Shown: in pieces, positions 1-64,000 of the stretch | How the letters are laid out: each line of letters begins with the position of its first letter | Position numbering within the stretch: position 1 is the stretch's first letter | Assembly: GCA_030753015.1 (NCBI GenBank) | Contig: JASMDC010000004.1 | Location: forward strand, 1 to 64,000 | From: Candidatus Undinarchaeales archaeon | Lineage (GTDB): Archaea > SpSt-1190 > JASMDC01 | Direction: 5' to 3' | DNA length: 64,000 nucleotides | Notes under the pieces: model-generated | What the model was told of the DNA's origin: nothing | What the model saw: only the letters and a program-made list of their open reading frames with translations | Database searches by the model: none | Made by a program: the position numbers and the translations under genes

Positions 1-135
1 ACTATGCCCGGGCAGGGGCGGGAGCGTAGTGATGGGGTAGGGAGAGGGGGCAAACGTCGAGGTTATGCAACAAAGCAGTATAGAGCGTATTTCATTATGA
101 GATAATCCCTATACAGGTATATGCTGTTGTGCTGC

Positions 136-1149
136 TCACACCAACTTTTTCTGGACGCCCTTCCCCAAATGCTCGTACGCCGCATTACCGGCCTTCCTGC
201 CGCTGCGCGTTCGTGTCAGGAACCCGCGCTTGAGGAGGTAGGGCTCCACCATGTCCACTAGTGTGTCCCGCTCCTCGTTGAGAGTGGCGGCAAGCGCCTC
301 TATGCCCACGGGGCCACCGTCGTAGAAATCGATGATCGTGGTCAGCATCTTGCGATCCAGTTCGTCCAGGCCCTCGCGATCCACACCTTCCAGCTCCAGG
401 GCCTGCTCAGCGATGGCCGGGGTGACGACACCGTTGGCCTCGACCTGCGCGTAGTCGCGGACCCTGCGTAGGAGGCGGTTGGCGATGCGGGGTGTGCCCC
501 TGGCCCGGCGTGCGATCTCGGCGCAGCCCTTCGGTTCTACAGGCACCTTCAGCAGGTCGGATGAGCGGTCGACGATGCGCTCCAGCTCCTGCGAGGAATA
601 GAAGTCAAGGTGGTGAAATATGCCGAATCTCTCGCGCAGGGGGGCTGTGAGCGATCCTGCACGGGTGGTGGCCGTCACTAAAGTGAAGGGCTTGAGCGGG
701 ACCTTGATGGTCTTTGCGAAGGGGCCCTTGTCCACGATGAAGTCAACGGAGAAGTCCTCCATCGCCGGGTAGAGGAACTCCTCCACCACCGGGTTGAGGC
801 GGTGGACCTCGTCGATAAAGAGCACGTCGCCGCGCTCGAGGTTGGTGAGGATGCCCATCAGGTCGCCGGGGCGCTCCAGAGCAGGGCCCGATGTTGCGAC
901 CAGCTGGCTCCCCATCTCGTGTGCGATGATGTGGGCAAGGGTGGTCTTGCCCAGGCCCGGGGGACCGTATAGCAGGATGTGCTCCACAGGCTCGCGACGC
1001 TGGCGTGCTGCGGTGAGTGCGATGCCCAGCTTCCGGATCACTGTCTCCTGGCCGATGAACTCCTTCAGTGTTGTGGGCCTCAAGGCCCACGTGAACGCCT
1101 GCTCCTCCTCGTCCATGGGTGTTCCGCTGACGACGCGCTCACGTGCCAT
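136..1149 (-). CDS. ruvB: Holliday junction branch-migration ATPase RuvB
   Basis: AAA+ motor that drives Holliday junction branch migration together with RuvA. The 337-residue length matches bacterial RuvB. Visible motifs are Walker A GPPGLGKTT at about residues 62-70, Walker B FIDE at about 111-114, a sensor-1 like ATTRAG segment and the GTPRIANRLLRR arginine region, followed by a C-terminal winged helix. The ATG lies next to the ruvA stop in TAGCATG, so it is the last gene of a ruvC-ruvA-ruvB run. Archaea normally resolve junctions with Hjc/Hje and lack RuvB, so this is an unexpected gene here. Family identity is very secure; acquisition from bacteria is inference. Confidence 0.97.
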   Translation of the reverse strand: MARERVVSGTPMDEEEQAFTWALRPTTLKEFIGQETVIRKLGIALTAARQRREPVEHILLYGPPGLGKTTLAHIIAHEMGSQLVATSGPALERPGDLMGILTNLERGDVLFIDEVHRLNPVVEEFLYPAMEDFSVDFIVDKGPFAKTIKVPLKPFTLVTATTRAGSLTAPLRERFGIFHHLDFYSSQELERIVDRSSDLLKVPVEPKGCAEIARRARGTPRIANRLLRRVRDYAQVEANGVVTPAIAEQALELEGVDREGLDELDRKMLTTIIDFYDGGPVGIEALAATLNEERDTLVDMVEPYLLKRGFLTRTRSGRKAGNAAYEHLGKGVQKKLV

Positions 1150-1150
1150 G

Positions 1151-1780
1151 CTACCCCCTCACCCGCCTGAATACCTCGGCGATTAGCTCGTCGGTCCCGG
1201 TAGCACCGGGCAGGCGCGCGATGGCCTCGGACACCATCTTATGTGCTTCCGAGCGGGAGTAGCCGAGCTGGCGCAGCACTGCCTGTGCCTGCTCTCCGAT
1301 GTCGGTCTCGCGGTGCGGAGGTGCTCCGGGCTCGCGCAGGAGGGCGAACCGCGCCATCTTGCCGTTGAGCTCGGCGATGACCTTCTCGGCAGCTCGGTTA
1401 CCGATGCCGGGGAGCCGTGTGAGAGTGGCCTTGTCCTTGGCCTCGATGGCTGTAGCGATCTCGCTGATCGGGAGCGTCAGCGCCCGCAGTGCACGCTTGG
1501 GCCCGATGCCCTGGACCGTGATGAAGAGCTGGAAGAAGTCCCGTGCCACGGGATTGAGGAACCCGATCAATCGGGGCAGGAGCGGACCGGGGCCGGATCC
1601 TCCCTCGAGGTAATGAAGGGTGTGGAACGTGACGGCCTCTTCAGGTCCATGTTCGAGCATGACCTTTAGCTTATCGAGGATGCCCGAGGGGACCTGGACC
1701 TGGTACGACACGTCGTTTGAGCGTACCACAGCGAACCCGTCGCCCACGTCCTCGAGCACACCGGCAAGCCGCCAGATCAC
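1151..1780 (-). CDS. ruvA: Holliday junction DNA-binding protein RuvA
   Basis: Junction-binding partner of RuvB. A 209-residue protein with the RuvA order: an N-terminal OB-fold (starting MIWRLAGVLEDVG when the GTG is read as Met), two helix-hairpin-helix motifs (QGIGPKRAL and LPGIGNRAA) at about residues 90-135, and a C-terminal RuvB-binding domain containing AVLRQLGYSRSEA. The GTG start overlaps the ruvC stop as GTGA, which gives the normal family N-terminus; the longer upstream reading frame would add residues not seen in RuvA. The gene ends with TAG; reading past it would meet TGA four codons on. Confidence 0.96.
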   Translation of the reverse strand: MIWRLAGVLEDVGDGFAVVRSNDVSYQVQVPSGILDKLKVMLEHGPEEAVTFHTLHYLEGGSGPGPLLPRLIGFLNPVARDFFQLFITVQGIGPKRALRALTLPISEIATAIEAKDKATLTRLPGIGNRAAEKVIAELNGKMARFALLREPGAPPHRETDIGEQAQAVLRQLGYSRSEAHKMVSEAIARLPGATGTDELIAEVFRRVRG

Positions 1781-2298
1781 GCGTTCCCACCCCCGTGAAC
1801 ACCCTCGCGTCGAAGGGCATCGCAGTGACACAGGGCCACGGCGAGCGCATCGGAGACATCGGCCGGCTTGGGCGCCTCCTCGATGCCCAGGGCCGCTGCA
1901 ACGGCGCCCTGCACCTGCTCCTTGGATGCGCGACCGCTGCCGGTGATCGCCTTCTTCACCCTGCTGGGCGGATAGCCCGTCACCGCAAGGTCATGCTGGG
2001 CGGCGGCCAGGAGCAGCGCCCCGCGGGCGTGGCCCATGACGATAGCCGTTCGTGGCCGCTGATAATGCGTGAAGAGCGCCTCCACTGCGACACAGGAGGG
2101 CCGGAACTCTTCCAGAACGCCGCCGAGGGCCTCGTGGAGGGTGCGCAGCCGCAGCTCCAGGGGGTCCTTGGGATCGGTACGGAGCACGCCGCCCTCGACA
2201 AGCTCCACTGCACCCCCGCGCATCTCGACCACGCCGTAACCGGTGATGTTAATACCGGGATCAAGCCCCAGCACCCGCAGTCCCTCGCCCGGCTCCAC
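1777..2298 (-). CDS. ruvC: Crossover junction endodeoxyribonuclease RuvC
   Basis: Holliday junction resolvase of the RNase H fold. The N-terminal strand with GLDPGINITGYG carries the first catalytic Asp (residue 13), an AVEALF segment carries the catalytic Glu, and PADVSDALAVALCH supplies the C-terminal Asp residues. I choose GTG at 2298, which gives 173 residues, the length typical of RuvC, and lies about 24 bases after the TATA-like AAGATAAAAAAGG read on the opposite strand. The upstream in-frame ATG at 2367 would place the promoter inside the gene. ruvA overlaps by four bases, giving the common bacterial order ruvC-ruvA-ruvB. Confidence 0.95.
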   Translation of the reverse strand: MEPGEGLRVLGLDPGINITGYGVVEMRGGAVELVEGGVLRTDPKDPLELRLRTLHEALGGVLEEFRPSCVAVEALFTHYQRPRTAIVMGHARGALLLAAAQHDLAVTGYPPSRVKKAITGSGRASKEQVQGAVAAALGIEEAPKPADVSDALAVALCHCDALRREGVHGGGNA

Positions 2299-2317
2299 GT
2301 CAATATCTCGACGCTCT

Positions 2318-2330
2318 AAGATAAAAAAGG
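2318..2330 (-). promoter_or_regulatory. TATA-like promoter element of ruvCAB
   Basis: An A/T block (CCTTTTTTATCTT on the minus strand) lies about 25 bases before the GTG chosen for ruvC. This is the spacing expected for an archaeal TATA box and a leaderless transcript. It suggests that ruvCAB can be transcribed separately from the radical SAM gene just upstream. Confidence 0.6.
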
Positions 2331-2363
2331 TTTGCAGCCCTTGCGGCCGGTATTCACGCGACT

Positions 2364-3695
2364 TCATAGGCGTGAGAACGCCCTGATGCCACGCAGGAGG
2401 TTCATCGCGTCCCGTGGATCGCGCACGATCTCCCGCAGCCGGCGGCGGGCGAACGCGCTGGTGAGATAGAAGGACCTGTAGGCCTCCCGCAACAGCTCTT
2501 GGAGCCGCTCCTCCGAGAGGTGCGGATGGTCGAACACAAGCTCGAATGTGTTGAACCGGTCCCACTCCTCAGAGACGGTGATGCCTCTGTCCACGAGCTT
2601 GTCCCAGCTCGGCGTACCGGGGAAGGGTGTGAAGATGGAGAAGTTAGCAAAATCCGGTCCCAGGTCACGGGCCGTGTCGATGGTCGACCGTACCGATCCC
2701 TCGGTGTCGTCCGGGAAGCCGAGGATGAAGCATGCTCTCACAGCGACACCGTGGTCCTGGCACATGCGCACCACCTCCTTTGTCCGGTCCAGGTCCACGG
2801 CCTTGCCAATCGCCTTGCGCTCGTCGACCGACGCGGACTCCACACCGATGCCCATGGAGGTGCAACCTGCGTCCGCCATGACGGTGATCAGTTCCTCGGT
2901 GAGAAGGTCGCTGCGGGCCTGGCAGTTCCAGGTGAGGTCGTACTCTGTGATCCGGCGGCAGAACTCCCGGGTCCGTTCGTCGTCGAAGGGGAAGGTACCG
3001 TCCATCACCTTGAAGTCCCGCATGCCGTGCTCCTCCACCAGCCGGTCGATGGAGGCGAACACCAGGTCCAGCTCGATGCGGGCGTGGCGTGACGGGCGCT
3101 GGCAGAACCCGCAGGCGAAAGGACAACCGCGCATGGTGAAGACCGGGTAGGAGGGCACGTGCTTGGATGTGATGGTGCCCTGGCCGTACCTGTCCATGTC
3201 CAAAAGCTCGTAGGCAGGGACACGGTCCGCGTCGGGCGGAACGGGTGCGGTGTGGACGCCTTTCGCAGCCCCGCGCACGATGGCGGCGAGCGCGCCCTCA
3301 CCATCGCCCACGACGACGTCGTCAATGCACCCCTCGGCCACGGTCTCGTTCGGAAGGACCGACGGGTGAGGGCCGCCCAGCACTGTCCGTGCACCTTCGT
3401 CCCGGGCCCGCCGGGCTATGGCGAGCGCCCCGGGGTACACTGACGTGTGAGCGGTTACGCCCACGATATCCGGTCCCCGGGCGAGGGCGGCGTCCAGGTC
3501 CTCGGCCTGACCGACCGCCATGTCAAGCACCTCGACCTCGCACCCGGTCACGTCCCGGACGTACCCGCCCAGGTGCGCCAGCCACACCGGCGGCCATGAT
3601 GAGGCCAGGTGGAACATGGCACGACCCATGGACCGCTCGCTCTCGGGCGGATTGACCAGCAGGAGGCGGTGGGCCCGCGTCGCGCGGGCCATCAT
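2364..3695 (-). CDS. B12-binding-domain radical SAM protein, last gene of the U32 cluster
   Basis: About 443 residues. The N-terminal 150 residues look like the cobalamin-binding Rossmann domain of BchE-type enzymes (LLLVNPPES, then VTAHTSVYPG and GGPHPSVLP), without a classical DxHxxG motif. The radical SAM cluster motif CPFACGFC has its cysteines at about 191, 195 and 198. The C-terminal tail with EAYRSFYL is typical of this subgroup. The chosen ATG overlaps the acyltransferase stop as ATGA; a further ATG lies three codons upstream. Such enzymes methylate or rearrange unreactive carbons; the substrate here is unknown. It is related to the radical SAM gene at 47955-49334, which ends in a similar EAYRAFYL tail. 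Confidence 0.9.
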   Translation of the reverse strand: MMARATRAHRLLLVNPPESERSMGRAMFHLASSWPPVWLAHLGGYVRDVTGCEVEVLDMAVGQAEDLDAALARGPDIVGVTAHTSVYPGALAIARRARDEGARTVLGGPHPSVLPNETVAEGCIDDVVVGDGEGALAAIVRGAAKGVHTAPVPPDADRVPAYELLDMDRYGQGTITSKHVPSYPVFTMRGCPFACGFCQRPSRHARIELDLVFASIDRLVEEHGMRDFKVMDGTFPFDDERTREFCRRITEYDLTWNCQARSDLLTEELITVMADAGCTSMGIGVESASVDERKAIGKAVDLDRTKEVVRMCQDHGVAVRACFILGFPDDTEGSVRSTIDTARDLGPDFANFSIFTPFPGTPSWDKLVDRGITVSEEWDRFNTFELVFDHPHLSEERLQELLREAYRSFYLTSAFARRRLREIVRDPRDAMNLLRGIRAFSRL

Positions 3696-4342
3696 CCCTC
3701 CCATTCATAGGGTCGGGAGTAGAATCCCTTCATGCAGGTGAGCTCCGACACGTCCTTGACCACGCGGGCCGGGCTGCCGATGACCACCTTGCCTGCCGGA
3801 ACATCCTTTGTGACCATCGCACAGGCGCCGACGATGGCACCCTCGCCCACGGTGACGCCCGGGAAGATGGTGGCAAGCGCACCGATCTTGGCGCCCTTCT
3901 TGATGTGCGGCGCGCCCAGACACTCAGTGTACCTCGGGCACCGCGGGTGGGGATCGTTGAGGAAGAGCGACCGTGGCCCGATGAAGGCATTGTCCTCGAT
4001 GACAGAGTACTCGCCCAGGATGGCGGCCGTGTGGATGCTGACGTTGTTGCCGATGCGGTGGCCGTTCTCCAGTGCCACGAGCGTGCCGATGCTCGCGTTG
4101 TCACCGATGACGTTGTCCTCCCGGATGCGTGCGCCGCTGCCCGTGGAGAGGTTGTCACCGATGGTTGTCCCCGCGTAGATCACCGAATGGGTGCGGACCA
4201 CGGCGTTGTCGCCGATTACCAGCTCCAGCTCGCCGGCCTCGCTGCCCCGGGGCGGTACACCCAGCACCACGTAGGGCTCGATGACCGCGTTCTTCCCCAG
4301 CTTGACATTGGGGTACCGTACGTACGGGATGTCCTCGACCAT
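3692..4342 (-). CDS. Left-handed beta-helix (hexapeptide repeat) acyltransferase
   Basis: About 216 residues made almost entirely of hexapeptide turns (IGDNAVV, IGDNLST, IGDNASI, IGNNVSI, IEDNAFIG), followed by the usual closing segment GALATIFPGVTVGEGAIVGA and GSPARVVKD. It resembles O- or N-acetyltransferases that act on nucleotide sugars, such as those acting after a DegT aminotransferase. The ATG at 4342 is preferred; a GTG three codons upstream nearly abuts the preceding stop. It overlaps the next gene by four bases, so the cluster is probably translated as one unit. The substrate cannot be read from sequence. Confidence 0.9.
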   Translation of the reverse strand: MVEDIPYVRYPNVKLGKNAVIEPYVVLGVPPRGSEAGELELVIGDNAVVRTHSVIYAGTTIGDNLSTGSGARIREDNVIGDNASIGTLVALENGHRIGNNVSIHTAAILGEYSVIEDNAFIGPRSLFLNDPHPRCPRYTECLGAPHIKKGAKIGALATIFPGVTVGEGAIVGACAMVTKDVPAGKVVIGSPARVVKDVSELTCMKGFYSRPYEWEG

Positions 4343-4352
4343 GATCGTCACC

Positions 4353-5153
4353 TCACACCGGCGGCCGGGGCTGCACCACCAGCCGCGTGATACCCATCTC
4401 CGCCAACCGCCCCTCGTCGGGCACGTCGGGGTTCTCGTAGAACACCGCGTTCCCATGGAGTAGGAGGGGTCCGGGCATGACGGGATGAGTGAGCGTGAAG
4501 GATGTGGTGCGGCACTGTCGGCCGCAGGACCAGACACCGACGCGGACGGGCCCGTCGCTGTCGCAGTTCGCCGTCGGGCAGAGCCGCGTGGTGGTCACGG
4601 CCATGAACGGCGTGTACAGGGAGCCCTCCAGGGGATCAGGCCCCTTGCTGAGATCGAGGTCCAGGCCCTGGAGGGGGTTGTCCACCTCGACGCGCCTGAC
4701 GCCCCGCTCGTGCAGGAACCGCCTGAATACCGGGACGGTGAGATTGTTCTCCCGGTACTGGCGCAGGGTCTCGTCCGGAAGGCGGTCGATCACGCGCATG
4801 ATGCGCGGCCCCTTGCGCAGCCGGTTGAGCACACGGCCCATGAGGGGTTCGAGCCCCTGGTCCCGGAGCGTGGTCAGCACGCCCCAGTCGTTGGCCGCCA
4901 CCTCGCACCCGGCCTCCTCGGTCGCCAGGGCGGCAAGTACGGGGTCGAGCCGGTCCAGGCCGACATCGGTCACCAGGGGAGTGACAAGCGTGAAGGCACG
5001 CCCCGCGTCCCTGGCCGCTTGGAGCACCGACATGACCTCGGTCTCGGTGGGGATGAGGTTCTGGCAGAACTCGCTTCCGAAGTACACGCGCCGGGCATCC
5101 TCCTCGACAAGATCGAGCTGGTCGGCCCGTCCTATGAGAGTGGCCCGCTCCAT
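4353..5153 (-). CDS. U32-family protein resembling UbiV (4Fe-4S)
   Basis: 266 residues. Cysteines occur at 30, 197, 210 and 214 (also 83 and 192). The spacing between the last three, 13 and then 4, is the same as between UbiV iron-sulfur ligands C180, C193 and C197, and Cys30 fits the N-terminal ligand (C39 in E. coli UbiV). UbiV pairs with UbiU in oxygen-independent ubiquinone hydroxylation. The start ATG overlaps the stop of the preceding U32 gene as TGATG, as expected for partners made in equal amounts. No ubiquinone genes are visible, so the substrate is probably different. It could instead be a generic U32 protein without hydroxylase activity. Confidence 0.8.
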   Translation of the reverse strand: MERATLIGRADQLDLVEEDARRVYFGSEFCQNLIPTETEVMSVLQAARDAGRAFTLVTPLVTDVGLDRLDPVLAALATEEAGCEVAANDWGVLTTLRDQGLEPLMGRVLNRLRKGPRIMRVIDRLPDETLRQYRENNLTVPVFRRFLHERGVRRVEVDNPLQGLDLDLSKGPDPLEGSLYTPFMAVTTTRLCPTANCDSDGPVRVGVWSCGRQCRTTSFTLTHPVMPGPLLLHGNAVFYENPDVPDEGRLAEMGITRLVVQPRPPV

Positions 5154-6253
5154 CAGGCGTCCACCTCCATGACCGATGGATAGTAGCAGTACCCAAGCTC
5201 GCAGTCGACGCCGAACCGCTGCTTGTGCTCGGCCCGTGTGTGGCGGATGAACTCCTCCCGCGAGGGCTTCTCGGTCGCCATGTAGTCCAGAAGATGACGG
5301 ATGAACCGCACGTCGCCCAGCTTGCGCGACGTGGGAAAGGCACGGCCGATTATCTTAATGCTCTCCAGGCCCATGGTCGCCAGATCGTGGATGGCGCAGG
5401 CACCGCACTCCATCTGTGTCTTGCGCTTGACAAAGTGCTTCATGCGCTCCTGCACATTGGCCTGCTGCTCCTCGTCCACGTCACCCTCGATGGTGACGGT
5501 GTGACGCAGCTCGCAGGGCTCCAGCCACTCCATGGACACGCTCTCGTCGATGAGCGCCTCGAGCACGCGCTTCGGCAGGCGCTTGGCCAAGGACACCACC
5601 CTGTCGTTGTGCTTTACCGCCATGAAGGCCTTGCCCACCAGGGGGTGGACCGGGTTCATGATCTCGTGGAGCCCGTGCTGGAAGGTGCAGTACCCCTCGA
5701 CGTTCCGGCACCGGCCGTTGAGGATGAACACCTCGACGCCCATCCCCTCCGAGCCCTTCACGATGCGACGGATCTCCTCGACGGTGAGATGTCGGTCCAG
5801 GATGACCCGAGAGGCGCCCAGGTCGTGGAAGAATGCGGCAGACGTGGCGTTGATGACTGAGGCCCCTGTGCTCACGTGGAGGTCGACAGACAGTCCCTCG
5901 TCACGGAGCAGGAGCAAGAGCCCGATATCGGCGATGATGAGCGCGTCCACGCCCACGTCCACTGCGGTCCTCAGCTCGTCGAGCACCACAGGGTACTGGT
6001 CCTCGTCGTAGTAGTGGGCATTGGCGGCCATGTACACACGGGCGCCCCGGTCGTGTGCGGTGGTCACTGCCTTCCGTATCTGGTCGAAGGAGCGGAAGTT
6101 GGGCTCGCCGCACTCCCGCCGGTTCGAAGAGCAGATGGTGCTGTAGGTATCCTCCCACTTCTTGGTGATGAGGCCGCAGTAGAATGCATCGGCGCCGGCA
6201 TCGAGCAGGGGCGCAACCTCGTCTGCCGTGGTCAGGGGCGACAGCAGCTCCAT
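5153..6253 (-). CDS. U32-family protein resembling UbiU (predicted 4Fe-4S)
   Basis: 366 residues starting MELLSPLTT. It has the TIM-barrel entry segment LLDAGADAFYCG, YMAANAHYYDED, LHVSTGASV and the family core FILNGRCRNVEGYC, in which Cys182 and Cys189 are seven apart like C169 and C176 of UbiU. Further Cys residues at 247, 283 and 286 (MECGACA) could complete a cluster. A longer upstream start at 6292 is rejected because a TATA-like block (6279-6289) lies between it and this ATG. It overlaps the UbiV-like gene. UbiU, RlhA and TrhP all add hydroxyl or carboxymethoxy groups through this fold; the target here is unknown. Confidence 0.87.
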   Translation of the reverse strand: MELLSPLTTADEVAPLLDAGADAFYCGLITKKWEDTYSTICSSNRRECGEPNFRSFDQIRKAVTTAHDRGARVYMAANAHYYDEDQYPVVLDELRTAVDVGVDALIIADIGLLLLLRDEGLSVDLHVSTGASVINATSAAFFHDLGASRVILDRHLTVEEIRRIVKGSEGMGVEVFILNGRCRNVEGYCTFQHGLHEIMNPVHPLVGKAFMAVKHNDRVVSLAKRLPKRVLEALIDESVSMEWLEPCELRHTVTIEGDVDEEQQANVQERMKHFVKRKTQMECGACAIHDLATMGLESIKIIGRAFPTSRKLGDVRFIRHLLDYMATEKPSREEFIRHTRAEHKQRFGVDCELGYCYYPSVMEVDA

Positions 6254-6278
6254 GGCTCTCGGCGGGAAGCAATCGGGC

Positions 6279-6289
6279 AAAATATATAA
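6279..6289 (-). promoter_or_regulatory. TATA-like element of the U32 pair
   Basis: GTTATATATTT on the minus strand lies about 30 bases before the ATG at 6253. It also falls just after the aminotransferase stop codon when read in the direction of transcription, so the U32 genes may have their own promoter within the cluster. Confidence 0.55.
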
Positions 6290-6307
6290 CATGAACGTCC
6301 GGGCGCA

Positions 6308-7537
6308 TCAGGCCAGTGCCCGCTTGATAACGGCCACGGTCCGCTCCATGTCCTGTTCGCTCAGGGTGTGCCACACGGGAAGGGCCAGACCTTGCTCATC
6401 AGCGCGAGCAGCGACCGGGCAGGGCCGCGCGTACTCCTTCAGTGCGGGCAGGTTGCAGCAGTCGTCGGCGATGTTCACCTTGGTGTCCACCCCTGCACGG
6501 AACAGCTCCTGCACCAGACGCTGGCGCTCCTTGACCTGGATGACATAGTGGTAATAGATGTGGCTTCCGCCATCCGCCTCCTCGGGCACCGTCACGCCCG
6601 GGACGTCCTGCAGGCCCTCTGTGAGCACCTTGGCCCGCTCCCTGCGCGCGTCGCCGTTGTCGTCCAGACCGTCTAGCTGGACCAGCCCGGTCCGTGCCTG
6701 GAGGGAGGACATGCGCACGGTGTAGGTAGGGGGCATCTCGTCCTGCAGGATCTCGTCGTGGGCCATGCCCTTGGGTGCTCCTCCACGGACCATGGAGAGG
6801 AGTCGCAGCGGTGGGTACAGACCGAGGGAGTACACCCACGGCCGGGATAGGACACCGCCCACGGTGCCGATGGCAACCTTGATTGCGAGCTGCTTCCTAC
6901 GGGGGAGGGCGTACTCGCGTTCGAAGGCACGCACCTTCTCGGCCAGCTCCTCGTCATCGGTCGTCACCATCCCGCCACCGAAGGCGGTCATGTTCTTGAA
7001 GAGGTTGAAGGAGAAGAGACCCGCCGTTCCCTGCGAGCCCACCCGCCGGTCGCGGTACGAAGCACCGTTCGCCTGGGCGCAGTCCTCGATGACAGGCACC
7101 CCCCGCTCCTCCGCCAGCTCCAGCACCTCGTCCATGGGAGCGGGGTTGCCGAAGAGGTGGGTGGGGATCAGCACGCCGGTGTCGTCCCCGACCACCGGCC
7201 GGAGCGTCTCAGCAGAGACGTCGAGCGTGCCCTGTTCCACGTCAGCGAACACCGGCCGACCGCCCGCCATGAGGGCCACGTTTCCCATGCCCCAAAAGGT
7301 GAAGGCAGGTAGGACCACCTCCTTCCCCTCGACACCCAGGGCCCGCAGCAGGTGGTGGAAGCCCGTCCGCGCGGAGCCCACGGCGATTGCATGACGGACG
7401 CCGATGAGGGCCGCGAAGTGTCGCTCGAGCTTTGTGATGTCGTAGGGATCCTCGCCCCCGAACAGGCCATAGGCCCCCCGAACGGTGTCGCCCAGTCCGA
7501 CGTTGACGTGGTGCCGGGGGAAGCTCTTGAGGCCCAT
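6308..7537 (-). CDS. DegT/DnrJ/EryC1-family PLP aminotransferase
   Basis: 409 residues. Fold-type I sugar aminotransferase: a substrate entry segment LPAFTFWGMGN, the PLP contact EDCAQANGA at about 151-159 and the Schiff-base lysine in FNLFKNMTAFGGG (Lys181). These enzymes usually transfer an amino group to a keto sugar nucleotide and are often found with hexapeptide acetyltransferases, one of which lies three genes downstream. The start at ATG 7537 is preferred because it lies about 25 bases after an A-rich block on the minus strand; a TTG start at 7567 is also open. It is the first gene of the cluster that includes the UbiU/UbiV-like pair. Confidence 0.9.
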   Translation of the reverse strand: MGLKSFPRHHVNVGLGDTVRGAYGLFGGEDPYDITKLERHFAALIGVRHAIAVGSARTGFHHLLRALGVEGKEVVLPAFTFWGMGNVALMAGGRPVFADVEQGTLDVSAETLRPVVGDDTGVLIPTHLFGNPAPMDEVLELAEERGVPVIEDCAQANGASYRDRRVGSQGTAGLFSFNLFKNMTAFGGGMVTTDDEELAEKVRAFEREYALPRRKQLAIKVAIGTVGGVLSRPWVYSLGLYPPLRLLSMVRGGAPKGMAHDEILQDEMPPTYTVRMSSLQARTGLVQLDGLDDNGDARRERAKVLTEGLQDVPGVTVPEEADGGSHIYYHYVIQVKERQRLVQELFRAGVDTKVNIADDCCNLPALKEYARPCPVAARADEQGLALPVWHTLSEQDMERTVAVIKRALA

Positions 7538-7698
7538 GGGACGAGAGGTGCGGTGCAGGTTTTTCAATGTTTGCTCAAGGCCAGGGTATTTTCGTGGCCG
7601 GGCTGGCGGTGGTAATGTTGCCCTGGCTCGTGATCACGCGCTGAGCGTGCTCTCTGGGAACTAGGATTGCGGGCGAGGGGAAACGCCCCCCGCCCGGA

Positions 7699-7771
7699 TG
7701 GACTGGCCGGGATTTGAACCCGGGGCTTCTGCCATGCCAAGGCAGCACTCTTCCAACTGAGCTACCAGCCC
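7699..7771 (-). tRNA. tRNA-Ala (anticodon GGC)
   Basis: On the minus strand a 73-base cloverleaf can be drawn: acceptor GGGCTGG/CCAGTCC, D arm GCTC...GAGT, anticodon arm CTGCC-TTGGCAT-GGCAG with GGC at positions 34-36, and T arm CCGGG-TTCAAAT-CCCGG. The third acceptor pair is G:U, the identity element of alanine tRNA. The discriminator is A and CCA is not encoded. No intron is visible. A TATA-like element at 7800-7810 lies about 30 bases upstream. Confidence 0.97.
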
Positions 7772-7799
7772 GCGTCGGGAATGGCACAGGCACAGCCAC

Positions 7800-7810
7800 A
7801 ATTATAAAGG
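7800..7810. promoter_or_regulatory. TATA-like element shared by tRNA-Ala (minus) and the membrane protein gene (plus)
   Basis: AATTATAAAGG lies about 25 bases before the GTG at 7830 on the plus strand and about 30 bases before the tRNA 5' end on the minus strand. One near-symmetric A/T block may therefore serve both divergent transcripts. Confidence 0.55.
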
Positions 7811-7829
7811 TTTTCCCTTGCCTCGGAGC

Positions 7830-8495
7830 GTGGCCGATGACGAGAAGGAGAAGGCCGAGCACGAGGCTCTCGTCCGCGGTGCGTTCACCCTTTTCCTACT
7901 GAGCGCCGTGTTCTACATCCCCCTCGACCTCGCCACGTCCTACATCTTTTTCACCAGCGTTGGCGGCGGCATCGAGCTCAACCCGTTCTTCGGCGGGCCC
8001 ATGGCCAGGTGCACCACCCGCCTGTGCATATTAGGCGTGCTGGGCGGACTCTTCCTGCTCAAGGCCGCGCTTCTCGGATGGTTCGGGTTCATGCTCCTTG
8101 TGTACCGCTACGATCCGACGAAGGAGATCATCTACTCCCAGCTCCTGCTCCGCATCTCCCTGGTGTCCGCACTGCTGTCCATCCTGCTGGTGGCCAACAA
8201 TGCCCTCTTCCTCTGGCTATACCTGTTCGAGCTGTACGCCACGTGGTTCCAGGTGGCCCTCTTCCTGACGTTCGCCATCTATGCGACCTCGTTCATACTG
8301 GGCATGGTGCTCAACCGGGAACCCGTGGTGATCGCGGCCGACGTCGACCTCCCGGTGCTCCTGGTGGTCACCCTGGTCGTATCATTCATCCTTTGGGAGC
8401 TGTCGGGCATCCCCTACATCGCAGTGTCCTTCGCCATCCTGATGTACGGCAACCTCGAGGTGTTCCGCTACTACTGGGAGGGTGGGGAAAGGTAG
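7830..8495 (+). CDS. Multi-pass membrane protein of unknown function
   Basis: 221 residues with a short charged N-terminus (ADDEKEKAEHE) and about six hydrophobic segments spread over the rest, ending in a short charged tail. I see no enzyme motif and do not recognise the family. The GTG at 7830 is preferred over TTG at 7818 because it lies at leaderless distance from the A/T block at 7800-7810. The gene ends in TAG two bases before the TAG of the convergent radical SAM gene. Confidence 0.75.
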   Translation: MADDEKEKAEHEALVRGAFTLFLLSAVFYIPLDLATSYIFFTSVGGGIELNPFFGGPMARCTTRLCILGVLGGLFLLKAALLGWFGFMLLVYRYDPTKEIIYSQLLLRISLVSALLSILLVANNALFLWLYLFELYATWFQVALFLTFAIYATSFILGMVLNREPVVIAADVDLPVLLVVTLVVSFILWELSGIPYIAVSFAILMYGNLEVFRYYWEGGER

Positions 8496-8496
8496 C

Positions 8497-10032
8497 CTAC
8501 CATCCCATCTCGGCGGCAGGTCCCCCGGGCCGCTCCCGTATCCATCGTACGATCTCGCCCTTTGTATCGAAGAGCTCGTAGCCGCGGAACAGCAGGTGGG
8601 CGGGTGCCGAGACGTTCGGTGTGTGGGTGCGCAAGGCGGCCAGGAGCTCCTGACGCGAGCGCTCCTGTACCTCCTTCTTCCGGTCCCATGGCACCCCTCC
8701 CTCGTCGAAGTGGATGTGCGCGCGGTTCCCGTCCCACACGACATCACGGTTCTCGATGATGGCCTCGATGCCGAACTCCTCGGGATGCTGCATGATGACC
8801 GACGCACGGTAGGGGATGAACACCAGCACGTTGTAGTTGTCCATTGCATGCGCGTGGGCGCGGACGAAATTCTCGGTGAGGGCGATGTCCTCCTCGGTCT
8901 CGGAGACGAATCCGGCGATTATGTTGACCAGGTTCCAGATCCCTGCATCGTGCGAGGCCTCCAGCACCGCGCCAGCATCGTCGACGGTGAATCCCTTGCG
9001 CATGAGCTTGAGGAGGCGGGGGCTGCCCGTCTCCACGCCGTACGTGAACCGCACGCATCCCGAGGCGCGGAGCCGGTCCAGGAGCGAACGGTCCAGGCCG
9101 GTCGGCCGGGCCGAGTCCATCCATAGGAAGTCGAGCCCCTCCTGCACGACCGCGTCACACCAGTCACGCACGTATCGCTTCGAGATGTTGAAGGTGTTGT
9201 CCAGGAAGAGGAAGTGGCGGGAGCCGTAGGTATCAGAGAGCCGTGCGAGCTCAGAGACCACCTTGTCCATGCTCTTGGCCCGGAGCCCGTCGAGGTTGTA
9301 CGAGTAGTAGTTGCAGAACGTACACTGGCTGGGACAGCCCTTGACCAGCTGGTAGGGCAGAGGAAGCACGGCGGCCCCGTCCACGTCCAGAGCGTACACG
9401 TCCATGGGAAGGCCGCTGAAGTCGGGTGCGGGGACCTCTTCGATGGGGAGATGGGCGCGGTCGTTGAGCCGGACTGCGCCGTCCGCGTCCCGGTACACGA
9501 GCCCCGGTACATCTTCCACGGAACGCGTCCCCTCCAGGTGCTCCAGGAGCCCCATCATGGATATCTCGGCCTCGTCCATGACCACATAATCGACGTATGG
9601 CGCCGCGGCCAGCGTCTCCTCACCGACGTTGGGCCCGCCCAGCATCATCGTGGCACCGGTCGTTCCCTTGAGATGTCGGGCGAGGCAGAGGGCTGGCAGC
9701 ACCTGGTCCGGCTCCATCACGGACAGTCCGATTAGGTCGGCGCCGCGGACGTCCACCTTGCGCGCCATGCGCTCGACCAGGGTGTCCAGGTAGGGGTCGG
9801 GGCGACCGTCGAGGTAGGGCAGCACCCGACCGCGGTCGCCGAGCAGGAGTAGGTTTACGTGAAGAGTTCGTGCAAGCGTCCGGTTGTCCCGCCACACGAG
9901 CGCGTCCACGTCGTCCTGGTCCACCGCGACACCGTTGGCGCGGAGGAACGCGGCCAATGTCGCCTGCCCCAGTGGGAGGGTCCGCGGATGGGTCCCGCCA
10001 TCGGTCGGGGCGAAGAGCAGGTGTACCTTCAT
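8497..10032 (-). CDS. B12-binding-domain radical SAM protein
   Basis: 511 residues. The N-terminal third looks like a cobalamin-binding domain (HLLFAPTDGGTHPRTLPLG, later GLSVMEPDQ and LGGPNVGEE). The cluster motif CPSQCTFC has cysteines at about 233, 237 and 240. The C-terminal third, after the SAM barrel, holds VFIPYRASVI and a charged tail. The longer open frame reaches 11058, but its upstream part lies opposite the epimerase gene. The ATG at 10032 is supported by a TATA-like block at 10058-10067. Divergent from a GalE-like epimerase, so a role in surface glycan or lipid synthesis is possible but unproven. Confidence 0.88.
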   Translation of the reverse strand: MKVHLLFAPTDGGTHPRTLPLGQATLAAFLRANGVAVDQDDVDALVWRDNRTLARTLHVNLLLLGDRGRVLPYLDGRPDPYLDTLVERMARKVDVRGADLIGLSVMEPDQVLPALCLARHLKGTTGATMMLGGPNVGEETLAAAPYVDYVVMDEAEISMMGLLEHLEGTRSVEDVPGLVYRDADGAVRLNDRAHLPIEEVPAPDFSGLPMDVYALDVDGAAVLPLPYQLVKGCPSQCTFCNYYSYNLDGLRAKSMDKVVSELARLSDTYGSRHFLFLDNTFNISKRYVRDWCDAVVQEGLDFLWMDSARPTGLDRSLLDRLRASGCVRFTYGVETGSPRLLKLMRKGFTVDDAGAVLEASHDAGIWNLVNIIAGFVSETEEDIALTENFVRAHAHAMDNYNVLVFIPYRASVIMQHPEEFGIEAIIENRDVVWDGNRAHIHFDEGGVPWDRKKEVQERSRQELLAALRTHTPNVSAPAHLLFRGYELFDTKGEIVRWIRERPGGPAAEMGW

Positions 10033-10057
10033 CCCGGGGAGCAGGAGGCGTTCTAGG

Positions 10058-10067
10058 TTATTTATAC
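10058..10067. promoter_or_regulatory. TATA-like element between the divergent radical SAM and epimerase genes
   Basis: TTATTTATAC lies about 27 bases before the plus-strand ATG at 10090 and about 30 bases before the minus-strand ATG at 10032. No Shine-Dalgarno is evident before the epimerase start, which fits leaderless transcription. Confidence 0.6.
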
Positions 10068-10089
10068 TTTGAGTCGCTTGCCCCGTTCC

Positions 10090-11055
10090 ATGCTGCTCAA
10101 GGACATCGATGTGTGCGTCACCGGCGGTGCGGGGTTCATCGGCTCGTCCATGACCGATGCCTTGCTGGAGCTTGGATGCGGTGTCACCGTCATCGATGAC
10201 CTCTCGGCAAGCGACATGACCCGGCTCGCAAAAGCGAAGTGGCACGAGACCTTCAGGTTCGTGAAAGGGGACGTGCGCAAGCCCGATGACCTGGACAGGG
10301 CGCTCCCCGGATGCAAGGCAGTGGTCCATCTGGCAGCAAATCCCGAAGTGCGCGGTACGGCGACCGAGGTCCACCTCGAGCAGAACGTCCTGGCCACCCA
10401 CACGCTGCTGGAGGGGATGCGCCGCAACGACGTGCCCTTCATCCTGTTCGCGTCCACGTCCACGGTGTACGGGGAGGCCGACCAGGTCCCCACTCCAGAG
10501 GACTACGGCCCGTGCAATCCCATCTCGTTCTACGGCGCCTCGAAGCTCGCGTGCGAGGCCATGATCTCCTCCTACTGCCACCTCTACGGCCTGCGAGCCG
10601 TCTCCATGCGCCTGGCGAACGTCGTGGGACCGCGCTCGGGCCACGGCGTGCTGTTCGACTTCGTGCGCAAGCTCCGCACCGATCCATCCCGCCTGGAGGT
10701 GCTGGGGGACGGCACCCAGACGAAATCGTACATCCATATCGACGACTGCGTGGGCGGGTTCGTCCTGGCAGCCCAGCGCACCGAGGCCGCGTACGACGTG
10801 TTCAACATGGGCTCGGACGACCGCGTCCCGGTAAAGCGGATCGCCGAGCTGGTCATCGAGGAGATGGGTGTTGACTTCAAGGACGCGCGCATCGAGTACA
10901 CCGGCGGCGTGGACGGTGGTCGGGGCTGGGCCGGCGACGTGAAGATCATGCAGCTGGGGTGCGACAAGCTCCAGAAGCTCGGCTGGAAGCCCGAGCACGG
11001 CTCGGAGGAGAGCCTGCGGATGACGCTGCGCGGGATACTGGGCAAGGAAGCGTAG
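10090..11055 (+). CDS. NAD-dependent epimerase/dehydratase, UDP-glucose 4-epimerase-like (extended SDR)
   Basis: About 321 residues. The NAD-binding motif TGGAGFIG is near the N-terminus, HLAANPEVR is the usual second contact, and the catalytic Ser/Tyr/Lys set is seen in FASTSTVYGE and SFYGASKLACE. The GDGTQTKSYIHIDDC segment is typical of archaeal GalE-like enzymes. The ATG at 10090 is chosen because of the TATA-like block 27 bases before it; an upstream in-frame start would lie over the promoter. Likely supplies a sugar nucleotide for surface glycans. The exact substrate cannot be fixed by eye. Confidence 0.93.
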   Translation: MLLKDIDVCVTGGAGFIGSSMTDALLELGCGVTVIDDLSASDMTRLAKAKWHETFRFVKGDVRKPDDLDRALPGCKAVVHLAANPEVRGTATEVHLEQNVLATHTLLEGMRRNDVPFILFASTSTVYGEADQVPTPEDYGPCNPISFYGASKLACEAMISSYCHLYGLRAVSMRLANVVGPRSGHGVLFDFVRKLRTDPSRLEVLGDGTQTKSYIHIDDCVGGFVLAAQRTEAAYDVFNMGSDDRVPVKRIAELVIEEMGVDFKDARIEYTGGVDGGRGWAGDVKIMQLGCDKLQKLGWKPEHGSEESLRMTLRGILGKEA

Positions 11056-11120
11056 CATCGTCCCGGCGAGGAGTAAGCCGGTATCGACCTCCCCCCGTTA
11101 GAGGGGAGAACAAGGGCGTT

Positions 11121-11231
11121 TTGGACGCCATCCACATTGCCGTGAACACGAACGCAGGTATCTTCTCGATTGTGTTGGACGATGCTTATTTCGATGGGAT
11201 CCAGGAGATCTATAGAGAGAGCGTTGATTAG
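11121..11231 (+). pseudogene. Fragment of a PIN-domain (VapC-like) toxin gene
   Basis: The open frame reads LDAIHIAVNTNAG, then IVLDDAYFDGIQEI, then TAG. This resembles the C-terminal end of PIN-domain ribonucleases, where a DA(I/V)H(I/V)A helix is followed by a strand and an aspartate (D..F..I). No N-terminal PIN half with the first acidic residues is present upstream, where the frame runs out of the epimerase gene. It is most likely a relic of a toxin gene. Confidence 0.4.
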
Positions 11232-11374
11232 GCATCGATCTCGAGAAGGTCGCACCCTTGTCGTGATACGGGAATGAAGCGCGGCTGTGCTTGTCATGCC
11301 CTGAGGACGTTAGGGTCGATACATCTCAGTGGATCCGGGACGGTATGGGCGCTCTGCTCTTTATCCGACGTCGT

Positions 11375-11482
11375 TGTCGGGTATCCTGCATCCGACCATT
11401 AGATCCATGCTGGTATGTCGGGTAATCCGCATACCGTGTCGGAAAAGGCGATGTTCGTGTCGGGTAAACACAACCTTGTCGA
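11375..11482 (+). repeat. Short direct repeats TGTCGG(GTA) at about 21-base spacing
   Basis: TGTCGG or TGTCG begins at about 11375, 11416, 11437, 11458 and 11477, giving spacings of 41, 21, 21 and 19 bases. Three copies extend to TGTCGGGTA. The spacing of about two helical turns would put all copies on one face of the DNA, as in regulator-binding arrays. The function is unknown. Confidence 0.5.
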
Positions 11483-11620
11483 ACGGAAAGCGACGGGCTT
11501 GATAGGTGATTCTTACGCCTTTTAGACGAGGGGGCGAAGTATACCCGACTACTTGAAAGAAACCAAGAGGCGAACGAATTGTTCGGGTATAAGGAGTTAT
11601 TTACCATTCACGAACGGTGA

Positions 11621-12040
11621 TCAATTCTGTTCCTTCAGACGTGCAATAAGCGTCTCCGCTAGTTCGAGGAGTGCTCTTGCCTCCTCAACGGTAGCATGCT
11701 CGGCACGATAGACAAGATCATTACGGATTTGTCGGAATTTATCCAGCTTGACCGCTTCGCTGTTAGAGATGATCCCTTCTTCCAAATTGAATGAAATGAT
11801 CGCTTCGTGCGAGTATGGTTTGTAACCTGCCTTGGCCAAGTTTGCCTGAAGAACAGATCGTACACTTTCATAGACGTTCTTGAAGAAATACGAGGCTTTC
11901 TCATCAGATAGAGTAATCAGATTGATGGTAGTCTCGAGATCTTCTACTCCCGTCCTTATGAGACCCTTTGCTTCAGGGAGATCCGGAGCGACTCGTTTCA
12001 CTTTTTTCTGCTGTACATAGAACTTGAATGGACGTAACAT
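11621..12040 (-). CDS. HEPN-domain protein (toxin-like partner of an MNT nucleotidyltransferase)
   Basis: 139 residues, mostly helical. It looks like a HEPN protein of the HEPN/MNT toxin-antitoxin type: a long first helix region, then RNDLVYRAEH near the C-terminus (Arg106 to His115). The usual HEPN RNase motif is R, a polar residue, then His four to six residues later; here the expected His position is Tyr111 and the nearest His is at 115, so RNase activity is uncertain. The ATG overlaps the MNT stop as TAATG, so the pair is co-translated. Codon and base use are more AT-rich than the neighbours, suggesting transfer. Confidence 0.75.
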   Translation of the reverse strand: MLRPFKFYVQQKKVKRVAPDLPEAKGLIRTGVEDLETTINLITLSDEKASYFFKNVYESVRSVLQANLAKAGYKPYSHEAIISFNLEEGIISNSEAVKLDKFRQIRNDLVYRAEHATVEEARALLELAETLIARLKEQN

Positions 12041-12561
12041 TACACTACCTCCAATGAACCAGATAGAATGATCCCATTTGCTAAGGTATTCTTAAACTCG
12101 TTAGAGACATTACCGATATCGGTTATTCTTGTGAGACTGATCGTTCTTGCGAGTTCTTCCTCATATGTCTTTAGATCGGGCTCTTTCTCCCTTCCACATA
12201 TGACTGCAATATCAATATCGCTGTCTTCTTGATCATACCCCCGAGAATAGGATCCAAAAAGGACGAGGACATCTGGTCGTAATGTCGTTGACAGGTTATC
12301 CACAAGCCCAGAGGTGAATAATGATTCCAGGTTGCGCACTCGTTTCAATTGAATGACGCGGTCATTATCAAGCGATGCGCTCACAAATATCGCGTTCGTC
12401 GTCTTCCTTGTCTTGAGGAGCCCTTCTTCTTCCATTTTTTTTACATTTCGTGATACAGTGGCTACGGACACCCCGGTACCCCTCTCAAGCTCACGATACG
12501 CAAATTCTCTCGTGGGATACCTGCAAAGGAATGAGAATATTTTACCTGATGGTGATTCCAT
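12040..12561 (-). CDS. Winged-helix and MNT nucleotidyltransferase protein (antitoxin-like)
   Basis: 173 residues. Residues 1 to about 60 form a winged helix-turn-helix (ELERGTGVSVATVSRNVKKM). A minimal nucleotidyltransferase domain follows with LFGSYSRG at about 101-108 and the acidic pair SDIDIAV (Asp115, Asp117). In known HEPN/MNT pairs the MNT protein inactivates the HEPN protein, in some cases by adding AMP to a tyrosine near the HEPN motif; Tyr111 of the neighbour could play that part. The N-terminal DNA-binding domain and the repeated sequence upstream suggest self-regulation. Family is clear; the biochemical role is inference. Confidence 0.85.
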   Translation of the reverse strand: MESPSGKIFSFLCRYPTREFAYRELERGTGVSVATVSRNVKKMEEEGLLKTRKTTNAIFVSASLDNDRVIQLKRVRNLESLFTSGLVDNLSTTLRPDVLVLFGSYSRGYDQEDSDIDIAVICGREKEPDLKTYEEELARTISLTRITDIGNVSNEFKNTLANGIILSGSLEVV

Positions 12562-12863
12562 AGTGTTTTATTTGTAATCAGTTGTTTAAATATGTAACGG
12601 TTGTTTAAATATTAAACGGTGTGAACGGCACATAAACAGTGGGTTATGCGGCGTTCCTTTTCCCTCCAGATGACTGTAAGAGCCACATATAAGTTATCGC
12701 CCCTATAGCCCCAGATGACCTCCATTTGTGAGTCCGAATTAACCCGATCGGCCCGCACCACCATAATGCATATTATACGACGTCATTTCAGGCGTCCAGG
12801 TTGTTGTATAATTCAAAATGATAAAGTAATCAGTTTGGAAAACTAACTGCTTACTATATCATA
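12562..12863. other. 302-base AT-rich intergenic region
   Basis: Holds the MNT/HEPN promoter repeats at its left end. At its right end, AGTTT-GGA-AAACT (12832-12844) is a small inverted repeat about 20 bases before the next start codon and could be an operator. I see no gene or RNA in between. Confidence 0.5.
12581..12612 (-). promoter_or_regulatory. Tandem GTTGTTTAAATAT direct repeat, probable operator and TATA region of the MNT/HEPN pair
   Basis: The 13-base sequence GTTGTTTAAATAT occurs at 12581-12593 and again at 12600-12612, 19 bases apart, just upstream of the MNT start at 12561. Each copy contains a TATA-like core. The first gene product has a winged helix, so these are likely its own operator sites. 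Binding is inferred, not shown. Confidence 0.55.
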
Positions 12864-13268
12864 ATGAGACCCGAGCCCATAACCACAGGACCAATCCTCT
12901 CCTTCCTCCGCGTCAGCACCACCATCACCGCCATGGTCGACGCGAGCAGCAAAGGGCTCACTGCGAGCCAGCTCGCAGACGTCCTCGGCCACGACAACGT
13001 CCACCACCACCTCACCACGCCGGTAGAACAGGAAAGGCTTCAGCGCAAGGGCTCACGGAGGTCGGCCGTGTACCTTAGCAAGAACCCGAAGAAGAGAAAG
13101 GCACAGGAGCCGACGCCCCGAAAGCGCTCTGGGGCGCATCGAGCGAAAGCCGCGGACATTACCATCCAAAAGCTGCTCGCCGTCATCTGGCGTCACGACC
13201 TCACCGTTGACCTGGCGACAGCAGAAGTGGCTGCAGGGAAACTCTCCATCGAACGAAGACCGCACTGA
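12864..13268 (+). CDS. Small basic protein with possible winged-helix segment, unknown function
   Basis: 134 residues. The first 70 residues contain GLTASQLADVLGHDNVHHHLTT, which reads like a helix-turn-helix of the DNA-binding proteins often found beside transposons. The rest is rich in Lys, Arg and Pro, then ends with a helix. An AT-rich leader with a small inverted repeat precedes the ATG. It lies next to the HEPN/MNT patch and may be part of a mobile remnant. The frame is open but the case for a functional gene is moderate. Confidence 0.45.
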   Translation: MRPEPITTGPILSFLRVSTTITAMVDASSKGLTASQLADVLGHDNVHHHLTTPVEQERLQRKGSRRSAVYLSKNPKKRKAQEPTPRKRSGAHRAKAADITIQKLLAVIWRHDLTVDLATAEVAAGKLSIERRPH

Positions 13269-13277
13269 CGTAACGGT

Positions 13278-15386
13278 CTACTTCTTCCCCTTGGAGCCCT
13301 TTTTCCTCCGCGTGATGCTGCTCTTCCCGCGAGGTCCCTTTCGCAGGGATGACGCGGGCTTCTCCTTGGCCTTCGCAGCAGGCTTCGGACCGGTCTTCCT
13401 TTCCATGGTCATGGTCGAGGCAGGCGATGCCACGGCAGGTTCGGTCCCATCCACTCCTTTGATTACCGTCACTTCCTTTTTCACTCCCCTTCCGAGGACC
13501 ACGAGGATGATGATGCCTACCACGAGGAACATGCTGAAGAAGACAAGGAACCCTGAGATGGACGGCCCGCGGTCCTGCTCCTGCCACTCCTCACTACCAC
13601 GTCCCGCGACGTCTTCCGTGTCCGCAATGTCCCCGCTGCCTCCGGTATCCAGGTCCGCCCTGCCCCTTAACGGTGCGGGAGTGGCCTGCTCCCACGGATT
13701 CGTCGGTTCCGGCCATGGGAGGTCCTCTACGCCGGGCGGCATCTCCGGCTCCTCGACATCGGTGTCGCCCCCCGACTCCTTCACCGGGATGAAATCTTCG
13801 ACAGGGGTATCCTCGGCCTGTTCTTCAGGAGGTGTGGCGATGCTGAGCGGGAGCTTGCCGGTGAGGCGGCGACGCGTGTCGTTCACGACGACGACGATGT
13901 CCCCGGCCCAGTTCTCACGGACCTCCAGCCCCATCAAGAGCGGCTCCTCGACGTCGCGCCCCTCCGCGATGATTACCTCGTGGCCGGTGGAATCGTACAC
14001 GCCCACGTCGACCTTTCCCTTCCCCCGGAAGCCGTCCTCGTCCATGAGCTCGACAACGAGGATGAGTCCGTCGCCCACCTTGATCGTGTCGAGCGTGCCA
14101 TCCGGGGAGCGGGCCGTCACCTTCACCTGTGTGACATTTGGTGGGAACTTCTCCTTGTCCAGGTGGACGGCCAGAGAGCTGATCGGGACACCCTTCAGCG
14201 ATAAGGTGCCCGTCACGGTCCAGTTTGTGAGCCGGCGCGGGGGATGGAGCTGGAAGCGCGTGAGGAGCACGCCCTCGCCGCTCGAGACCGTGACCGGGGA
14301 CGAGTCCTTCCACACGGGGCCCTCCTCGTCCTCGACATTGATTGCGAACTCGGCACCCTCCAGATCGGTCTGTCGGTCCGCGGGCGAGACGAACTCCACC
14401 GATATGTTCAGTTCCTGGTCCCGGTGCACAAGGGGCCGGTGCGGGGTTAAGCGCGCGATCCTGCCGCTATCTCCGACGACATCGATCCTGCTCCGATATA
14501 TGGAGAGAAGTCGTTCCCCGGCGAAGGCCTCGATGAGGATGGTGTAGGCAGTGATCCGGTCCGGTGAGAGGAACGTGCCGTTGATGAGCCGCATCTCACC
14601 GGGACCGATGGTCCCTACAAAATGGCTGACCACGCTCACCGGGAGGGACGGCGCAAGCGGATCGAGCCCCGAGACAGGCTCAGTGTCGTCCCAATCGTAG
14701 ATGCCAACATGTATTTTCACGTCATCCAGCGCGTCCGCGCCCTCGTTCAGGAAGGTCACGTTGAAAGGCTGCTCGCTCCCCGGATCGACACGGGGGCCGA
14801 CGGGGCCGATCTCGTGGGCGAAGTAGGTCTCGTTGCGCAGCATCCGCAGGCTCGTCCAGGGGCCTGGGTTCTCGACGATGAAGTGGGGGCAGTAGAAGTG
14901 AGGCTCACATGGGGTCAGGGATTGTGTGGGTGTGAAGTAGATGAAGGGGACGCCGGTGACCGGACTGTGGGTCGTCTTGAAATACCCGTCGAGCCGGTAG
15001 AGTCCGGGACGCGCCCAGACGGGGATCGGGACCGAGAAGCGCCGCTTCACAACGGTATTCGGCCACACGTGGATACCCCGCTCCACCTGCTCGAAGATGA
15101 CGTTGTCCCAGGAGTCCTGTGAGTACGGCTCGGGTACGTCAGGTCCATCGACCAGCTGGAAGGCTATGTACCCGTCCACGATGGGCGACTCGAACGCCTG
15201 GATCTCCACCTCGATAATGAGGCCCTCCCCCGCAATATAGCGGTACCTATCGAGACGTAGCTCCATGGCGCCCGACGTGAACGTGGGCAGGAGCGCGGTT
15301 GCCTGCTGGGACACGAGGAGCATCGCTAGGACGATGATGCTGGCCGCCATGGCCTGTCGGTCCGAGCGTTCCTTCCCGCGATACAT
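13278..15386 (-). CDS. Secreted surface protein with one C-terminal membrane anchor and Lys-rich tail
   Basis: About 702 residues. A signal peptide (hydrophobic segment ASIIVLAMLLVSQQATA at about 13-29) is followed by roughly 580 residues of beta-rich, Ig-like sequence with few cysteines. A Pro/Glu-rich linker leads to a transmembrane helix (FLVFFSMFLVVGIIILVVL) and a short cytoplasmic tail of mostly Lys, Arg, Pro and Ser. The ATG at 15386 is preferred since an AT block (about 15413-15430) lies 30 bases upstream. It is divergent from the Cys-rich giant protein at 15577. Looks like a structural or adhesive envelope protein; no enzyme motif is seen. Confidence 0.8.
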   Translation of the reverse strand: MYRGKERSDRQAMAASIIVLAMLLVSQQATALLPTFTSGAMELRLDRYRYIAGEGLIIEVEIQAFESPIVDGYIAFQLVDGPDVPEPYSQDSWDNVIFEQVERGIHVWPNTVVKRRFSVPIPVWARPGLYRLDGYFKTTHSPVTGVPFIYFTPTQSLTPCEPHFYCPHFIVENPGPWTSLRMLRNETYFAHEIGPVGPRVDPGSEQPFNVTFLNEGADALDDVKIHVGIYDWDDTEPVSGLDPLAPSLPVSVVSHFVGTIGPGEMRLINGTFLSPDRITAYTILIEAFAGERLLSIYRSRIDVVGDSGRIARLTPHRPLVHRDQELNISVEFVSPADRQTDLEGAEFAINVEDEEGPVWKDSSPVTVSSGEGVLLTRFQLHPPRRLTNWTVTGTLSLKGVPISSLAVHLDKEKFPPNVTQVKVTARSPDGTLDTIKVGDGLILVVELMDEDGFRGKGKVDVGVYDSTGHEVIIAEGRDVEEPLLMGLEVRENWAGDIVVVVNDTRRRLTGKLPLSIATPPEEQAEDTPVEDFIPVKESGGDTDVEEPEMPPGVEDLPWPEPTNPWEQATPAPLRGRADLDTGGSGDIADTEDVAGRGSEEWQEQDRGPSISGFLVFFSMFLVVGIIILVVLGRGVKKEVTVIKGVDGTEPAVASPASTMTMERKTGPKPAAKAKEKPASSLRKGPRGKSSITRRKKGSKGKK

Positions 15387-15476
15387 GGGGATCCGTGCTC
15401 CACTGGTGCTAATGCTGGTAATATTATTAATTCTCACTTAATCCATCTATCCGGACCGTCTTTTTTGAGTATTTAA

Positions 15477-15526
15477 AGTGTATGTGTCGTATATATTCGT
15501 ATTTACTCGTATATATCAGTATTGCC
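15477..15526. repeat. Ten-base periodic TCGTA(T/T)AT repeats in a divergent promoter region
   Basis: Consecutive ten-base units read AGTGTATGTG, TCGTATATAT, TCGTATTTAC, TCGTATATAT and CAGTATTGCC. A GTA step recurs almost once per helical turn. The array lies between two divergent surface-protein genes and could bend DNA or bind a regulator along one face. Confidence 0.5.
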
Positions 15527-15576
15527 ATAGGTTATAATGGCTGGGATGCTTTAGCACTATTAGGGGAGCGTCGGGA

Positions 15577-18500
15577 ATGACTTATAATCGCCGCTACAGT
15601 AGGTCTATTGCCTACTTGATCATAACAATCGTCATCTTAGCCACGCTTGGTGTCTCCAAGCCCAAGCTGAAGGTCAAGATAACGGACGCAGAGTCGGGTC
15701 TGCGGATCCCTCAAGCGTATACTCCGCACCCGGGCGACGTCATCTCCGTCAAGGTGCAGGGCAAGCGCGAGCGGGTGCGCGATTCCATCATCACGTTCAG
15801 CCAGGACGACCTCGTCATTCGCAAGAACGCCGATGAGTGGGGGACCGCGACCTTCACCATCCCGCAGGGCGCCATCGGCGAGTTCACCGTGTTCGCGACG
15901 CTCATGGACATGGAGTCCGAGCCTGTCACCTTCCCCGTCCAGAACGACCTGGGCATCGAGCTCGTCACAAGGCCGTGGCGGACCACGGACGCGTGCGAGG
16001 GGACCGAGCTCGCTGTGCGCGTGAGGGACGAGAGCGGGAATACCATCCCCGCGGCCACTGTATGGTTCGGTGAGGATTTCGAGCTCACCGGGCTCGACGG
16101 CATCGCACGACACCAGCTCCCCGAAGGGACCGCGAACCCCCTCCTTATCCGTGCGCTGAAGGCGCAGTACGAGGAAGGACAGCTCTAGGTGTCCGTCGGC
16201 ACGAGGAGGATCCAGAACGTCGTGGTACACCCTCAGAAGAGCGATGATCCACGTAAGCCCTGGAAGTACGGGACCGTATGCAGGGGCGGCGAGATCATGG
16301 TCAAGATCAACACCGAGTGCTTCCCCGAGGACGAGCTCTTTGAAGTGTTCGTCGAGGACATCTTCATAGGCTTCTGCGCCCCCGAGGGCTCCGAGCGCTA
16401 CTCTCTTTGGGAGGATCGGAACGGCAACGGCAAGCAGGATCCCGGTGAGATCGTCCAGTACTGCAACCTCGCCCTCCCTCTCTCCGTCGGCCCCGGCCAG
16501 CATGGTGTGAGCGTGTTCTACAAGAACGAGACCGTGGGCGAGGGCGATATCGTTATCCCCCCGGGCGAGGTTCCCGAAATCGACTGGAAATGCGGGGAGG
16601 ACCCTGACACGACGACGGGCGATCTTCCGAACGAGTGCTGGTTCTTCGTCTCATCCTCGTGCGTCGCGAACCGCTGCTACCACAGCTGGGGACGCAACTC
16701 GGGCGGCGAGGTATTCTCCACCATCATAAGGACGCTCGCCGACGACCTCCCCTGGGAACCGGGGATCCAGGTGTGCCCCGGCAGGCCCGTGTTCACCGCC
16801 CGGTTCGGGGGCATGGACCTGCGCTGCAGCAACGGGGTGTACCGTAGGAACCGGGGTCGTGCTCCGGTGTACGCGCGGATCATGAACTGCCCCCTGGGTC
16901 ATTGTGGCGATGACCCGTTGCGCACGCCGGGCGAGATCGTATCCATGGATCAGACCAACTCCATATGCAGACTGTACGTGACGGGGATGGGCTGGGTCCA
17001 GGGTATAGGTTTGAAAGCGGAGCTCAAGCAGAAGACCCGTTCCAGCACATGCTGGTTCGGTTGGGGGCACAACGCCCAGGACATGTCGGTGAGGGCTCCG
17101 GGCGACCCGGGCGAGTACAAGCTCTTCTTCGATGCCGTGACCCGCATCTGCGACAATCCCCGGGTGACGTCCGGAAGGCGCTATTGGGCATGTCCTGACT
17201 GCAAGGGCGAGAACGCGCCCGCCAGCTGCGCCCAGGATGCCTCGTGCATGTATAGAGGTCGCTGGGTGAGAAAGAGGGCGTGGGGTTCCGATGGCTGGCA
17301 GATCGCTGCAGGTGAGCCCAAGGTGTTCGAGGTGATCTCGCCGAGGCTCTTTATCCTCCAGTACCCGCAAGATCCGCTGTGCCCCGGTGCCGCCATCGAG
17401 CCTGTGGTCTACCACGCCATGTGCATCGATCCGACGACCGAAGCGGACCTCATGGAGTGGGATCCTGAGAGCGGCACATCGAGGGCCATACCGCTGGGCG
17501 AGTGCGGTGCAGAGGGTGAAGACGATCCCTTGGCCGGGAGCGTCGTCGTGGCCAACCTGACGTGCCAAGGCCTCACTGTCCCCGAGGACCTGGACTTCAT
17601 CGGCGGCAGGACCTATGAGCTCGCCCTCCGCACGACCAGTGGTGACAACATCTACGAGGACCGCCGCGTGCTACAGATCTCAGGGAAGAGCCTGAGCGTG
17701 CCCTCCATCGATTCACCGGTGTGCACGAACGACACCATGCGCATCCCCTTCGTCGCACAATGCACCTCTCGGCCCTCGGGATTCTTCTTCGGGGAGGACG
17801 AGGTCGCTGGTGACTGCTCGCCGTGCGCGGAGCCGGGCGTGACCTGCCGTTCCAACTGCACGGTGACCGTCCCGGACGAGGTCGATGAGGGCTGGCACCG
17901 GTTCACCGTGACGAACGATGCCGGCGAGAACACGACAGCGTTCGTCGAGCTGTGGAAGCCCGGATCGCTCAACCTCAATGAGATCTATCTTACCACGAGC
18001 AAGTGCAAGAAGTGCCGGACCCTTATCCTCGAGGTGGAGAATCCGGGGCCCGGTGAGGTCCCCCTCATGGGTCTCAGCGACCAGGCGGAGAGGTACATAG
18101 TGCCCCAGCTACCCAAGTGCAAGGTCACGGCCGACTCCGATAATCCCACCTCGGTCGATCCGGGAAGCTCGGCGAACCTCACGTTCAAGATCAAATGCAA
18201 CGTGCCCATGAAGCAGACCATATCGATACACTTCAACGTCACTGTGTTCTACTCCGACAAGTGCGGATGCAGCCAGCTCGTCGAGGGCGGACGTCAGTAC
18301 GTGGACAAGTACTGCAAGGCCACCGACTCCTGGGACATAGTAATAACCTACAAAGGCACGGGGGCGAAGTGCAAGCGCAAGGACGCTAAGAACGGGTACT
18401 GCGAGCTCGACGACCCGCGCACATCCGACAATGAGGAAGGTGTATGCCTCCCGCTGAGCGGCAGCGGGGACGCCCCGTGCATCGGCTCACTCTGCGGCTC

Positions 18501-19527
18501 AGTGACGGCCATCGAAACGGTCGACGAGGCAGCGCCAGTGCCCGCGGAGGAAACGACGATCGTCCTTGAGGTGCCGGAAGAGCCAACGGCCACTCCGGCT
18601 GTCACGACCGAGGCCCCTACCGATGGAACCGTCGTGGTGGAGCTCGATCCCATCGAGGTCGAGACCCTCCCGGGACAGGTCGTCTACACGCCCATCACCA
18701 TCAACAATCCCGAGGATGAGTCGATGAACATCACCATCACCATCATGGAACAGGGGAAGGCCGTGGTGATAAAGGGGAGCGATACCGAGATGATGGCCAC
18801 GGTCAAGGGAAAGGAGACCGTCAGGTTCATGGTCCCCGTGTCCGCCCCCGCGTCGTTCTCGGTGACCATGGAGGCAGTTCCCACCGTGCCCGTGGAGGGC
18901 GAGGACAAGACGATCAAGTACGTCCTTCCCGTGGGCGTCGTCGTCGACGACCAAAACAAGGGCAAGATCGTCTGCGATAAGGGATATGAGTGCGTCTCCG
19001 GCACACATTGCAGCTTCCAGCACTGCTGCCCCGTCCGTGACATGCCCTGGTTCTGGTCCTTCAATGCGAACGGCTGTTCGGGGGACCTGAGCATGCTCGA
19101 GGTCCCATCGCTGAACGTCAACCTCGCGCTGGGGACCGAGATCCTGCTCCCGATCAGCGTGAAGAACCCCTATTCCCATGAGGTTGAGGTGGAGGTCGGC
19201 CTCAGCGGGAGCGCGAGGGTAATGACGACGCTGGGTGTCGAGGAGAGCATCTTTAGCAAGAAGCTCACGCTGCGGCCCGGTGACCAGAGGATCGTCCTCG
19301 CACGCGTGCTCGGCACCAAGGTGGGGAGGTTCGACCTAGTCGTTGAGACACGCTGTGACGAGGCCGGCTGCGCCCTCACAGCTCCCGCACAGGTCTCCGT
19401 GCTCATCACCACGGACGCGTCACTCCTCGGGGACCAGGTCGAGATCCGGACCGCGCCTGGAACGGGTGTGGCCGAAGTAGCGTTCCTCGCCCTCCTCAGC
19501 CTTGGGTACCTCTACCGCAGGGACTGA
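15577..19527 (+). CDS. Giant Cys-rich secreted surface protein interrupted by an in-frame TAG (at 16186-16188)
   Basis: Two open frames of 203 and 1112 residues are in the same frame and separated only by TAG, followed at once by GTG. The first has an N-terminal signal peptide (about residues 1-26) and enters a beta-sandwich domain; the second has no signal but finishes that domain (EEGQL, stop, VSVGTRR), continues with Cys-rich extracellular domains, Thr/Pro/Glu linkers and two CARDB-like domains, and ends in a hydrophobic segment LALLSLGYLY before RRD. It is therefore best read as one protein of about 1316 residues. The TAG may be read through, a nonsense mutation, or a base error. A separate second protein starting at the GTG would lack an export signal. 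Confidence 0.7.
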
Positions 19528-19542
19528 ATCCCGACGAGCGCC

Positions 19543-21540
19543 CTAGGAGCGACGTCTGCTAGTGGCAGCCACTGCTACGAGCATTAGGAAGAAACCGCCC
19601 GCGAGCAGGATGGGGAACCAGGTTAGACCACTCATGAATCCGGGATAATCGTCTGTGGAAGATGTGTCGGCCAAGGTCTCCAACGGCCTATCGGACGCGG
19701 AAGGTGGTGGTTGTGAGATAGCTACCGGGACATCGGTCGCGGCCGGGGTCGTGGGCCCGCCCGGGGGCGGAGCGGTCGCTGAAGGTGTGTCCGTTGCGGA
19801 CACCGGCGTCACCGTCGCTGCAGATGGAGCGGGCCTGTCGAGCGAGCAGTCGCCGTCCTGTGCGGACGTGCACCCCGGAGGACAGAGCTTGTCCCCTTCC
19901 ACACCACAACACGCGCACGACTCTCCTCCGTCCCCCGATGGGACACACGAGCCCTCCAGGCTCCATTTCGTGCACATGGTCTTGCAGCCGGCAGGCGTGC
20001 AAATGCATCCCCGTTCGGGATCGCACCCGGCCCCCTTCCCGGGAGTGCAGGTCGACAGCGTGCACCCGTCATCCGAGCACGCTTGTTCGCCGAAGAAACA
20101 TACTCTGCCCACCATCGAGCCCGGCGATGGGCATACATCCTCATCGACGACACAGCCATCGACCGTGCACCGGCTCTTGAGGAAGCAGCTATCGAAGTCG
20201 AGGAAGGGCTCGAAGTCACAGGGTTGACGCACAACGGCACAGCCGAACGAGGTGCACTCCCCGGGGCCGTACACGCACATGTCGCCATCCATGGTGCCGG
20301 GGAGAGGGCACGTTTCGCACGAGGGAGGATCGCCGACATCGAACAGGAGGAACTCGTCGTTGAACTCGCCGTCGAGCGCGGCGTTGCCGAGTATGAAGAG
20401 GGCCTGGTCGAAAGCGCCGAAGCAGTCCCAGTCCGTGGTCGCCCCACACGCGGACGGATCGCCCGTGTTGCCGGAATGGGGCCCGTCGCCGAAGCGTTCG
20501 GCCCATTCGATGTACTTCGCCTCACCGGTGAGCTCGAACGCCAGCGAGGACGCGAGCATGTAGAAGCCCTGGTCGTTGCCAGCCCCACAGTCGAAGTCAC
20601 CGCGGGAGGGGCCACAGTCGGTCTGCTGCCCGAACCACGAGCCAGACCACAGGGCCTTGTCCATCCACTCCTTGAACGGCTCGTCACCCAGCACGCGGTA
20701 GGCCGCGCCGTACGAGAGGGCGACCATGGCGTTGATAGCGCCGCCACCGCAGTCCCAGTCGCCATTGGGGCTGCACTCATTGGACCCCTGCTCTGCGAGG
20801 CTCCGCGCATATCCGAGGTAGGTCTTATTGCCCGTGACATCCGCCAGGGACAGGTACCCGAGGACCATGAGCGCCTGGTCCTCGCCCTCCACACAGTCCC
20901 ATCCCGCATCGGGCCCGCACTGGCACTCGGGGCAGGAGTAGCTCCCCCGTGGACCGTCGGCGAGCGACTCGGCATAGGAGAGATAGGTGGCGTTGCCCGT
21001 GAGACCGTACAGCTTGAGGTATCCCAGGAGCATCATACCCTGGTATCGACCCTCACCGCAGTCCCAGTTGCTGTCGGGACCGCACCTGAGCGGATCGCTG
21101 GACGAGTCGCCTGACGGTCCTGCCAGGGCGAGAGCGTGGAGGGACATGAACTCCTGGATGTCATCGGATAGCTCGAACGCCCGGGCGTAGCCGAGCATCA
21201 TGTAGCCCTGGGAGTAGCCGTTCTCGCAGGACCATCCCGTTCCCGGGCCGCACTCGGTCGAGCCTGTCCGCGCGAGCGATAGCATGTTCTCGAGATAGAT
21301 ATCGTCGCCCGTCTCCTCGTACACCCGGGCGTAGGCGAGGAGCATGGCGCCCTGATGGGCGCCGATACCGCAGTCCCAGTCGGAACCGGGGCCGCACGCG
21401 TAACTGCCGCCCCCTCCCGTGCTCGAATCTGAGAGCGAGCGCATATGGTCGAGCCTGTCCGCGCGGTCGAATCCCGCAGCGAGGGACAGGATGATGAGGA
21501 TGACGACAAGACAAGAGGGCCGCACCAAGCTACGTCTCAT
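19543..21540 (-). CDS. Secreted protein with seven Cys-pair helical repeats and a Cys-rich stalk
   Basis: About 665 residues. A signal peptide (CLVVILIILSLAAG) is followed by about seven repeats of 50-60 residues. Each has the pattern C-G-x(3)-W/F-D-C-x-x-G, then a helix like QGMMLLGY, then Y...TG(N/D)..Y...A..LA, which reads as a helix-pair toroid with a disulfide in every repeat. Cys-rich knots, a Thr/Ser/Pro linker and a C-terminal transmembrane helix ending RRRS follow. The start at 21540 is two bases after the stop of the NHL gene, so the two are co-translated. I do not recognise the repeat family; the helix-pair layout recalls glycan-active toroids, but no catalytic residues are evident. 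Confidence 0.8.
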   Translation of the reverse strand: MRRSLVRPSCLVVILIILSLAAGFDRADRLDHMRSLSDSSTGGGGSYACGPGSDWDCGIGAHQGAMLLAYARVYEETGDDIYLENMLSLARTGSTECGPGTGWSCENGYSQGYMMLGYARAFELSDDIQEFMSLHALALAGPSGDSSSDPLRCGPDSNWDCGEGRYQGMMLLGYLKLYGLTGNATYLSYAESLADGPRGSYSCPECQCGPDAGWDCVEGEDQALMVLGYLSLADVTGNKTYLGYARSLAEQGSNECSPNGDWDCGGGAINAMVALSYGAAYRVLGDEPFKEWMDKALWSGSWFGQQTDCGPSRGDFDCGAGNDQGFYMLASSLAFELTGEAKYIEWAERFGDGPHSGNTGDPSACGATTDWDCFGAFDQALFILGNAALDGEFNDEFLLFDVGDPPSCETCPLPGTMDGDMCVYGPGECTSFGCAVVRQPCDFEPFLDFDSCFLKSRCTVDGCVVDEDVCPSPGSMVGRVCFFGEQACSDDGCTLSTCTPGKGAGCDPERGCICTPAGCKTMCTKWSLEGSCVPSGDGGESCACCGVEGDKLCPPGCTSAQDGDCSLDRPAPSAATVTPVSATDTPSATAPPPGGPTTPAATDVPVAISQPPPSASDRPLETLADTSSTDDYPGFMSGLTWFPILLAGGFFLMLVAVAATSRRRS

Positions 21541-21542
21541 GG

Positions 21543-23474
21543 TCACGCTCCCTTCTTGCCGGAGAGCCCACGCACGTCCCCCGAAGATACGGTGGAATCG
21601 GCCCCTACGTCCCCCTCTCCCCTGAGCCACTCCAGGACGTTCCGCATCAGCCGCGTGTGCTCGAAGGGCGCCTCCGAGGATACGACACGGTAGTCCCCGA
21701 TGCACAGTACCCTGCCCTTCCCGCGTGTGGTGGCCACCATGATGGGGATGAGCCCCTTCTTCTCGAAATCGTCGTACCTGAGGTTGAGGTTCTGGTCGCC
21801 GAAGCTCTCCTTGCTGCCAAAGGCCAGCACCATGGCGTCGGTGCTCGACAGGGAGCAGCTTCTGAATATACGCATGCGACCGACGCTCTTGAGGATGGGG
21901 TGGTTTGCCAGCCCCTCGAGGAGGGGCGCCACCGTGACCCGGTAGCCCGTGTCAGTAAGTTCGTAATCGCAAACAAGGTCCTTGTTGAACCGTATTCCGA
22001 ACGCCCCCGACAGGGATGTACAGGCGTTCGCGTCACCTGAACCGAGCCCCGAGGCGAGGATGAGGAGCCCCATACCGCGGTACCGGACGCTATCGATGAT
22101 GGCCGACACCTCGTCCTCCGTATAGCGCGAAACGGGATTGGCCACTACCAGCACGTCCGTCTCTTTCAGGACGGACATGATGTCGCTCTCCCTCTGGACC
22201 TCGCATTCCATGTCCTCGGCCGTCGAGATGAGCGGCGAGAGCGCCGTCATGAGCTTGGGGTCCTGGCCATGGCCCACGTCGAACGTGATCGCTGTTCGTG
22301 CGGTCAGGAGACCTGATGTGCTCAGCTCGCGGGCCAGGGCGAGGGTGAAACCCGCGGAGAGCACGACGAACGTGAGCACGAGAGGGACCAGGGCGAATCC
22401 CCGGAACGGGCTCGGGCTCGGGCTCGGGGTCGAGATCGCCTCCGACGAGGGGATTGCCTCGACGGTCGATGTAGCGGACGGCGCTACAGTCGCCCGTCCC
22501 AGGTGCTCCACGACCGCGGGTGTCGGCTCGGCGATGGTTGTCAGATAGTCCATCTCCTGACGGATCAGGATCCGCTGGTTCGCTTGGTCCGTTATGTACA
22601 CCTTACCTTCGAAGAGGAATATCCCATGAGGCGTGTTCAGTTCCAGTGGGCCCGAACCGTGCTTACCGGTCCCGTACTGGCCGAGATGGCCCCCGTCCCG
22701 ATCGAACACCTGGACGCGGTGGTTCTCCGAGTCCGCCACAAAGACCCTTCCGCTCCCCTCGTCGACAAAGACGTCCCGGGGCTGGAGGAGCTGTCCGGGA
22801 CCGCTCCCTGTACCGTCCCCGATGTGTCTGCGAAACAGGCCCGCGCGGTTGAACACACTGATCCTGTCGTTCTCCATGTCGGCCACATAGACCTCGGTGG
22901 CGGTGACATAGATGCCATAAGGGGACTCCAGCCTACCGTCCTCCGCACCAGGTAATCCCGCTATCCGATACTGGGGAGCCCCGGTCGAGTTGAACACGCT
23001 GATCCGGTGGTTGCCTATGTCCGATACGAACACATTACCGTCCCGCACGAACACGCTCACCGGGAAGCTGAACTGGTCGGGCGCGTCGCCCTCGGTCCCT
23101 GTCCCGATCATTCCCACAGAATTGCCGTCCAGGTCGAACATGCTCACCCGGTGGTTGGCGGCGTCTGCCACGTAGACACGGTTGTCTGCGACGAAGACGT
23201 CCTCCGGCTCATTGAACTGGGTCGAGAGGCTACCGTTCAGTCCCGCTCCGATCTGGCCGACGTGGTTCCCGTCCAGGTCGAACACGCTCACCCTGTAATT
23301 GAGGCGTTCTGCGACATAGAGCTTCCCGCCCACGACGAAGACACCGCACGGCTCGTAGAACTCTCCCGGACCATCGCCGAGCTGTCCAGTTCTCCCAATC
23401 TGCTGGAGCGCTGTCCCGAGAGCGAGCGCGAGGGCAAGGGCACCAATGATAAGGACTGCGTTCGTCCTCCCCAC
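21543..23474 (-). CDS. Membrane-anchored NHL beta-propeller protein with a C-terminal DUF4350-like domain
   Basis: 643 residues. A signal or anchor helix (about 5-25) leads to six NHL blades (repeats such as PEDVFVADNRVYVADAANHRVSMF) through about residue 300. A Ser/Pro linker and a transmembrane helix (about 355-375) come next. The remaining 270 residues contain DVLVVANPV, GMGLLILASG and GRVLCIGDYR, resembling the DUF4350 or class I glutamine-amidotransferase-like fold without a clear nucleophile Cys. A TATA-like TTTTTATTATC lies about 28 bases before the ATG. It is upstream of, and coupled to, the Cys-pair repeat protein. Likely a surface sensor or scaffold; the function is unknown. Confidence 0.82.
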   Translation of the reverse strand: MGRTNAVLIIGALALALALGTALQQIGRTGQLGDGPGEFYEPCGVFVVGGKLYVAERLNYRVSVFDLDGNHVGQIGAGLNGSLSTQFNEPEDVFVADNRVYVADAANHRVSMFDLDGNSVGMIGTGTEGDAPDQFSFPVSVFVRDGNVFVSDIGNHRISVFNSTGAPQYRIAGLPGAEDGRLESPYGIYVTATEVYVADMENDRISVFNRAGLFRRHIGDGTGSGPGQLLQPRDVFVDEGSGRVFVADSENHRVQVFDRDGGHLGQYGTGKHGSGPLELNTPHGIFLFEGKVYITDQANQRILIRQEMDYLTTIAEPTPAVVEHLGRATVAPSATSTVEAIPSSEAISTPSPSPSPFRGFALVPLVLTFVVLSAGFTLALARELSTSGLLTARTAITFDVGHGQDPKLMTALSPLISTAEDMECEVQRESDIMSVLKETDVLVVANPVSRYTEDEVSAIIDSVRYRGMGLLILASGLGSGDANACTSLSGAFGIRFNKDLVCDYELTDTGYRVTVAPLLEGLANHPILKSVGRMRIFRSCSLSSTDAMVLAFGSKESFGDQNLNLRYDDFEKKGLIPIMVATTRGKGRVLCIGDYRVVSSEAPFEHTRLMRNVLEWLRGEGDVGADSTVSSGDVRGLSGKKGA

Positions 23475-23558
23475 GACAATATTGTAACGACAAGATAATA
23501 AAAACCTGTGGTCGGGCCCGCACTCGTCGGTGCCCGGCCGTGGGATTGCCGCGACCGC

Positions 23559-23930
23559 CTAGGTGCTCAGGTAGTCCTTGACCTTGTCGACCATGTATTT
23601 GCCACCAGTGACGAGCCCGTCGACCACCGCCAGGCCAGCGGGCACGGTCCAGAAAGTGGCGGCATCGATCACCGCACCGGTCACCATCCCCAGGAACCTT
23701 GCTGTTTCGTTCTCATGGTAGTTGGATCCGTTGCGCCCCAGGGCCTCGTCCAGCCCGTCGTACACGGTGGTCAGGGTATGCTCCCCGTAAGGCAATCCCC
23801 TTGCCTCGGACAGGTTCCGGTCGATCACCATTGAGAGGCCGTCGCAAATTGTGACAACTGCGCTCAGGTAGTCCTTTAGGAAGCTCGAGTCGTGTTCTCT
23901 GTCCTCTATTGGATCGATATCGTAGTACAT
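23559..23930 (-). CDS. Small hypothetical protein
   Basis: 123 residues beginning MYYDIDPIEDR. It is mostly helical, with a hydrophobic stretch near the C-terminus (AVIDAATFWTVPAGLAVVDGL) that could be one or two membrane segments. A TATA-like CTTATAATG lies about 35 bases upstream on the minus strand. A longer frame from 24089 would run through this element. I do not recognise the family. Confidence 0.55.
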   Translation of the reverse strand: MYYDIDPIEDREHDSSFLKDYLSAVVTICDGLSMVIDRNLSEARGLPYGEHTLTTVYDGLDEALGRNGSNYHENETARFLGMVTGAVIDAATFWTVPAGLAVVDGLVTGGKYMVDKVKDYLST

Positions 23931-24085
23931 ACCCGTGCACCCGAGGTGACCATGCGGAAGATGCGCATTATAAGCGTTGTCTTTGGCAAGCGTACTCCCT
24001 GTTTCCTGTCGTCTTACGGACAATGGAGGGACACTTTGGTTGATGGGGTACTCGAGAACGGGATACTCGGTCCCCGGCGCGGCCC

Positions 24086-25525
24086 TCACCCACAGATCTC
24101 GTAGATGGCCGCGGCATAGATCTCGGCGTTACGGACCAGTGAGTCGACGGTCACACGTTCATTGGGCTGGTGGGCCATCTCCGGCTCTCCGGGCATAGTG
24201 GGCCCGAAGCTAACGGCCCGCGGCATGGCTTTGGCGTAGGTTGTGCCGCCGATGGCGTGGAGGGTCGCCTGCTGGCCGGTAACGTCAGTGTAGGCCTTCT
24301 GGAGCGAGACTACAAGCGGATCTGACGGATCCACGTACAGGGGGTCCAGGCCATGCTCGCTAGGTATCACTGCGAGATCGTAGCCATTTGCGGCCTGGGT
24401 AACCCGCTCGGACAGCTCCTCCTGGGTGATGCCGTAGGGGAACCGGATGTTGATGGTGGCTCTCGCCTCGTCCTGCGTCGCGTACACAACACCCAGGTTG
24501 GCGGTCGTGTCGCCCAGGAAGTCGTGGTGTGCAGCGATGCCCAGGCTGCCGCCGTTGGTCTCGCACCCAATGCGGTCGTTGATGAACCGCACTATCTCGG
24601 TCGCCGCACCGTCCGAGGCGTCGATCCCACCGATATATGAGGCAACGTCCACTATGGCGTTGTGCCCGGCTGCCGGGGTGCTCCCGTGGGCGCTGCGCCC
24701 AGCAGCGGACACCGTGATCTCGTGGTCGCCTGTAGGCGCTACGGTGAGTGCTGCGTCCGGATTGGCCGCATTGAACTGCTCGGCAGCGGCGTACAGCTCC
24801 TTGTAGGCGTCGGCGGGATTGCCGTTCACGTGGAGCACCGCAGAGGCGCTGTCGGGCACCATGTTGGAGCGCAAGCCGCCCTCGAGGGAGGTTAAATCGT
24901 AGGCGCCCTTGGCACCACCGGAGTGCGAGGATGTGAGATGGAGGTCCTTGAACCCCTTCTCGCCGTTGATGATGGGGAAGTCGGCGTCGGGGACGATGGA
25001 CATGTCGGGCGCGCCCTCCTTCTCCAGGTAATGGGCGATACCCGTCCACCCTCCGCTCTCCTCGTTTGTGCCGAAGATGACTTTCACGCGCTTGTTGAGG
25101 GTGACCCCCGAGTCCTGGAGGGCCTTGAGGGCGTAGAGCACGGAGATGGCGGGGCCCTTGTCATCCATGGCACCACGGCCCCATAGCTCGCCGTCCACGA
25201 TCTCGCCGCCAAAGGGCTCGTGCTCCCAGCCGTCACCGGCAGGGACCACGTCCACGTGGAGGAGCACGCCCAGGGTCTCGTCACCCTGGCCTACTTCCAC
25301 GACAGCGGCCTGGCCGTCGAGATTGCGATAAGTGAATCCGAACTTGTCCGCCAGCTCCCCGATGTAGTCGAGAGCACGGGCTATGTCAGGACCGAGCGGG
25401 TCCCCGTCCACGGGCTCATCGGGCCGCACGGAGGGGATCTTGAGGAACTCACTGGTGTCATGGGCGATGTCATCCCGGTATCCCTGGATGAGAGCCCTTG
25501 CACGACCGAGCTCCTTGTCTGACAT
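24086..25525 (-). CDS. M20-family zinc metallopeptidase (PepV-like dipeptidase)
   Basis: 479 residues. Metal-binding motifs of the M20 family are clear: LLHVDVVPAGDGW with the first His and Asp, WGRGAMDDKGP with the bridging Asp, and GTNEESGGWTG with the catalytic and metal Glu. A dimerisation domain interrupts the catalytic one, as in PepV and related dipeptidases. A CATAAACAC block lies about 30 bases before the ATG. It is predicted to cleave dipeptides or a related amidated small molecule in the cytoplasm. Substrate cannot be assigned. Confidence 0.92.
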   Translation of the reverse strand: MSDKELGRARALIQGYRDDIAHDTSEFLKIPSVRPDEPVDGDPLGPDIARALDYIGELADKFGFTYRNLDGQAAVVEVGQGDETLGVLLHVDVVPAGDGWEHEPFGGEIVDGELWGRGAMDDKGPAISVLYALKALQDSGVTLNKRVKVIFGTNEESGGWTGIAHYLEKEGAPDMSIVPDADFPIINGEKGFKDLHLTSSHSGGAKGAYDLTSLEGGLRSNMVPDSASAVLHVNGNPADAYKELYAAAEQFNAANPDAALTVAPTGDHEITVSAAGRSAHGSTPAAGHNAIVDVASYIGGIDASDGAATEIVRFINDRIGCETNGGSLGIAAHHDFLGDTTANLGVVYATQDEARATINIRFPYGITQEELSERVTQAANGYDLAVIPSEHGLDPLYVDPSDPLVVSLQKAYTDVTGQQATLHAIGGTTYAKAMPRAVSFGPTMPGEPEMAHQPNERVTVDSLVRNAEIYAAAIYEICG

Positions 25526-25591
25526 GGCCGGGTTCTGCAGGGTACGGTGTTTATGAATGTTTCTATGGGTTGAAAAGGGCCGAAGCGTCGA

Positions 25592-26287
25592 TTATCCGCG
25601 TCGCACTGCCTTTTCCTGCAGCCGTTGTTGCACTGGTCCGCTGGTCAGCTCACGCAGAGCGTCGCCGGCCACCCACCTCGCGGCCTTCGTGTCCTGCTGC
25701 TTGACACGCTCGGCGCACGCGATGGCCTTCGCGTTCAGGGCGAGGTCCCGCTTGCCGATCTGTCGGAGCGCCCAGTTGACGGCCTTCTTCACGCCGTTGC
25801 GGCCGTCCCCGGCCTCCCGTTCGATGAGGGGGAGGTACGCCTCGAAGACATCGTCGGACGCTTTTTTGTCGCCTACCGCCAGAGTGGCCATGAGCGAGAA
25901 CCCCGCCCGCTTGACGAACTCCTCCTCCCGAGCAGACCACTCGACGGCCTTGGCATGACCGTAGGAAGTATGGCGGAAGAGGTTCATGCAGCACTGGTCG
26001 CACAGCTCCCAGTCCTGGAACTGGCCAGCCCAGGCGTCCATGATCCCGGGGGTTATCCGCGTCGGATCGGCGACGATCGAGGCCAGGATCCGTGTCTCCC
26101 GCAGGCCCTCACCCCAGAGGACTAGGGCGAGCTCGTGGTCACGGCCTATCTCTCTGGCCAGGGCACGGAGCATTGGTACCCGCACGCCCAGTGCCTTGTC
26201 CGGCGATATCCCGAACCGCGCCATCCCGGCCACGGAGGCGGCGTCCGCGCTGGCGTGTAGCTTCGCGAGCACCTCGTCTGGGCCCAT
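25592..26287 (-). CDS. DNA alkylation repair protein, AlkD-like HEAT-repeat glycosylase family
   Basis: 231 residues of helical repeats. It matches the AlkD/AlkC family in GVRVPMLRALAREIGRDHELAL near the N-terminus, the WELCDQCCMNLF segment, and KKAVNWALRQIGKRD. AlkD flips out N3- and N7-alkylated purines without a classical base pocket. The ATG at 26287 is chosen because a TATA-like block (26310-26322) is about 29 bases upstream. It is divergent from the RAM-like protein gene. Confidence 0.88.
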   Translation of the reverse strand: MGPDEVLAKLHASADAASVAGMARFGISPDKALGVRVPMLRALAREIGRDHELALVLWGEGLRETRILASIVADPTRITPGIMDAWAGQFQDWELCDQCCMNLFRHTSYGHAKAVEWSAREEEFVKRAGFSLMATLAVGDKKASDDVFEAYLPLIEREAGDGRNGVKKAVNWALRQIGKRDLALNAKAIACAERVKQQDTKAARWVAGDALRELTSGPVQQRLQEKAVRRG

Positions 26288-26309
26288 CGCACCCGATGTC
26301 CAGACAAAG

Positions 26310-26322
26310 CGATAAAAGGTTT
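26310..26322. promoter_or_regulatory. TATA-like element shared by the divergent AlkD-like and RAM-like genes
   Basis: CGATAAAAGGTTT lies between the two start codons, about 29 bases from the minus-strand ATG at 26287 and about 36 from the plus-strand ATG at 26352. No second A/T block is seen in the 64-base gap. Confidence 0.5.
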
Positions 26323-26351
26323 CCCACCCGGTACATCCCTGTTGTGATACC

Positions 26352-26942
26352 ATGATTGTGTTCGCTGTAGTCGATGTTATCTCCGGAAGGGACGAGGAGG
26401 TCTGGACGAGCATGGCCAAGTGTCTCAAAGGCCTCAAGGGGGACGTCACACCCCTCATCATGAACCGTATCTTCGAGCAGGAGGATATCGCGCTCACCCT
26501 TCGTGTAACGGACCCTAAGATGCTCCCCACGTTCCTCATCGAGAACGTCCGGTCTATCGAGGGGGTGCGGGACATCGAGACGTTCTCGCTCTTCGAGGGA
26601 ACGTTCCTCGCCGAGAATGACCGGGTCCAACGGGACGCCGAGGGGCTGCATGCCTATGCTTTCATCGCCACCGAGCCGGGACAGGACCGGGAGGTCTACG
26701 ACATGCTCTGCTCGCTCGGTGAGCACATGAGCGTGTACCCGCGTTTCGTAGCGTTCACGTTCCACAAGATGAAGTGTACGATCATCCTCTCCCTAAACGC
26801 TCCGAGCATCGATACGCTGGAGGAGTTCCTCATCGAGAAGGTCCGCAGCATAGAGGGCGTCACGGACACCCAGACGATGATAGGTACGCGATACCAGTTC
26901 CTCGTGGAACCGAGCGATGTCTACAAGGGCAGGACTACCTAG
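26352..26942 (+). CDS. Protein of two tandem RAM-like (Lrp/AsnC effector) domains without a DNA-binding domain
   Basis: 196 residues. Two similar halves, about 1-95 and 100-190, each begin with a strand like IVFAVVDVISGRDEEV or AYAFIATEPGQDREV and end with a helix and strand (FLIENVRSIEGVRDIET, FLIEKVRSIEGVTDTQT). These resemble the ligand-binding RAM/ACT fold of Lrp-family regulators. No helix-turn-helix is present, so it may be a stand-alone effector-binding or partner protein. It lies end to end with the convergent NikR-like regulator gene. Confidence 0.75.
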   Translation: MIVFAVVDVISGRDEEVWTSMAKCLKGLKGDVTPLIMNRIFEQEDIALTLRVTDPKMLPTFLIENVRSIEGVRDIETFSLFEGTFLAENDRVQRDAEGLHAYAFIATEPGQDREVYDMLCSLGEHMSVYPRFVAFTFHKMKCTIILSLNAPSIDTLEEFLIEKVRSIEGVTDTQTMIGTRYQFLVEPSDVYKGRTT

Positions 26943-26948
26943 GTACCT

Positions 26949-27344
26949 TCAGAACAGGGCCACGTTCTTGCGGGTCACTCCCTCCACCGTGCCGAGAGCG
27001 TCCAGCAAGGCCTGGACCGGGACCGCGTCACCCGCCACGACGACCACATGGAGCAGGCCCTTGCGATCGGTCCCTGCTTCGATGTGGGAACGGACCACCT
27101 CATGATGTGCCCGTAGCGTGGTGTGCACGTCCACGTCAGGTCCGGCCAGTAGGGTCACGGTACCGCGTACCCTCCCATGAAGTCGCGCAGGGTCGCACTT
27201 CTCCTCCAAGAGTAGCCGGAGGGCGTCCCGCACCGCCTGGGAACGGCCGGAGTAATTGCACTCGGTCACCACGCGCTCGAGCTGGGCGAGGAGCTCCTCG
27301 TCCAGTGCGAGGCTGATCATCCGCTGCTTGGTCCCCAGTACCAT
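26949..27344 (-). CDS. NikR-like ribbon-helix-helix regulator with altered metal site
   Basis: 131 residues. Residues 1-50 form a ribbon-helix-helix (MISLALDEELLAQLERVV, SGRSQAVRDALR). The rest resembles the ACT-like C-terminal domain of NikR (LRAHHEVVRSHIEAG, LLHVVVVAGDA). In NikR the nickel ligands are a His in the first segment, then HVH and a Cys; here LLHVVVVAG keeps one His but lacks the second His and the Cys, so nickel binding as in NikR is unlikely. ATG at 27344 follows a TATACTT block by about 25 bases. It could respond to another ligand or metal. Confidence 0.8.
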   Translation of the reverse strand: MVLGTKQRMISLALDEELLAQLERVVTECNYSGRSQAVRDALRLLLEEKCDPARLHGRVRGTVTLLAGPDVDVHTTLRAHHEVVRSHIEAGTDRKGLLHVVVVAGDAVPVQALLDALGTVEGVTRKNVALF

Positions 27345-27400
27345 GGTCACGAGCCGTGAGCAAGTATAGATTATGTAGCTTTAAAATGACATGGTAACCG

Positions 27401-27535
27401 ATGGGGAGGACCGGACTCGTCCTGCTCGCGGTGCTCGCGACCACCCTTCTCGCCGCGACACGGCCCATCCCTCTGGCCGCGCGGGCGACTGGTGGATCAT
27501 TGCTCGAGGTGCGTTACGGGACGCCACCCATGTAG
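27401..27535 (+). CDS. Small secreted or membrane peptide (44 residues)
   Basis: A short open frame begins MGRTGLVLLAVLATTLLAA, a good N-terminal signal or anchor, and ends after 25 further residues at TAG. A TTAAAATGAC block lies about 20 bases before the ATG, slightly close for archaeal spacing. No homology can be claimed. The frame may be chance. Confidence 0.35.
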   Translation: MGRTGLVLLAVLATTLLAATRPIPLAARATGGSLLEVRYGTPPM

Positions 27536-27628
27536 GATGCGGGACGGAGCCTTACGATGCTCTCCCTGATGGGATTGGTCATCGCTAGTATCGTTGAAAA
27601 GCGGACGCGATCGTCCCGATGATCCGTT

Positions 27629-27931
27629 TCAGATGGAAGCAGCAGCACCGTGGATGAAGCGCACCCGGTGGCCGCAGTAGTACGAGTCGTACTCCACCTC
27701 GCTGTACTTCCGAACGCTCTGCCGGTCCTCCTTGCGGATGATGAACGCGTAGGCGTTGGCGTACTTGGCCTTGACCTTCTTCACGCGGAAGGAAAGCCCC
27801 AACGTCTCCAGAAGGTCCTCGATATACGACAGCTTCCATTGGCGGGGAGCAGAGAAGAAGTAGAAGGACTCCTCGAACACGAGGATGAAGGTGAACAGGA
27901 AGATGAAATCCAAAACGTGTCTTGACCACAT
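27629..27931 (-). pseudogene. Tandem partial duplicate of the methyltransferase C-terminus
   Basis: 100-residue open frame. Residues from about 15 on (LVFEESFYFFSAPRQWKLSY and onward to SVRKYSEVEYDS) repeat the last 85 or so residues of the permease-methyltransferase fusion almost exactly. The first 15 residues (MWSRHVLDFIFLFTF) are unrelated to the matching part of the parent. It has no SAM-binding site, so it cannot be a methyltransferase. The ATG overlaps the parent's stop codon as TAATG, so it may still be translated. Confidence 0.6.
27667..27887 (+). repeat. Direct repeat, copy A (about 221 bases)
   Basis: Matches copy B (27974-28195) in the same orientation with an offset of about 307 bases. 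Most differences are at third codon positions, so coding pressure seems to have acted after the duplication. The spacer between the copies is about 86 bases. Confidence 0.75.
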
Positions 27932-30048
27932 TACATGGTTGTTGCAGCCAATGCCTGATGGAGGGTTCGCGAGCGGTGGCCGTAGTAGAACGAGTCGTAC
28001 TCATCCTCGCTGTACTTCCGGACGCTCTGCCTGTCCTCCTTGCGGATGACGAACGCATAGGCGTTGGCGTACTTGGCCTTGACCTTCTTCACACGGAAGG
28101 AAAGCCCTAATGTCTCTAAGAGATCCTCGATATACGACAGCTTCCACTGGCGCGGGGCAGAGAATAAATAGAAGGATTCCTCGAATACGAGGATGGTGGC
28201 ACGGCCGCCCCTCTTGAGCACGCGCTTGATCTCTCGGAAGAGGTTGTCGGTGCTCACCACCTCCTCGGAAAGGCCGATACCTACGATCTTGTCGAATTGT
28301 CGGTCCTTGAATGGGATGAACTCGGCATCGGCACGGACGTACGACACGTTGCGCAGGAGGGCTAAATGCTCCCTAGCGATCTCCAGGTCATGGAACCCAA
28401 CATCGGTTGCGTACACCCACTTGGCGTTCGCAGCGAGCTCGGGCACCAGTAGCCCGGTCCGGCAGGCGATCTCGAGCACGATATCATCGTGCTTAACGGC
28501 CGCTGTGCGAAGGAAGTTCTCGCGCATCCACTCGGGATAGGCGTACGCGGCCAGGGTGTCGTAGAAGGGTGCGATCATCTCGTTGAACGCCACAACGAAC
28601 TTCTCGTTGTGCTCTATTTGGAGGATGAAGTAGATGGGCACCCCCACGAGCACGAGCGACGTCCCCTTGAGGAACTCTAGCTGGTCCACCTGGGACATGA
28701 TAACGATGGTGGTCAGCACGCAGACGAGCGACACCAGGGAGAAGGCGGGGGTCTTGTACGGGCGCTCCATGGAAGGCTTGCTCAAACGGAGCACCGGGAC
28801 GGCAAGGAAGATGAGCGCGTACACGATGAGCGCCACGGGGATGAGCGCCGTGATGAGGGCGTGGAAGTCGGCCGTGAGCACGAGCACCGTGGCGAGGGCT
28901 GCCTGGATGATGAGGGCGTTGACCGGGGTCTTGTAGGTGGGGTCGAGCTTGGCGAAGAACGCGGGAAGCATCTCGTCCTTGGCCAGGGCGTAGGGGATGC
29001 GTGCGTGCGAGAGAATCCAGGAGTTGCAGCATCCGAGAAGGATGACCACCGTCCCCATCACGAGCCAGGGAACGGCGCGCGGGCCGAGGGCGGGGGTCCG
29101 CTCCACCACCAGGGCGATGGGGGCCTGACTCACTCCAAGCTCGCTCGCGGAGACCACGCCCAGGGACACAATCACCACGGACAGGTAGATGAACACGATG
29201 AGCACCGTGGACCAGACCAGTGCCGTCGGCACGGCGTGCTTGGGGTCCTTGGTCTCCTCTCCCAGGAAGGTAACGCACTCCCAGCCGATGAATGGCTCGA
29301 TGATGATGGCTGCCGCTGCCAGCAGCATCGCCCAGTTGGGCTCATGGAACTCGAGGAAGTTATCCACCTCGATGGCGGGGGCGCCGAAGAAGATGATGGC
29401 ACCCAGCACGACAAGTGTGATCACGGTGAACACGCGCTGGATCTTGGCGCCGAGCTTGACGCCAAGGTAGTTGAAGAAGGTGAGCACCCATAAAAAAGCC
29501 GCGGCCAGCATGCGGGCCCGCGGTTCCCCTATGTGGATCAGGTGGTCGAGGTACTCCACGATGCACGCGCTTATGACCATGGCGATGGTGACCCAGCCGA
29601 TGACCCACGCCGACCAGCCGACGAGGAAGCCGACGAACGGGCCGAAGGCCTCCTTGCAGTAGGTGTACACGCCGCCGGCCTCGGGGTACATGCTGGCCAG
29701 CTCGGCGATGCACATGGACATCATGATGGCCAGTGTCCCGATGGACGCCCACACGAAGATGGACTCGGGCCCGGCGATGCCGGCGGCGATGCCGGGTATC
29801 ATGAACACGCCCGAGCCCACGATGGCCCCGATGGAGAGGAACATGAGGTCGTACATGGAGAGCGTCCGCTCCATCTCGTCCATCTCGTCGAGCTCGAGCT
29901 CGGGGATGCGGCGGATGACCTCGTCATAGCTGATGCGTACGCGATGGTAAGGGCTGCGTCGGGGCATGCCCTTACCGCCGTAGGGACTATTAGCACCCAC
30001 AGATCCGGACGCATCATCATCCGATGACGGACCTTCCTCCTCCTTCAT
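27931..30048 (-). CDS. APC-family amino-acid permease fused to a SAM-dependent methyltransferase
   Basis: About 705 residues. After a charged N-terminus of about 60 residues come 12 predicted transmembrane segments of an amino-acid/polyamine/organocation transporter, starting with the consensus loop GAIVGSGVFMIPG and including EAGGVYTYCKEAFGP. From about residue 500 a class I methyltransferase follows: VLEIACRTG as motif I, YATDVGFHD, YVRADAEFIPFKDRQFDKIV and LKRGGRATILVFEE. One continuous frame joins both. The ATG at 30048 follows a CATATTTAATG block. Might modify a transported amino acid or polyamine at the inner membrane face; this is inference, and a fused regulatory domain is an alternative. 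Confidence 0.88.
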   Translation of the reverse strand: MKEEEGPSSDDDASGSVGANSPYGGKGMPRRSPYHRVRISYDEVIRRIPELELDEMDEMERTLSMYDLMFLSIGAIVGSGVFMIPGIAAGIAGPESIFVWASIGTLAIMMSMCIAELASMYPEAGGVYTYCKEAFGPFVGFLVGWSAWVIGWVTIAMVISACIVEYLDHLIHIGEPRARMLAAAFLWVLTFFNYLGVKLGAKIQRVFTVITLVVLGAIIFFGAPAIEVDNFLEFHEPNWAMLLAAAAIIIEPFIGWECVTFLGEETKDPKHAVPTALVWSTVLIVFIYLSVVIVSLGVVSASELGVSQAPIALVVERTPALGPRAVPWLVMGTVVILLGCCNSWILSHARIPYALAKDEMLPAFFAKLDPTYKTPVNALIIQAALATVLVLTADFHALITALIPVALIVYALIFLAVPVLRLSKPSMERPYKTPAFSLVSLVCVLTTIVIMSQVDQLEFLKGTSLVLVGVPIYFILQIEHNEKFVVAFNEMIAPFYDTLAAYAYPEWMRENFLRTAAVKHDDIVLEIACRTGLLVPELAANAKWVYATDVGFHDLEIAREHLALLRNVSYVRADAEFIPFKDRQFDKIVGIGLSEEVVSTDNLFREIKRVLKRGGRATILVFEESFYLFSAPRQWKLSYIEDLLETLGLSFRVKKVKAKYANAYAFVIRKEDRQSVRKYSEDEYDSFYYGHRSRTLHQALAATTM
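27974..28195 (+). repeat. Direct repeat, copy B (about 221 bases)
   Basis: This copy is the 3' part of the permease-methyltransferase gene and is the likely parent of copy A. Confidence 0.75.
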
Positions 30049-30157
30049 CTGATAGAACAAGTAGGAGCATATCATTAAATATGATTCGATGCGGGCCGTA
30101 TTAACAACCGTGCTAATTTTAATCCGTTAAGTCGGCTTCTTGACAGCACAAGAACCG

Positions 30158-30343
30158 CTACCAGGGGATGGCGTATCCCAGCTCCCAGACTATGTTCCGT
30201 ATCGTGCCCACGAAGAGGATGGAGAAGAATAGGAGTGATATACCGAGCGACAGCATGTAGAGGATACGCTCACCATGGATGTCGTGGAAATCAGAAGGAC
30301 GATGAGATTGACGACGAGCGTGAAGGGATTCACAGATCATCAC
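30158..30343 (-). CDS. Small single-pass membrane protein
   Basis: 61 residues with one hydrophobic segment (MLSLGISLLFFSILFVGTI). The ATG overlaps the end of the YkgJ-type gene, suggesting translational coupling. No known family is recognised. A shorter start just before the hydrophobic segment is also possible. Confidence 0.5.
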   Translation of the reverse strand: MMICESLHARRQSHRPSDFHDIHGERILYMLSLGISLLFFSILFVGTIRNIVWELGYAIPW

Positions 30344-30785
30344 TCACGGGTGCTTTCTCTTTCTCGTCGGCCATTACCTCGCGGTGGAGCGCGATGAGGT
30401 CCCAGAGATGCACGGGCTCGCCCTCACCCACCGCCGGGCAGGAACGGAAGGCGACCAGCGTCAGTCGCTGGCCATCCAGTTCCACAAAAGCCCGTCCACC
30501 CTCCACAGGGGTTCGCGAGAGGGCAAACGGGTATAGCCGACAGGCCGTGGGGCGGTGGGGGTGTACACTGCACTGGAGCGCCTCGGGATCAAGGAACACA
30601 CAGCCCAGGTCCCATTCACGCTTCGTGAGGACAGGATCGACGTTCTTACCATGGACAAGCACTCGAACGAAGCTACGATCGACCTCTTCGGCCAGCCGGT
30701 CAACGTCACGCATCAACAGCGGAACCTCGTACCGTCGGCAGCACTCCCCGCATCCCCGACATGTGAACCGCACGTCCAGGTCCAC
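30330..30785 (-). CDS. YkgJ-type putative zinc- or iron-binding protein (CxxCxxCC)
   Basis: 151 residues. The N-terminal FTCRGCGECCR motif, a later C in DLGCVFLD and CSVHPHRPTACRLYPF are the conserved ligand set of the YkgJ family, which is proposed to bind a metal or iron-sulfur cluster. The catalytic role of the family is not established. A small membrane protein gene overlaps its end. Confidence 0.88.
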   Translation of the reverse strand: MDLDVRFTCRGCGECCRRYEVPLLMRDVDRLAEEVDRSFVRVLVHGKNVDPVLTKREWDLGCVFLDPEALQCSVHPHRPTACRLYPFALSRTPVEGGRAFVELDGQRLTLVAFRSCPAVGEGEPVHLWDLIALHREVMADEKEKAPVSDDL

Positions 30786-31134
30786 GGGGATGACGTCCTC
30801 GATATAGGCTTCGACGATGGTATTCCCCTACAGAGGTGAGTATACCAACGGTTAAATGGGTTGGCCCCCGATGTAAGGAACGGGATTTCCGGTACCTCGA
30901 TTAAAAGTGTACCGCACTTCTGCGCGAGAGCTTCCATGTCCGGCGAAGTACTATGGCAGCTTTTCCAAGGGACGGACCTTCTGACGGGGACCGTGCTCGT
31001 TCCCAGTCTCCCCCTAGAACGAATGTGGATCAGGCCGAAGCGGTATTCCCAGGAAACGTTGGTCTGTGAGCTGCCTACCGATCAGTTAAACATCGGGTAC
31101 TCCGGCGATGGTCTGGATCGTATGGTGAATGGAC
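30786..31134. other. 349-base gap with one weak plus-strand open frame
   Basis: Between YkgJ and the small membrane protein I find only an open frame at about 30936-31142 reading MSGEVLWQLFQGTDLLTGTV, with no family match. A TTAAATGG block at about 30853 might be a promoter for either strand. I do not call a gene here. Confidence 0.35.
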
Positions 31135-31527
31135 CTAGGTAGCCATGAGCCCAAACTGGAGCAGCACTACGAAGAAAAGCATCCAGAGGATGGAGAGTGT
31201 GAAGAGATAGAATGAGAGGCGGGACAACCATTCGTACTGCTTGGAGTTGCGCTCCGCGGCCAGTGCCAGAACGGTCACGTAGCTTGTGAGGCCGAAGAAC
31301 ACCACCGACGCGATGAGATAGATCCCGATCATGCCAGGAAGTACCATCCCCGACATCTTGAGAGAGTAGAGGATACCCACGACCGCCAGACATATGCCCG
31401 CGAACTCGGACGAGGTGTCGCAGATGGATTCCAGCGCGTCCCTGCTGATCCCCTTCTCCATGGAGGGCATGTGCACGTCCTGGAGCCGGGCGTAGTAAGG
31501 ATTCTCGCGGATGCTATCCGGCAGCAT
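31135..31527 (-). CDS. Small membrane protein with three predicted helices
   Basis: 130 residues. A polar N-terminus of about 35 residues precedes hydrophobic segments at about 42-62, 65-88 and 103-126, ending FGLMAT. The ATG lies within the last bases of the upstream gene (overlap 14 bases). Forms a series with two large membrane proteins and another small one on the same strand. Not recognised. Confidence 0.65.
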   Translation of the reverse strand: MLPDSIRENPYYARLQDVHMPSMEKGISRDALESICDTSSEFAGICLAVVGILYSLKMSGMVLPGMIGIYLIASVVFFGLTSYVTVLALAAERNSKQYEWLSRLSFYLFTLSILWMLFFVVLLQFGLMAT

Positions 31528-32071
31528 TGACCTCACCCCCCATGAGCCGAAGGAACTCCTTCCGGTTGGTCTCGTTGCATCCGAAGTCCACCCACTCCAC
31601 CGTGAAGTTCCCATGGTCCTCGGCCCGGCGCTGAAGCACGTCGAAGAGGCAGCAATGCCCGAGCAGTCGCTCGGCCTCCCTGAACCGGACCCCCTCCTCA
31701 CCCAGCATCTTCCGAGCGAGGGTGACGTTCTGGCTCAGTAACCGACACTCTCGGGACTGTTGGAGGATGACACAGCCGCCGGGCGAACACGTCACGTCGA
31801 ACGGCTCGAACGTGTCGTTCACACTCCCGACTCTGTGAATGTTGTCACGATGCTTGGTAAGGACGTCATTCCCCTTGACCTTTAGGGCGTCCTGACCCAT
31901 GAACATCATGCTGGTGAACGTCCCGAGCACGAGCACCGCTATAGCAAGGCACATAGCTAAAGGAGGGATGCCGGTGAGGTCGAGCTCGCCAGAGATCACC
32001 CACTCAACGATGATGACCAGGCACACGAATACGAAACCGAGCACAACGGCCAGGAAGAGGAAGTCCAGCAT
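31514..32071 (-). CDS. Membrane protein with two N-terminal helices and an exposed Cys-containing domain
   Basis: 185 residues. Two hydrophobic segments (about 3-27 and 35-58) are followed by a soluble part with several Cys residues (CSPGGC, ECRLL, HCCLFD, DFGCNE) probably outside the cell. A TTTAAATAGG block lies about 30 bases upstream on the minus strand, overlapping the end of the preceding gene. No family recognised. Confidence 0.65.
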   Translation of the reverse strand: MLDFLFLAVVLGFVFVCLVIIVEWVISGELDLTGIPPLAMCLAIAVLVLGTFTSMMFMGQDALKVKGNDVLTKHRDNIHRVGSVNDTFEPFDVTCSPGGCVILQQSRECRLLSQNVTLARKMLGEEGVRFREAERLLGHCCLFDVLQRRAEDHGNFTVEWVDFGCNETNRKEFLRLMGGEVNAAG

Positions 32072-32095
32072 CGGGGAGAGGGGGGGTCGTTGAAC

Positions 32096-34390
32096 CTATT
32101 TAAACTCTTGGCCCTCGCATCCTATCTCTGCCTTCACGGGGGGGCCGCCCGTGATACGTGTAATGGAGAGTCGACCGTCCGGCTCCGCCTCGACGACGAT
32201 CTCCGATATGTCCCGGAGCATGGCCAGACTCTCGGCCGTGCAGATCTTTGCGTCCACTCCGACCACGAGAGTTGAATCGTTGTTCTCGCACAACGACTTC
32301 ACGTGGGAAACGAACTTGTAGAGCAGCGTCGTATCCTCCTTCAAGGCCGACGGCGGCAGTTCCAGGACAGTACAAACGGAGCCAACAGGGAAGGACTGGA
32401 AGGCACGCCGCAGTTCCCAAGATATAGTGTTGAGCATGGCTCCGATGAGATGACATCCAGGCCCTATCTCCTTTGATGTGTCCATGTTCGGATCAACGGA
32501 TAGTAGTTTGAGCCTGCCTTGGGCGAGGGCGTCATCGACAGGATCAAGTCGCTCCATCAAACGCATGAGTATCGTGTGACGCGCCTGCGACACCCATACC
32601 GCATGGCGGTGGAGGCCCAGGTTCTTGGTGATGAATGTGGAGTAAAAATGCTCCTTTGCGAAACCGGGATTGTGGATTAAAAGCACGGAGAAATGGGCAG
32701 GGATATGCCCTGCTGGTCCATCAATGACCTCGAATCCCCATGGGTGACCGGACGCGAAGAGCGCATTGGTGAATAGGTCCGTGAGACCTGCCGCCTGGAA
32801 CACCGGCCGTTCAGCAACAGGTCGGACGGTGAGATCTAGGACATGTTTGATATCGTCTCGGCTCATGATGTTCTTGAGCTTGAAATGGATCTCGGCAAGG
32901 GTCCGCCTATAGCGGGCTACGAGCTCGGCGTAGGCTTTCTTTCTCCCCCGGGCCTTGCGCAGCTGCTCCATCGTACCGGCGACATCAACGATGGGCGGGC
33001 CGATCTTTTCCGCTGTCACTGCGTCCTCCCCCCAGATGTCTTTCAGCGTCTGGATGAGGATGCTGCGGAAACCGGCCTCCAGCGGGAGGGCAGGGAATAG
33101 TGCAGTGAACGCCTCCTCCATACCTTGGACGGCTACCTGATCTCTTGGCAGGATGAATCCGGCCACGGCCGGAGGGAGGTTCTCGTTATCGTCGCCGAAC
33201 ACTCGGTACAGCTCTTTCCTGAGCTGCTTATCTGTGTACTTGCGATCTGTATTGGGCGGTGAGAGCGTGGTGAGCAGATCGACCATTCCATTGAAGATGA
33301 GCGAAAGGTCCCCAACGTTGTCGCTGTCCTCGAGGTCGATAGCATGTGCGTCGAAAGTCCTGTCCTGAGCATCGAACGAGAGGTCGCGCAGTGCGGGATT
33401 CTCAGCCTTCACCTCGTTCACGAGCGCTTCCAGTTCCACGGTCCTGATGAACCTTCCAGCAAGGTCACAGATCGCCTCGACCATCGCCTCGCCCGCCGCT
33501 CCCTCCTCCTCTCGATGACGTCCCTTAGTCGATACCCTGGCGAAGGAAGCGTTCAGCATGGCGAGGGCCTGCACCTGAATACCCAGACCTATGATGGAGC
33601 ATAGGAATCCCAAGGACACGAAGATGAATGTCTCACTGAACACGCGGAGTCTGAGATGCGACGACATCATGTACGCCTCGGTCGCGTACACGCCGACGAA
33701 CATAATCATCAGTACGTAGTAGACCATGAGCTCCTGTAGGTTCTTGAATGAGGGGATTCGCTTGAGGAGCTGACCGGTTATCCGACCGCCATACGCTACT
33801 AGAAGGATGAATGAAGCTGTGATCGCTGTAACGAATGGGCCGAGCACGGTGTCCACGTTCAGTGGGGGGGCCCACATGAAGGGGAGGATGGCACTCCCGA
33901 GAGTGATGATGGCGGCTGATGCCAGATAGCGAGTGTTCTTGGAAGCGAAGAGATCGAGCTCTAGCGAGAAGACCGTGCACCACGAGCGGAAGAAGGCCAA
34001 GGCCGTCACCACCATAATGAGGACGAGGAGGAGCCTGATACCAGTGAGTGCAACGGGGACCGTGGCAAGACGTTCCTCGTAAAGGGTACGGGGAACTGCG
34101 AACTCGCTAGCGTTGATGAGCACGAGCCCAAGCACGATGAGCAGGTGACCTAGGGTCATGGCATCCCAAACGCGCGACTTGATTTTATCGTTGATCTCCG
34201 CAACGGCTACAAGGAGCGCATAGAGCGCAAAGATCCAAACGACCAGAACGAGTCCGACGTGCAGGGGATAGTATGCATCGATGGCCAGATCGGTCGCTGC
34301 CGTCCCCTGGACGGGGAGAAGAACGGCCGCCAAGGCCACGAGAGCGAACAAGCCCTCCCTAGTCGATCTTGGCTTCACCACTTCGTTCAC
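32096..34390 (-). CDS. Large membrane protein with a C-terminal DUF835/RecA-like domain (copy 1)
   Basis: 764 residues. Eight or so hydrophobic segments over the first 260 residues resemble a 7TM-type sensor region. A helical linker of about 250 residues follows. The last 190 residues contain FSVLLIHNPGF, VSQARHTILM, LSVDPNMDTSKEIGPG and CTVLELPPSAL, a pattern like the RecA-related DUF835 domain of archaea, though no good Walker A is visible. It overlaps the upstream paralogue (34359-36569) by 32 bases and shares its entire layout. A sensory or signalling role is inferred. No kinase motifs are seen. Confidence 0.8.
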   Translation of the reverse strand: MNEVVKPRSTREGLFALVALAAVLLPVQGTAATDLAIDAYYPLHVGLVLVVWIFALYALLVAVAEINDKIKSRVWDAMTLGHLLIVLGLVLINASEFAVPRTLYEERLATVPVALTGIRLLLVLIMVVTALAFFRSWCTVFSLELDLFASKNTRYLASAAIITLGSAILPFMWAPPLNVDTVLGPFVTAITASFILLVAYGGRITGQLLKRIPSFKNLQELMVYYVLMIMFVGVYATEAYMMSSHLRLRVFSETFIFVSLGFLCSIIGLGIQVQALAMLNASFARVSTKGRHREEEGAAGEAMVEAICDLAGRFIRTVELEALVNEVKAENPALRDLSFDAQDRTFDAHAIDLEDSDNVGDLSLIFNGMVDLLTTLSPPNTDRKYTDKQLRKELYRVFGDDNENLPPAVAGFILPRDQVAVQGMEEAFTALFPALPLEAGFRSILIQTLKDIWGEDAVTAEKIGPPIVDVAGTMEQLRKARGRKKAYAELVARYRRTLAEIHFKLKNIMSRDDIKHVLDLTVRPVAERPVFQAAGLTDLFTNALFASGHPWGFEVIDGPAGHIPAHFSVLLIHNPGFAKEHFYSTFITKNLGLHRHAVWVSQARHTILMRLMERLDPVDDALAQGRLKLLSVDPNMDTSKEIGPGCHLIGAMLNTISWELRRAFQSFPVGSVCTVLELPPSALKEDTTLLYKFVSHVKSLCENNDSTLVVGVDAKICTAESLAMLRDISEIVVEAEPDGRLSITRITGGPPVKAEIGCEGQEFK

Positions 34391-36569
34391 CTGACAGTGC
34401 GTTGATTATTAAGGTGTCCGCTCCCTGTGCTCGGGCCACCGTTTCGCACATCCCCTCAAGGACCGTGCGAGCGACGCCCGTGAGCGTACGTTCGTTCACG
34501 ACCACCATGAGGAGCGCACGATGTGTCTCACAAACGCCCTTGATGCGATAAAGATCCTTGTATAGGTCCTCATCCTCCTCGTTAAGCGCGGCGATGGGGA
34601 GCTCTACGACCACCATCGTGGCATTGGGAGGATGTTCCCGGAAAAGGTTTGCGAGCGTCGATGCCATGTTGTTGAGCTCGGGGCTCGCCGACACGATGCC
34701 CGGCCCTATATCGCGCTTACCGCTTGTTCGGGGATCGAGCGTGCAGAACACGAGGCGTTTCCCCTCTCGCAGCGCGTCCACGTCTATGCCCCCCTCGGTC
34801 CGCAGCACTCGCCGCAGGGTGCTGGCGCGGGCCGGTGAAAACCAGATCGCGTTCCTCCAAGCCGCGAGGTTCGCACCCAGAAACCGGGAGATGAAGAGCT
34901 CCTTGGCGAATCCCGTACCATGAACGACCAGGATGGAGAACTTGGTATCGATCCGACCCGCCACGTCATCAAGTCCCTCTGAGCCCCAAGTATGGTCTTT
35001 GGAAAAGAATGCATTGGCGAAGAGATCATTGACACCTGCCACCTTGTAGAGCGGGGATGATGAGAGGGGCCCAAGACGTTTGGTGAGCGCTTCCCGGAGT
35101 TGTTCGCGGCCAATGACACGTTCCTGCCTGAGGCATAGGCGAGCATAGCTGCGCAACCACGCTTCCTCCACGTCGCCGATGGGCCACCGGGCCGCGAAGC
35201 CGGTGATGTCCACGATGACAGTACCATCTTCAATGTATTCGACGTACTCCGATCCCCAGGCCTCCGCGAGCTCTTCGGCCACGAGAGATCCGACGAGGTC
35301 GGTCCCGACGATCGAAAGGAGCCGCTCCAGAGCCTCAGTTACGCCTTTGACCACGGCGTCCTCACGGTCCATAAGGAAGCCAGCTATCCCGGGAGGGAGG
35401 TTGTCAAGTTTGTCCGTTACGCCTTTCCGGGCCACCTTTCTGATACGCTCCTTTGTATACCCTTCCTTCGCAAGAGGGGGGATCGCTCCATCGAGAAGGC
35501 TTACAAGACGATGGAAGAACGAGGACAGGTCAGCGAGCGTTCCCTCGTCGCTCAGGTCCAGATCACCAAGAACGACCTGTTGCACCTCTTCATCGATACT
35601 GACCTCTGCAAGAGATGGATGGTCGGGCTTCATCTCATCCAGGAGACGTTCGACGAGCCCCACATCGAGGAAGAGGGAGAGCAGGCGGGAGAGCACCTCT
35701 TCGATCGGGCCTTGAGTAGCGGTCCGACGCATCCCCGAGACGTCCTTGAGCACGACGGCAAGGGTGAACAATCGCAGTGCCCGGGTCTGGAGCACGAAGC
35801 CGATGAGGAGAATGACCGCCCCCGCATAGGAATAGAACGCCGTGTGGGCCAGCATCCGCTGGAGGTCGACATCCTCAAGGGACCAGGCCTCGAGCATTGA
35901 GACGATCACCAGAGCGACGAGCATGACCGCGTACACGGCCATCCAAACGAGGTGTGATTGGGCCGGATTGTCGCGGATGACGAGGAGTGATGTGGCGGTG
36001 AGATAGAGAGCGAAGACGATGATCGCTATCCCTGCAATTGAGGGGAAGAGCATTGTACTGGCAGTGACCTCGATGACTGGATGCCACACGGCCGGGAGCA
36101 CGGTGGCCACCCCGGTCAGAACCAGTGCCACAAGAAGGAAATGGATGGTCCCCGGTGAGAAGGGAGCGGGTCTGATCCGAAGCGCGCGGCACCACTCCAC
36201 AAGGATAAAGAACCCGGAGAGGGCCATGGTGAAGAGGAGCACGGCCTTGCCGCCTACGATGTTCGCCCTCGCAGCGAACAACGAATGAGGTAAGGAAAGG
36301 TAGCTGGCAAGGAGGAGGGCCATACCCAGAACGGACACTACTTGACCGATAGCGAGATATTCCCACGCCCGGGTCCTAAGTCGCAACTTCAGCTCACGAG
36401 CATAGACGAGGACAAGGAAGAATATGAGGGTCCATGCTCCGTTGATGAGCACGGTGGCAGAAATGGGCAGGTCATGGATTGCCAGCCGGTCCACACCAAG
36501 GCCGGGGATCAAGAGGAGAAAAAGGACGATGAGCAGGCCTAGAAGGGCTCTTGTAAGGGCTGTCGCCAT
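34359..36569 (-). CDS. Large membrane protein with a C-terminal DUF835/RecA-like domain (copy 2)
   Basis: 736 residues and the same layout as its downstream neighbour: about eight hydrophobic segments to residue 260, a helical linker containing a short GIAGFLMDRED segment (GVAGFILPRDQ in the other copy), and a C-terminal domain with FSILVVHGTGFAKELF, FSPARASTLR, CTLDPRTSGKRDIGPG and VVVELPIAAL. A GCATTTAAAGC block lies about 28 bases before the ATG, so this gene begins the operon. The pair probably arose by tandem duplication and then diverged. Membrane-bound sensor or scaffold is the best guess. Confidence 0.8.
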   Translation of the reverse strand: MATALTRALLGLLIVLFLLLIPGLGVDRLAIHDLPISATVLINGAWTLIFFLVLVYARELKLRLRTRAWEYLAIGQVVSVLGMALLLASYLSLPHSLFAARANIVGGKAVLLFTMALSGFFILVEWCRALRIRPAPFSPGTIHFLLVALVLTGVATVLPAVWHPVIEVTASTMLFPSIAGIAIIVFALYLTATSLLVIRDNPAQSHLVWMAVYAVMLVALVIVSMLEAWSLEDVDLQRMLAHTAFYSYAGAVILLIGFVLQTRALRLFTLAVVLKDVSGMRRTATQGPIEEVLSRLLSLFLDVGLVERLLDEMKPDHPSLAEVSIDEEVQQVVLGDLDLSDEGTLADLSSFFHRLVSLLDGAIPPLAKEGYTKERIRKVARKGVTDKLDNLPPGIAGFLMDREDAVVKGVTEALERLLSIVGTDLVGSLVAEELAEAWGSEYVEYIEDGTVIVDITGFAARWPIGDVEEAWLRSYARLCLRQERVIGREQLREALTKRLGPLSSSPLYKVAGVNDLFANAFFSKDHTWGSEGLDDVAGRIDTKFSILVVHGTGFAKELFISRFLGANLAAWRNAIWFSPARASTLRRVLRTEGGIDVDALREGKRLVFCTLDPRTSGKRDIGPGIVSASPELNNMASTLANLFREHPPNATMVVVELPIAALNEEDEDLYKDLYRIKGVCETHRALLMVVVNERTLTGVARTVLEGMCETVARAQGADTLIINALSGERSGEAKID

Positions 36570-36625
36570 CGCTGCCTAGTACCCCGACCATGCTTTAAAT
36601 GCCTATGGTGGCGCCCGCGGCAGGC

Positions 36626-37633
36626 CTATTCCCCGCGGCCACCCGTAGCCTTGAAGAAACTCCCGAACGCGTCGTTGGACGCTGTGTTATAGACAGGTGC
36701 TGCGGAGAAGGCACCACGACGCATGGTGCCGAAACCATGGTCCACCGAGGTGGGCTTGCGCATCTGGAGCGTAGACATACGCTGAGATGACGCGAAGTTG
36801 CCGGCGATCTTCCCGGGATCGAGCATCTTGATCTTTGCACTCTTGATCAGGCCACTGTTGGCATTGAAGCTCTTGAGGGCATTGGAGAATTTCCCCGGTT
36901 TCCCGCCCTCGCCGGACGTCCAGAACTTCCTACGTTCCTCGGGCGTCACCGACATCACATAGAAGAGGATATCGAGGATCGCGTCCATAGCCACGAGTAC
37001 GAACGTACCGGTGAGCACGAATATCGTGAAGGTCATGGGATCGGTTGTGGCGTTGAATATGGTCGTCTCGACCCAGCGGATGATCCCGTTGAGCACGCCG
37101 CCACGGGCACCGACGAGAGCCATGGCCAGGGCGATATAGGTGCACGTGCGGTCCGAGAGCACTGACGAATAGACGAGGAGCGACATGCACATGTGGAATA
37201 GGATGTAGATAGGGACTATGATCGATATGATGAACTCCAGAGAGAATCCTGCCCGGAGCTCCGCCTCGACGAAGGCCGAAATAAAGTCAAGGAAGATTGT
37301 GATACCACCTTTCAACTGCTCTGTTGCGTACTGGAGCGGTTGGCCTATGGTCGCCTGGATATCCAAGTGCAAGGCGTGCTTCGAGAACATGAAGAGGATA
37401 AAGAGCATGAGCACCATGAAGTAGTAGGTACCGAACCACTTCTCCCCGGCGGAATTCAGTATCAGGAAGAGAAGGAACCCAACGCCCACGATTATCCACA
37501 GGTAGACCTCGTTGGGAACGATGAGCATATAGTAGAGCATGGCAAAGAGGGTTACTATCGGATAATTGGCGAACAGAACAAAGGCTATGAGGGTCCAAGC
37601 GAGCAGCATGAACTTGGGCGTGAACTCCAGCAT
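36626..37633 (-). CDS. Multi-spanning membrane protein of unknown function
   Basis: 335 residues starting MLEFTPKF. About seven hydrophobic segments occupy residues 10-250; the tail of about 85 residues is polar and rich in Lys, Ser and Gly. An upstream ATG at 37699 would run through the TATA-like block (TATTTATAGG on the minus strand), which lies about 27 bases before the chosen ATG. Divergent from the membrane protein at 37703. Fold recalls VirB6/TrbL-type channels only in a general way; no motif supports that. Confidence 0.7.
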   Translation of the reverse strand: MLEFTPKFMLLAWTLIAFVLFANYPIVTLFAMLYYMLIVPNEVYLWIIVGVGFLLFLILNSAGEKWFGTYYFMVLMLFILFMFSKHALHLDIQATIGQPLQYATEQLKGGITIFLDFISAFVEAELRAGFSLEFIISIIVPIYILFHMCMSLLVYSSVLSDRTCTYIALAMALVGARGGVLNGIIRWVETTIFNATTDPMTFTIFVLTGTFVLVAMDAILDILFYVMSVTPEERRKFWTSGEGGKPGKFSNALKSFNANSGLIKSAKIKMLDPGKIAGNFASSQRMSTLQMRKPTSVDHGFGTMRRGAFSAAPVYNTASNDAFGSFFKATGGRGE

Positions 37634-37655
37634 TTCAAAAACTATATATTTGAGT

Positions 37656-37670
37656 TGTCCTATAAATAGT
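37656..37670. promoter_or_regulatory. TATA-like element between two divergent membrane-protein genes
   Basis: CTATAAATAG lies about 27 bases before the minus-strand ATG at 37633 and about 38 bases before the plus-strand TTG at 37703. A second A/T run (ACTATATATTT, about 37640-37650) lies nearer the minus-strand gene. Confidence 0.5.
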
Positions 37671-37702
37671 TTCTGATTGTCAGTACCTAATGGGGACAAA
37701 CC

Positions 37703-39154
37703 TTGTTTTTCCTAGAGCGACGTCTGCGGTGGAAGGTGGTGGCAGCGATGGCACTCCTTCTCATCATGTCGCCGCTTGCCCTCGCTATCAACTTCGAAGT
37801 CATCGGTTGCGGGAACCATGTTTGCGATGTAGGTGAGGACCCGGCTACCTGCTGCGGGGACTGCAAGTGTCCTGACGAGCAAGCCTGCACACTGCTCGGA
37901 TGTGTCGGGATCGTAGAGATGGACTCGCTTGGGATCGACAAGTTGCTGACCAATGTGTCCTACTCGGAGGGTACAGAACGGGCCATCGGCCAGGCACGTG
38001 GTTTCGCTAGCAACTTCGGCCTTGCCTTGTCCTGTGGTGAGTGCGTAATAGAGGTCCTCGTCCCCGGTAAGGAGCTGGGTGAGGCGTGCGACGAGTGCGC
38101 CGCGGGCATGGACTCCTTCTCCATGGGGTTCTTCTGGGTGTTCGACGTGGAGCGGGAGGAGTTCGTTGCCTACTGCGGGGACTCCCACTGGCAGTGGGGC
38201 GAGTTCATCGTACCCAAGGAGATCGTGATGTTCGGCTTCTTCCTCATGCTGATCGCCGTCATTTTCCACTTCCTGGGCGTCCACGGCCAGATAAAGGAGA
38301 TAGAATCGCTGGAGTACGAGGGCACGCTGGAGAAGATCCGAGGTCAGAGCAAGACCTGGTTCGCCATCATGAAGCCCGTGTACGAGAAGGTCGCGAAGAT
38401 GAAGCGCGAGGGCGGGGGCGACCAGAAGTATCTTATCTATTTCAAGATTACTGTCGCGGCCCTAGGCTTCCTCTCCTTCGTGCTTGCTGGCGCCGTGGCG
38501 TTCTTCCTCGCCTCCTATGCGCTTGGTGATGGTATGGAGTGCGCCCACTTCGGGTTCAAGCTCGCGCTCGGGTTCACATGGGCCTATTTCCTCGTCATGT
38601 CCTTCTCCGAGGCGGTGACGTCCTTCGGTGTGGAGGAGCTCTCGGACGGGGATCTGGACAGCTACGTATCAGGGATGAGCGACACGGACCGAAGTACGTT
38701 GAAGAAGGTCACGAACACCCCCGATGGCGGACCCGAAGGACAGACCACCCTTACCGGCGAGGACAGGTCCGAGAATCGGGCCCTCAAAGATAACCTCAAG
38801 AAATCCATGGGCTGGACGAACATGAAGGGCTCGGGCAACAAGAAGGAGATCGGGTACTTCTACCTGGAGGACTTCATCGGACTCCCCTCCTTCCTGGCCA
38901 AGATGATCATCGATCCCTTCCGTCACCCCATCGGGCGGACCATCATCGTGCTGATGCTCTTCGATATATTCGACCCGATCCGCTGGGAATGGACATACCT
39001 GCTCCAGCTCAACGGCATCGTGTTCGGCGCATACCTCCTCCTCTGCCTTGAGTGGGAGTTCAAGGGCATGCTCGTCACCGGCGCCGCCTATATCGCGGAC
39101 CTGTTCTTCGGTGCCTTCATGAAGCTGGGTGGAAAGCTCTCCGGGCGCTCCTAA
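37703..39154 (+). CDS. Secretion-signal membrane protein with an N-terminal Cys-rich module
   Basis: 483 residues. A signal-like helix (AMALLLIMSPLALA) precedes a compact Cys-rich module (CGNHVCDVGEDPATCCGDCKC). Hydrophobic segments appear at about 178-195, 250-275, 285-305 and 410-450, with a Lys/Glu-rich loop between them. The frame opens with TTG at 37703; the next in-frame start, ATG at 37748, would remove the basic n-region of the signal. It is divergent from the membrane protein at 36626-37633 and may form a complex with it. Not recognised. Confidence 0.72.
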   Translation: MFFLERRLRWKVVAAMALLLIMSPLALAINFEVIGCGNHVCDVGEDPATCCGDCKCPDEQACTLLGCVGIVEMDSLGIDKLLTNVSYSEGTERAIGQARGFASNFGLALSCGECVIEVLVPGKELGEACDECAAGMDSFSMGFFWVFDVEREEFVAYCGDSHWQWGEFIVPKEIVMFGFFLMLIAVIFHFLGVHGQIKEIESLEYEGTLEKIRGQSKTWFAIMKPVYEKVAKMKREGGGDQKYLIYFKITVAALGFLSFVLAGAVAFFLASYALGDGMECAHFGFKLALGFTWAYFLVMSFSEAVTSFGVEELSDGDLDSYVSGMSDTDRSTLKKVTNTPDGGPEGQTTLTGEDRSENRALKDNLKKSMGWTNMKGSGNKKEIGYFYLEDFIGLPSFLAKMIIDPFRHPIGRTIIVLMLFDIFDPIRWEWTYLLQLNGIVFGAYLLLCLEWEFKGMLVTGAAYIADLFFGAFMKLGGKLSGRS

Positions 39155-39166
39155 AGCGACCGGATT

Positions 39167-39955
39167 TCACCACTCGTTGAGCGCTCCGACAGCAACGCCC
39201 ACGGACCCTTCATCGGGGAACGTGAACCGCGTCCCGAAGAGACGTCCGACACGGTCCAGCACGGAACGCAGCACGGGATTGGCCGCGGGCTTGCCTAGCA
39301 CAACGATGTCGTTCGGGCTGTCAGCGCGATGGGCTGCCTGGGACGCCACGGTGCCGACCACCTCGCCCACGAGGGTATGGATGGCGGCTGCAAGGTCCTC
39401 GGGCGTACGTGAGTCGAGTTTCCCCAGGTTCGCTGCAGTGTCGTCGGGGGTGAGGATACCCACGGCCTTGTACCCCAGGTCGCCGACGGTGAGGTCAACG
39501 CGTGTCGCGTCACCGTTCCGGGCGAGCGCCATGAGCGTGTCCGGGTTCCCCTCATCGAGGATGAGACGCCCGAGACCGACGAGAGTCGCTCCGCCGACGC
39601 CAGTACCACCGAGATGGCGGTACGCATCGCCGTTTGCATGCACAAGAGCTGTTCCCGTCCCCATGCTCATGGCCAAGCAAGTGCTCTTCTCAGCAAGGCG
39701 CTGAGCACCGCGTCCTATCGCGGTCATCTCATCGACGCCCGTCAGGGTGAGTTCCTTGTAGGAGACGCGGGACGCCCGTGCCCCGGTGACGAAGAGGCGG
39801 CGCGGGATGCCGAACCGTTCACGCACCTCGTCCAGTACCCCTGTGGAGGCCTCTGGAGCATCGCTCCCCTGGAGTGTCCGGGAGACCAGGATGTGTCTAC
39901 CTTCGGCGAGGAGCACGTCCGTGCAGCTCCCACCCGCGTCTATCGCGGCGTCCAT
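39167..39955 (-). CDS. Type II pantothenate kinase-like protein (CoaW family)
   Basis: 262 residues with the ASKHA fold of type II pantothenate kinases: phosphate-1 motif IDAGGSCTDVL at about residues 5-15, VTGARASR followed by a DEMTAIGRG segment holding the likely catalytic Glu, and MSMGTGTALVHANG then HLGGTGVGGATLVGLGRLIL. That last block is diagnostic of CoaW. The enzyme makes 4-phosphopantothenate, the first step of CoA synthesis. Most archaea use pantoate kinase and phosphopantothenate synthetase instead, so this is unusual. The TATA-like block at 39979-39990 is about 30 bases upstream. A related sugar or acyl kinase is an alternative. Confidence 0.82.
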   Translation of the reverse strand: MDAAIDAGGSCTDVLLAEGRHILVSRTLQGSDAPEASTGVLDEVRERFGIPRRLFVTGARASRVSYKELTLTGVDEMTAIGRGAQRLAEKSTCLAMSMGTGTALVHANGDAYRHLGGTGVGGATLVGLGRLILDEGNPDTLMALARNGDATRVDLTVGDLGYKAVGILTPDDTAANLGKLDSRTPEDLAAAIHTLVGEVVGTVASQAAHRADSPNDIVVLGKPAANPVLRSVLDRVGRLFGTRFTFPDEGSVGVAVGALNEW

Positions 39956-39978
39956 ACCACCGCCGAGGGGTCACAAAA

Positions 39979-39990
39979 AGTATATATATG
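39979..39990. promoter_or_regulatory. TATA-like element between pantothenate kinase and M14-like peptidase genes
   Basis: AGTATATATATG lies about 30 bases before the minus-strand ATG at 39955 and would place a plus-strand start site near 40010, at the first part of the peptidase coding region. It is the only clear A/T block in the gap. Confidence 0.5.
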
Positions 39991-40010
39991 ATGCATCCCA
40001 CATATCCCGT

Positions 40011-40844
40011 TCCGGGGGTAGCGGGACGGACGTAGAAGGTGAGACCCTCTATTGGGAGAAACATGGGCTTGAGCTCGAGACTTACGACGATATAGTCGGA
40101 CGGCTCGAGGAACTCGAAACATCCCACAAGGACCAGATGAACGTCTACACCTTCGGCACTTCCTCGGGCGGTAAGGACCTCTACGGCGTGGACATCTACG
40201 CAGGCACCGGCACCCCCAAGGAGACCGTCTTCATCACTGCGGGCCATCATGGCACCGAGGGAGGTGGGGTCGAGGCCGCCATGGAGTTCATCGAGAACTA
40301 CCTGGAGAGCGATACACCCTTCGCCCAGCAGCTCAAGGAGCGGGTGCGCTTCACGATCGTTCCTTGTGTGAACGTCGACCAGTACGCTCTCGCCCCGGCG
40401 CAGAGGGCGTACAACAATCTTAACGACAGGGACCTAAACTCGCAGTACAACCGCCGGCGCGGCATAGAACCGGAGAGCAAGGCGGTCAAGGAGCTCTACC
40501 TCTCCATCGAGGAGCCGATCAACCTCGCTTTCGACCTGCACGAGACCGAGGGCGAGTGGGTCAAGGGATTCTCGATATTCGAGAACAAGCCCTACCGTCG
40601 CCGCATCCTCAACCATGCTGCCCACGCGGCGGGAAAGGTCTCAAAGCAATACCCACTCCACAGCAACGGTGTCATCCACGACATCAACCCGTCCTGCTTC
40701 GACGGGTTCGCCTGCGGCGAGGGTGCCTACTCCTACACGTTCGAAGCGCCCTTGAGCAAGAAGTTCGCCATAGAAGATCGTGTGGAGATGCAGCTCATCG
40801 CACTGGACGACATCATCACCCTGTACTACAAGGACCGGGTATAG
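40011..40844 (+). CDS. M14-like zinc carboxypeptidase / succinylglutamate desuccinylase family protein (start unresolved)
   Basis: About 278 codons. Family features are clear: LETYDDIVGRLEEL near the N-terminus, metal site GHHGTEGG, then PCVNVDQYAL, RDLNSQYNRRRG, FDLHETEG and a likely catalytic Glu in TFEAPL. The start is unclear: after the TATA-like block no ATG, GTG or TTG occurs in this frame before ATG at 40137, which would cut off the N-terminal helix. An ATG at 39989 would join the frame if one G were missing from the run of five G at about 40014-40018. Treat the left boundary as approximate. Confidence 0.78.
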   Translation, partial: SGGSGTDVEGETLYWEKHGLELETYDDIVGRLEELETSHKDQMNVYTFGTSSGGKDLYGVDIYAGTGTPKETVFITAGHHGTEGGGVEAAMEFIENYLESDTPFAQQLKERVRFTIVPCVNVDQYALAPAQRAYNNLNDRDLNSQYNRRRGIEPESKAVKELYLSIEEPINLAFDLHETEGEWVKGFSIFENKPYRRRILNHAAHAAGKVSKQYPLHSNGVIHDINPSCFDGFACGEGAYSYTFEAPLSKKFAIEDRVEMQLIALDDIITLYYKDRV

Positions 40845-40856
40845 TCCCTCATCCGC

Positions 40857-41333
40857 CTACCTGAAAGACTCTTCTGCCCTGATGTCCCTGCCGCTCTCGG
40901 TCTCCAGCACCGTGTGGTCGATTGCTGACGTGGTCGTCATGTGCACGAGGACCTTGCGGAAGCCCGGGCCCGCGCACTCCATGAGGAAGATGCGCCGGTC
41001 GTGACCGATGAGGAGCTGCCCCCCCGCCACGGGGACGCTGCAGGTGACGCCCACCAGTGCCGCGGCGAAGGCCGGTCGGCTCGCTTCCGTCTCGAGCTTG
41101 CGGATCTCGGTAGCTGTGGAGCCCACAGCTCCCAGGAGCCCCCCCACGCCTAGGATGAGGGCCGGTTCGTTCTCGAGGATCAGGATACCACAGGAGGAGG
41201 ACGAGGACACGAGTGTCAGGACACCGTGCTCGATCTCACGCTCGCGGAGCACCTTGCCTATCTGAGGGGTGATATCCACCATTCCCCGCTCGAAGGAGGT
41301 CTCGATCTCGATCGCAGTGCTCTCCACCCGCAT
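40857..41333 (-). CDS. yjbQ: YjbQ/UPF0047 family protein
   Basis: 158 residues. The family core is recognisable: FERGMVDITPQIGKVL, HGVLTLVSSSSSCGILILENEP (here HTTAG is replaced by SSSCG), LVGVTCSVPVAGGQLLIG and RRIFLMECAGP. Members include a thiamine-phosphate synthase-like activity. The usual His of the HTTAG motif is changed to Ser, so activity may differ. ATG at 41333 is supported by a CATAAATC block about 27 bases upstream; a long frame to 41834 is only antisense to the kinase. Confidence 0.82.
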   Translation of the reverse strand: MRVESTAIEIETSFERGMVDITPQIGKVLREREIEHGVLTLVSSSSSCGILILENEPALILGVGGLLGAVGSTATEIRKLETEASRPAFAAALVGVTCSVPVAGGQLLIGHDRRIFLMECAGPGFRKVLVHMTTTSAIDHTVLETESGRDIRAEESFR

Positions 41334-41355
41334 GGGCCATGCACGACGGTCAAAT

Positions 41356-41365
41356 GATTTATGTT
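41356..41365. promoter_or_regulatory. TATA-like element shared by yjbQ (minus) and cytidylate kinase (plus)
   Basis: GATTTATGTT is centred about 27 bases from both start codons (41333 on the minus strand, 41386 on the plus strand). The 52-base gap holds no other A/T block. Confidence 0.6.
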
Positions 41366-41385
41366 TGTCCTCCCCTGAGGGTGCC

Positions 41386-41991
41386 ATGGGCACGTTCATC
41401 CCCGCGCTCAAGAGGTACGAGACGGAAATAGAGCGCTTAGGCCCGACCATCACCATCAGCGGTCCGGCTGCCAGTGGCAAATCCTCGGCGGCCAAGGGGG
41501 TGGCCAAGCGGTTGGGGATGAAGCATGTCTCTATGGGCGTTGTGTTCCGGGAGATGGCCAATGAGCAGGGACTGCCGCTGGACGAGTTCCTGGCGAAGTC
41601 CACCGCCGACTTCCACGAACGGGCCGATGCACGCCAGCTCGAGTACGCCATGCGAGGCGGCGTCGTTATCGAGGGCCGGCTCGGCGCCTGGGTCGCCGGC
41701 GACCATGCCCAGATGCGCTTCTGGCTCACAGCCCCTCTGAGAGAGCGGGGACGCCGTGCAGCGGATCGCGAGGGTCTCTCCCTCGACGATGCCGTCCGCT
41801 CCGTGCGCAAGCGCGATGCCATCGACGTGGGCAACTACAAGAGGATCTACGGTTTCGACTTCACGTCACTGGAGCCCTACAATTACGTGATCTCCAACCA
41901 TCTCTACGACCTTCATGGGACGGTGGACATCCTCGCCTACCTCGTCAGCAAGGCCAAGAACCGCCTGCCCGCCTCCGACACATTGAAATAG
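41386..41991 (+). CDS. cmk: Cytidylate kinase (archaeal type)
   Basis: 201 residues. The Walker A motif is ISGPAASGKSSAAKG, followed by KHVSMGVVFREMA, VIEGRLGAWVAG and a LID-like RxxDREGLSLDDAV segment, all as in archaeal CMP kinases. It converts CMP or dCMP to the diphosphate. It has an N-terminal extension of about 20 residues before the first strand compared with the usual start. ATG at 41386 lies 27 bases after the A/T block; the longer frame from 41269 is antisense to yjbQ. Confidence 0.93.
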   Translation: MGTFIPALKRYETEIERLGPTITISGPAASGKSSAAKGVAKRLGMKHVSMGVVFREMANEQGLPLDEFLAKSTADFHERADARQLEYAMRGGVVIEGRLGAWVAGDHAQMRFWLTAPLRERGRRAADREGLSLDDAVRSVRKRDAIDVGNYKRIYGFDFTSLEPYNYVISNHLYDLHGTVDILAYLVSKAKNRLPASDTLK

Positions 41992-42012
41992 GTTGCGCCC
42001 CTCCAGCACACC

Positions 42013-42306
42013 GGACGGGAGGGGAAGGACGGCTCTCGGGGTACTCCTGAGGAAGGTCCTCCCACGTCAGGCAGTCCAGCCTTCGGGCCGGGGCGAGAGT
42101 CCCGCGTCCGGGAGCAGAAACGAAACGTTCCCGTCGCCATCCAACGCATGATCCCTCGCGGGTGACGGGTGGCGGGTACGGTGAAACGGCCCGGTCGTGG
42201 ATAAGTGCAAGCTCCCGCACCAACGGGGTAGCCTGACCCCGGCGGGGTAAAGCGCTCAGCTGAATGCCGTCTAGAACAGAAGGAGGCCTACTCTCCCCAC
42301 CCGTCC
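42013..42306 (+). ncRNA. rnpB: RNase P RNA
   Basis: Conserved region I GAGGAAGGTCC at about 42049-42059, the mid-molecule AGAAACGAAAC and GGTGAAACGGCC, ATAAGTGCAAGC and CGGGGTAGCC blocks, and region V ACAGAAGGAGGCCTAC at about 42277-42292 are all in the RNase P order. The first 13 bases (GGACGGGAGGGGA) pair with the last (TCCCCACCCGTCC) to close helix P1. This RNA is the catalytic core for tRNA 5' maturation. It sits between cytidylate kinase and the convergent GlyRS gene. Confidence 0.88.
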
Positions 42307-42332
42307 ACCCTCCTTCAAAGAAAGAGGGTGGA
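42305..42332 (+). terminator. Hairpin after RNase P RNA
   Basis: CCACCCTC pairs with GAGGGTGG around a CTTCAAAGAAA loop. It lies between the 3' end of the RNA gene and the stop codon of the convergent GlyRS gene, so it could end either transcript. No long T run follows, so its role is a guess. Confidence 0.4.
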
Positions 42333-42351
42333 AGGTGACGGTGTTTCTCTA

Positions 42352-44109
42352 TTACTCGCAACCCGCGCAGGGACCGCAGGGACCGCAGCCGGCCTCCACA
42401 TCGCCCTCACCGGCGAGGAGAACACCAAGGACGAGGGGGAGGTCGTCCACAGGGACGCGCTCCTGCTTTTTCGAGTCACGCTCGCGGAGGGTGACGGTCC
42501 CGTCGTCCAGGGTCTGGGCGTCCACGGTGACTCCGAACGGCACACCGATCTCATCGCACCGGGCGTACCGCCGGCCGATGGACCCGCCGGCATCATAGAT
42601 CACGTCGATGCCCGCGTCACGGAGCGCTTTCTCGATAGCTTTCGCAAGCTCAGGAAGACCGTCCCGGTTCACGAGTGGGAACACACCGCAGGAGATGGGC
42701 GCTAAATGAGGAGCCAAGGCCAGATAGGTGCGGTCGTCCTCCTCCTTCAGGGCATGCTCCAGCACGCACCATAGAATACGGCCGACACCATAGGACGGCT
42801 CCACTACATGAGGGACGATATGCTCGCCCGCGACCTTCTCCTCGACCTCGCGCACCTCGATGAAGGGGACCATGTCCACCATTTCGTCTCCGATCTTGGC
42901 CTCGAGCGATTTCCCGTCATCCTTCACCTTGACAAGGTCAGCGTTGCGCTCCTTGATGAACTCGAGCGCCTCCTTGGCGGCCGACTTGAACTGCTTGCCC
43001 AGAGCGCCCTTGTCAGGGACGGCCTTGCGCACAATCTCGACCTTCGGCTCGTCATATGGGAGGAAAACGGTGAGGTCCTTGCCGCTCACCCGTGTGTGGC
43101 TGGTAAGGTCGTAGTCCGTGCGGTAGGCATGTCCGGCGATCTCCACCCATCCGTAGGAGGTCTCGATCTCCACGTCCCAGGTGTCCCGGGAGTAGTGGGC
43201 CTTCTCGTCAGGCAGCTGCTGGCGGAACCGTATGGCCTCCCATGGGATACCGATGGCCAGAAGGTAGAACTTGCTGAGGGTGAGGTAGTAGCCGAGATAG
43301 GGATTGTCGATGATGCCCTTGTCGACCGCCTCCCCTGCGGGCATCTCCACGATGACACCGTCCTGCTTGAGCTGCTCTTCCCGAGGGAAGAGGCGCAGGG
43401 TCTCGTCCCGTACGGTGTCGAACCGTGGATGGGTACCGATATTTCGCCCGTCGAGGAACACTTCGGCCTCCATCTGGGTGAACTCACGTACACGGAGCAG
43501 CCCCTGACGCGGGGATATCTCGTTCCGGTAGGCCTTGCCGATCTGGATGATGCTGAAAGGTAGACGGGGGCGCATGGTGCGCATGATACGGTTGAAGGCG
43601 ACGAACATACCCTGTGCCGTCTCAGGACGCGCATATGCCGTGGCGCCGCCGGTGGACGTGGAACCGATGGAGGTGCGGAACATGAGGTTAAAGTAACGAA
43701 TGGGGGCCAGCGCTCCGCCGCACTCGGGGCACACGATACCCTCGTCAGCGATGAGCGCGTCCAACTCCTCGGTCGGCAGGCCCTCCACGTTGCGTCCCAT
43801 GGCCTCCTCGATTATGTGGTCCGCGCGGAAGGATTTCTTGCAGGACGCACAGTCAGTGAGAGGGTCGTGGAACTTCGCCACGTGACCGGAGGCCACGAAC
43901 ACTACTTCGGGCATGATTGTGGGCGTGTCGATCTCGTAGCCGCCCTCCTGGACAACGAAGAGCTCGCGCCATAGGTCCTTGATCCCGCGCTCGAGGGCCA
44001 CGCCCAGGGGGCCAAGGTCATAGAACCCGCCCACACCACCGTAGATCTCGCAAGAGCGCCAGAGAAATCCCCTGCGCACACAAATGTCCATGATCTTGTC
44101 AGCATCCAT
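42352..44109 (-). CDS. glyS: Glycyl-tRNA synthetase (archaeal/eukaryotic-type class II)
   Basis: 585 residues. It starts MDADKIMDICVRRGFLWRSCEIYGG as in alpha2-type archaeal enzymes, has a DCASC...CPECGG zinc-like insert, class II motif 2 in RNEISPRQGLLRVREFTQMEAE and motif 3 in GVGRILWCVLEHAL, and a C-terminal anticodon-binding domain. The ATG at 44109 gives the family N-terminus. It ends with a Cys-rich tail (CGPCGPCAGCE) beyond the usual end, which might bind metal. Charges tRNA-Gly. Confidence 0.96.
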   Translation of the reverse strand: MDADKIMDICVRRGFLWRSCEIYGGVGGFYDLGPLGVALERGIKDLWRELFVVQEGGYEIDTPTIMPEVVFVASGHVAKFHDPLTDCASCKKSFRADHIIEEAMGRNVEGLPTEELDALIADEGIVCPECGGALAPIRYFNLMFRTSIGSTSTGGATAYARPETAQGMFVAFNRIMRTMRPRLPFSIIQIGKAYRNEISPRQGLLRVREFTQMEAEVFLDGRNIGTHPRFDTVRDETLRLFPREEQLKQDGVIVEMPAGEAVDKGIIDNPYLGYYLTLSKFYLLAIGIPWEAIRFRQQLPDEKAHYSRDTWDVEIETSYGWVEIAGHAYRTDYDLTSHTRVSGKDLTVFLPYDEPKVEIVRKAVPDKGALGKQFKSAAKEALEFIKERNADLVKVKDDGKSLEAKIGDEMVDMVPFIEVREVEEKVAGEHIVPHVVEPSYGVGRILWCVLEHALKEEDDRTYLALAPHLAPISCGVFPLVNRDGLPELAKAIEKALRDAGIDVIYDAGGSIGRRYARCDEIGVPFGVTVDAQTLDDGTVTLRERDSKKQERVPVDDLPLVLGVLLAGEGDVEAGCGPCGPCAGCE

Positions 44110-44144
44110 GTTCGGCACCGTTGGAATCTGGTTCTTGGATAAGG

Positions 44145-44155
44145 TTTTTAAAATA
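44145..44155. promoter_or_regulatory. TATA-like element between glyS and the Stt3 gene
   Basis: TTTTTAAAATA lies about 28 bases before the plus-strand ATG at 44177 and about 40 before the minus-strand ATG at 44109. It rules out the longer Stt3 start at 44084. Confidence 0.55.
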
Positions 44156-44176
44156 CTCGACAGGGCATGGGAGAGT

Positions 44177-46996
44177 ATGGCGCGCAAGGCGAAGGGGAAG
44201 CGAAAGAGGATGGCCGACAAGGAGGTCCCTCGAAAGGCGAATGTGGCCCCGGATAACGAACTTGCCGCGAAGAAGAAGTCCATCCCGAAGGCCAAGCCTC
44301 TCCGGGAACCCCATCGCAGCGTCGTGCACGAGGAGGGCGGTTTCGCCGAGCTCAGCGCCATAGTAAATAGGACCGGCCTCCACCAATCCACGCTCCTTCG
44401 CTACGCTTGGATCCCACTGCTCATGGTCATCGTGTTCACCGGCCTCTGGCTCAGGATGATGCCTGTGGACTACCGCATCACGGCTTACGATCCATTCTTC
44501 ATGGTCCGGATGTCCCGGGACGTGGCGGAGACGGGTACCATGCCCCCTGTCGACACTCGTGCTTACTTCCCCCTCGGCCGTGACACCGGCACCACCCGCA
44601 TCCTTACACCACTCGTCATCGCCAAGCTCCATGGTGTGCTCTCCTATCTCAATCCTTCGTACACCGTTGAGACGAGCGCCAAGATGTATCCCGCCGTCTT
44701 GGGCGGGCTCACCCTCCTGGCCTTCTTCTTCTTCGCTACAGAGCTATTCTGCACGGAGACGGCCCTGCTGGCCACCTTCCTTCTCGGTACGGTCCAGGGC
44801 TTCCTGTACCGCACATCTGCGAACTTCTCGGACAAGGAGGGCGTTGCCATATTCCTCATGGCAGTGTGCCTCTGGTTCTTCGCCAAGGCGCTCAATGCCA
44901 AGGAACGGAAACATTGGCTGGTATATTCGGGCCTCTCGGGCCTCACACTTGGTCTGATGGGGTACGCATGGGGAGGGTACCGCCTCAACTACCTCTCAGT
45001 CTCGTGCTTCTTCCTGTTACAGACCCTGCGGATGCGTATCTCCCGCCGTCACCTGGAGATGTTTGGAGTGTTCATCCTCGCCACCTCGGCCCTCATCATC
45101 GGATCCTATTCCACGTACATCCTCAAGGACTCGCCTGGGCTGTTTGCCTACGGCACCTTCGTGTTCGCCCTCGTCACCGTCTATGTCCAGGAGCGCAAGA
45201 TGTTCACGACCCCCTGGCTCCAGCTCTTCTCAGCGGCGGTGATCACCTTCGTCATCGGGATGGTGGGCCTCTTCATAATCTCCAACGGGAATCCTACCGG
45301 CCTCATCAATCCCGTTCTCAATACAATCATGGGCGTGAAGATGCAGGAGGGCGACGTCCACCGATGGTCGGTGGGCGAGCAGCAGCGGCCTGTCTGGGCA
45401 TGGCCGTTCACATCCGGGTGGAAGACGTCCGAGGGCAGCACATGGTGGGGCCACCTGAAGTTCCTGTTCCCGCTCTTCGTAATCGGGCTCATCGTGGCCC
45501 TTGTCGAGGGGCACATGCTGGATAACGAGCATGCGGTGTTCGCCGGTGCGTTCATGCTCATGTCCTTCTTCGTGAGCTTCCTCATGGTGCGTCTCCACTT
45601 TCCGCTTAGCGTGCCCGCTGCACTCCTGAGCGCCTACGTGCTGCGACGTGCCTGGGGGCCCATAGTCACTCAGAAGGAGGACGAAGACGGCTTCGTGTTC
45701 AGCCACTACATCTCGCTCGCCTTCATTGTGTTCGTCATCCCCATCACCATCCTTGCGACCCTACACACGGGAGGCGCAAACGCCACGATCTCCCCGGAGC
45801 TGTCAGAGTCGGCCTACGTGCTCCACGGATGGGCTACCAGGAACATGAGCGATTATGTATCGAGACTCGGTTCCACCGAGTCGCTGGCAGACACCCTTAC
45901 TAGTGTGTTCGTGCTGTCCTGGCTCGTCCTCTACCTCGCGCTTCTCGTGTCCTATGTCAGGAGCGTCGAGCTCCGTAACTTCGCCAAGAAGCTCATCATC
46001 GCCTTCTTCGTGTTCTGTCTCTGCAGCTACACGCTCATCGACGGGTACGCCTTCGCCACGGGCCTGAACTCATCTCTGGGAACCGACTGGCTTGACAGCC
46101 TTCTCTGGCTCAAGCATCATACACCCGACGATGCAATCGTCATGACCTGGTGGGACTACGGCTACTGGATCCAGTACGTGGCCAACCGCACCACGGTGAC
46201 GGACGGCGAGAACCGCATCTCCAACTGGAACGTTGACATGGGCCAGTTCTTCCAGAAGACCAACTCTGACGACTTCTTCTCCTTCCGCAAGTGCGCCCCC
46301 GACGCCTACCCTTACTGCAATTTCGTACACGCCAACACCGGTGCTGGCGAGGTGTTCATGGACTACCACACCATCGAGCCGGACACCGGGAAGCGACGGC
46401 CCGCTTACATCATCATCGACAACACGCTCATCGGCAAGTTCTATTGGGTCACCAAGATCGGCGACAACTGCATCGCTGCAAAGTGCGGCACTCAGTACCA
46501 GTACTTCCCCATCGCCAGAACGTCCGAGAACCCAGAGGACCAGCGGCTCGGAGCTGGTGTCTACATGAACTACATCTACAAGCGGCTGCCCAATGGTGAT
46601 GTCTCGCAGAAGGTCGCCCAGATCAACCTCATGTTCGATCAACAGCAAGGGGGATACATCCCTATCATGCTTGTAGGAAGTATCTCACCAGATGGACAGT
46701 TCCGGATCGAGGAGGAGGCCATCATCGGCAAGTACATGCTGGCCGGCAGCCCGACCGTCTTCGAGACGCAGGGGATCAAGGAGAATGCCAACGTGTTCCC
46801 GGGCATGATCATCATCGCCCGAAGCGCCGATCCACGACGGGGCGCCCTATACTATGTAGAGGAGAAGACAGTGGACATGCTCTTCACCAACCTCTACTTC
46901 CGGGACGGGGCCGGAGTCGACTGGGTGGAGAAGGTGCACGACTCCAAACCCTACGGCACCGTGAAGGTATTTAAGATAAAATACCCTAATGCCTAG
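44177..46996 (+). CDS. aglB: Oligosaccharyltransferase catalytic subunit (AglB/Stt3)
   Basis: 939 residues. A Lys/Arg-rich cytoplasmic tail of about 70 residues leads to a first helix, then an acceptor-side loop with DYRITAYDPFFMVRM, about 12 further helices and a soluble C-terminal domain carrying the signature WWDYG at about residue 657. It transfers the lipid-linked glycan to Asn of Asn-X-Ser/Thr sequons outside the membrane. The start at 44177 follows the A/T block by 28 bases. A GPT gene follows directly, so the run builds and transfers N-glycans. Confidence 0.96.
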   Translation: MARKAKGKRKRMADKEVPRKANVAPDNELAAKKKSIPKAKPLREPHRSVVHEEGGFAELSAIVNRTGLHQSTLLRYAWIPLLMVIVFTGLWLRMMPVDYRITAYDPFFMVRMSRDVAETGTMPPVDTRAYFPLGRDTGTTRILTPLVIAKLHGVLSYLNPSYTVETSAKMYPAVLGGLTLLAFFFFATELFCTETALLATFLLGTVQGFLYRTSANFSDKEGVAIFLMAVCLWFFAKALNAKERKHWLVYSGLSGLTLGLMGYAWGGYRLNYLSVSCFFLLQTLRMRISRRHLEMFGVFILATSALIIGSYSTYILKDSPGLFAYGTFVFALVTVYVQERKMFTTPWLQLFSAAVITFVIGMVGLFIISNGNPTGLINPVLNTIMGVKMQEGDVHRWSVGEQQRPVWAWPFTSGWKTSEGSTWWGHLKFLFPLFVIGLIVALVEGHMLDNEHAVFAGAFMLMSFFVSFLMVRLHFPLSVPAALLSAYVLRRAWGPIVTQKEDEDGFVFSHYISLAFIVFVIPITILATLHTGGANATISPELSESAYVLHGWATRNMSDYVSRLGSTESLADTLTSVFVLSWLVLYLALLVSYVRSVELRNFAKKLIIAFFVFCLCSYTLIDGYAFATGLNSSLGTDWLDSLLWLKHHTPDDAIVMTWWDYGYWIQYVANRTTVTDGENRISNWNVDMGQFFQKTNSDDFFSFRKCAPDAYPYCNFVHANTGAGEVFMDYHTIEPDTGKRRPAYIIIDNTLIGKFYWVTKIGDNCIAAKCGTQYQYFPIARTSENPEDQRLGAGVYMNYIYKRLPNGDVSQKVAQINLMFDQQQGGYIPIMLVGSISPDGQFRIEEEAIIGKYMLAGSPTVFETQGIKENANVFPGMIIIARSADPRRGALYYVEEKTVDMLFTNLYFRDGAGVDWVEKVHDSKPYGTVKVFKIKYPNA

Positions 46997-47951
46997 TCCC
47001 ATGGAGTTAGTGGTCTGCCTAGCGGTCTCCTTCGTCGTCACCTACCTGGCAGTCCACTTCTACATCCCGCGTGCCATAAAAGCAGGCATCACCGGCAAGG
47101 ATATGAACAAGCGCGACAAGCCAGAGGTCGCCGAGATGGGCGGGCTCACCGTGGTGGCCGGGTTCCTTGTGGCCTACCTCCTTGTCATCTACGATGCCCC
47201 GGCCGAGACACTTCCGGCCCACCTCGCGAGCCTGGCCACAATCCTCGTGGTCACCATCGTGGGGATGGTGGATGACCTCTTCGACATGCGCCAGAGCGTG
47301 AAGGCCGCGCTCCCCGTGCTGGCCTCACTCCCCCTGGCGGTGATCAAGGCAGGTACGCACATCATGTATTTCCCCATGTTAGGACCGATATACCTCGGGA
47401 ACGCCTATCCCATGCTCCTGGTCCCCCTGGGCATCACAGGCTCCGCTAACGCATTCAACATGCTCGGCGGCATCAATGGGCTGGAGGCCGGGATGGGCAT
47501 CATCTCGTGTGTCACCGTGCTCGTGTGCGCCATCATCGCCGAGCGAACCGCGTCGGCCCTTCTCATGGCGTGCATGGTAGGTGCGCTGTGCGCCTTCTAC
47601 ATCTTCAACCGTTACCCGTCCAAGGTGTTCCCGGGAGATGTGGGCACACTCACCATCGGCGCCGCTATTGCTGCGGCGGTGATCATCGGGAACATGGAGC
47701 GTGTGGGGCTGTTCGTCGTGACGCTGTACTTCGTCGAGCTCGTGCTCAAAGCCAGGACCGGGTTCAAGGCCCAGTGCTTCGGCACCCCCACTCGCGACGG
47801 CCTCGAGCCGCCTGAGGACATCGGGTCCCTCACCCACATCGTGATGCGCCACACAACCGACGAACCACGAGTGGCCTACACCCTGTTCGTCATCCAGGCG
47901 CTGCTCTGCTCTCTTGTGATCATGAACGTGTACCTGGCCTACGGGGTGTAG
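46989..47951 (+). CDS. Glycosyltransferase family 4, UDP-GlcNAc:dolichyl-phosphate GlcNAc-1-P transferase
   Basis: 320 residues with about 10 transmembrane helices. It has the family motifs GMVDDLFDMR (first Asp pair), NAFNMLGGINGLE and FPGDVGTLTIGA, as in DPAGT1/AglH. It puts GlcNAc-1-phosphate on dolichyl phosphate, the first step of lipid-linked glycan assembly. The ATG overlaps the Stt3 stop. An AT-rich GTATTTAAGATAAAA lies just inside the Stt3 end and might be an internal promoter. The next gene begins three bases after the stop. Confidence 0.94.
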   Translation: MPSPMELVVCLAVSFVVTYLAVHFYIPRAIKAGITGKDMNKRDKPEVAEMGGLTVVAGFLVAYLLVIYDAPAETLPAHLASLATILVVTIVGMVDDLFDMRQSVKAALPVLASLPLAVIKAGTHIMYFPMLGPIYLGNAYPMLLVPLGITGSANAFNMLGGINGLEAGMGIISCVTVLVCAIIAERTASALLMACMVGALCAFYIFNRYPSKVFPGDVGTLTIGAAIAAAVIIGNMERVGLFVVTLYFVELVLKARTGFKAQCFGTPTRDGLEPPEDIGSLTHIVMRHTTDEPRVAYTLFVIQALLCSLVIMNVYLAYGV

Positions 47952-47954
47952 GAC

Positions 47955-49334
47955 GTGCGCGTCCTCGTCCTCAATCCGCCCGGGCCCGGCGGTGTGCGCT
48001 ACAGCCGAGACGGCCGTTGCCAGAGCGATGAAGGAGCCTGGCTCGACACATTCCCCCCCACCATGCTGGCCAGCGTGGCCGGTGCCCTCCGGGTCGAGCA
48101 CCAGGTGGTCATCACTGACTGTATCGGCGAAAGGCTGGGTATGGACGCTCTCATGGAGCGGGTGGAAGCGCTGGACCCGGATGCCGTTGTATGCAATACG
48201 GCAACACCCACCATAGCTGCCGACATGGCGGCCCTTGCGGCGGTGAAGGGGAGCTGCGATGCCCTGACGCTCGCTTATGGCGAGCATGTAACGGCCCGGG
48301 CCGCCGAGCTCCTCAAGGACCAACCCGCCCTGGACGTAGCTGTGCTGGGCGAGGCGGAGACACCGGTGCTCAGGGCACTGAGAGGGGAGGAACGCATCCC
48401 CGGTACAGCTGTGCGCGGATGGACGGGAGAACCGTGGCTCGAACCCGAGCTGGACACGTTGCCCTTCCCCGCCTACGACCTGCTGCCCACATACCGCTTC
48501 CCCCTCACCGGTGAGCCCTGGCTCTTCGTCCGTGACGGCCGCGGGTGTCCCTACAACTGCTCGTTCTGCGTGATGCCCCGCCTGGGAGGTCGACGGGCGC
48601 GGTTCCATTCTTCCGAGTACATGCTCGACCAGTTGACCTGGGTCGTGGAGCGACTGGGGATCCGCCTGTGGATGCTATGGGACGAACTGGCCACATTGGA
48701 CAGAGGACGCATGGAACGACTGTGCGACCTGCTCGTGGGCTCCGGACTGGCAGAACGGGCCCGCTGGTTCTGCACGACCCGTGCGGACCAGTTCGATCAG
48801 GCCCTCGCACAACGGATGCACGCCGCAGGCTGTCGTATGGTGTCCTTCGGTGTTGAGTCGGGGAGCCAGCACGTGCTTGACCGGTGCGGCAAGGGTATCA
48901 CCGTGGAGCAGGTGCGTCAGGCGGTAGCCGCTGCGGGGGACGCCGGCATGCACACCATCGGCCACTGCATCATCGGGCTACCGGGCGAGGACGAGGAGTC
49001 CGCCCGGGCCACAGTCGACCTCGCCATCGAGAGCGGTCTCGACTTCGCCCAGTTCTACACCGCGACACCCTTCCCGGGAAGCGCTTTCCACGAGGAGGCC
49101 GTGCGGGAGGGATGGTTCGTTGACGGCGACTGGGGGGCGGTGGAGCAGGGGACTGCTGCCGTGTCCTATCCTCATCTCCCCGCCGAACGGATCGCCGAGC
49201 TCCGTCGCGAAGCGTACCGTGCGTTCTATCTCAGGCCCAAGGCCGCCGTATCAGTGGCGACCATGACGACGCCCCGAGCGCTCCTCGATCTTCCGCGCAT
49301 GACGCTCGGATTCCTTGGATGGATGGGCCGGTGA
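47955..49334 (+). CDS. Radical SAM protein with a B12-binding-like domain, in the N-glycosylation run
   Basis: 459 residues. It opens RVLVLNPPGPGG and has a cobalamin-binding-like N-terminal half (LGEAETPVLRALRGEE). The radical SAM motif CPYNCSFC has cysteines at about 198, 202 and 205, then GVESGSQHVLDRCGKG and PGEDEESARATVDLA. The tail EAYRAFYLRPKAA is shared with the gene at 2364. GTG start three bases after the GPT stop. Its place next to GPT and Stt3 suggests a modification of the glycan, lipid carrier or membrane lipid. Confidence 0.9.
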   Translation: MRVLVLNPPGPGGVRYSRDGRCQSDEGAWLDTFPPTMLASVAGALRVEHQVVITDCIGERLGMDALMERVEALDPDAVVCNTATPTIAADMAALAAVKGSCDALTLAYGEHVTARAAELLKDQPALDVAVLGEAETPVLRALRGEERIPGTAVRGWTGEPWLEPELDTLPFPAYDLLPTYRFPLTGEPWLFVRDGRGCPYNCSFCVMPRLGGRRARFHSSEYMLDQLTWVVERLGIRLWMLWDELATLDRGRMERLCDLLVGSGLAERARWFCTTRADQFDQALAQRMHAAGCRMVSFGVESGSQHVLDRCGKGITVEQVRQAVAAAGDAGMHTIGHCIIGLPGEDEESARATVDLAIESGLDFAQFYTATPFPGSAFHEEAVREGWFVDGDWGAVEQGTAAVSYPHLPAERIAELRREAYRAFYLRPKAAVSVATMTTPRALLDLPRMTLGFLGWMGR

Positions 49335-51541
49335 GAGCACAGACCCTGCTCCTCATATTGGTGGTCACGTTCAACGCTGGTCTCCTCTGGCCGGTCATCG
49401 GACGGGGCCCGCCCATCGGTATGGACAACTCCTATCACATAGGAAAGCTCGCCTGTCTTTCCGATAACACGGCGGAGGGGGGTCCCGTGTTCGGGTGGTG
49501 TCCGGAGTACAGCGGCGGTTTCCCACTGTTCCGCTATTACCAGCATGTCCCCTACGTGGTCACGCTCGCGATGATGCGGATGCTCCCCCTGGGCGTCGCC
49601 GATGTGTTCAACATCACCCTCGTGCTCTTCTTCGTCGCGCCGGCCCTGGCCATATTCCTCCTTGCACGCGCTCTGGGCGCCCCCCCGGGGTTCGCTGCTG
49701 CCCTGTTCCTGTTCTATCCGACCTGTTGGGGTCACGACCACTGTGCATACTTCAACCTGGGTGTATGGACACAGCCCTTCGGTATCTTCTTCGCTGTGCT
49801 CGCCCTGTGGTCGCTGGCTACCCGTCGTCAGAGCCTTACTGCGCTCCTACTCGCCATCACGATGGCATCGCACCTCGTCCTTGCCTACATGCTCGTCCCG
49901 GTGATCATCCTATTCCCTCTTCTTCTCCACACCGACCGTACTCTCTCCCGGCGTCTAATCCAGGGGATGATGGTGCTCGTACTGGCCGCTGCCCTGAGCG
50001 CGTACTGGCTGGTGCCCACCCTCGCCACCATATCCTATCGAGGGTCCAATCCCTGGGTCCAGAACACCATTCAGAAGCGCTCCTTGGGCCTGGAGGCCAT
50101 CGACCTCCTCCTGGACGGCCGTCTGTTGGATGGTGCCACCAACGGTTCGAGCGAAAAGTACACGGTCTCGAAGCTGGGCCGCCCACCGGTCATCACGGCG
50201 CTCGGGATGGTCGGCCTCGCGCTCTCGCTGACCCGTGACCGTCGCTGCATCCTCCTCATGCTCTCGTTCGCGTACTCGATGGTGCTATTCATAGGCTCTG
50301 AGGTGGTCACACCGCTCAGCTACCTGCCCTTCGAGGCGTCACTGTACTACATCCGCGCCCTTGCGCTCGTCGAGGTGTTCTTCGCCATCCTGGCAGCACG
50401 GGGACTGGGATGGCTCACCGGGGAACGGGCGGCAGGTATCTCTCTTGCCCTCGTCCTCCTCTGGCCGGCCGTAGCGCAGAGCGATATGTGGGGACAGAGC
50501 GGCACTTCCCTATCGGACAGCATCGCTCGGACCGTTAGCGTCACGGTAGGAGGTCCCGCACGCACGGTGCTCTTGCTCATGGGTGCTGTCGTCGCGCTCG
50601 CATCCTCTCGGTGGCCCCGCGGACGGCGCATTGCTGCTGTGGCGCTGGTGGCCGTGCTCCTTCTCCCGCTCGGGCTGGAGCGCGCCGGCTCCGCCAACGG
50701 CCACGCGCGCTCGATCCGCGACTACTCACACATCGCGCGTCGAGTGTACGGCGCCGCTGACATCCTCGCCGGGCTCCCCGGGCCGGGCCGGGTCCACACA
50801 GGGGGCGGCCTTGGACTGGGCAGCCACTGGGAGATCGGGATCCTCGCCCTGCGCGGGGGGAAGGATGCCACTTCAGTGTACGGTGCAGGCCTCGACCACA
50901 CCGCCCTAAACCACCATATCATTGGTCCGCGGCTACAGGTCACTCCAGGCGACCTGGCGATGGCCGGTGTACGATACGTGGTGTCGACCAAACCCCTCTC
51001 CCAGGGCTGGCTGGTCGAGCGTCCCCACGACTATGACGGCTTCCATCTGTACGAGGTGCCGAGCGCGTCCTACGCCGCGACCGTTGACCGGGCACCATTG
51101 TTCCAGGGGACTTGGAACGAGTGGAAGGAGTTCGCGGACAAGTGGGACCGCCGCACTATCGCGTTGTTCTACATGGATGGGCCCATATCGGACGTTGGGC
51201 CGACCTTCGGACCGGGTGAGCCCGTCCCCGACGTCGACCAGCGGACAACACCCGTGTTCGAATGTCAGTCAGCCCGAACGAGCCATACTTGCACTGTGCG
51301 GTCCGATAACCATGGATTCCTTGTGTTGAGAGTGGCGTTCTTCCCCGACTGGCACGCCACCTATGATGGAGAAGAAATCCCCATGTTCGTCGCAGCACCG
51401 TTCTTCATGGCGGTCGGGTTCGCACCGGGCATCCACGAGATCACGTTCACCTGGCGTCAGTCATACCTGGTCACCCTCTCCGTCCTCGTATCGCTGGCAG
51501 TGTCCCTTGCCCTTGTATACGGGGCGGCCCGGCGTCTGTGA
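49319..51541 (+). CDS. GT-C/YfhO-like multi-spanning membrane protein, probable glycosyltransferase
   Basis: 740 residues with about 12 transmembrane segments in the first two thirds, then a soluble beta-rich part and a final transmembrane helix. An early loop MDNSYHIGKLACLS contains an acidic residue like the catalytic loop of GT-C enzymes; the C-terminal stretch AFFPDWHATYDGEEIPMF resembles the YfhO family. The ATG overlaps the radical SAM gene by 16 bases. A role in adding sugars to lipid-linked glycans or surface polymers fits the context, but no catalytic pair is proven. Confidence 0.78.
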   Translation: MDGPVRAQTLLLILVVTFNAGLLWPVIGRGPPIGMDNSYHIGKLACLSDNTAEGGPVFGWCPEYSGGFPLFRYYQHVPYVVTLAMMRMLPLGVADVFNITLVLFFVAPALAIFLLARALGAPPGFAAALFLFYPTCWGHDHCAYFNLGVWTQPFGIFFAVLALWSLATRRQSLTALLLAITMASHLVLAYMLVPVIILFPLLLHTDRTLSRRLIQGMMVLVLAAALSAYWLVPTLATISYRGSNPWVQNTIQKRSLGLEAIDLLLDGRLLDGATNGSSEKYTVSKLGRPPVITALGMVGLALSLTRDRRCILLMLSFAYSMVLFIGSEVVTPLSYLPFEASLYYIRALALVEVFFAILAARGLGWLTGERAAGISLALVLLWPAVAQSDMWGQSGTSLSDSIARTVSVTVGGPARTVLLLMGAVVALASSRWPRGRRIAAVALVAVLLLPLGLERAGSANGHARSIRDYSHIARRVYGAADILAGLPGPGRVHTGGGLGLGSHWEIGILALRGGKDATSVYGAGLDHTALNHHIIGPRLQVTPGDLAMAGVRYVVSTKPLSQGWLVERPHDYDGFHLYEVPSASYAATVDRAPLFQGTWNEWKEFADKWDRRTIALFYMDGPISDVGPTFGPGEPVPDVDQRTTPVFECQSARTSHTCTVRSDNHGFLVLRVAFFPDWHATYDGEEIPMFVAAPFFMAVGFAPGIHEITFTWRQSYLVTLSVLVSLAVSLALVYGAARRL

Positions 51542-51576
51542 AAGACATTTATAACTGTCCAGGGAGAGAAAGGACC

Positions 51577-53790
51577 ATGGCTAGTGCCGGTACGAGGATC
51601 GCGGTGGTTGCGCTCCTTCTCCTCGTACTGGTCACGGCCGAGGACATATCCCTCACCGTGCGCCTGGTCACCAACAATCCGCTCGAGATCGGTTCCAGTG
51701 CCACCGTGTCGCTAAGCGTCCAGAACAGCGGTGAGTATGACACCGAGGTCGTGGTGGCCCTTGACGCCCCTCGCCTCGAGTCCTCTTCCCTGGGCGGGCC
51801 CGAGCAGAACCTGGGGTATCTGGACCCTGGGGCGAAGGGCCAGACTGACTGGCGTGTGACGGCCCCGGGCCCGGGCAACTACACTATCTGTGCGAACGTC
51901 ACCGGATCCGCCAGCATCGAGATGGACTATCCGATCCTGCCCGTATGCCTGAACGTCACAGCGATCACCAAGGTGGAGAGCAAGATCGAGGCAATAAACA
52001 GCACCGTGCTCACGGCCAAGGGTGTTCCCAAGAAGGGCGGATTGGCCGAGGTCCGACCACCACTGAACCTCACCCTGGCCAAGGGCACCATCACACGGGA
52101 GAACGGTAGCATCCAGTTCAAGCTCTCCGTGGAGAACACGGGTACAAGGGGCGACGTGGTGACCGTGAACGTGGAGGGGAAGGGTGCCACCGATGTGGAC
52201 CCCGCCTCGTTCAACCTCCCCCCCGGTGCGTCAAGGAGCGTCACCATACGGGTTCAGGGCACCGACCTCCTGGACATCACCGTGACAGTGAAGGACGACC
52301 TCGATCGGTTGCTGGTAACTGAGAGGGTGCTCGACCGCCCCAAGGAGACCACCAACTGGGCGCGTGCAATCGTGCCACTCCTGTTGATCATCCCCATAAT
52401 CTTCGTGATCATCATAAAGGGACGGGCCATGGAACGGCTCCTCCCCTCGCTGTACGTCCAGCGCTTCGAGAGCGTCATCGACGTCAGGGAGCGCGAATCC
52501 GAGCTCATGGGCAAGCGCATCTCCCTTGAGGGCAAGGTCATCCTGGACGAGAACTTCGAGTTATTCCACACGGTGTACGTCTACGATGCTTCAGGCGACT
52601 ACCTGGCCGCCACCACCGATATCCAGCTGGAAGAGGGTATCTACACGGTGACCGGTCGCCTGGGCCGCGCCGAACAAACTCAGGGTTACGTCCAGGAGGG
52701 CGAGCTCCTGCTCCAGGTGGAGTCCGCCCAGGGTGAGTGGCAGTCCGGTGCGTCGCTGTTCGCCATGCGCAACCATGTCCGTGCCGTGGTGGTGCTGGCC
52801 GTGCTCTACCTGCTCGTGTCCCGGCGCATCCGTGACATCACCTATATAGCACCGTGGGGCAACCTCCAGTACCTGGCCATCGCGCCCTTCTCGCTGCCCC
52901 TCATCCCCATCCTCTTCGCCCTCGTGCCACTGCTGGTGGCCCTGGTCATGGGTCCCGTTTTCTGCGGCTGGGTATGCCCCATTGGCTTCTTCCACGAGGT
53001 CATCGGTACAAGGCTCTCAAAGCCCCGGAAGGCGCTCGCGCGCCTCAACGACCGCAACATCAAGTACCTGGGGCTGCTCGTCGTCATCGTCGTGACCCTC
53101 GGCTTCCGAACACCGGCCCTGTGCCGGGTGTGCCCCTTCGGTGACGTGTTGGCGCGGATCGAGCTGGACCCGGGCATCTCCGCCGATGCCTTCGCAGGGG
53201 GGGTGTTCGCCTGGCGCCTAGGCATCCTGGGAGCGCTGATCATAGCCATGATCCTCATCCAGCCCATTTTCTGGTGCAAGAACCTCTGCCCCTACGGTGC
53301 GCTCCTGTCGGTGATGGGCATCACCAAGTGGATCGACGTCCATGTCCAACGACAGGCCTGCGTCGACTGCGGTCTGTGCGAGAACGTATGTCCCTACGAG
53401 CTGGGCATCCTCACCGACACCCACATGAACGAGTGTACGTCCTGTGGCAAGTGCGTGACCGTCTGCTTCAAGAACGCCCTGACGCTCAACTTCAATCCCG
53501 GTCTCATCCGACAGAACCTGGTGCCCGCGGTACTGGGCCTTCTGGTGGTGGCCATCATCCTGATGTTCCCCTTCATCAGCGAGCGTCTGCCGGTCACCAT
53601 CGATTACACGAAGTGTATCAAGTGCGGTGCTTGCTGGGAACAGCATCCCAAGTTTTTCGCTGAGGACGAACGAACCGGGTTCCCGGTCATCAGCGAGGAC
53701 TCAGCGGTGAAGGTCGCGGGGCTCACGCCAGAGGAGGCGGACCGCATAATAGCAGTATGTCCTGTGGACGCCATCTCCGTGGAGGATTGA
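51577..53790 (+). CDS. Membrane polyferredoxin (NapH/NosR-like) with an extracellular domain and OB-like domain
   Basis: 737 residues. Order: signal peptide (IAVVALLLLVLVTAE), two CARDB-like beta domains outside, a transmembrane helix at about 270-290, an OB-like domain (about 320-400), then a NapH-type membrane part with CGWVCPIGFFHEV, CRVCPFGD and CKNLCPYGALLS, and finally ferredoxin motifs CVDCGLCENVCPYE, CTSCGKCVTVC and a partial third CIKCGACWEQHP. It should carry electrons at the membrane. The ATG at 51577 follows an ATTTATAACT block; the upstream GTG at 51538 is less likely. The partner and the role of the outer domains are unknown. Confidence 0.85.
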   Translation: MASAGTRIAVVALLLLVLVTAEDISLTVRLVTNNPLEIGSSATVSLSVQNSGEYDTEVVVALDAPRLESSSLGGPEQNLGYLDPGAKGQTDWRVTAPGPGNYTICANVTGSASIEMDYPILPVCLNVTAITKVESKIEAINSTVLTAKGVPKKGGLAEVRPPLNLTLAKGTITRENGSIQFKLSVENTGTRGDVVTVNVEGKGATDVDPASFNLPPGASRSVTIRVQGTDLLDITVTVKDDLDRLLVTERVLDRPKETTNWARAIVPLLLIIPIIFVIIIKGRAMERLLPSLYVQRFESVIDVRERESELMGKRISLEGKVILDENFELFHTVYVYDASGDYLAATTDIQLEEGIYTVTGRLGRAEQTQGYVQEGELLLQVESAQGEWQSGASLFAMRNHVRAVVVLAVLYLLVSRRIRDITYIAPWGNLQYLAIAPFSLPLIPILFALVPLLVALVMGPVFCGWVCPIGFFHEVIGTRLSKPRKALARLNDRNIKYLGLLVVIVVTLGFRTPALCRVCPFGDVLARIELDPGISADAFAGGVFAWRLGILGALIIAMILIQPIFWCKNLCPYGALLSVMGITKWIDVHVQRQACVDCGLCENVCPYELGILTDTHMNECTSCGKCVTVCFKNALTLNFNPGLIRQNLVPAVLGLLVVAIILMFPFISERLPVTIDYTKCIKCGACWEQHPKFFAEDERTGFPVISEDSAVKVAGLTPEEADRIIAVCPVDAISVED

Positions 53791-53886
53791 AGCACGGGGC
53801 AGTTGCTTAGACATTGGTCTAAAACCATCAAAGTGGCGAGGTTAGTCTTAGAAAGAGGCAGACAAATTAGAGTCGCGAGATAGGAT

Positions 53887-56433
53887 TCAGGATTGATTCC
53901 GTACGTAATAATACCTGTATACTAACGAGAACATCAGTGCTAACATTAGGATGACGATCACTCCTTTACGCGTCATACTACCCTTTCCCCCTCCTTCCTG
54001 GAGAACAACGATTGAACCATCGTCCGACACGTAATAAAGGGATTCGTCCGCTGGCACGATACTAGATGCGATTGGATTATTCGTACGATAGCTCCATACC
54101 TCACTCCCATCTCTAGCATCGAGGGCGCGGATGTGCCGATCGCTGGTGCCCACGAAAAGAACGCCATCCTTGATGGTTGGTGAAAGGGTAGGATTGATCC
54201 CCTTTTCTATCTTCCAGTGTACATCACCGGTCTGAGCATCGAGAGCGTAGATATCAGGGGACAGGATATAGAGGATACCATCCGCGAGAACGGGTGCCGT
54301 TACGATTGAACTATTGGTTTGAAAGGTCCATATCTCAATACCATTCACTGCGTCCAAGGCATAGACAGCGCCGTCCTCTGAACCGAAATAGACGATCCCA
54401 TCGGCCACATATGGAGAGGCAAAAACCGATCCCTGCGTATGATACATCCATTTTTTCCCCCCCGTCTTTCCATCGAGCGCATAGACGTTTGCGTTGCCTG
54501 AACCTACGTACAAGATACCGTTCGCATAGACTGGTTGAGACTTGAGGCCCGCCCCGAGGGTACGGTTCCATACATGCTTACCGGTAGCTTCCTCCAGTGC
54601 AATGATTTTACTGCCGTCCGTAGAGATGAAGAGGAGGCCGTCCCCCCCAACAGGGGGAAGAAGCGAGTCCGCTCGATCGGTATAATAGGTCCATAGGATC
54701 CCCCCACTATCAACATCCACTGCATAGGCGAACATATTCTCTGAGGTGAAGACGACCTTCTCATTCGATACGAAGGGTGTTGAGAGCCTGTGGAACCCCT
54801 CCATATGGAATGACCATTGAATTGAACCCGTCAGAGCATTAATTGCATAGAGGTGACCATCCGACGATGTGCTATAGACGTTCCCCGCCTCAATAACGAG
54901 GGGGGGAGCAATCGCGCCCCCTGACTTGAAGCTCCACGCGGGTCCGAAATCGAAGGAGAAATCCTTTCGAGAAGACGCTCCTTGCGTTCCTACATCCTCT
55001 GCCAGTACCTCGTTCACAGGTGTGGGCTCGGGAGGGATCATGGCCGTAGATGGGATGACTGTTATAGTTGACCGCCTACATCCATAATTCTTTTTCTCGT
55101 CCTCGCAACATACCCTTGCTGTATGATGGCCCTCCCCTAGGTCGAGCTCCCACAGTACCGTCCCATTCAGGTTATCGGTCCAGGAATGGGGCTCACCATC
55201 GATGAGAAGGCCACAGTCAGTTATTGATGGATACTCATTAGTGACATTCACGAACAAGGTGACCATCCTAGATGCGACGGTTACATCTTGGATTTCGAAA
55301 AACGGGGGAGCCCCTTCAAGGACCGTAATCCTGGCGGAGTCCCCATCCATCGATGGGCCGAGGTCGTTTACAATCTGCTGTATCTCCTTGGCAAGTGCTT
55401 GCGCAGCCAGGTCATGGGCTTGGGCGTTCGGATGCATGTCGCGAGGATGGACATGGAAGTCCTCATCATCCCCCCCTGCGTATAGCGGGAGCAGGTCAAC
55501 GGCCCTGATCCCATTTTCACGGCAGAAGGTCATGATGAGGTCGTGGATACCGTTAAAGGGATAGTCCCTCAGGTTATAGAAATGGGGGAAGACCATTACG
55601 ATAAGGGTAATGTTACTCTCCTCTGCTACCCTCTTCATCTCTGCGATGTGCTCTGATGTCTTGGTCCAGTGCCCATCGGTAGTGCCAAGATAATCGGAGC
55701 GGTACTGCTCCACCATCGTACGCGTGGCGACGCGGTTCATTATCCTTCCGGAGATAAAGTCGAATAAAGCGCTCCAGGGTGGTTCGGAATACTTGATATC
55801 CCCTCGTGTGCGTCGTTTATTATAGATATCATTGAGCATATATCCGAGAACGACAATATGGGGTTTCACCCCGGGTTCCAACCACGTTAATTGCTCGATT
55901 TCTTGGCGAGTAGAATATCCCTGCACTGCCGCATTGAGTACTTGGTACCGTTCACCCCCTTGGGCACTCCCCTGAAGGAAGCGTTCCAATCGAGAAGAAT
56001 AGGTATCTTCATTGGCAACACCATAACCAAATGAAAAGGAGTCCCCGAGCACAAGCACCCTCACAGACCCATTGCTCGTGAGGAGTCTCCGATCGGGTCC
56101 ACGCATCCCCCATGAATTAATGTGATACTCGACCCTCCCATCCGGGGGGAGCGTATTATATGGATCTCCATCGTACATGGTGAAGAAAGTACTATTAGGT
56201 ATGGGCTCGTACTCCAACATGGGATTAGCACTCGAGCGTATGGCGAACGTACCGCTTTGCAGTTCAAGTGGGGAAGGGGTGAACATCCGAACACCAATCT
56301 CCAGGAGGAGTAAGGTCATCATCACACTTACTCCGACCACGATCACTTTTCCCTTGAATTGAGGTGTAATACGGCCGCGTTGCTTGGTCCTATCCTCTCC
56401 CTTACCATTAGGCATTATCGACGTCGAGGCCAT
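53887..56433 (-). CDS. SGNH/GDSL hydrolase fused to a PQQ-type beta-propeller
   Basis: About 848 residues. One N-terminal anchor helix (VIVVGVSVMMTLLLLEIGV) is followed by an SGNH hydrolase: VLVLGDSFSFGYG carries the nucleophile Ser and HPNAQAH holds the catalytic His. A beta-sandwich linker leads to at least seven PQQ-like blades of the form YVGSGNANVYALDGKTGGKKWMY, and a final transmembrane helix. The gene is AT-richer than its neighbours. ATG at 56433 is preferred; 56472 is also open. It probably deacylates or acetyl-esterifies a surface polymer. The fusion is unusual. Confidence 0.83.
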   Translation of the reverse strand: MASTSIMPNGKGEDRTKQRGRITPQFKGKVIVVGVSVMMTLLLLEIGVRMFTPSPLELQSGTFAIRSSANPMLEYEPIPNSTFFTMYDGDPYNTLPPDGRVEYHINSWGMRGPDRRLLTSNGSVRVLVLGDSFSFGYGVANEDTYSSRLERFLQGSAQGGERYQVLNAAVQGYSTRQEIEQLTWLEPGVKPHIVVLGYMLNDIYNKRRTRGDIKYSEPPWSALFDFISGRIMNRVATRTMVEQYRSDYLGTTDGHWTKTSEHIAEMKRVAEESNITLIVMVFPHFYNLRDYPFNGIHDLIMTFCRENGIRAVDLLPLYAGGDDEDFHVHPRDMHPNAQAHDLAAQALAKEIQQIVNDLGPSMDGDSARITVLEGAPPFFEIQDVTVASRMVTLFVNVTNEYPSITDCGLLIDGEPHSWTDNLNGTVLWELDLGEGHHTARVCCEDEKKNYGCRRSTITVIPSTAMIPPEPTPVNEVLAEDVGTQGASSRKDFSFDFGPAWSFKSGGAIAPPLVIEAGNVYSTSSDGHLYAINALTGSIQWSFHMEGFHRLSTPFVSNEKVVFTSENMFAYAVDVDSGGILWTYYTDRADSLLPPVGGDGLLFISTDGSKIIALEEATGKHVWNRTLGAGLKSQPVYANGILYVGSGNANVYALDGKTGGKKWMYHTQGSVFASPYVADGIVYFGSEDGAVYALDAVNGIEIWTFQTNSSIVTAPVLADGILYILSPDIYALDAQTGDVHWKIEKGINPTLSPTIKDGVLFVGTSDRHIRALDARDGSEVWSYRTNNPIASSIVPADESLYYVSDDGSIVVLQEGGGKGSMTRKGVIVILMLALMFSLVYRYYYVRNQS

Positions 56434-56866
56434 GGGAGTTTCCCTTAGAATCTGATTGGGTCTCCGGTGCAATGCTGGAAGGGCGATCCTTGCCAGATTT
56501 CCTGGACAGGAAAAGTGGGCTCAAGAAGAAGTTGGTTTGACCTATTTGCGTCACTACAATCCGAACGGATGAATTCCTCCATTGCTCAGTTCCTCTGATA
56601 GAGGAAGTCGTACCTGATGGAAAGTGGGCCTTCCGACGTTGAATGGATGAGGGGTTTAATGTGATACAACTGATAATGGTCGCCAGCACCCTCATCCATC
56701 CTCTTTCGCATTATCACGAATGCGTCATGCTTTTCAAGTAATAAAAGGGTTACGCTCCATCCTTTATCGAGGGACATCGCCTCGTTTACGTTCATGGTTT
56801 CTGTCCATCGTTACTGAACGGACGTGGTGATGGACCATTCCACCTCTGGCCAGACGCAGGTATCCT
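56434..56866. other. 433-base AT-richer gap with a weak small open frame
   Basis: The minus-strand frame 56586-56795 reads MNVNEAMSLDKGWSVTLLLL and has a plausible composition for a 69-residue protein, but no family is recognised. Nothing else is convincing. Confidence 0.35.
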
Positions 56867-57607
56867 CTACCCAATCACGGGATTCGCGTCAATATCGAAC
56901 GGGTTCGTCCTCATCGCGAGGGAGAACAGGTACGGGTGGTCGTCCTTGAGGTGCCTCATGTACGCAAGCCACTGACGGACGAGCAGGACGTAGGCGCGTT
57001 GCAGGTCCTTGGCCAGGTGCTCACGGTCAGTGTCGGGGAGCACGTCGAGGTCCGGACGGACAGCCAGTTCCTCGGTAAGGTGGAACACAGCCTGGAGGAG
57101 TTCGGTGAACGACTCGTGCTCCAGGAGGTTGGGATTGGCGAGCAGGCGCACCATGACCTTCCGCTTCTCGATGAGGAACCGCCGCAGGTCCTCGAGCTCC
57201 ACACGGTCGATCTCGATGTCGTAGCCATGGTCCTCCAGTCCCAACACTACCCGGTCGAAGTGCTCGTCGTCCCAGTCACCAGTGATGATAAGGCGCTTCC
57301 GGATCGAGTCGACGTACGGGTCCAAGTGGGCGAAGTACTTCAGCAGCAGGGTCCCGGCCTCGCTGAAGAACACACCGATGAGCATGTTCAACTTCTCCAA
57401 GCGGATGTGGCGCTCTCGCTCGTTGAGCACCTTCTCGACGATTAGGGAGACCAGGAGGACCTCGATGGGGAGGAAGGCGAGGTCGCTCACCATGAACTTG
57501 CCGATGTGCTCCGGATCATGGAAGATGACGAAGTGGACGAGGTAGATGATCGTGGAGGTTACGACGAGGATGATGGCCAGTCGTGCCTCCCAGCTCAGGC
57601 GTCCCAC
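56867..57607 (-). CDS. Membrane protein with two N-terminal helices and a helical cytoplasmic domain
   Basis: 246 residues. Hydrophobic segments at about 9-30 and 45-62 precede a mainly helical domain with LEKLNMLIGVFFSEAGTLLL and several Arg/Glu-rich helices. I do not recognise a family. The GTG at 57607 lies about 27 bases after the A/T block at 57632-57641. Confidence 0.72.
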   Translation of the reverse strand: MGRLSWEARLAIILVVTSTIIYLVHFVIFHDPEHIGKFMVSDLAFLPIEVLLVSLIVEKVLNERERHIRLEKLNMLIGVFFSEAGTLLLKYFAHLDPYVDSIRKRLIITGDWDDEHFDRVVLGLEDHGYDIEIDRVELEDLRRFLIEKRKVMVRLLANPNLLEHESFTELLQAVFHLTEELAVRPDLDVLPDTDREHLAKDLQRAYVLLVRQWLAYMRHLKDDHPYLFSLAMRTNPFDIDANPVIG

Positions 57608-57631
57608 AGCTCTTGAGCAGGTGAGAAAAGG

Positions 57632-57641
57632 CTATTTATGT
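57632..57641. promoter_or_regulatory. TATA-like element between a membrane protein gene and the SsnA-like gene
   Basis: CTATTTATGT lies about 27 bases before the minus-strand GTG at 57607 and about 35 before the plus-strand GTG at 57673. It is the only A/T block in the 65-base gap. Confidence 0.55.
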
Positions 57642-57672
57642 CTTTGCCCCCTGGCCTTCCCGGGGATACGGC

Positions 57673-58983
57673 GTGACCACCGAGGAGACCCTGTTCATCA
57701 AGAACGGTACTATAGTCACCATGGGTGAGCAGAACCGAGTGTTGAAGGGCTCGGTGCTCATGGAAGGTGGTCGTATCGCCGCGGTCGGGGACGTCAAGAC
57801 CACTGCTGACAAGGTAGTCGATGCTACAGGAAAGCTGGTCATCCCGGGTATCCCCTGCGGTCATTCCCATATGTACGGGGTGTTCTCCCGGGGCATGGCA
57901 CTCAAGTCCGAACCCGCTACGGACTTCAAGGAGATACTGGAGCGATTGTGGTGGATGCTCGACAAGGGGCTCACGCTCAAGGACGTTCGGCTCTCGGCCG
58001 AGGTGTGCCTGTGCGAGGCCATCCGCTGTGGCACGACATCATTCGCCGAGCATCATGCGTCGCCCAACGCGGTCATCGGCAGCCTCCAGACCATCGCCGA
58101 CGCTGTGGACCGGGCCGGGCTGAGAGGACTGTTGTGCTACGAGACCTCGGACCGCGACGGCGAAGATATCGCACGGCAGGGCATTGAGGAGAACCGCGCC
58201 TTCGCTGCCAGCTACCGTGACCACCCGCGGATCCGCGGTAACTTCGGGCTGCACGCATCGCTCACCCTCTCGGACGAGACCCTGGCCCGGTGCGTCGAGG
58301 CCGAGGGCCCGCTGGGCTGTGGGTTCCATGTTCACGTGGCCGAGGGCCAATGCGATGTGGATGATGCGAAAGAGAAGTACGACATGGGTGTGGTGGAGCG
58401 GCTCCATGACCGGGGCATCTCCGGTCCGCGCTCGATCTTCGTCCATTGCGTCCACGCATCAGATGCAGAGAAGGACCTGCTGGCCAGTACAAAGACCCAC
58501 GTGGCCCACAATCCCGAGTCGAACATGAACAACGCCGTGGGCGTTGCCGATGTACAGGGGATGCTGGACCGGGGCGTCAACGTCGGCCTGGGGACCGATG
58601 GTTTCACGTTCAATATGTTCCGGGAAGCAAAGAGCGCCTATGTAGTGCATAAGCTCGCCACCAGGGACCCGCGTTCCATGGGTGCGGACACGGTGATGGA
58701 CCTGCTGTTCCGTCGCAATGCCGCGATACTGGACATGCCCGTGGGAGAAGTGGCGCCTGGCAAGTGCGCCGATGCGGTCATCCTCGATTACGATCCGCCT
58801 ACACGGCTCAACGGCGGTAACTTCCCCTGGCACTTCATGTTCGGTCTCGAGGACTATCAGGTACGCACCGTCATCGCAGACGGGAAGGTGGTTATGGAGG
58901 ACCGCATCATCAATACACTGAACGAGGCGCGCATCATGGCTGAGGCGCGCGAGGCCTCGGCGGCCTTGTGGGACCGACTCTGA
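57673..58983 (+). CDS. ssnA: SsnA-like aminohydrolase (amidohydrolase superfamily)
   Basis: 436 residues. The metal site has GHSHMYGVFSRG (HxH) with the later His of HVHVAEG and Asp of GTDGF. The block SFAEHHASPNAVIGS and LLCYETSDRDG is close to SsnA, an aminohydrolase found in purine and urate degradation clusters of gut bacteria. It is followed by a PreA-like and a cytosine-deaminase-like gene, suggesting catabolism of nitrogen heterocycles. It begins with GTG about 35 bases after an A/T block. Substrate is not established for the family at large. Confidence 0.86.
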   Translation: MTTEETLFIKNGTIVTMGEQNRVLKGSVLMEGGRIAAVGDVKTTADKVVDATGKLVIPGIPCGHSHMYGVFSRGMALKSEPATDFKEILERLWWMLDKGLTLKDVRLSAEVCLCEAIRCGTTSFAEHHASPNAVIGSLQTIADAVDRAGLRGLLCYETSDRDGEDIARQGIEENRAFAASYRDHPRIRGNFGLHASLTLSDETLARCVEAEGPLGCGFHVHVAEGQCDVDDAKEKYDMGVVERLHDRGISGPRSIFVHCVHASDAEKDLLASTKTHVAHNPESNMNNAVGVADVQGMLDRGVNVGLGTDGFTFNMFREAKSAYVVHKLATRDPRSMGADTVMDLLFRRNAAILDMPVGEVAPGKCADAVILDYDPPTRLNGGNFPWHFMFGLEDYQVRTVIADGKVVMEDRIINTLNEARIMAEAREASAALWDRL

Positions 58984-59026
58984 CAAGATATACTCATCAA
59001 TCATAGAACATGGAGGAGAGAAGGAC

Positions 59027-60124
59027 ATGGCTGATATCTCGACGGACATACTCGGTATGAAGATGAAGAATCCGGTGATGCCCGCGGCGGGCCCGCCCTG
59101 CCTTGACGGCGACGCCATGGTGGCGGTCTCCGAGGGTGGTGCTGGTGCCATCGTGGCCAAGACCGTGAGCAGGCAGCCTGCGAAGGTACCCCGACCCTGC
59201 ATGTACCGGATCCGGAACAGCATGCTCAACACCGAGCTCTGGTCCGACCTGCCTGTTGAGCAGTGGATCAAGACCGAGTACAAGAAGGCTCTGTCCACCG
59301 GGCTCCCCCTCATAGCGAGCCTCGGGTACAACGCCGAGGACATCGGTGAGCTGGCGCCCAAGCTAGAGAAGGCCGGTGTCCACGCTCTCGAGCTCTCCAC
59401 CCATTACCTTGGCACCGATCCCAAGCCCATGGTTGACGCCATCAAGGCGGCCAAGGAGGGGACGTCCATCCCCGTGCTGCCCAAGCTCTCCCCCAACATC
59501 CTCGACATCATGGAGTTCGCCCGTGCCGCGGTGAAGGCTGGGGCCGACGGTATCGTCGCCATCAACTCTCTGGGTCCGTGCCTGACCATCGACCTGGAGA
59601 CAGGGATGCCCGTCCTGGGCGGCGACAGCGGGTATGGTTGGGTGTCCGGAGATGCTATCAAGCCAGTGGCCCTTCGGTGCGTATATGACATCGCCCGGGC
59701 CGTGGACGTCCCCGTCATCGGGGTGGGCGGCATCCGCACCGGACGCGACGCAGCCGAGTTCATCATGGCCGGCGCCGCTGGTGTCGGCGTGTGCACGGCG
59801 GCCATCCTCGAGGGACCATCTGTGTTCGGCCGGATCGCTCGCGAGCTCGAAGTGTTCATGACGGCCCACGACTACAGGTCTATCGAAGACATGCGCGGTG
59901 TGGCCATCCGCAACGCCAAGGGGCGCAAGGGCAAGACAACTCCCTCCTATCCCAAGGTCGATGCTGACCTTTGCACGGGATGTGGCGTCTGTGTCAAACA
60001 TTGTATCTACGACGCGCTCACTCTCAAGGACGACGTTGCCCAGGTGGACAGGAAGAAGTGCTATGGCTGCGGGCTATGCACCTCCTACTGCGCTGTGAGG
60101 GCGATCAAGATCAAGTACTGGTGA
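59027..60124 (+). CDS. PreA-like dihydropyrimidine/dihydroorotate dehydrogenase with two 4Fe-4S clusters
   Basis: 365 residues. An FMN-binding barrel: N-terminal MKNPVMPAAGPPCLDGDA, then PVLPKLSPN, GIVAINSLGPCLTIDLE and VIGVGGIRTGRDAAEF, as in PreA. The C-terminus has two ferredoxin motifs, CTGCGVCVKHC and CYGCGLCTSYC. At the active-site loop the expected NxSCPHG is LSTHYLGTDP, without the catalytic Cys. A GGAGG lies near the ATG and an AGATATACT block upstream. No PreT-like flavin/NAD subunit is nearby, so its electron partner is open. Confidence 0.88.
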   Translation: MADISTDILGMKMKNPVMPAAGPPCLDGDAMVAVSEGGAGAIVAKTVSRQPAKVPRPCMYRIRNSMLNTELWSDLPVEQWIKTEYKKALSTGLPLIASLGYNAEDIGELAPKLEKAGVHALELSTHYLGTDPKPMVDAIKAAKEGTSIPVLPKLSPNILDIMEFARAAVKAGADGIVAINSLGPCLTIDLETGMPVLGGDSGYGWVSGDAIKPVALRCVYDIARAVDVPVIGVGGIRTGRDAAEFIMAGAAGVGVCTAAILEGPSVFGRIARELEVFMTAHDYRSIEDMRGVAIRNAKGRKGKTTPSYPKVDADLCTGCGVCVKHCIYDALTLKDDVAQVDRKKCYGCGLCTSYCAVRAIKIKYW

Positions 60125-60129
60125 TTATC

Positions 60130-61374
60130 ATGGCTGACCTCGTTGTGCGCAACGCTCTTCTCAGGGGCGCGGACAAGACCGTGGACATCGTCATCGATCA
60201 GGGCCGTATCGCCGCCCTGGAGCCCAAGTTCGGGGGACAGGCATCGACCGAGGTGGACGCGGCGGGCGGGCTGGTGCTCCCCAGCTTCACCGATCCCCAC
60301 ATCCACCTGGACAAGGTGCTCATCTCAGAGGTCGTACGGGACAACGTGTCCGGTAACCTTGAGGAGGCCATCGCGATCATCTGGGAGAAGAAGAAGCGCT
60401 ACACCCTCGACGACATCATGGGGCGGGCCGGCAGGACCGTCCAATGGGCGGTACTGAACGGGACCACACGCCTCTGTAGTCATGTGGACGTGGACACCGT
60501 TGGCGGTCTCATGCCCCTTAAGGGTGTGCTCGCGGCCCGTGAGAAGTGCAAGGATATAGCCGATCTCCGGATCGTCGCGTTCCCCCAGGAGGGGATCGTC
60601 CAGGACGAGGGGTGCAAGGAGCTTATGTGGAAGGCCATGGAGATGGGCGCGGACATCGTAGGAGGAATGCCCTTCAACGAGATGACGTCCGACGATTCTA
60701 AAAAGCACCTGGACATCTGCTTCGAGATCGCTAAGGAGCATGATGCGCCCTTGGACATGCACGTTGACGAGACCGACAATCCGAACGCTCGGACCCTGGA
60801 GGAGTACGCCACGCGGGCCATCAAGAACGGATTTGTGGGTCGCGTGACGGCCGGCCACACCTGTGCTCTGTCCGCGTACGACGACCACCACGCTGCCAAG
60901 GTCATAGGGCTGGTGAAGCGAGCCCAGATGAACATGATCACTAATCCCGCCACGAACCTTATGCTCCAAGGCAGGCTGGACATCGGTAATATCCGCCGTG
61001 GGCTCACCCGTGTCAAGGAGCTACTGGCTGCTGGTGTGAACGTAGCCTACGGTCAGGACTGTGTCAAGGACACATTCTACCCGACCTTCGGCCAGTGCGA
61101 CCTTCTAGAGGTTGGGCTCCTGTGCGCCCATGCGGTCCAGCTGTCCATGCCGAATGAGATCGAAACGCTCATGGACATGCCCACTGTGAACGCGTCACGG
61201 ATGTTCGAGGTGGCGGACTACGGCATCGCTGCCGGTAACACCGCCGATCTCGTGGTGCTCGCCGAGAAGAGCCCGCAGGAGGCATTCCGCACGCACCTGC
61301 CCCGACCTGCGGTCATCAAAGGCGGTCGCATCGTGGCCCGATCATCGATCACACGGGAGCTGGTGCGCGGCTGA
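60130..61374 (+). CDS. Cytosine deaminase-like amidohydrolase (CodA family)
   Basis: 414 residues. The first metal motif is TDPHIHLDK, then CSHVDVDT, MHVDETDNP, TAGHTCAL and an Asp in GQDCVKDTFYP, in the CodA order. The family hydrolyses cytosine, isocytosine or related rings such as creatinine and hydantoins; this protein differs enough that the substrate is uncertain. The ATG at 60130 lies five bases after the PreA stop; the longer frame from 59971 overlaps PreA. Confidence 0.88.
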   Translation: MADLVVRNALLRGADKTVDIVIDQGRIAALEPKFGGQASTEVDAAGGLVLPSFTDPHIHLDKVLISEVVRDNVSGNLEEAIAIIWEKKKRYTLDDIMGRAGRTVQWAVLNGTTRLCSHVDVDTVGGLMPLKGVLAAREKCKDIADLRIVAFPQEGIVQDEGCKELMWKAMEMGADIVGGMPFNEMTSDDSKKHLDICFEIAKEHDAPLDMHVDETDNPNARTLEEYATRAIKNGFVGRVTAGHTCALSAYDDHHAAKVIGLVKRAQMNMITNPATNLMLQGRLDIGNIRRGLTRVKELLAAGVNVAYGQDCVKDTFYPTFGQCDLLEVGLLCAHAVQLSMPNEIETLMDMPTVNASRMFEVADYGIAAGNTADLVVLAEKSPQEAFRTHLPRPAVIKGGRIVARSSITRELVRG

Positions 61375-61379
61375 GGACC

Positions 61380-61721
61380 ATGGGTACCGAGGACGAGCGC
61401 CTGTCGCAGGCCCAGGGAGTAATCCGCGCGTATATGCAACGAGCCCAGGTAACAATCGACGGTCTGAAAAAGGAGAACGCCTCCCTCAAGCAGGAGGTGC
61501 GCCGGCTCAAGACCGACATCGACCGGATGGTCTCCGAGCTAAAGCGGGACCTCACGGGCGAGCTGAGCGAGCTGCGGGGCGTGGAGCAGAACGTCGGTGG
61601 GTTCATGTCGAACTACAACCAGCAGCTGGAAATGCTGCGACGAGAACTGGCAGAACTGGAAGGGCGCCTCGGTGCTCTCGAGCAGTTCCGCCACGACCAG
61701 GAGAACAAAGGCATCTTCTAA
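61380..61721 (+). CDS. Coiled-coil protein
   Basis: 113 residues, nearly all heptad-patterned (LKKENASLKQEVRRLKTD, LRRELAELEGRLGALE), like a prefoldin-style or long coiled coil. No enzymatic domain. It starts five bases after the deaminase-like gene and precedes two CBS-domain genes, so all may be in one transcript. Confidence 0.75.
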   Translation: MGTEDERLSQAQGVIRAYMQRAQVTIDGLKKENASLKQEVRRLKTDIDRMVSELKRDLTGELSELRGVEQNVGGFMSNYNQQLEMLRRELAELEGRLGALEQFRHDQENKGIF

Positions 61722-61736
61722 CGGACGGTGAAGATT

Positions 61737-62159
61737 ATGGAGTGTACAGCATGCGATATGATGGTGACTGAAGTGATCACCCTTGATGAGGCGATGCTGC
61801 TGGAGGAGGCCATCGCCAAGATGACCCATCACCGGGTGCACGCCGCTCCCGTTGTCCATGAGAGCATAGTAGTTGGCCTCCTCTCCGAACGCGACATCAT
61901 CGCTCTACTCGACGGGGCTCCCTACGCCCGTTTCTTCAAGTCCCACCACTCCCTGCGCGAAGAGGCGGAACGCGTGGGGGCCATGGAGGTCAAGGACGCC
62001 ATGGATCCCGACTTCGAGTGGCTGAATCCCGACGATACCGTGTACGACGCGGCCCGGCTGCTCCACGAGACCGGCCAGCGCATCCTGCCCGTCATCCGCA
62101 ACGGGCAGCTGGAGGGCATCATCACCCGCTCCACGATCCTGGAGCACTTGGTGAACTAG
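61737..62159 (+). CDS. Two-CBS-domain protein
   Basis: 140 residues with two CBS motifs: VTEVITLDEAMLLEEAIAKM to VVGLLSERDIIALL and MEVKDAMDPDFEWLNPDDTV to LEGIITRSTILEHL. CBS pairs bind adenosyl ligands such as AMP, ATP or SAM. The N-terminal ECTACDMM has a CxxC. ATG at 61737 is preferred over the GTG at 61728. Confidence 0.88.
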   Translation: MECTACDMMVTEVITLDEAMLLEEAIAKMTHHRVHAAPVVHESIVVGLLSERDIIALLDGAPYARFFKSHHSLREEAERVGAMEVKDAMDPDFEWLNPDDTVYDAARLLHETGQRILPVIRNGQLEGIITRSTILEHLVN

Positions 62160-62165
62160 GAGGTC

Positions 62166-62636
62166 ATGACCATGTTCCAGACCACCGTTGAGAGCGTGAT
62201 GGAGGAACGGTTCCCTGCCGTTTCCCCCAACGAGACCATCGAGGAGGCGGTCCATACCCTCCACGAGACAGGAATCGGCGAGATACCTGTAGAGGAGGAC
62301 AACATCATCCGCGGGATGCTACGGGAGAAGGACCTGTTGCGCCTGGGGGAGCTGGACCTCAATCCCTCGGACCCGTTCTTCCTCTTCACCGTGCTGTTCT
62401 CAACGCCTGCGGACGAGATCCAGCGCCATGTGGAGATCCTCAACAAGGGACGCGTGCGGGATGTCATGCGTAAGAAGTTCGAGCGGCTCGCGCCCGACGA
62501 CGTTGTGAAGAAGGCCATCCACCTCCTGGCCACCGGCGACGAGGTTCTTCCCGTCGTGGATGACGATGATCATCTGCTCGGGATCGTCACACGGGACTCC
62601 GTGCTCCGGCATGTTGTCCGACACGAGCCTGTGTAA
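62166..62636 (+). CDS. Two-CBS-domain protein
   Basis: 156 residues: ESVMEERFPAVSPNETIEEAV to IIRGMLREKDLLRLGE, a short insert, and RDVMRKKFERLAPDDVVKKA to LLGIVTRDSVLRHV. It follows its paralogue after a Shine-Dalgarno-like AGGAGGTC, one of few in the window. Ligand binding is likely; the regulated target is unknown. Confidence 0.88.
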   Translation: MTMFQTTVESVMEERFPAVSPNETIEEAVHTLHETGIGEIPVEEDNIIRGMLREKDLLRLGELDLNPSDPFFLFTVLFSTPADEIQRHVEILNKGRVRDVMRKKFERLAPDDVVKKAIHLLATGDEVLPVVDDDDHLLGIVTRDSVLRHVVRHEPV

Positions 62637-62800
62637 ACGCCTCCAGCAGTACCTGTATCTGGAATGCTCTTCAATCCTGATACATCTCCATCGAGATCAT
62701 CTCCAAGGTCTGGTATTTCAAATGACAGCTTTTACAAGAATCGTGGAGAACAGATTTTCCGCTCATAAACCTTTTATCTTCTGACCCCGTCCTCCTACCC

Positions 62801-63886
62801 ATGCCTTCAAGGGATCTTGACGAGGACATCGTCGGGCCCATTGTCAGATCCCTAATTACGAACGACATGTCCGATGTGGAGCGTGCTGAGGTCCTCCATG
62901 ACTGGATAGTGGAGAACATCGACTTCGGGTACGAGACGTTGATGAGGGCTGAGGATCCCTATCGGCTTCGTTCGACAAGGGAATGTCTCGAACAGCACGA
63001 AGGTAACTGCATCGAGCAATCGCTCATGTGGTTGACCATGGCAGAGGTCGTAGGCATCAAGCGACCGTACCTCGTCATCAGCTATGGCGCCCCCTCCGCG
63101 CTCATCGCCATCGCTGCCGTGGGAGGAGGGGATACGGGGATTACACGCTGGCTCATTCGTACAATGCTCACATTGGTACTCCGCCCCATCATGTGGTATG
63201 AACAACGGACGCGCCGACAATCGCCTGGGGACCGTCATTATTTCAACGCGGTCCGGGACGACGATGGACACATCCATGCGTTCGACATCAGTTACCGCAT
63301 GAAAGGCGCCCTGCCGGTCCTGCGAACGAATTGGACGTTCCTAGAGCCGAAGGACGCTCGCGAGCATTTCGCAGACAACGACAACATCGCTCGGACGACC
63401 ATGGAGACGCTCATCAGGAATCCCGCCATCCCCTTACGAGTGATGAGCACGAGGTCCGAGGGTTCATCTACACATGAGATTCACCATCTGCTGCGTGGAT
63501 CGGACGGTGCACCTCACATCAAGGTCACGGTCAACCACACCTGGGAGAGCCCCCGTTCGAAGATCGTGGAGATCCTGGACATCCGCTTCGACCATCGTTC
63601 ATTGAGACCGGTACATGGCGAGTACTCCTATTGTGAGCGTCGGCAGTCATTGGGCCCTTTCATGAGAACGGTCCATCTGCAGCATGGAGGAATGGTGATC
63701 AAGGACGACGGGACGGACCTCTCAGGGGATGAGAAGACCCGATCGCGAATGATGGAGCTCTATAGGCATGTCGAAGGTCTCTCGCCCCCTACGCCGGAGT
63801 TCTCATCCGACGGGAACGTGTCAGCACCAGGCACCCTCTCCATCATGCTCCAACGACTTGCCCTGATCATCAGGAGAGTACGGTGA
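62801..63886 (+). CDS. Transglutaminase-like cysteine-protease-fold protein
   Basis: 361 residues. The N-terminal domain has EHEGNCIEQSLMWLTMAEVVGIK (Cys in the position of the transglutaminase nucleophile) and later GHIHAFDIS (His, Asp), the C-H-D triad order of the family. The C-terminal half has no clear motif. AACCTTTTATC lies about 30 bases before the ATG. It may be a protease or an inactive regulator; the target is unknown. Confidence 0.72.
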   Translation: MPSRDLDEDIVGPIVRSLITNDMSDVERAEVLHDWIVENIDFGYETLMRAEDPYRLRSTRECLEQHEGNCIEQSLMWLTMAEVVGIKRPYLVISYGAPSALIAIAAVGGGDTGITRWLIRTMLTLVLRPIMWYEQRTRRQSPGDRHYFNAVRDDDGHIHAFDISYRMKGALPVLRTNWTFLEPKDAREHFADNDNIARTTMETLIRNPAIPLRVMSTRSEGSSTHEIHHLLRGSDGAPHIKVTVNHTWESPRSKIVEILDIRFDHRSLRPVHGEYSYCERRQSLGPFMRTVHLQHGGMVIKDDGTDLSGDEKTRSRMMELYRHVEGLSPPTPEFSSDGNVSAPGTLSIMLQRLALIIRRVR

Positions 63887-64000
63887 AGACTGCCAGCAAT
63901 GCGCTGCAGTCCAACTGTCCTCATGGCGAACGAGCCCCAGTAATGTGTGCTACCTATGGGCACGAGACCTTGTATACCCTGTCCCCGCCACGATTGAAGA

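Follow-up and report, generated by a model that had tools for sequence, protein, structure and literature searches.

What does a pair of adjacent U32-family genes do in an archaeon, next to an aminotransferase, an acyltransferase and a cobalamin radical SAM enzyme? O2-free insertion of oxygen into carbon is rare chemistry, and to our knowledge U32 hydroxylases have so far been described only for ubiquinone and RNA bases. The pair lies in a 64,000-nucleotide stretch of archaeal DNA, referred to here as the window.

The five-gene cluster

As initially annotated, the cluster consists of five minus-strand genes. The first (6308..7537) encodes a 409-aa PLP aminotransferase of the DegT/DnrJ/EryC1/StrS family (PF01041, 258 bits), in which the PLP-lysine motif SFNLFKNMTAFGGG is readable; NCBIfam sugar aminotransferase models score far under their cut-offs against it. 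It is followed by the U32 'U' subunit (5153..6253, 366 aa), recognised by PF01136 (113 bits), its cysteines, its position in the tree and an AF2 model, and by the 'V' subunit (4353..5153, 266 aa), recognised by ligand cysteines, AF2 fold and paralogues. Next comes a 219-aa left-handed beta-helix (LbH, hexapeptide) acyl/acetyltransferase (3692..4351; PF00132, 80 bits), which scores 85 bits against a NeuD/PglB-like acetyltransferase model, under the cut-off. The last gene (2364..3704) encodes a 446-aa cobalamin (B12) radical SAM enzyme (PF02310 and PF04055) with its CxxxCxxC motif at GCPFACGFC; its top NCBIfam models are HpnJ/BchE/AprD4-like, every one far under cut-off. Downstream lie ruvC, ruvA and ruvB, also on the minus strand.

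A gap of 54 bases separates the DegT gene from U. The near-overlapping ends first reported for the last four genes are borne out: U and V overlap by 1 base, V and LbH are 1 base apart, and LbH and the radical SAM gene overlap by 13 bases. This spacing is compatible with a single transcript of five genes, and the U-V pair is probably co-transcribed with the cobalamin radical SAM enzyme, the aminotransferase and the acyltransferase. Given such neighbours, its product probably undergoes further tailoring, through C-functionalisation, amination and acylation.

Cysteines, fold and place in the U32 family

V has no match in Pfam or NCBIfam. Its single-chain AF2 model (pLDDT 82.4, pTM 0.84) has a single significant match in a fold search of the PDB, the U32 protein 5D88 (E 5.5e-5), which is also the top fold match of the single-chain U model (pLDDT 74.5; E 1.9e-8). 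PDB sequence searches with U or V returned no U32 match; it took a fold search to reveal one. Six paralogues of the window V, 43-48% identical to it, occur in the same genome.

Escherichia coli UbiU and UbiV (MG1655) served as alignment references. The [4Fe-4S] ligands of UbiV (C39, C180, C193 and C197) have been proven experimentally, and those of UbiU (C169, C176, C193 and C232) have been defined likewise (PMC6747719). Residues C30, C192, C210 and C214 of V occupy the columns of the four UbiV ligands, are invariant in 24/24 pairs and are predicted to bind a [4Fe-4S] cluster. The initial annotation had named C30, C210 and C214, which stand, together with Cys197, which gives way to C192 as the aligned ligand. 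Cys197 is not conserved, being missing from the paralogues C37b and C26; the UbiV-like spacing of 13 and 4 once claimed for V is thus coincidental, and the ligand columns give 18 and 4.

The cysteine pair likened to UbiU C169/C176 does align, as C182/C189 of U, and is kept in 24/24 pairs, so that conservation in relatives, originally proposed as a check, covers these two residues and all four V ligands. UbiU C193 and C232 find no clear one-to-one match in the window U, and the remaining ligands must therefore be other cysteines, either the conserved C247, which one alignment places opposite UbiU C232, or the C283/C286 of a CGxC motif. This motif and C356 are conserved in 22/24 pairs and C351 in 21/24. 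Judged from these alignments, the cluster in U may be held somewhat differently from that in UbiU.

In maximum likelihood trees of U (LG+C20, ultrafast bootstrap/SH-aLRT), the family separates into two groups at a support of 100/100. UbiU, TrhP, YrrN/YrrO and RlhA fall on one side; the archaeal pairs, the pairs linked to quinohemoprotein amine dehydrogenase (QHNDH, see below) and a lone Desulfuromonadales U fall on the other. The V tree is weakly resolved. The U-V pairs are a distinct U32 branch, apart from UbiU/UbiV and the RNA hydroxylases. The window U has a UbiUV-like anatomy but lies outside the UbiU clade and scores 99.6 bits against the NCBIfam UbiU model, below the cut-off of 440, and hence is not a UbiU member. 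The original proposal, a UbiU/UbiV-like heterodimeric pair acting on a substrate other than ubiquinone, is supported by the conserved ligands, the co-variation of U and V and the separation from RNA hydroxylases; the pair also stands apart from UbiU, in a branch of its own.

A grouping with tRNA- or rRNA-modifying U32 enzymes had been raised as one outcome that would count against this proposal, and the window pair stands apart from them in the tree. Hydroxylation of tRNA or rRNA in the manner of TrhP, YrrN/O or RlhA is accordingly very improbable, despite the shared Pfam family, a low-scoring match with the TrhP model (93 bits, cut-off 534) and the two-gene make-up of some RNA enzymes (YrrN-YrrO). 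Besides the separate clade, the genome has an RlhA-like protein of its own (on C56), which falls with RlhA in the tree, and most pairs cluster with biosynthetic enzymes, not translation genes.

Related pairs in archaea and bacteria

The genome (3.85 Mb, 117 contigs) is archaeal, as indicated for example by a TFIIE alpha gene near one of its pairs (C32). It carries seven V genes, each adjacent to a U: one on the window contig (C62), one each on C32, C42, C26 and C29, and two on C37 (gene calls outside the window are from a simple codon model). Four further U copies lack a V and form their own clade. These lone copies and the six additional pairs had been missed in the initial annotation. No V gene was found in nine class-mates with genomes of 0.6-1.1 Mb. 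Distance matrices of U and V correlate across the seven pairs of the genome (Mantel r 0.78, p 0.002) and across 24 pairs (r 0.66, p 0.0001), as would be expected for partners; shared operon ancestry yields the same signal.

The surroundings of these pairs are diverse. On C42, V, U, an FMN reductase gene and a chorismate synthase gene follow one another on the same strand, 15-37 bases apart, with the pair directly upstream of the other two. On C37, two pairs flank a methyltransferase gene and an asparagine-synthase-type amidotransferase gene. The C26 pair has glycosyltransferases as well as two cobalamin radical SAM genes within 8 kb; the neighbourhood of the C29 pair includes a PMT-like transferase along with two HxsC4-like radical SAM genes. 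A Tes/TrsS-like radical SAM gene is located upstream of the C32 pair. A lipid (tetraether) reading of that pair was rejected, since the gene is not diagnostic: the genome holds six related copies, and it scores 139.8 against a Tes cut-off of 450.

The chorismate synthase beside the C42 pair, and UbiU-UbiV as the closest functional analogue, would suit hydroxylation of a respiratory quinone or another isoprenoid or aromatic cofactor, as a UbiUV analogue for a different quinone. The seven pairs in one genome and their separate clade speak against this, as does the window itself, where Pfam and NCBIfam revealed no quinone biosynthesis gene beside the pair. We regard this reading as quite improbable.

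The window neighbours are themselves peculiar to the window. The arrangement of DegT, LbH and B12 radical SAM genes, whose conservation had been put forward as a check, is found neither at the other six pairs of the genome nor at the three further archaeal pairs described below, nor at the bacterial pairs, and no DegT paralogue lies beside any other U-V pair of the genome. Gene order was dropped as support for a window pathway because no related locus keeps it. This bears on the initial suggestion of a sugar or lipid headgroup as substrate; in this reading, a nucleotide sugar, a glycan or the headgroup of a lipid would be hydroxylated by the pair, then aminated by the DegT enzyme and acylated by the LbH protein. 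The suggestion was drawn only from these two neighbours, and PMT-like and family 2 glycosyltransferases near the pairs on C37, C29 and C26 agree with it. However, DegT and LbH genes occur together beside no other pair, and the clearest contexts of the clade are peptide-modifying systems. Moreover, characterised U32 hydroxylations are all on sp2 or aromatic carbons, as is established (PMC11574389). A sugar or lipid substrate is therefore unlikely.

Peptide-modifying contexts appear in other archaea. Across 394 genomes, a V profile gave strong matches (E 2e-59 or better) in the window genome and in G252, G264 and G300, the last two being one family. U adjoins V in all three, and an HxsB radical SAM gene (330-392 bits, cut-off 370) lies within ~12 kb of each pair. 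HxsD is present in two of the three, G252 also has HxsC4-like radical SAM genes, and beta-propeller proteins that have a hydrophobic stretch near the N terminus are encoded close to the pairs of these archaea. HxsB occurs in 39/394 genomes and in 4/4 of those with V. A naive hypergeometric estimate by hand puts this co-occurrence at 8e-5, or at 9e-4 with G264 and G300 counted once, and otherwise ignores kinship. The HxsB/HxsD cluster of the window genome is on contig C40, with no U-V pair beside it, and HxsB is away from all seven pairs. An NHL beta-propeller protein in the window (21543-23474) was considered as a possible substrate and discarded: it is 14 kb off and shares ~27% identity, over a common repeat, with the propellers beside archaeal pairs.

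A further context emerged when 84,980 genomes were scanned with the window V, a search that reaches close relatives only. It matched 16 bacterial loci, with U adjacent in 16/16. At 15 of these (L009-L021, L023 and L024, from Bacillota, Desulfuromonadales and gammaproteobacterial MAGs), U-V is flanked by QhpB on one side and the QhpF-type ABC transporter on the other, within a QHNDH operon that also encodes QhpA (PF09098), QhpC (PF08992), the radical SAM enzyme QhpD (TIGR03906, 342 bits) and the subtilase QhpE. In the making of the CTQ cofactor, the FAD enzyme QhpG dihydroxylates a peptidyl Trp. The two oxygen atoms on QhpC Trp43 of QHNDH are, in Paracoccus, added by this flavoprotein (PMC7876137). 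Canonical QHNDH operons on Paracoccus and Pseudomonas plasmids encode the FAD enzyme without U-V, and no U of either type was found on the searched plasmids. Conversely, a QhpG homologue was found in 0/13 searched genomes with U-V in the qhp operon; the query matched both control plasmids (one its own source, the other at 33% identity). In the 14 loci that were read, QhpC retains both the Cys and the Trp of CTQ as well as all three Cys-Asp/Glu cross-link sites. Most simply, the QHNDH-linked U-V would supply both oxygens in place of QhpG, as we infer from this pattern.

The family name and the need to remove the QHNDH leader peptide might instead recall a true U32 peptidase pair that cuts a precursor peptide. 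Yet the subtilisin-like protease QhpE is still encoded in QHNDH operons that have the pair, and the four-Cys cluster motif is that of U32 hydroxylases (PMC6747719). Peptidase activity is the least credible of the alternatives. More distant members of the branch, the elusimicrobial pairs, have radical SAM genes and a gene resembling those of polyketide synthases in their vicinity (names assigned by eye).

The bacterial context does not extend to the window. Pfam and NCBIfam identified no QhpA, QhpB, QhpC or QhpD among the window cluster genes, and QHNDH was set aside for the archaeal genome as no QhpC was found there, in a search that had no positive-control match. With no QhpC found and the C40 HxsB cluster lacking a pair, the link to peptides stops short of the window pair.

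Proposed function and known systems

The branch is repeatedly partnered with radical SAM enzymes, and the clearest of these are peptide-modifying: QhpD in bacteria and HxsB in other archaea. Taken together, it is likely that the window U and V assemble into a heterodimer in which each subunit carries a [4Fe-4S] cluster, acting as an O2-free hydroxylase of a separate U32 branch. Several QHNDH carriers (Aneurinibacillus, Brevibacillus and Neobacillus) are not strict anaerobes, which counts against this explanation, as do the lack of a one-to-one match for UbiU C193 and C232 in U and the absence of a peptide-modifying context at the window copy. Each subunit would be a TIM barrel with one cluster, at which an oxygen donor, probably prephenate, would be activated so that oxygen could pass to an sp2 carbon of an organic substrate. 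The aminotransferase, acyltransferase and cobalamin radical SAM enzyme would then act on the product of the window pair.

Prephenate has been reported or suggested as donor for UbiU-UbiV, TrhP and RlhA. Genetic data suggest this role for U32 oxidases (PMC11574389). The position of the C42 pair upstream of FMN reductase and chorismate synthase genes fits prephenate as oxygen donor, and these genes, together with a prephenate dehydratase gene in the genome, show that the archaeon has the donor pathway.

Gene context in the clade speaks most clearly for peptidyl aromatic residues, as in QHNDH, and for Hxs peptide systems, rather than for a sugar or lipid headgroup. A broader, tentative proposal is that the whole branch comprises hydroxylases that act without O2 on aromatic residues of peptides modified by radical SAM enzymes. 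The QHNDH pair would replace QhpG on QhpC Trp43 for CTQ, and the archaeal pairs, including that of the window, would likewise make protein- or peptide-derived aromatics, with seven such enzymes in one archaeon. This is possible, but we hold it to be more doubtful than the hydroxylase assignment itself.

In the open-access literature, we found no biochemistry on this U32 branch and no papers that connect U32 proteins to QHNDH or to a radical SAM/tryptophylquinone theme. With this branch, U32 hydroxylation would reach into Archaea and take in peptides or other natural products. For QHNDH, an enzyme known to obtain its quinone cofactor with the help of an FAD monooxygenase, a concrete prediction follows, and the seven paralogous pairs suggest a set of undescribed anaerobic hydroxylations in one archaeon.

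Among known systems, UbiU-UbiV, the anaerobic ubiquinone hydroxylase of E. coli, shares with the window pair the adjacency of two U32 genes, the V ligand set and the C169/C176 pair of U. The window pair differs in its clade, archaeal genome, seven copies and neighbours, and its U has C247, the CGxC cysteines and C-terminal cysteines in place of a match to UbiU C193/C232. TrhP, YrrN-YrrO and RlhA have in common with it the U32 family, a [4Fe-4S]-type cysteine motif and a prephenate requirement, but belong to the other clade, are single proteins or a different pair, and act on RNA. Hxs (His-Xaa-Ser) systems are linked to the pairs of three other archaea, whereas the window cluster has no Hxs gene. 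The U-V of QHNDH operons shares with the window pair its clade, U and V ligands, adjacency and a neighbouring radical SAM gene; it sits with QhpA/B/C/D/E/F, whereas the window pair sits with DegT, LbH and a cobalamin radical SAM enzyme. QhpG, an unrelated FAD monooxygenase, is the proposed functional equivalent of the QHNDH-linked pair.

Genes flanking the cluster in the window

Directly downstream of the five-gene cluster, a Holliday junction set of bacterial type (RuvB, RuvA and RuvC; 136-2298, minus strand) lies on this archaeal contig. RuvC was matched to PF02075 at 145 bits, while RuvA and RuvB were assigned by eye. A second cobalamin radical SAM gene occupies 8497 to about 10035 on the minus strand. 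As called, its ORF encodes 853 residues, and it is probably over-extended across the plus-strand epimerase gene at 10069-11055, with the true start near 10035.

U32 and radical SAM genes in the archaeal genome and in Elusimicrobia

The genome of the window archaeon measures 3.85 Mb, compared with 0.6-1.1 Mb in nine class-mates, and carries seven Tes/TrsS-like paralogues along with many further radical SAM matches. Four copies of U lack a V partner (locus L036, 7637-8722, 12481-13596 and 13609-14691; locus L037, 9456-10655), and these form a clade of their own. Elsewhere in the genome, on contig C42, genes for an FMN reductase and chorismate synthase come after a U-V pair and share its strand (L033, 9474-13030), a gene order that offers a possible hint that the oxygen donor pathway is co-regulated with a U32 hydroxylase.

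In an Elusimicrobia genome, divergent U-V pairs or U copies are found close to radical SAM genes at three loci (L065, L066 and L067). At L066, the pair or copy adjoins a gene of more than 2000 codons that is polyketide synthase-like in appearance.

Links to peptide-modifying systems

In bacterial quinohemoprotein amine dehydrogenase (QHNDH) operons (L009-L021, L023 and L024), a U32 pair probably fills the role vacated by QhpG, the FAD peptidyl-Trp dihydroxylase. Of everything the analysis found, this proposed replacement perhaps lends itself best to testing.

His-Xaa-Ser (Hxs) radical SAM systems are also present in archaea. On contig C40 of the window archaeon's genome, HxsD, HxsD-like and HxsB genes cluster with four HxsC4-like radical SAM genes (L110, 5203-11600), with no U32 pair adjoining. 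At three further archaeal loci (L095, L096 and L097), Hxs systems are linked to a U-V pair and to beta-propeller proteins with NHL or PQQ-like repeats, an arrangement that recalls QHNDH.
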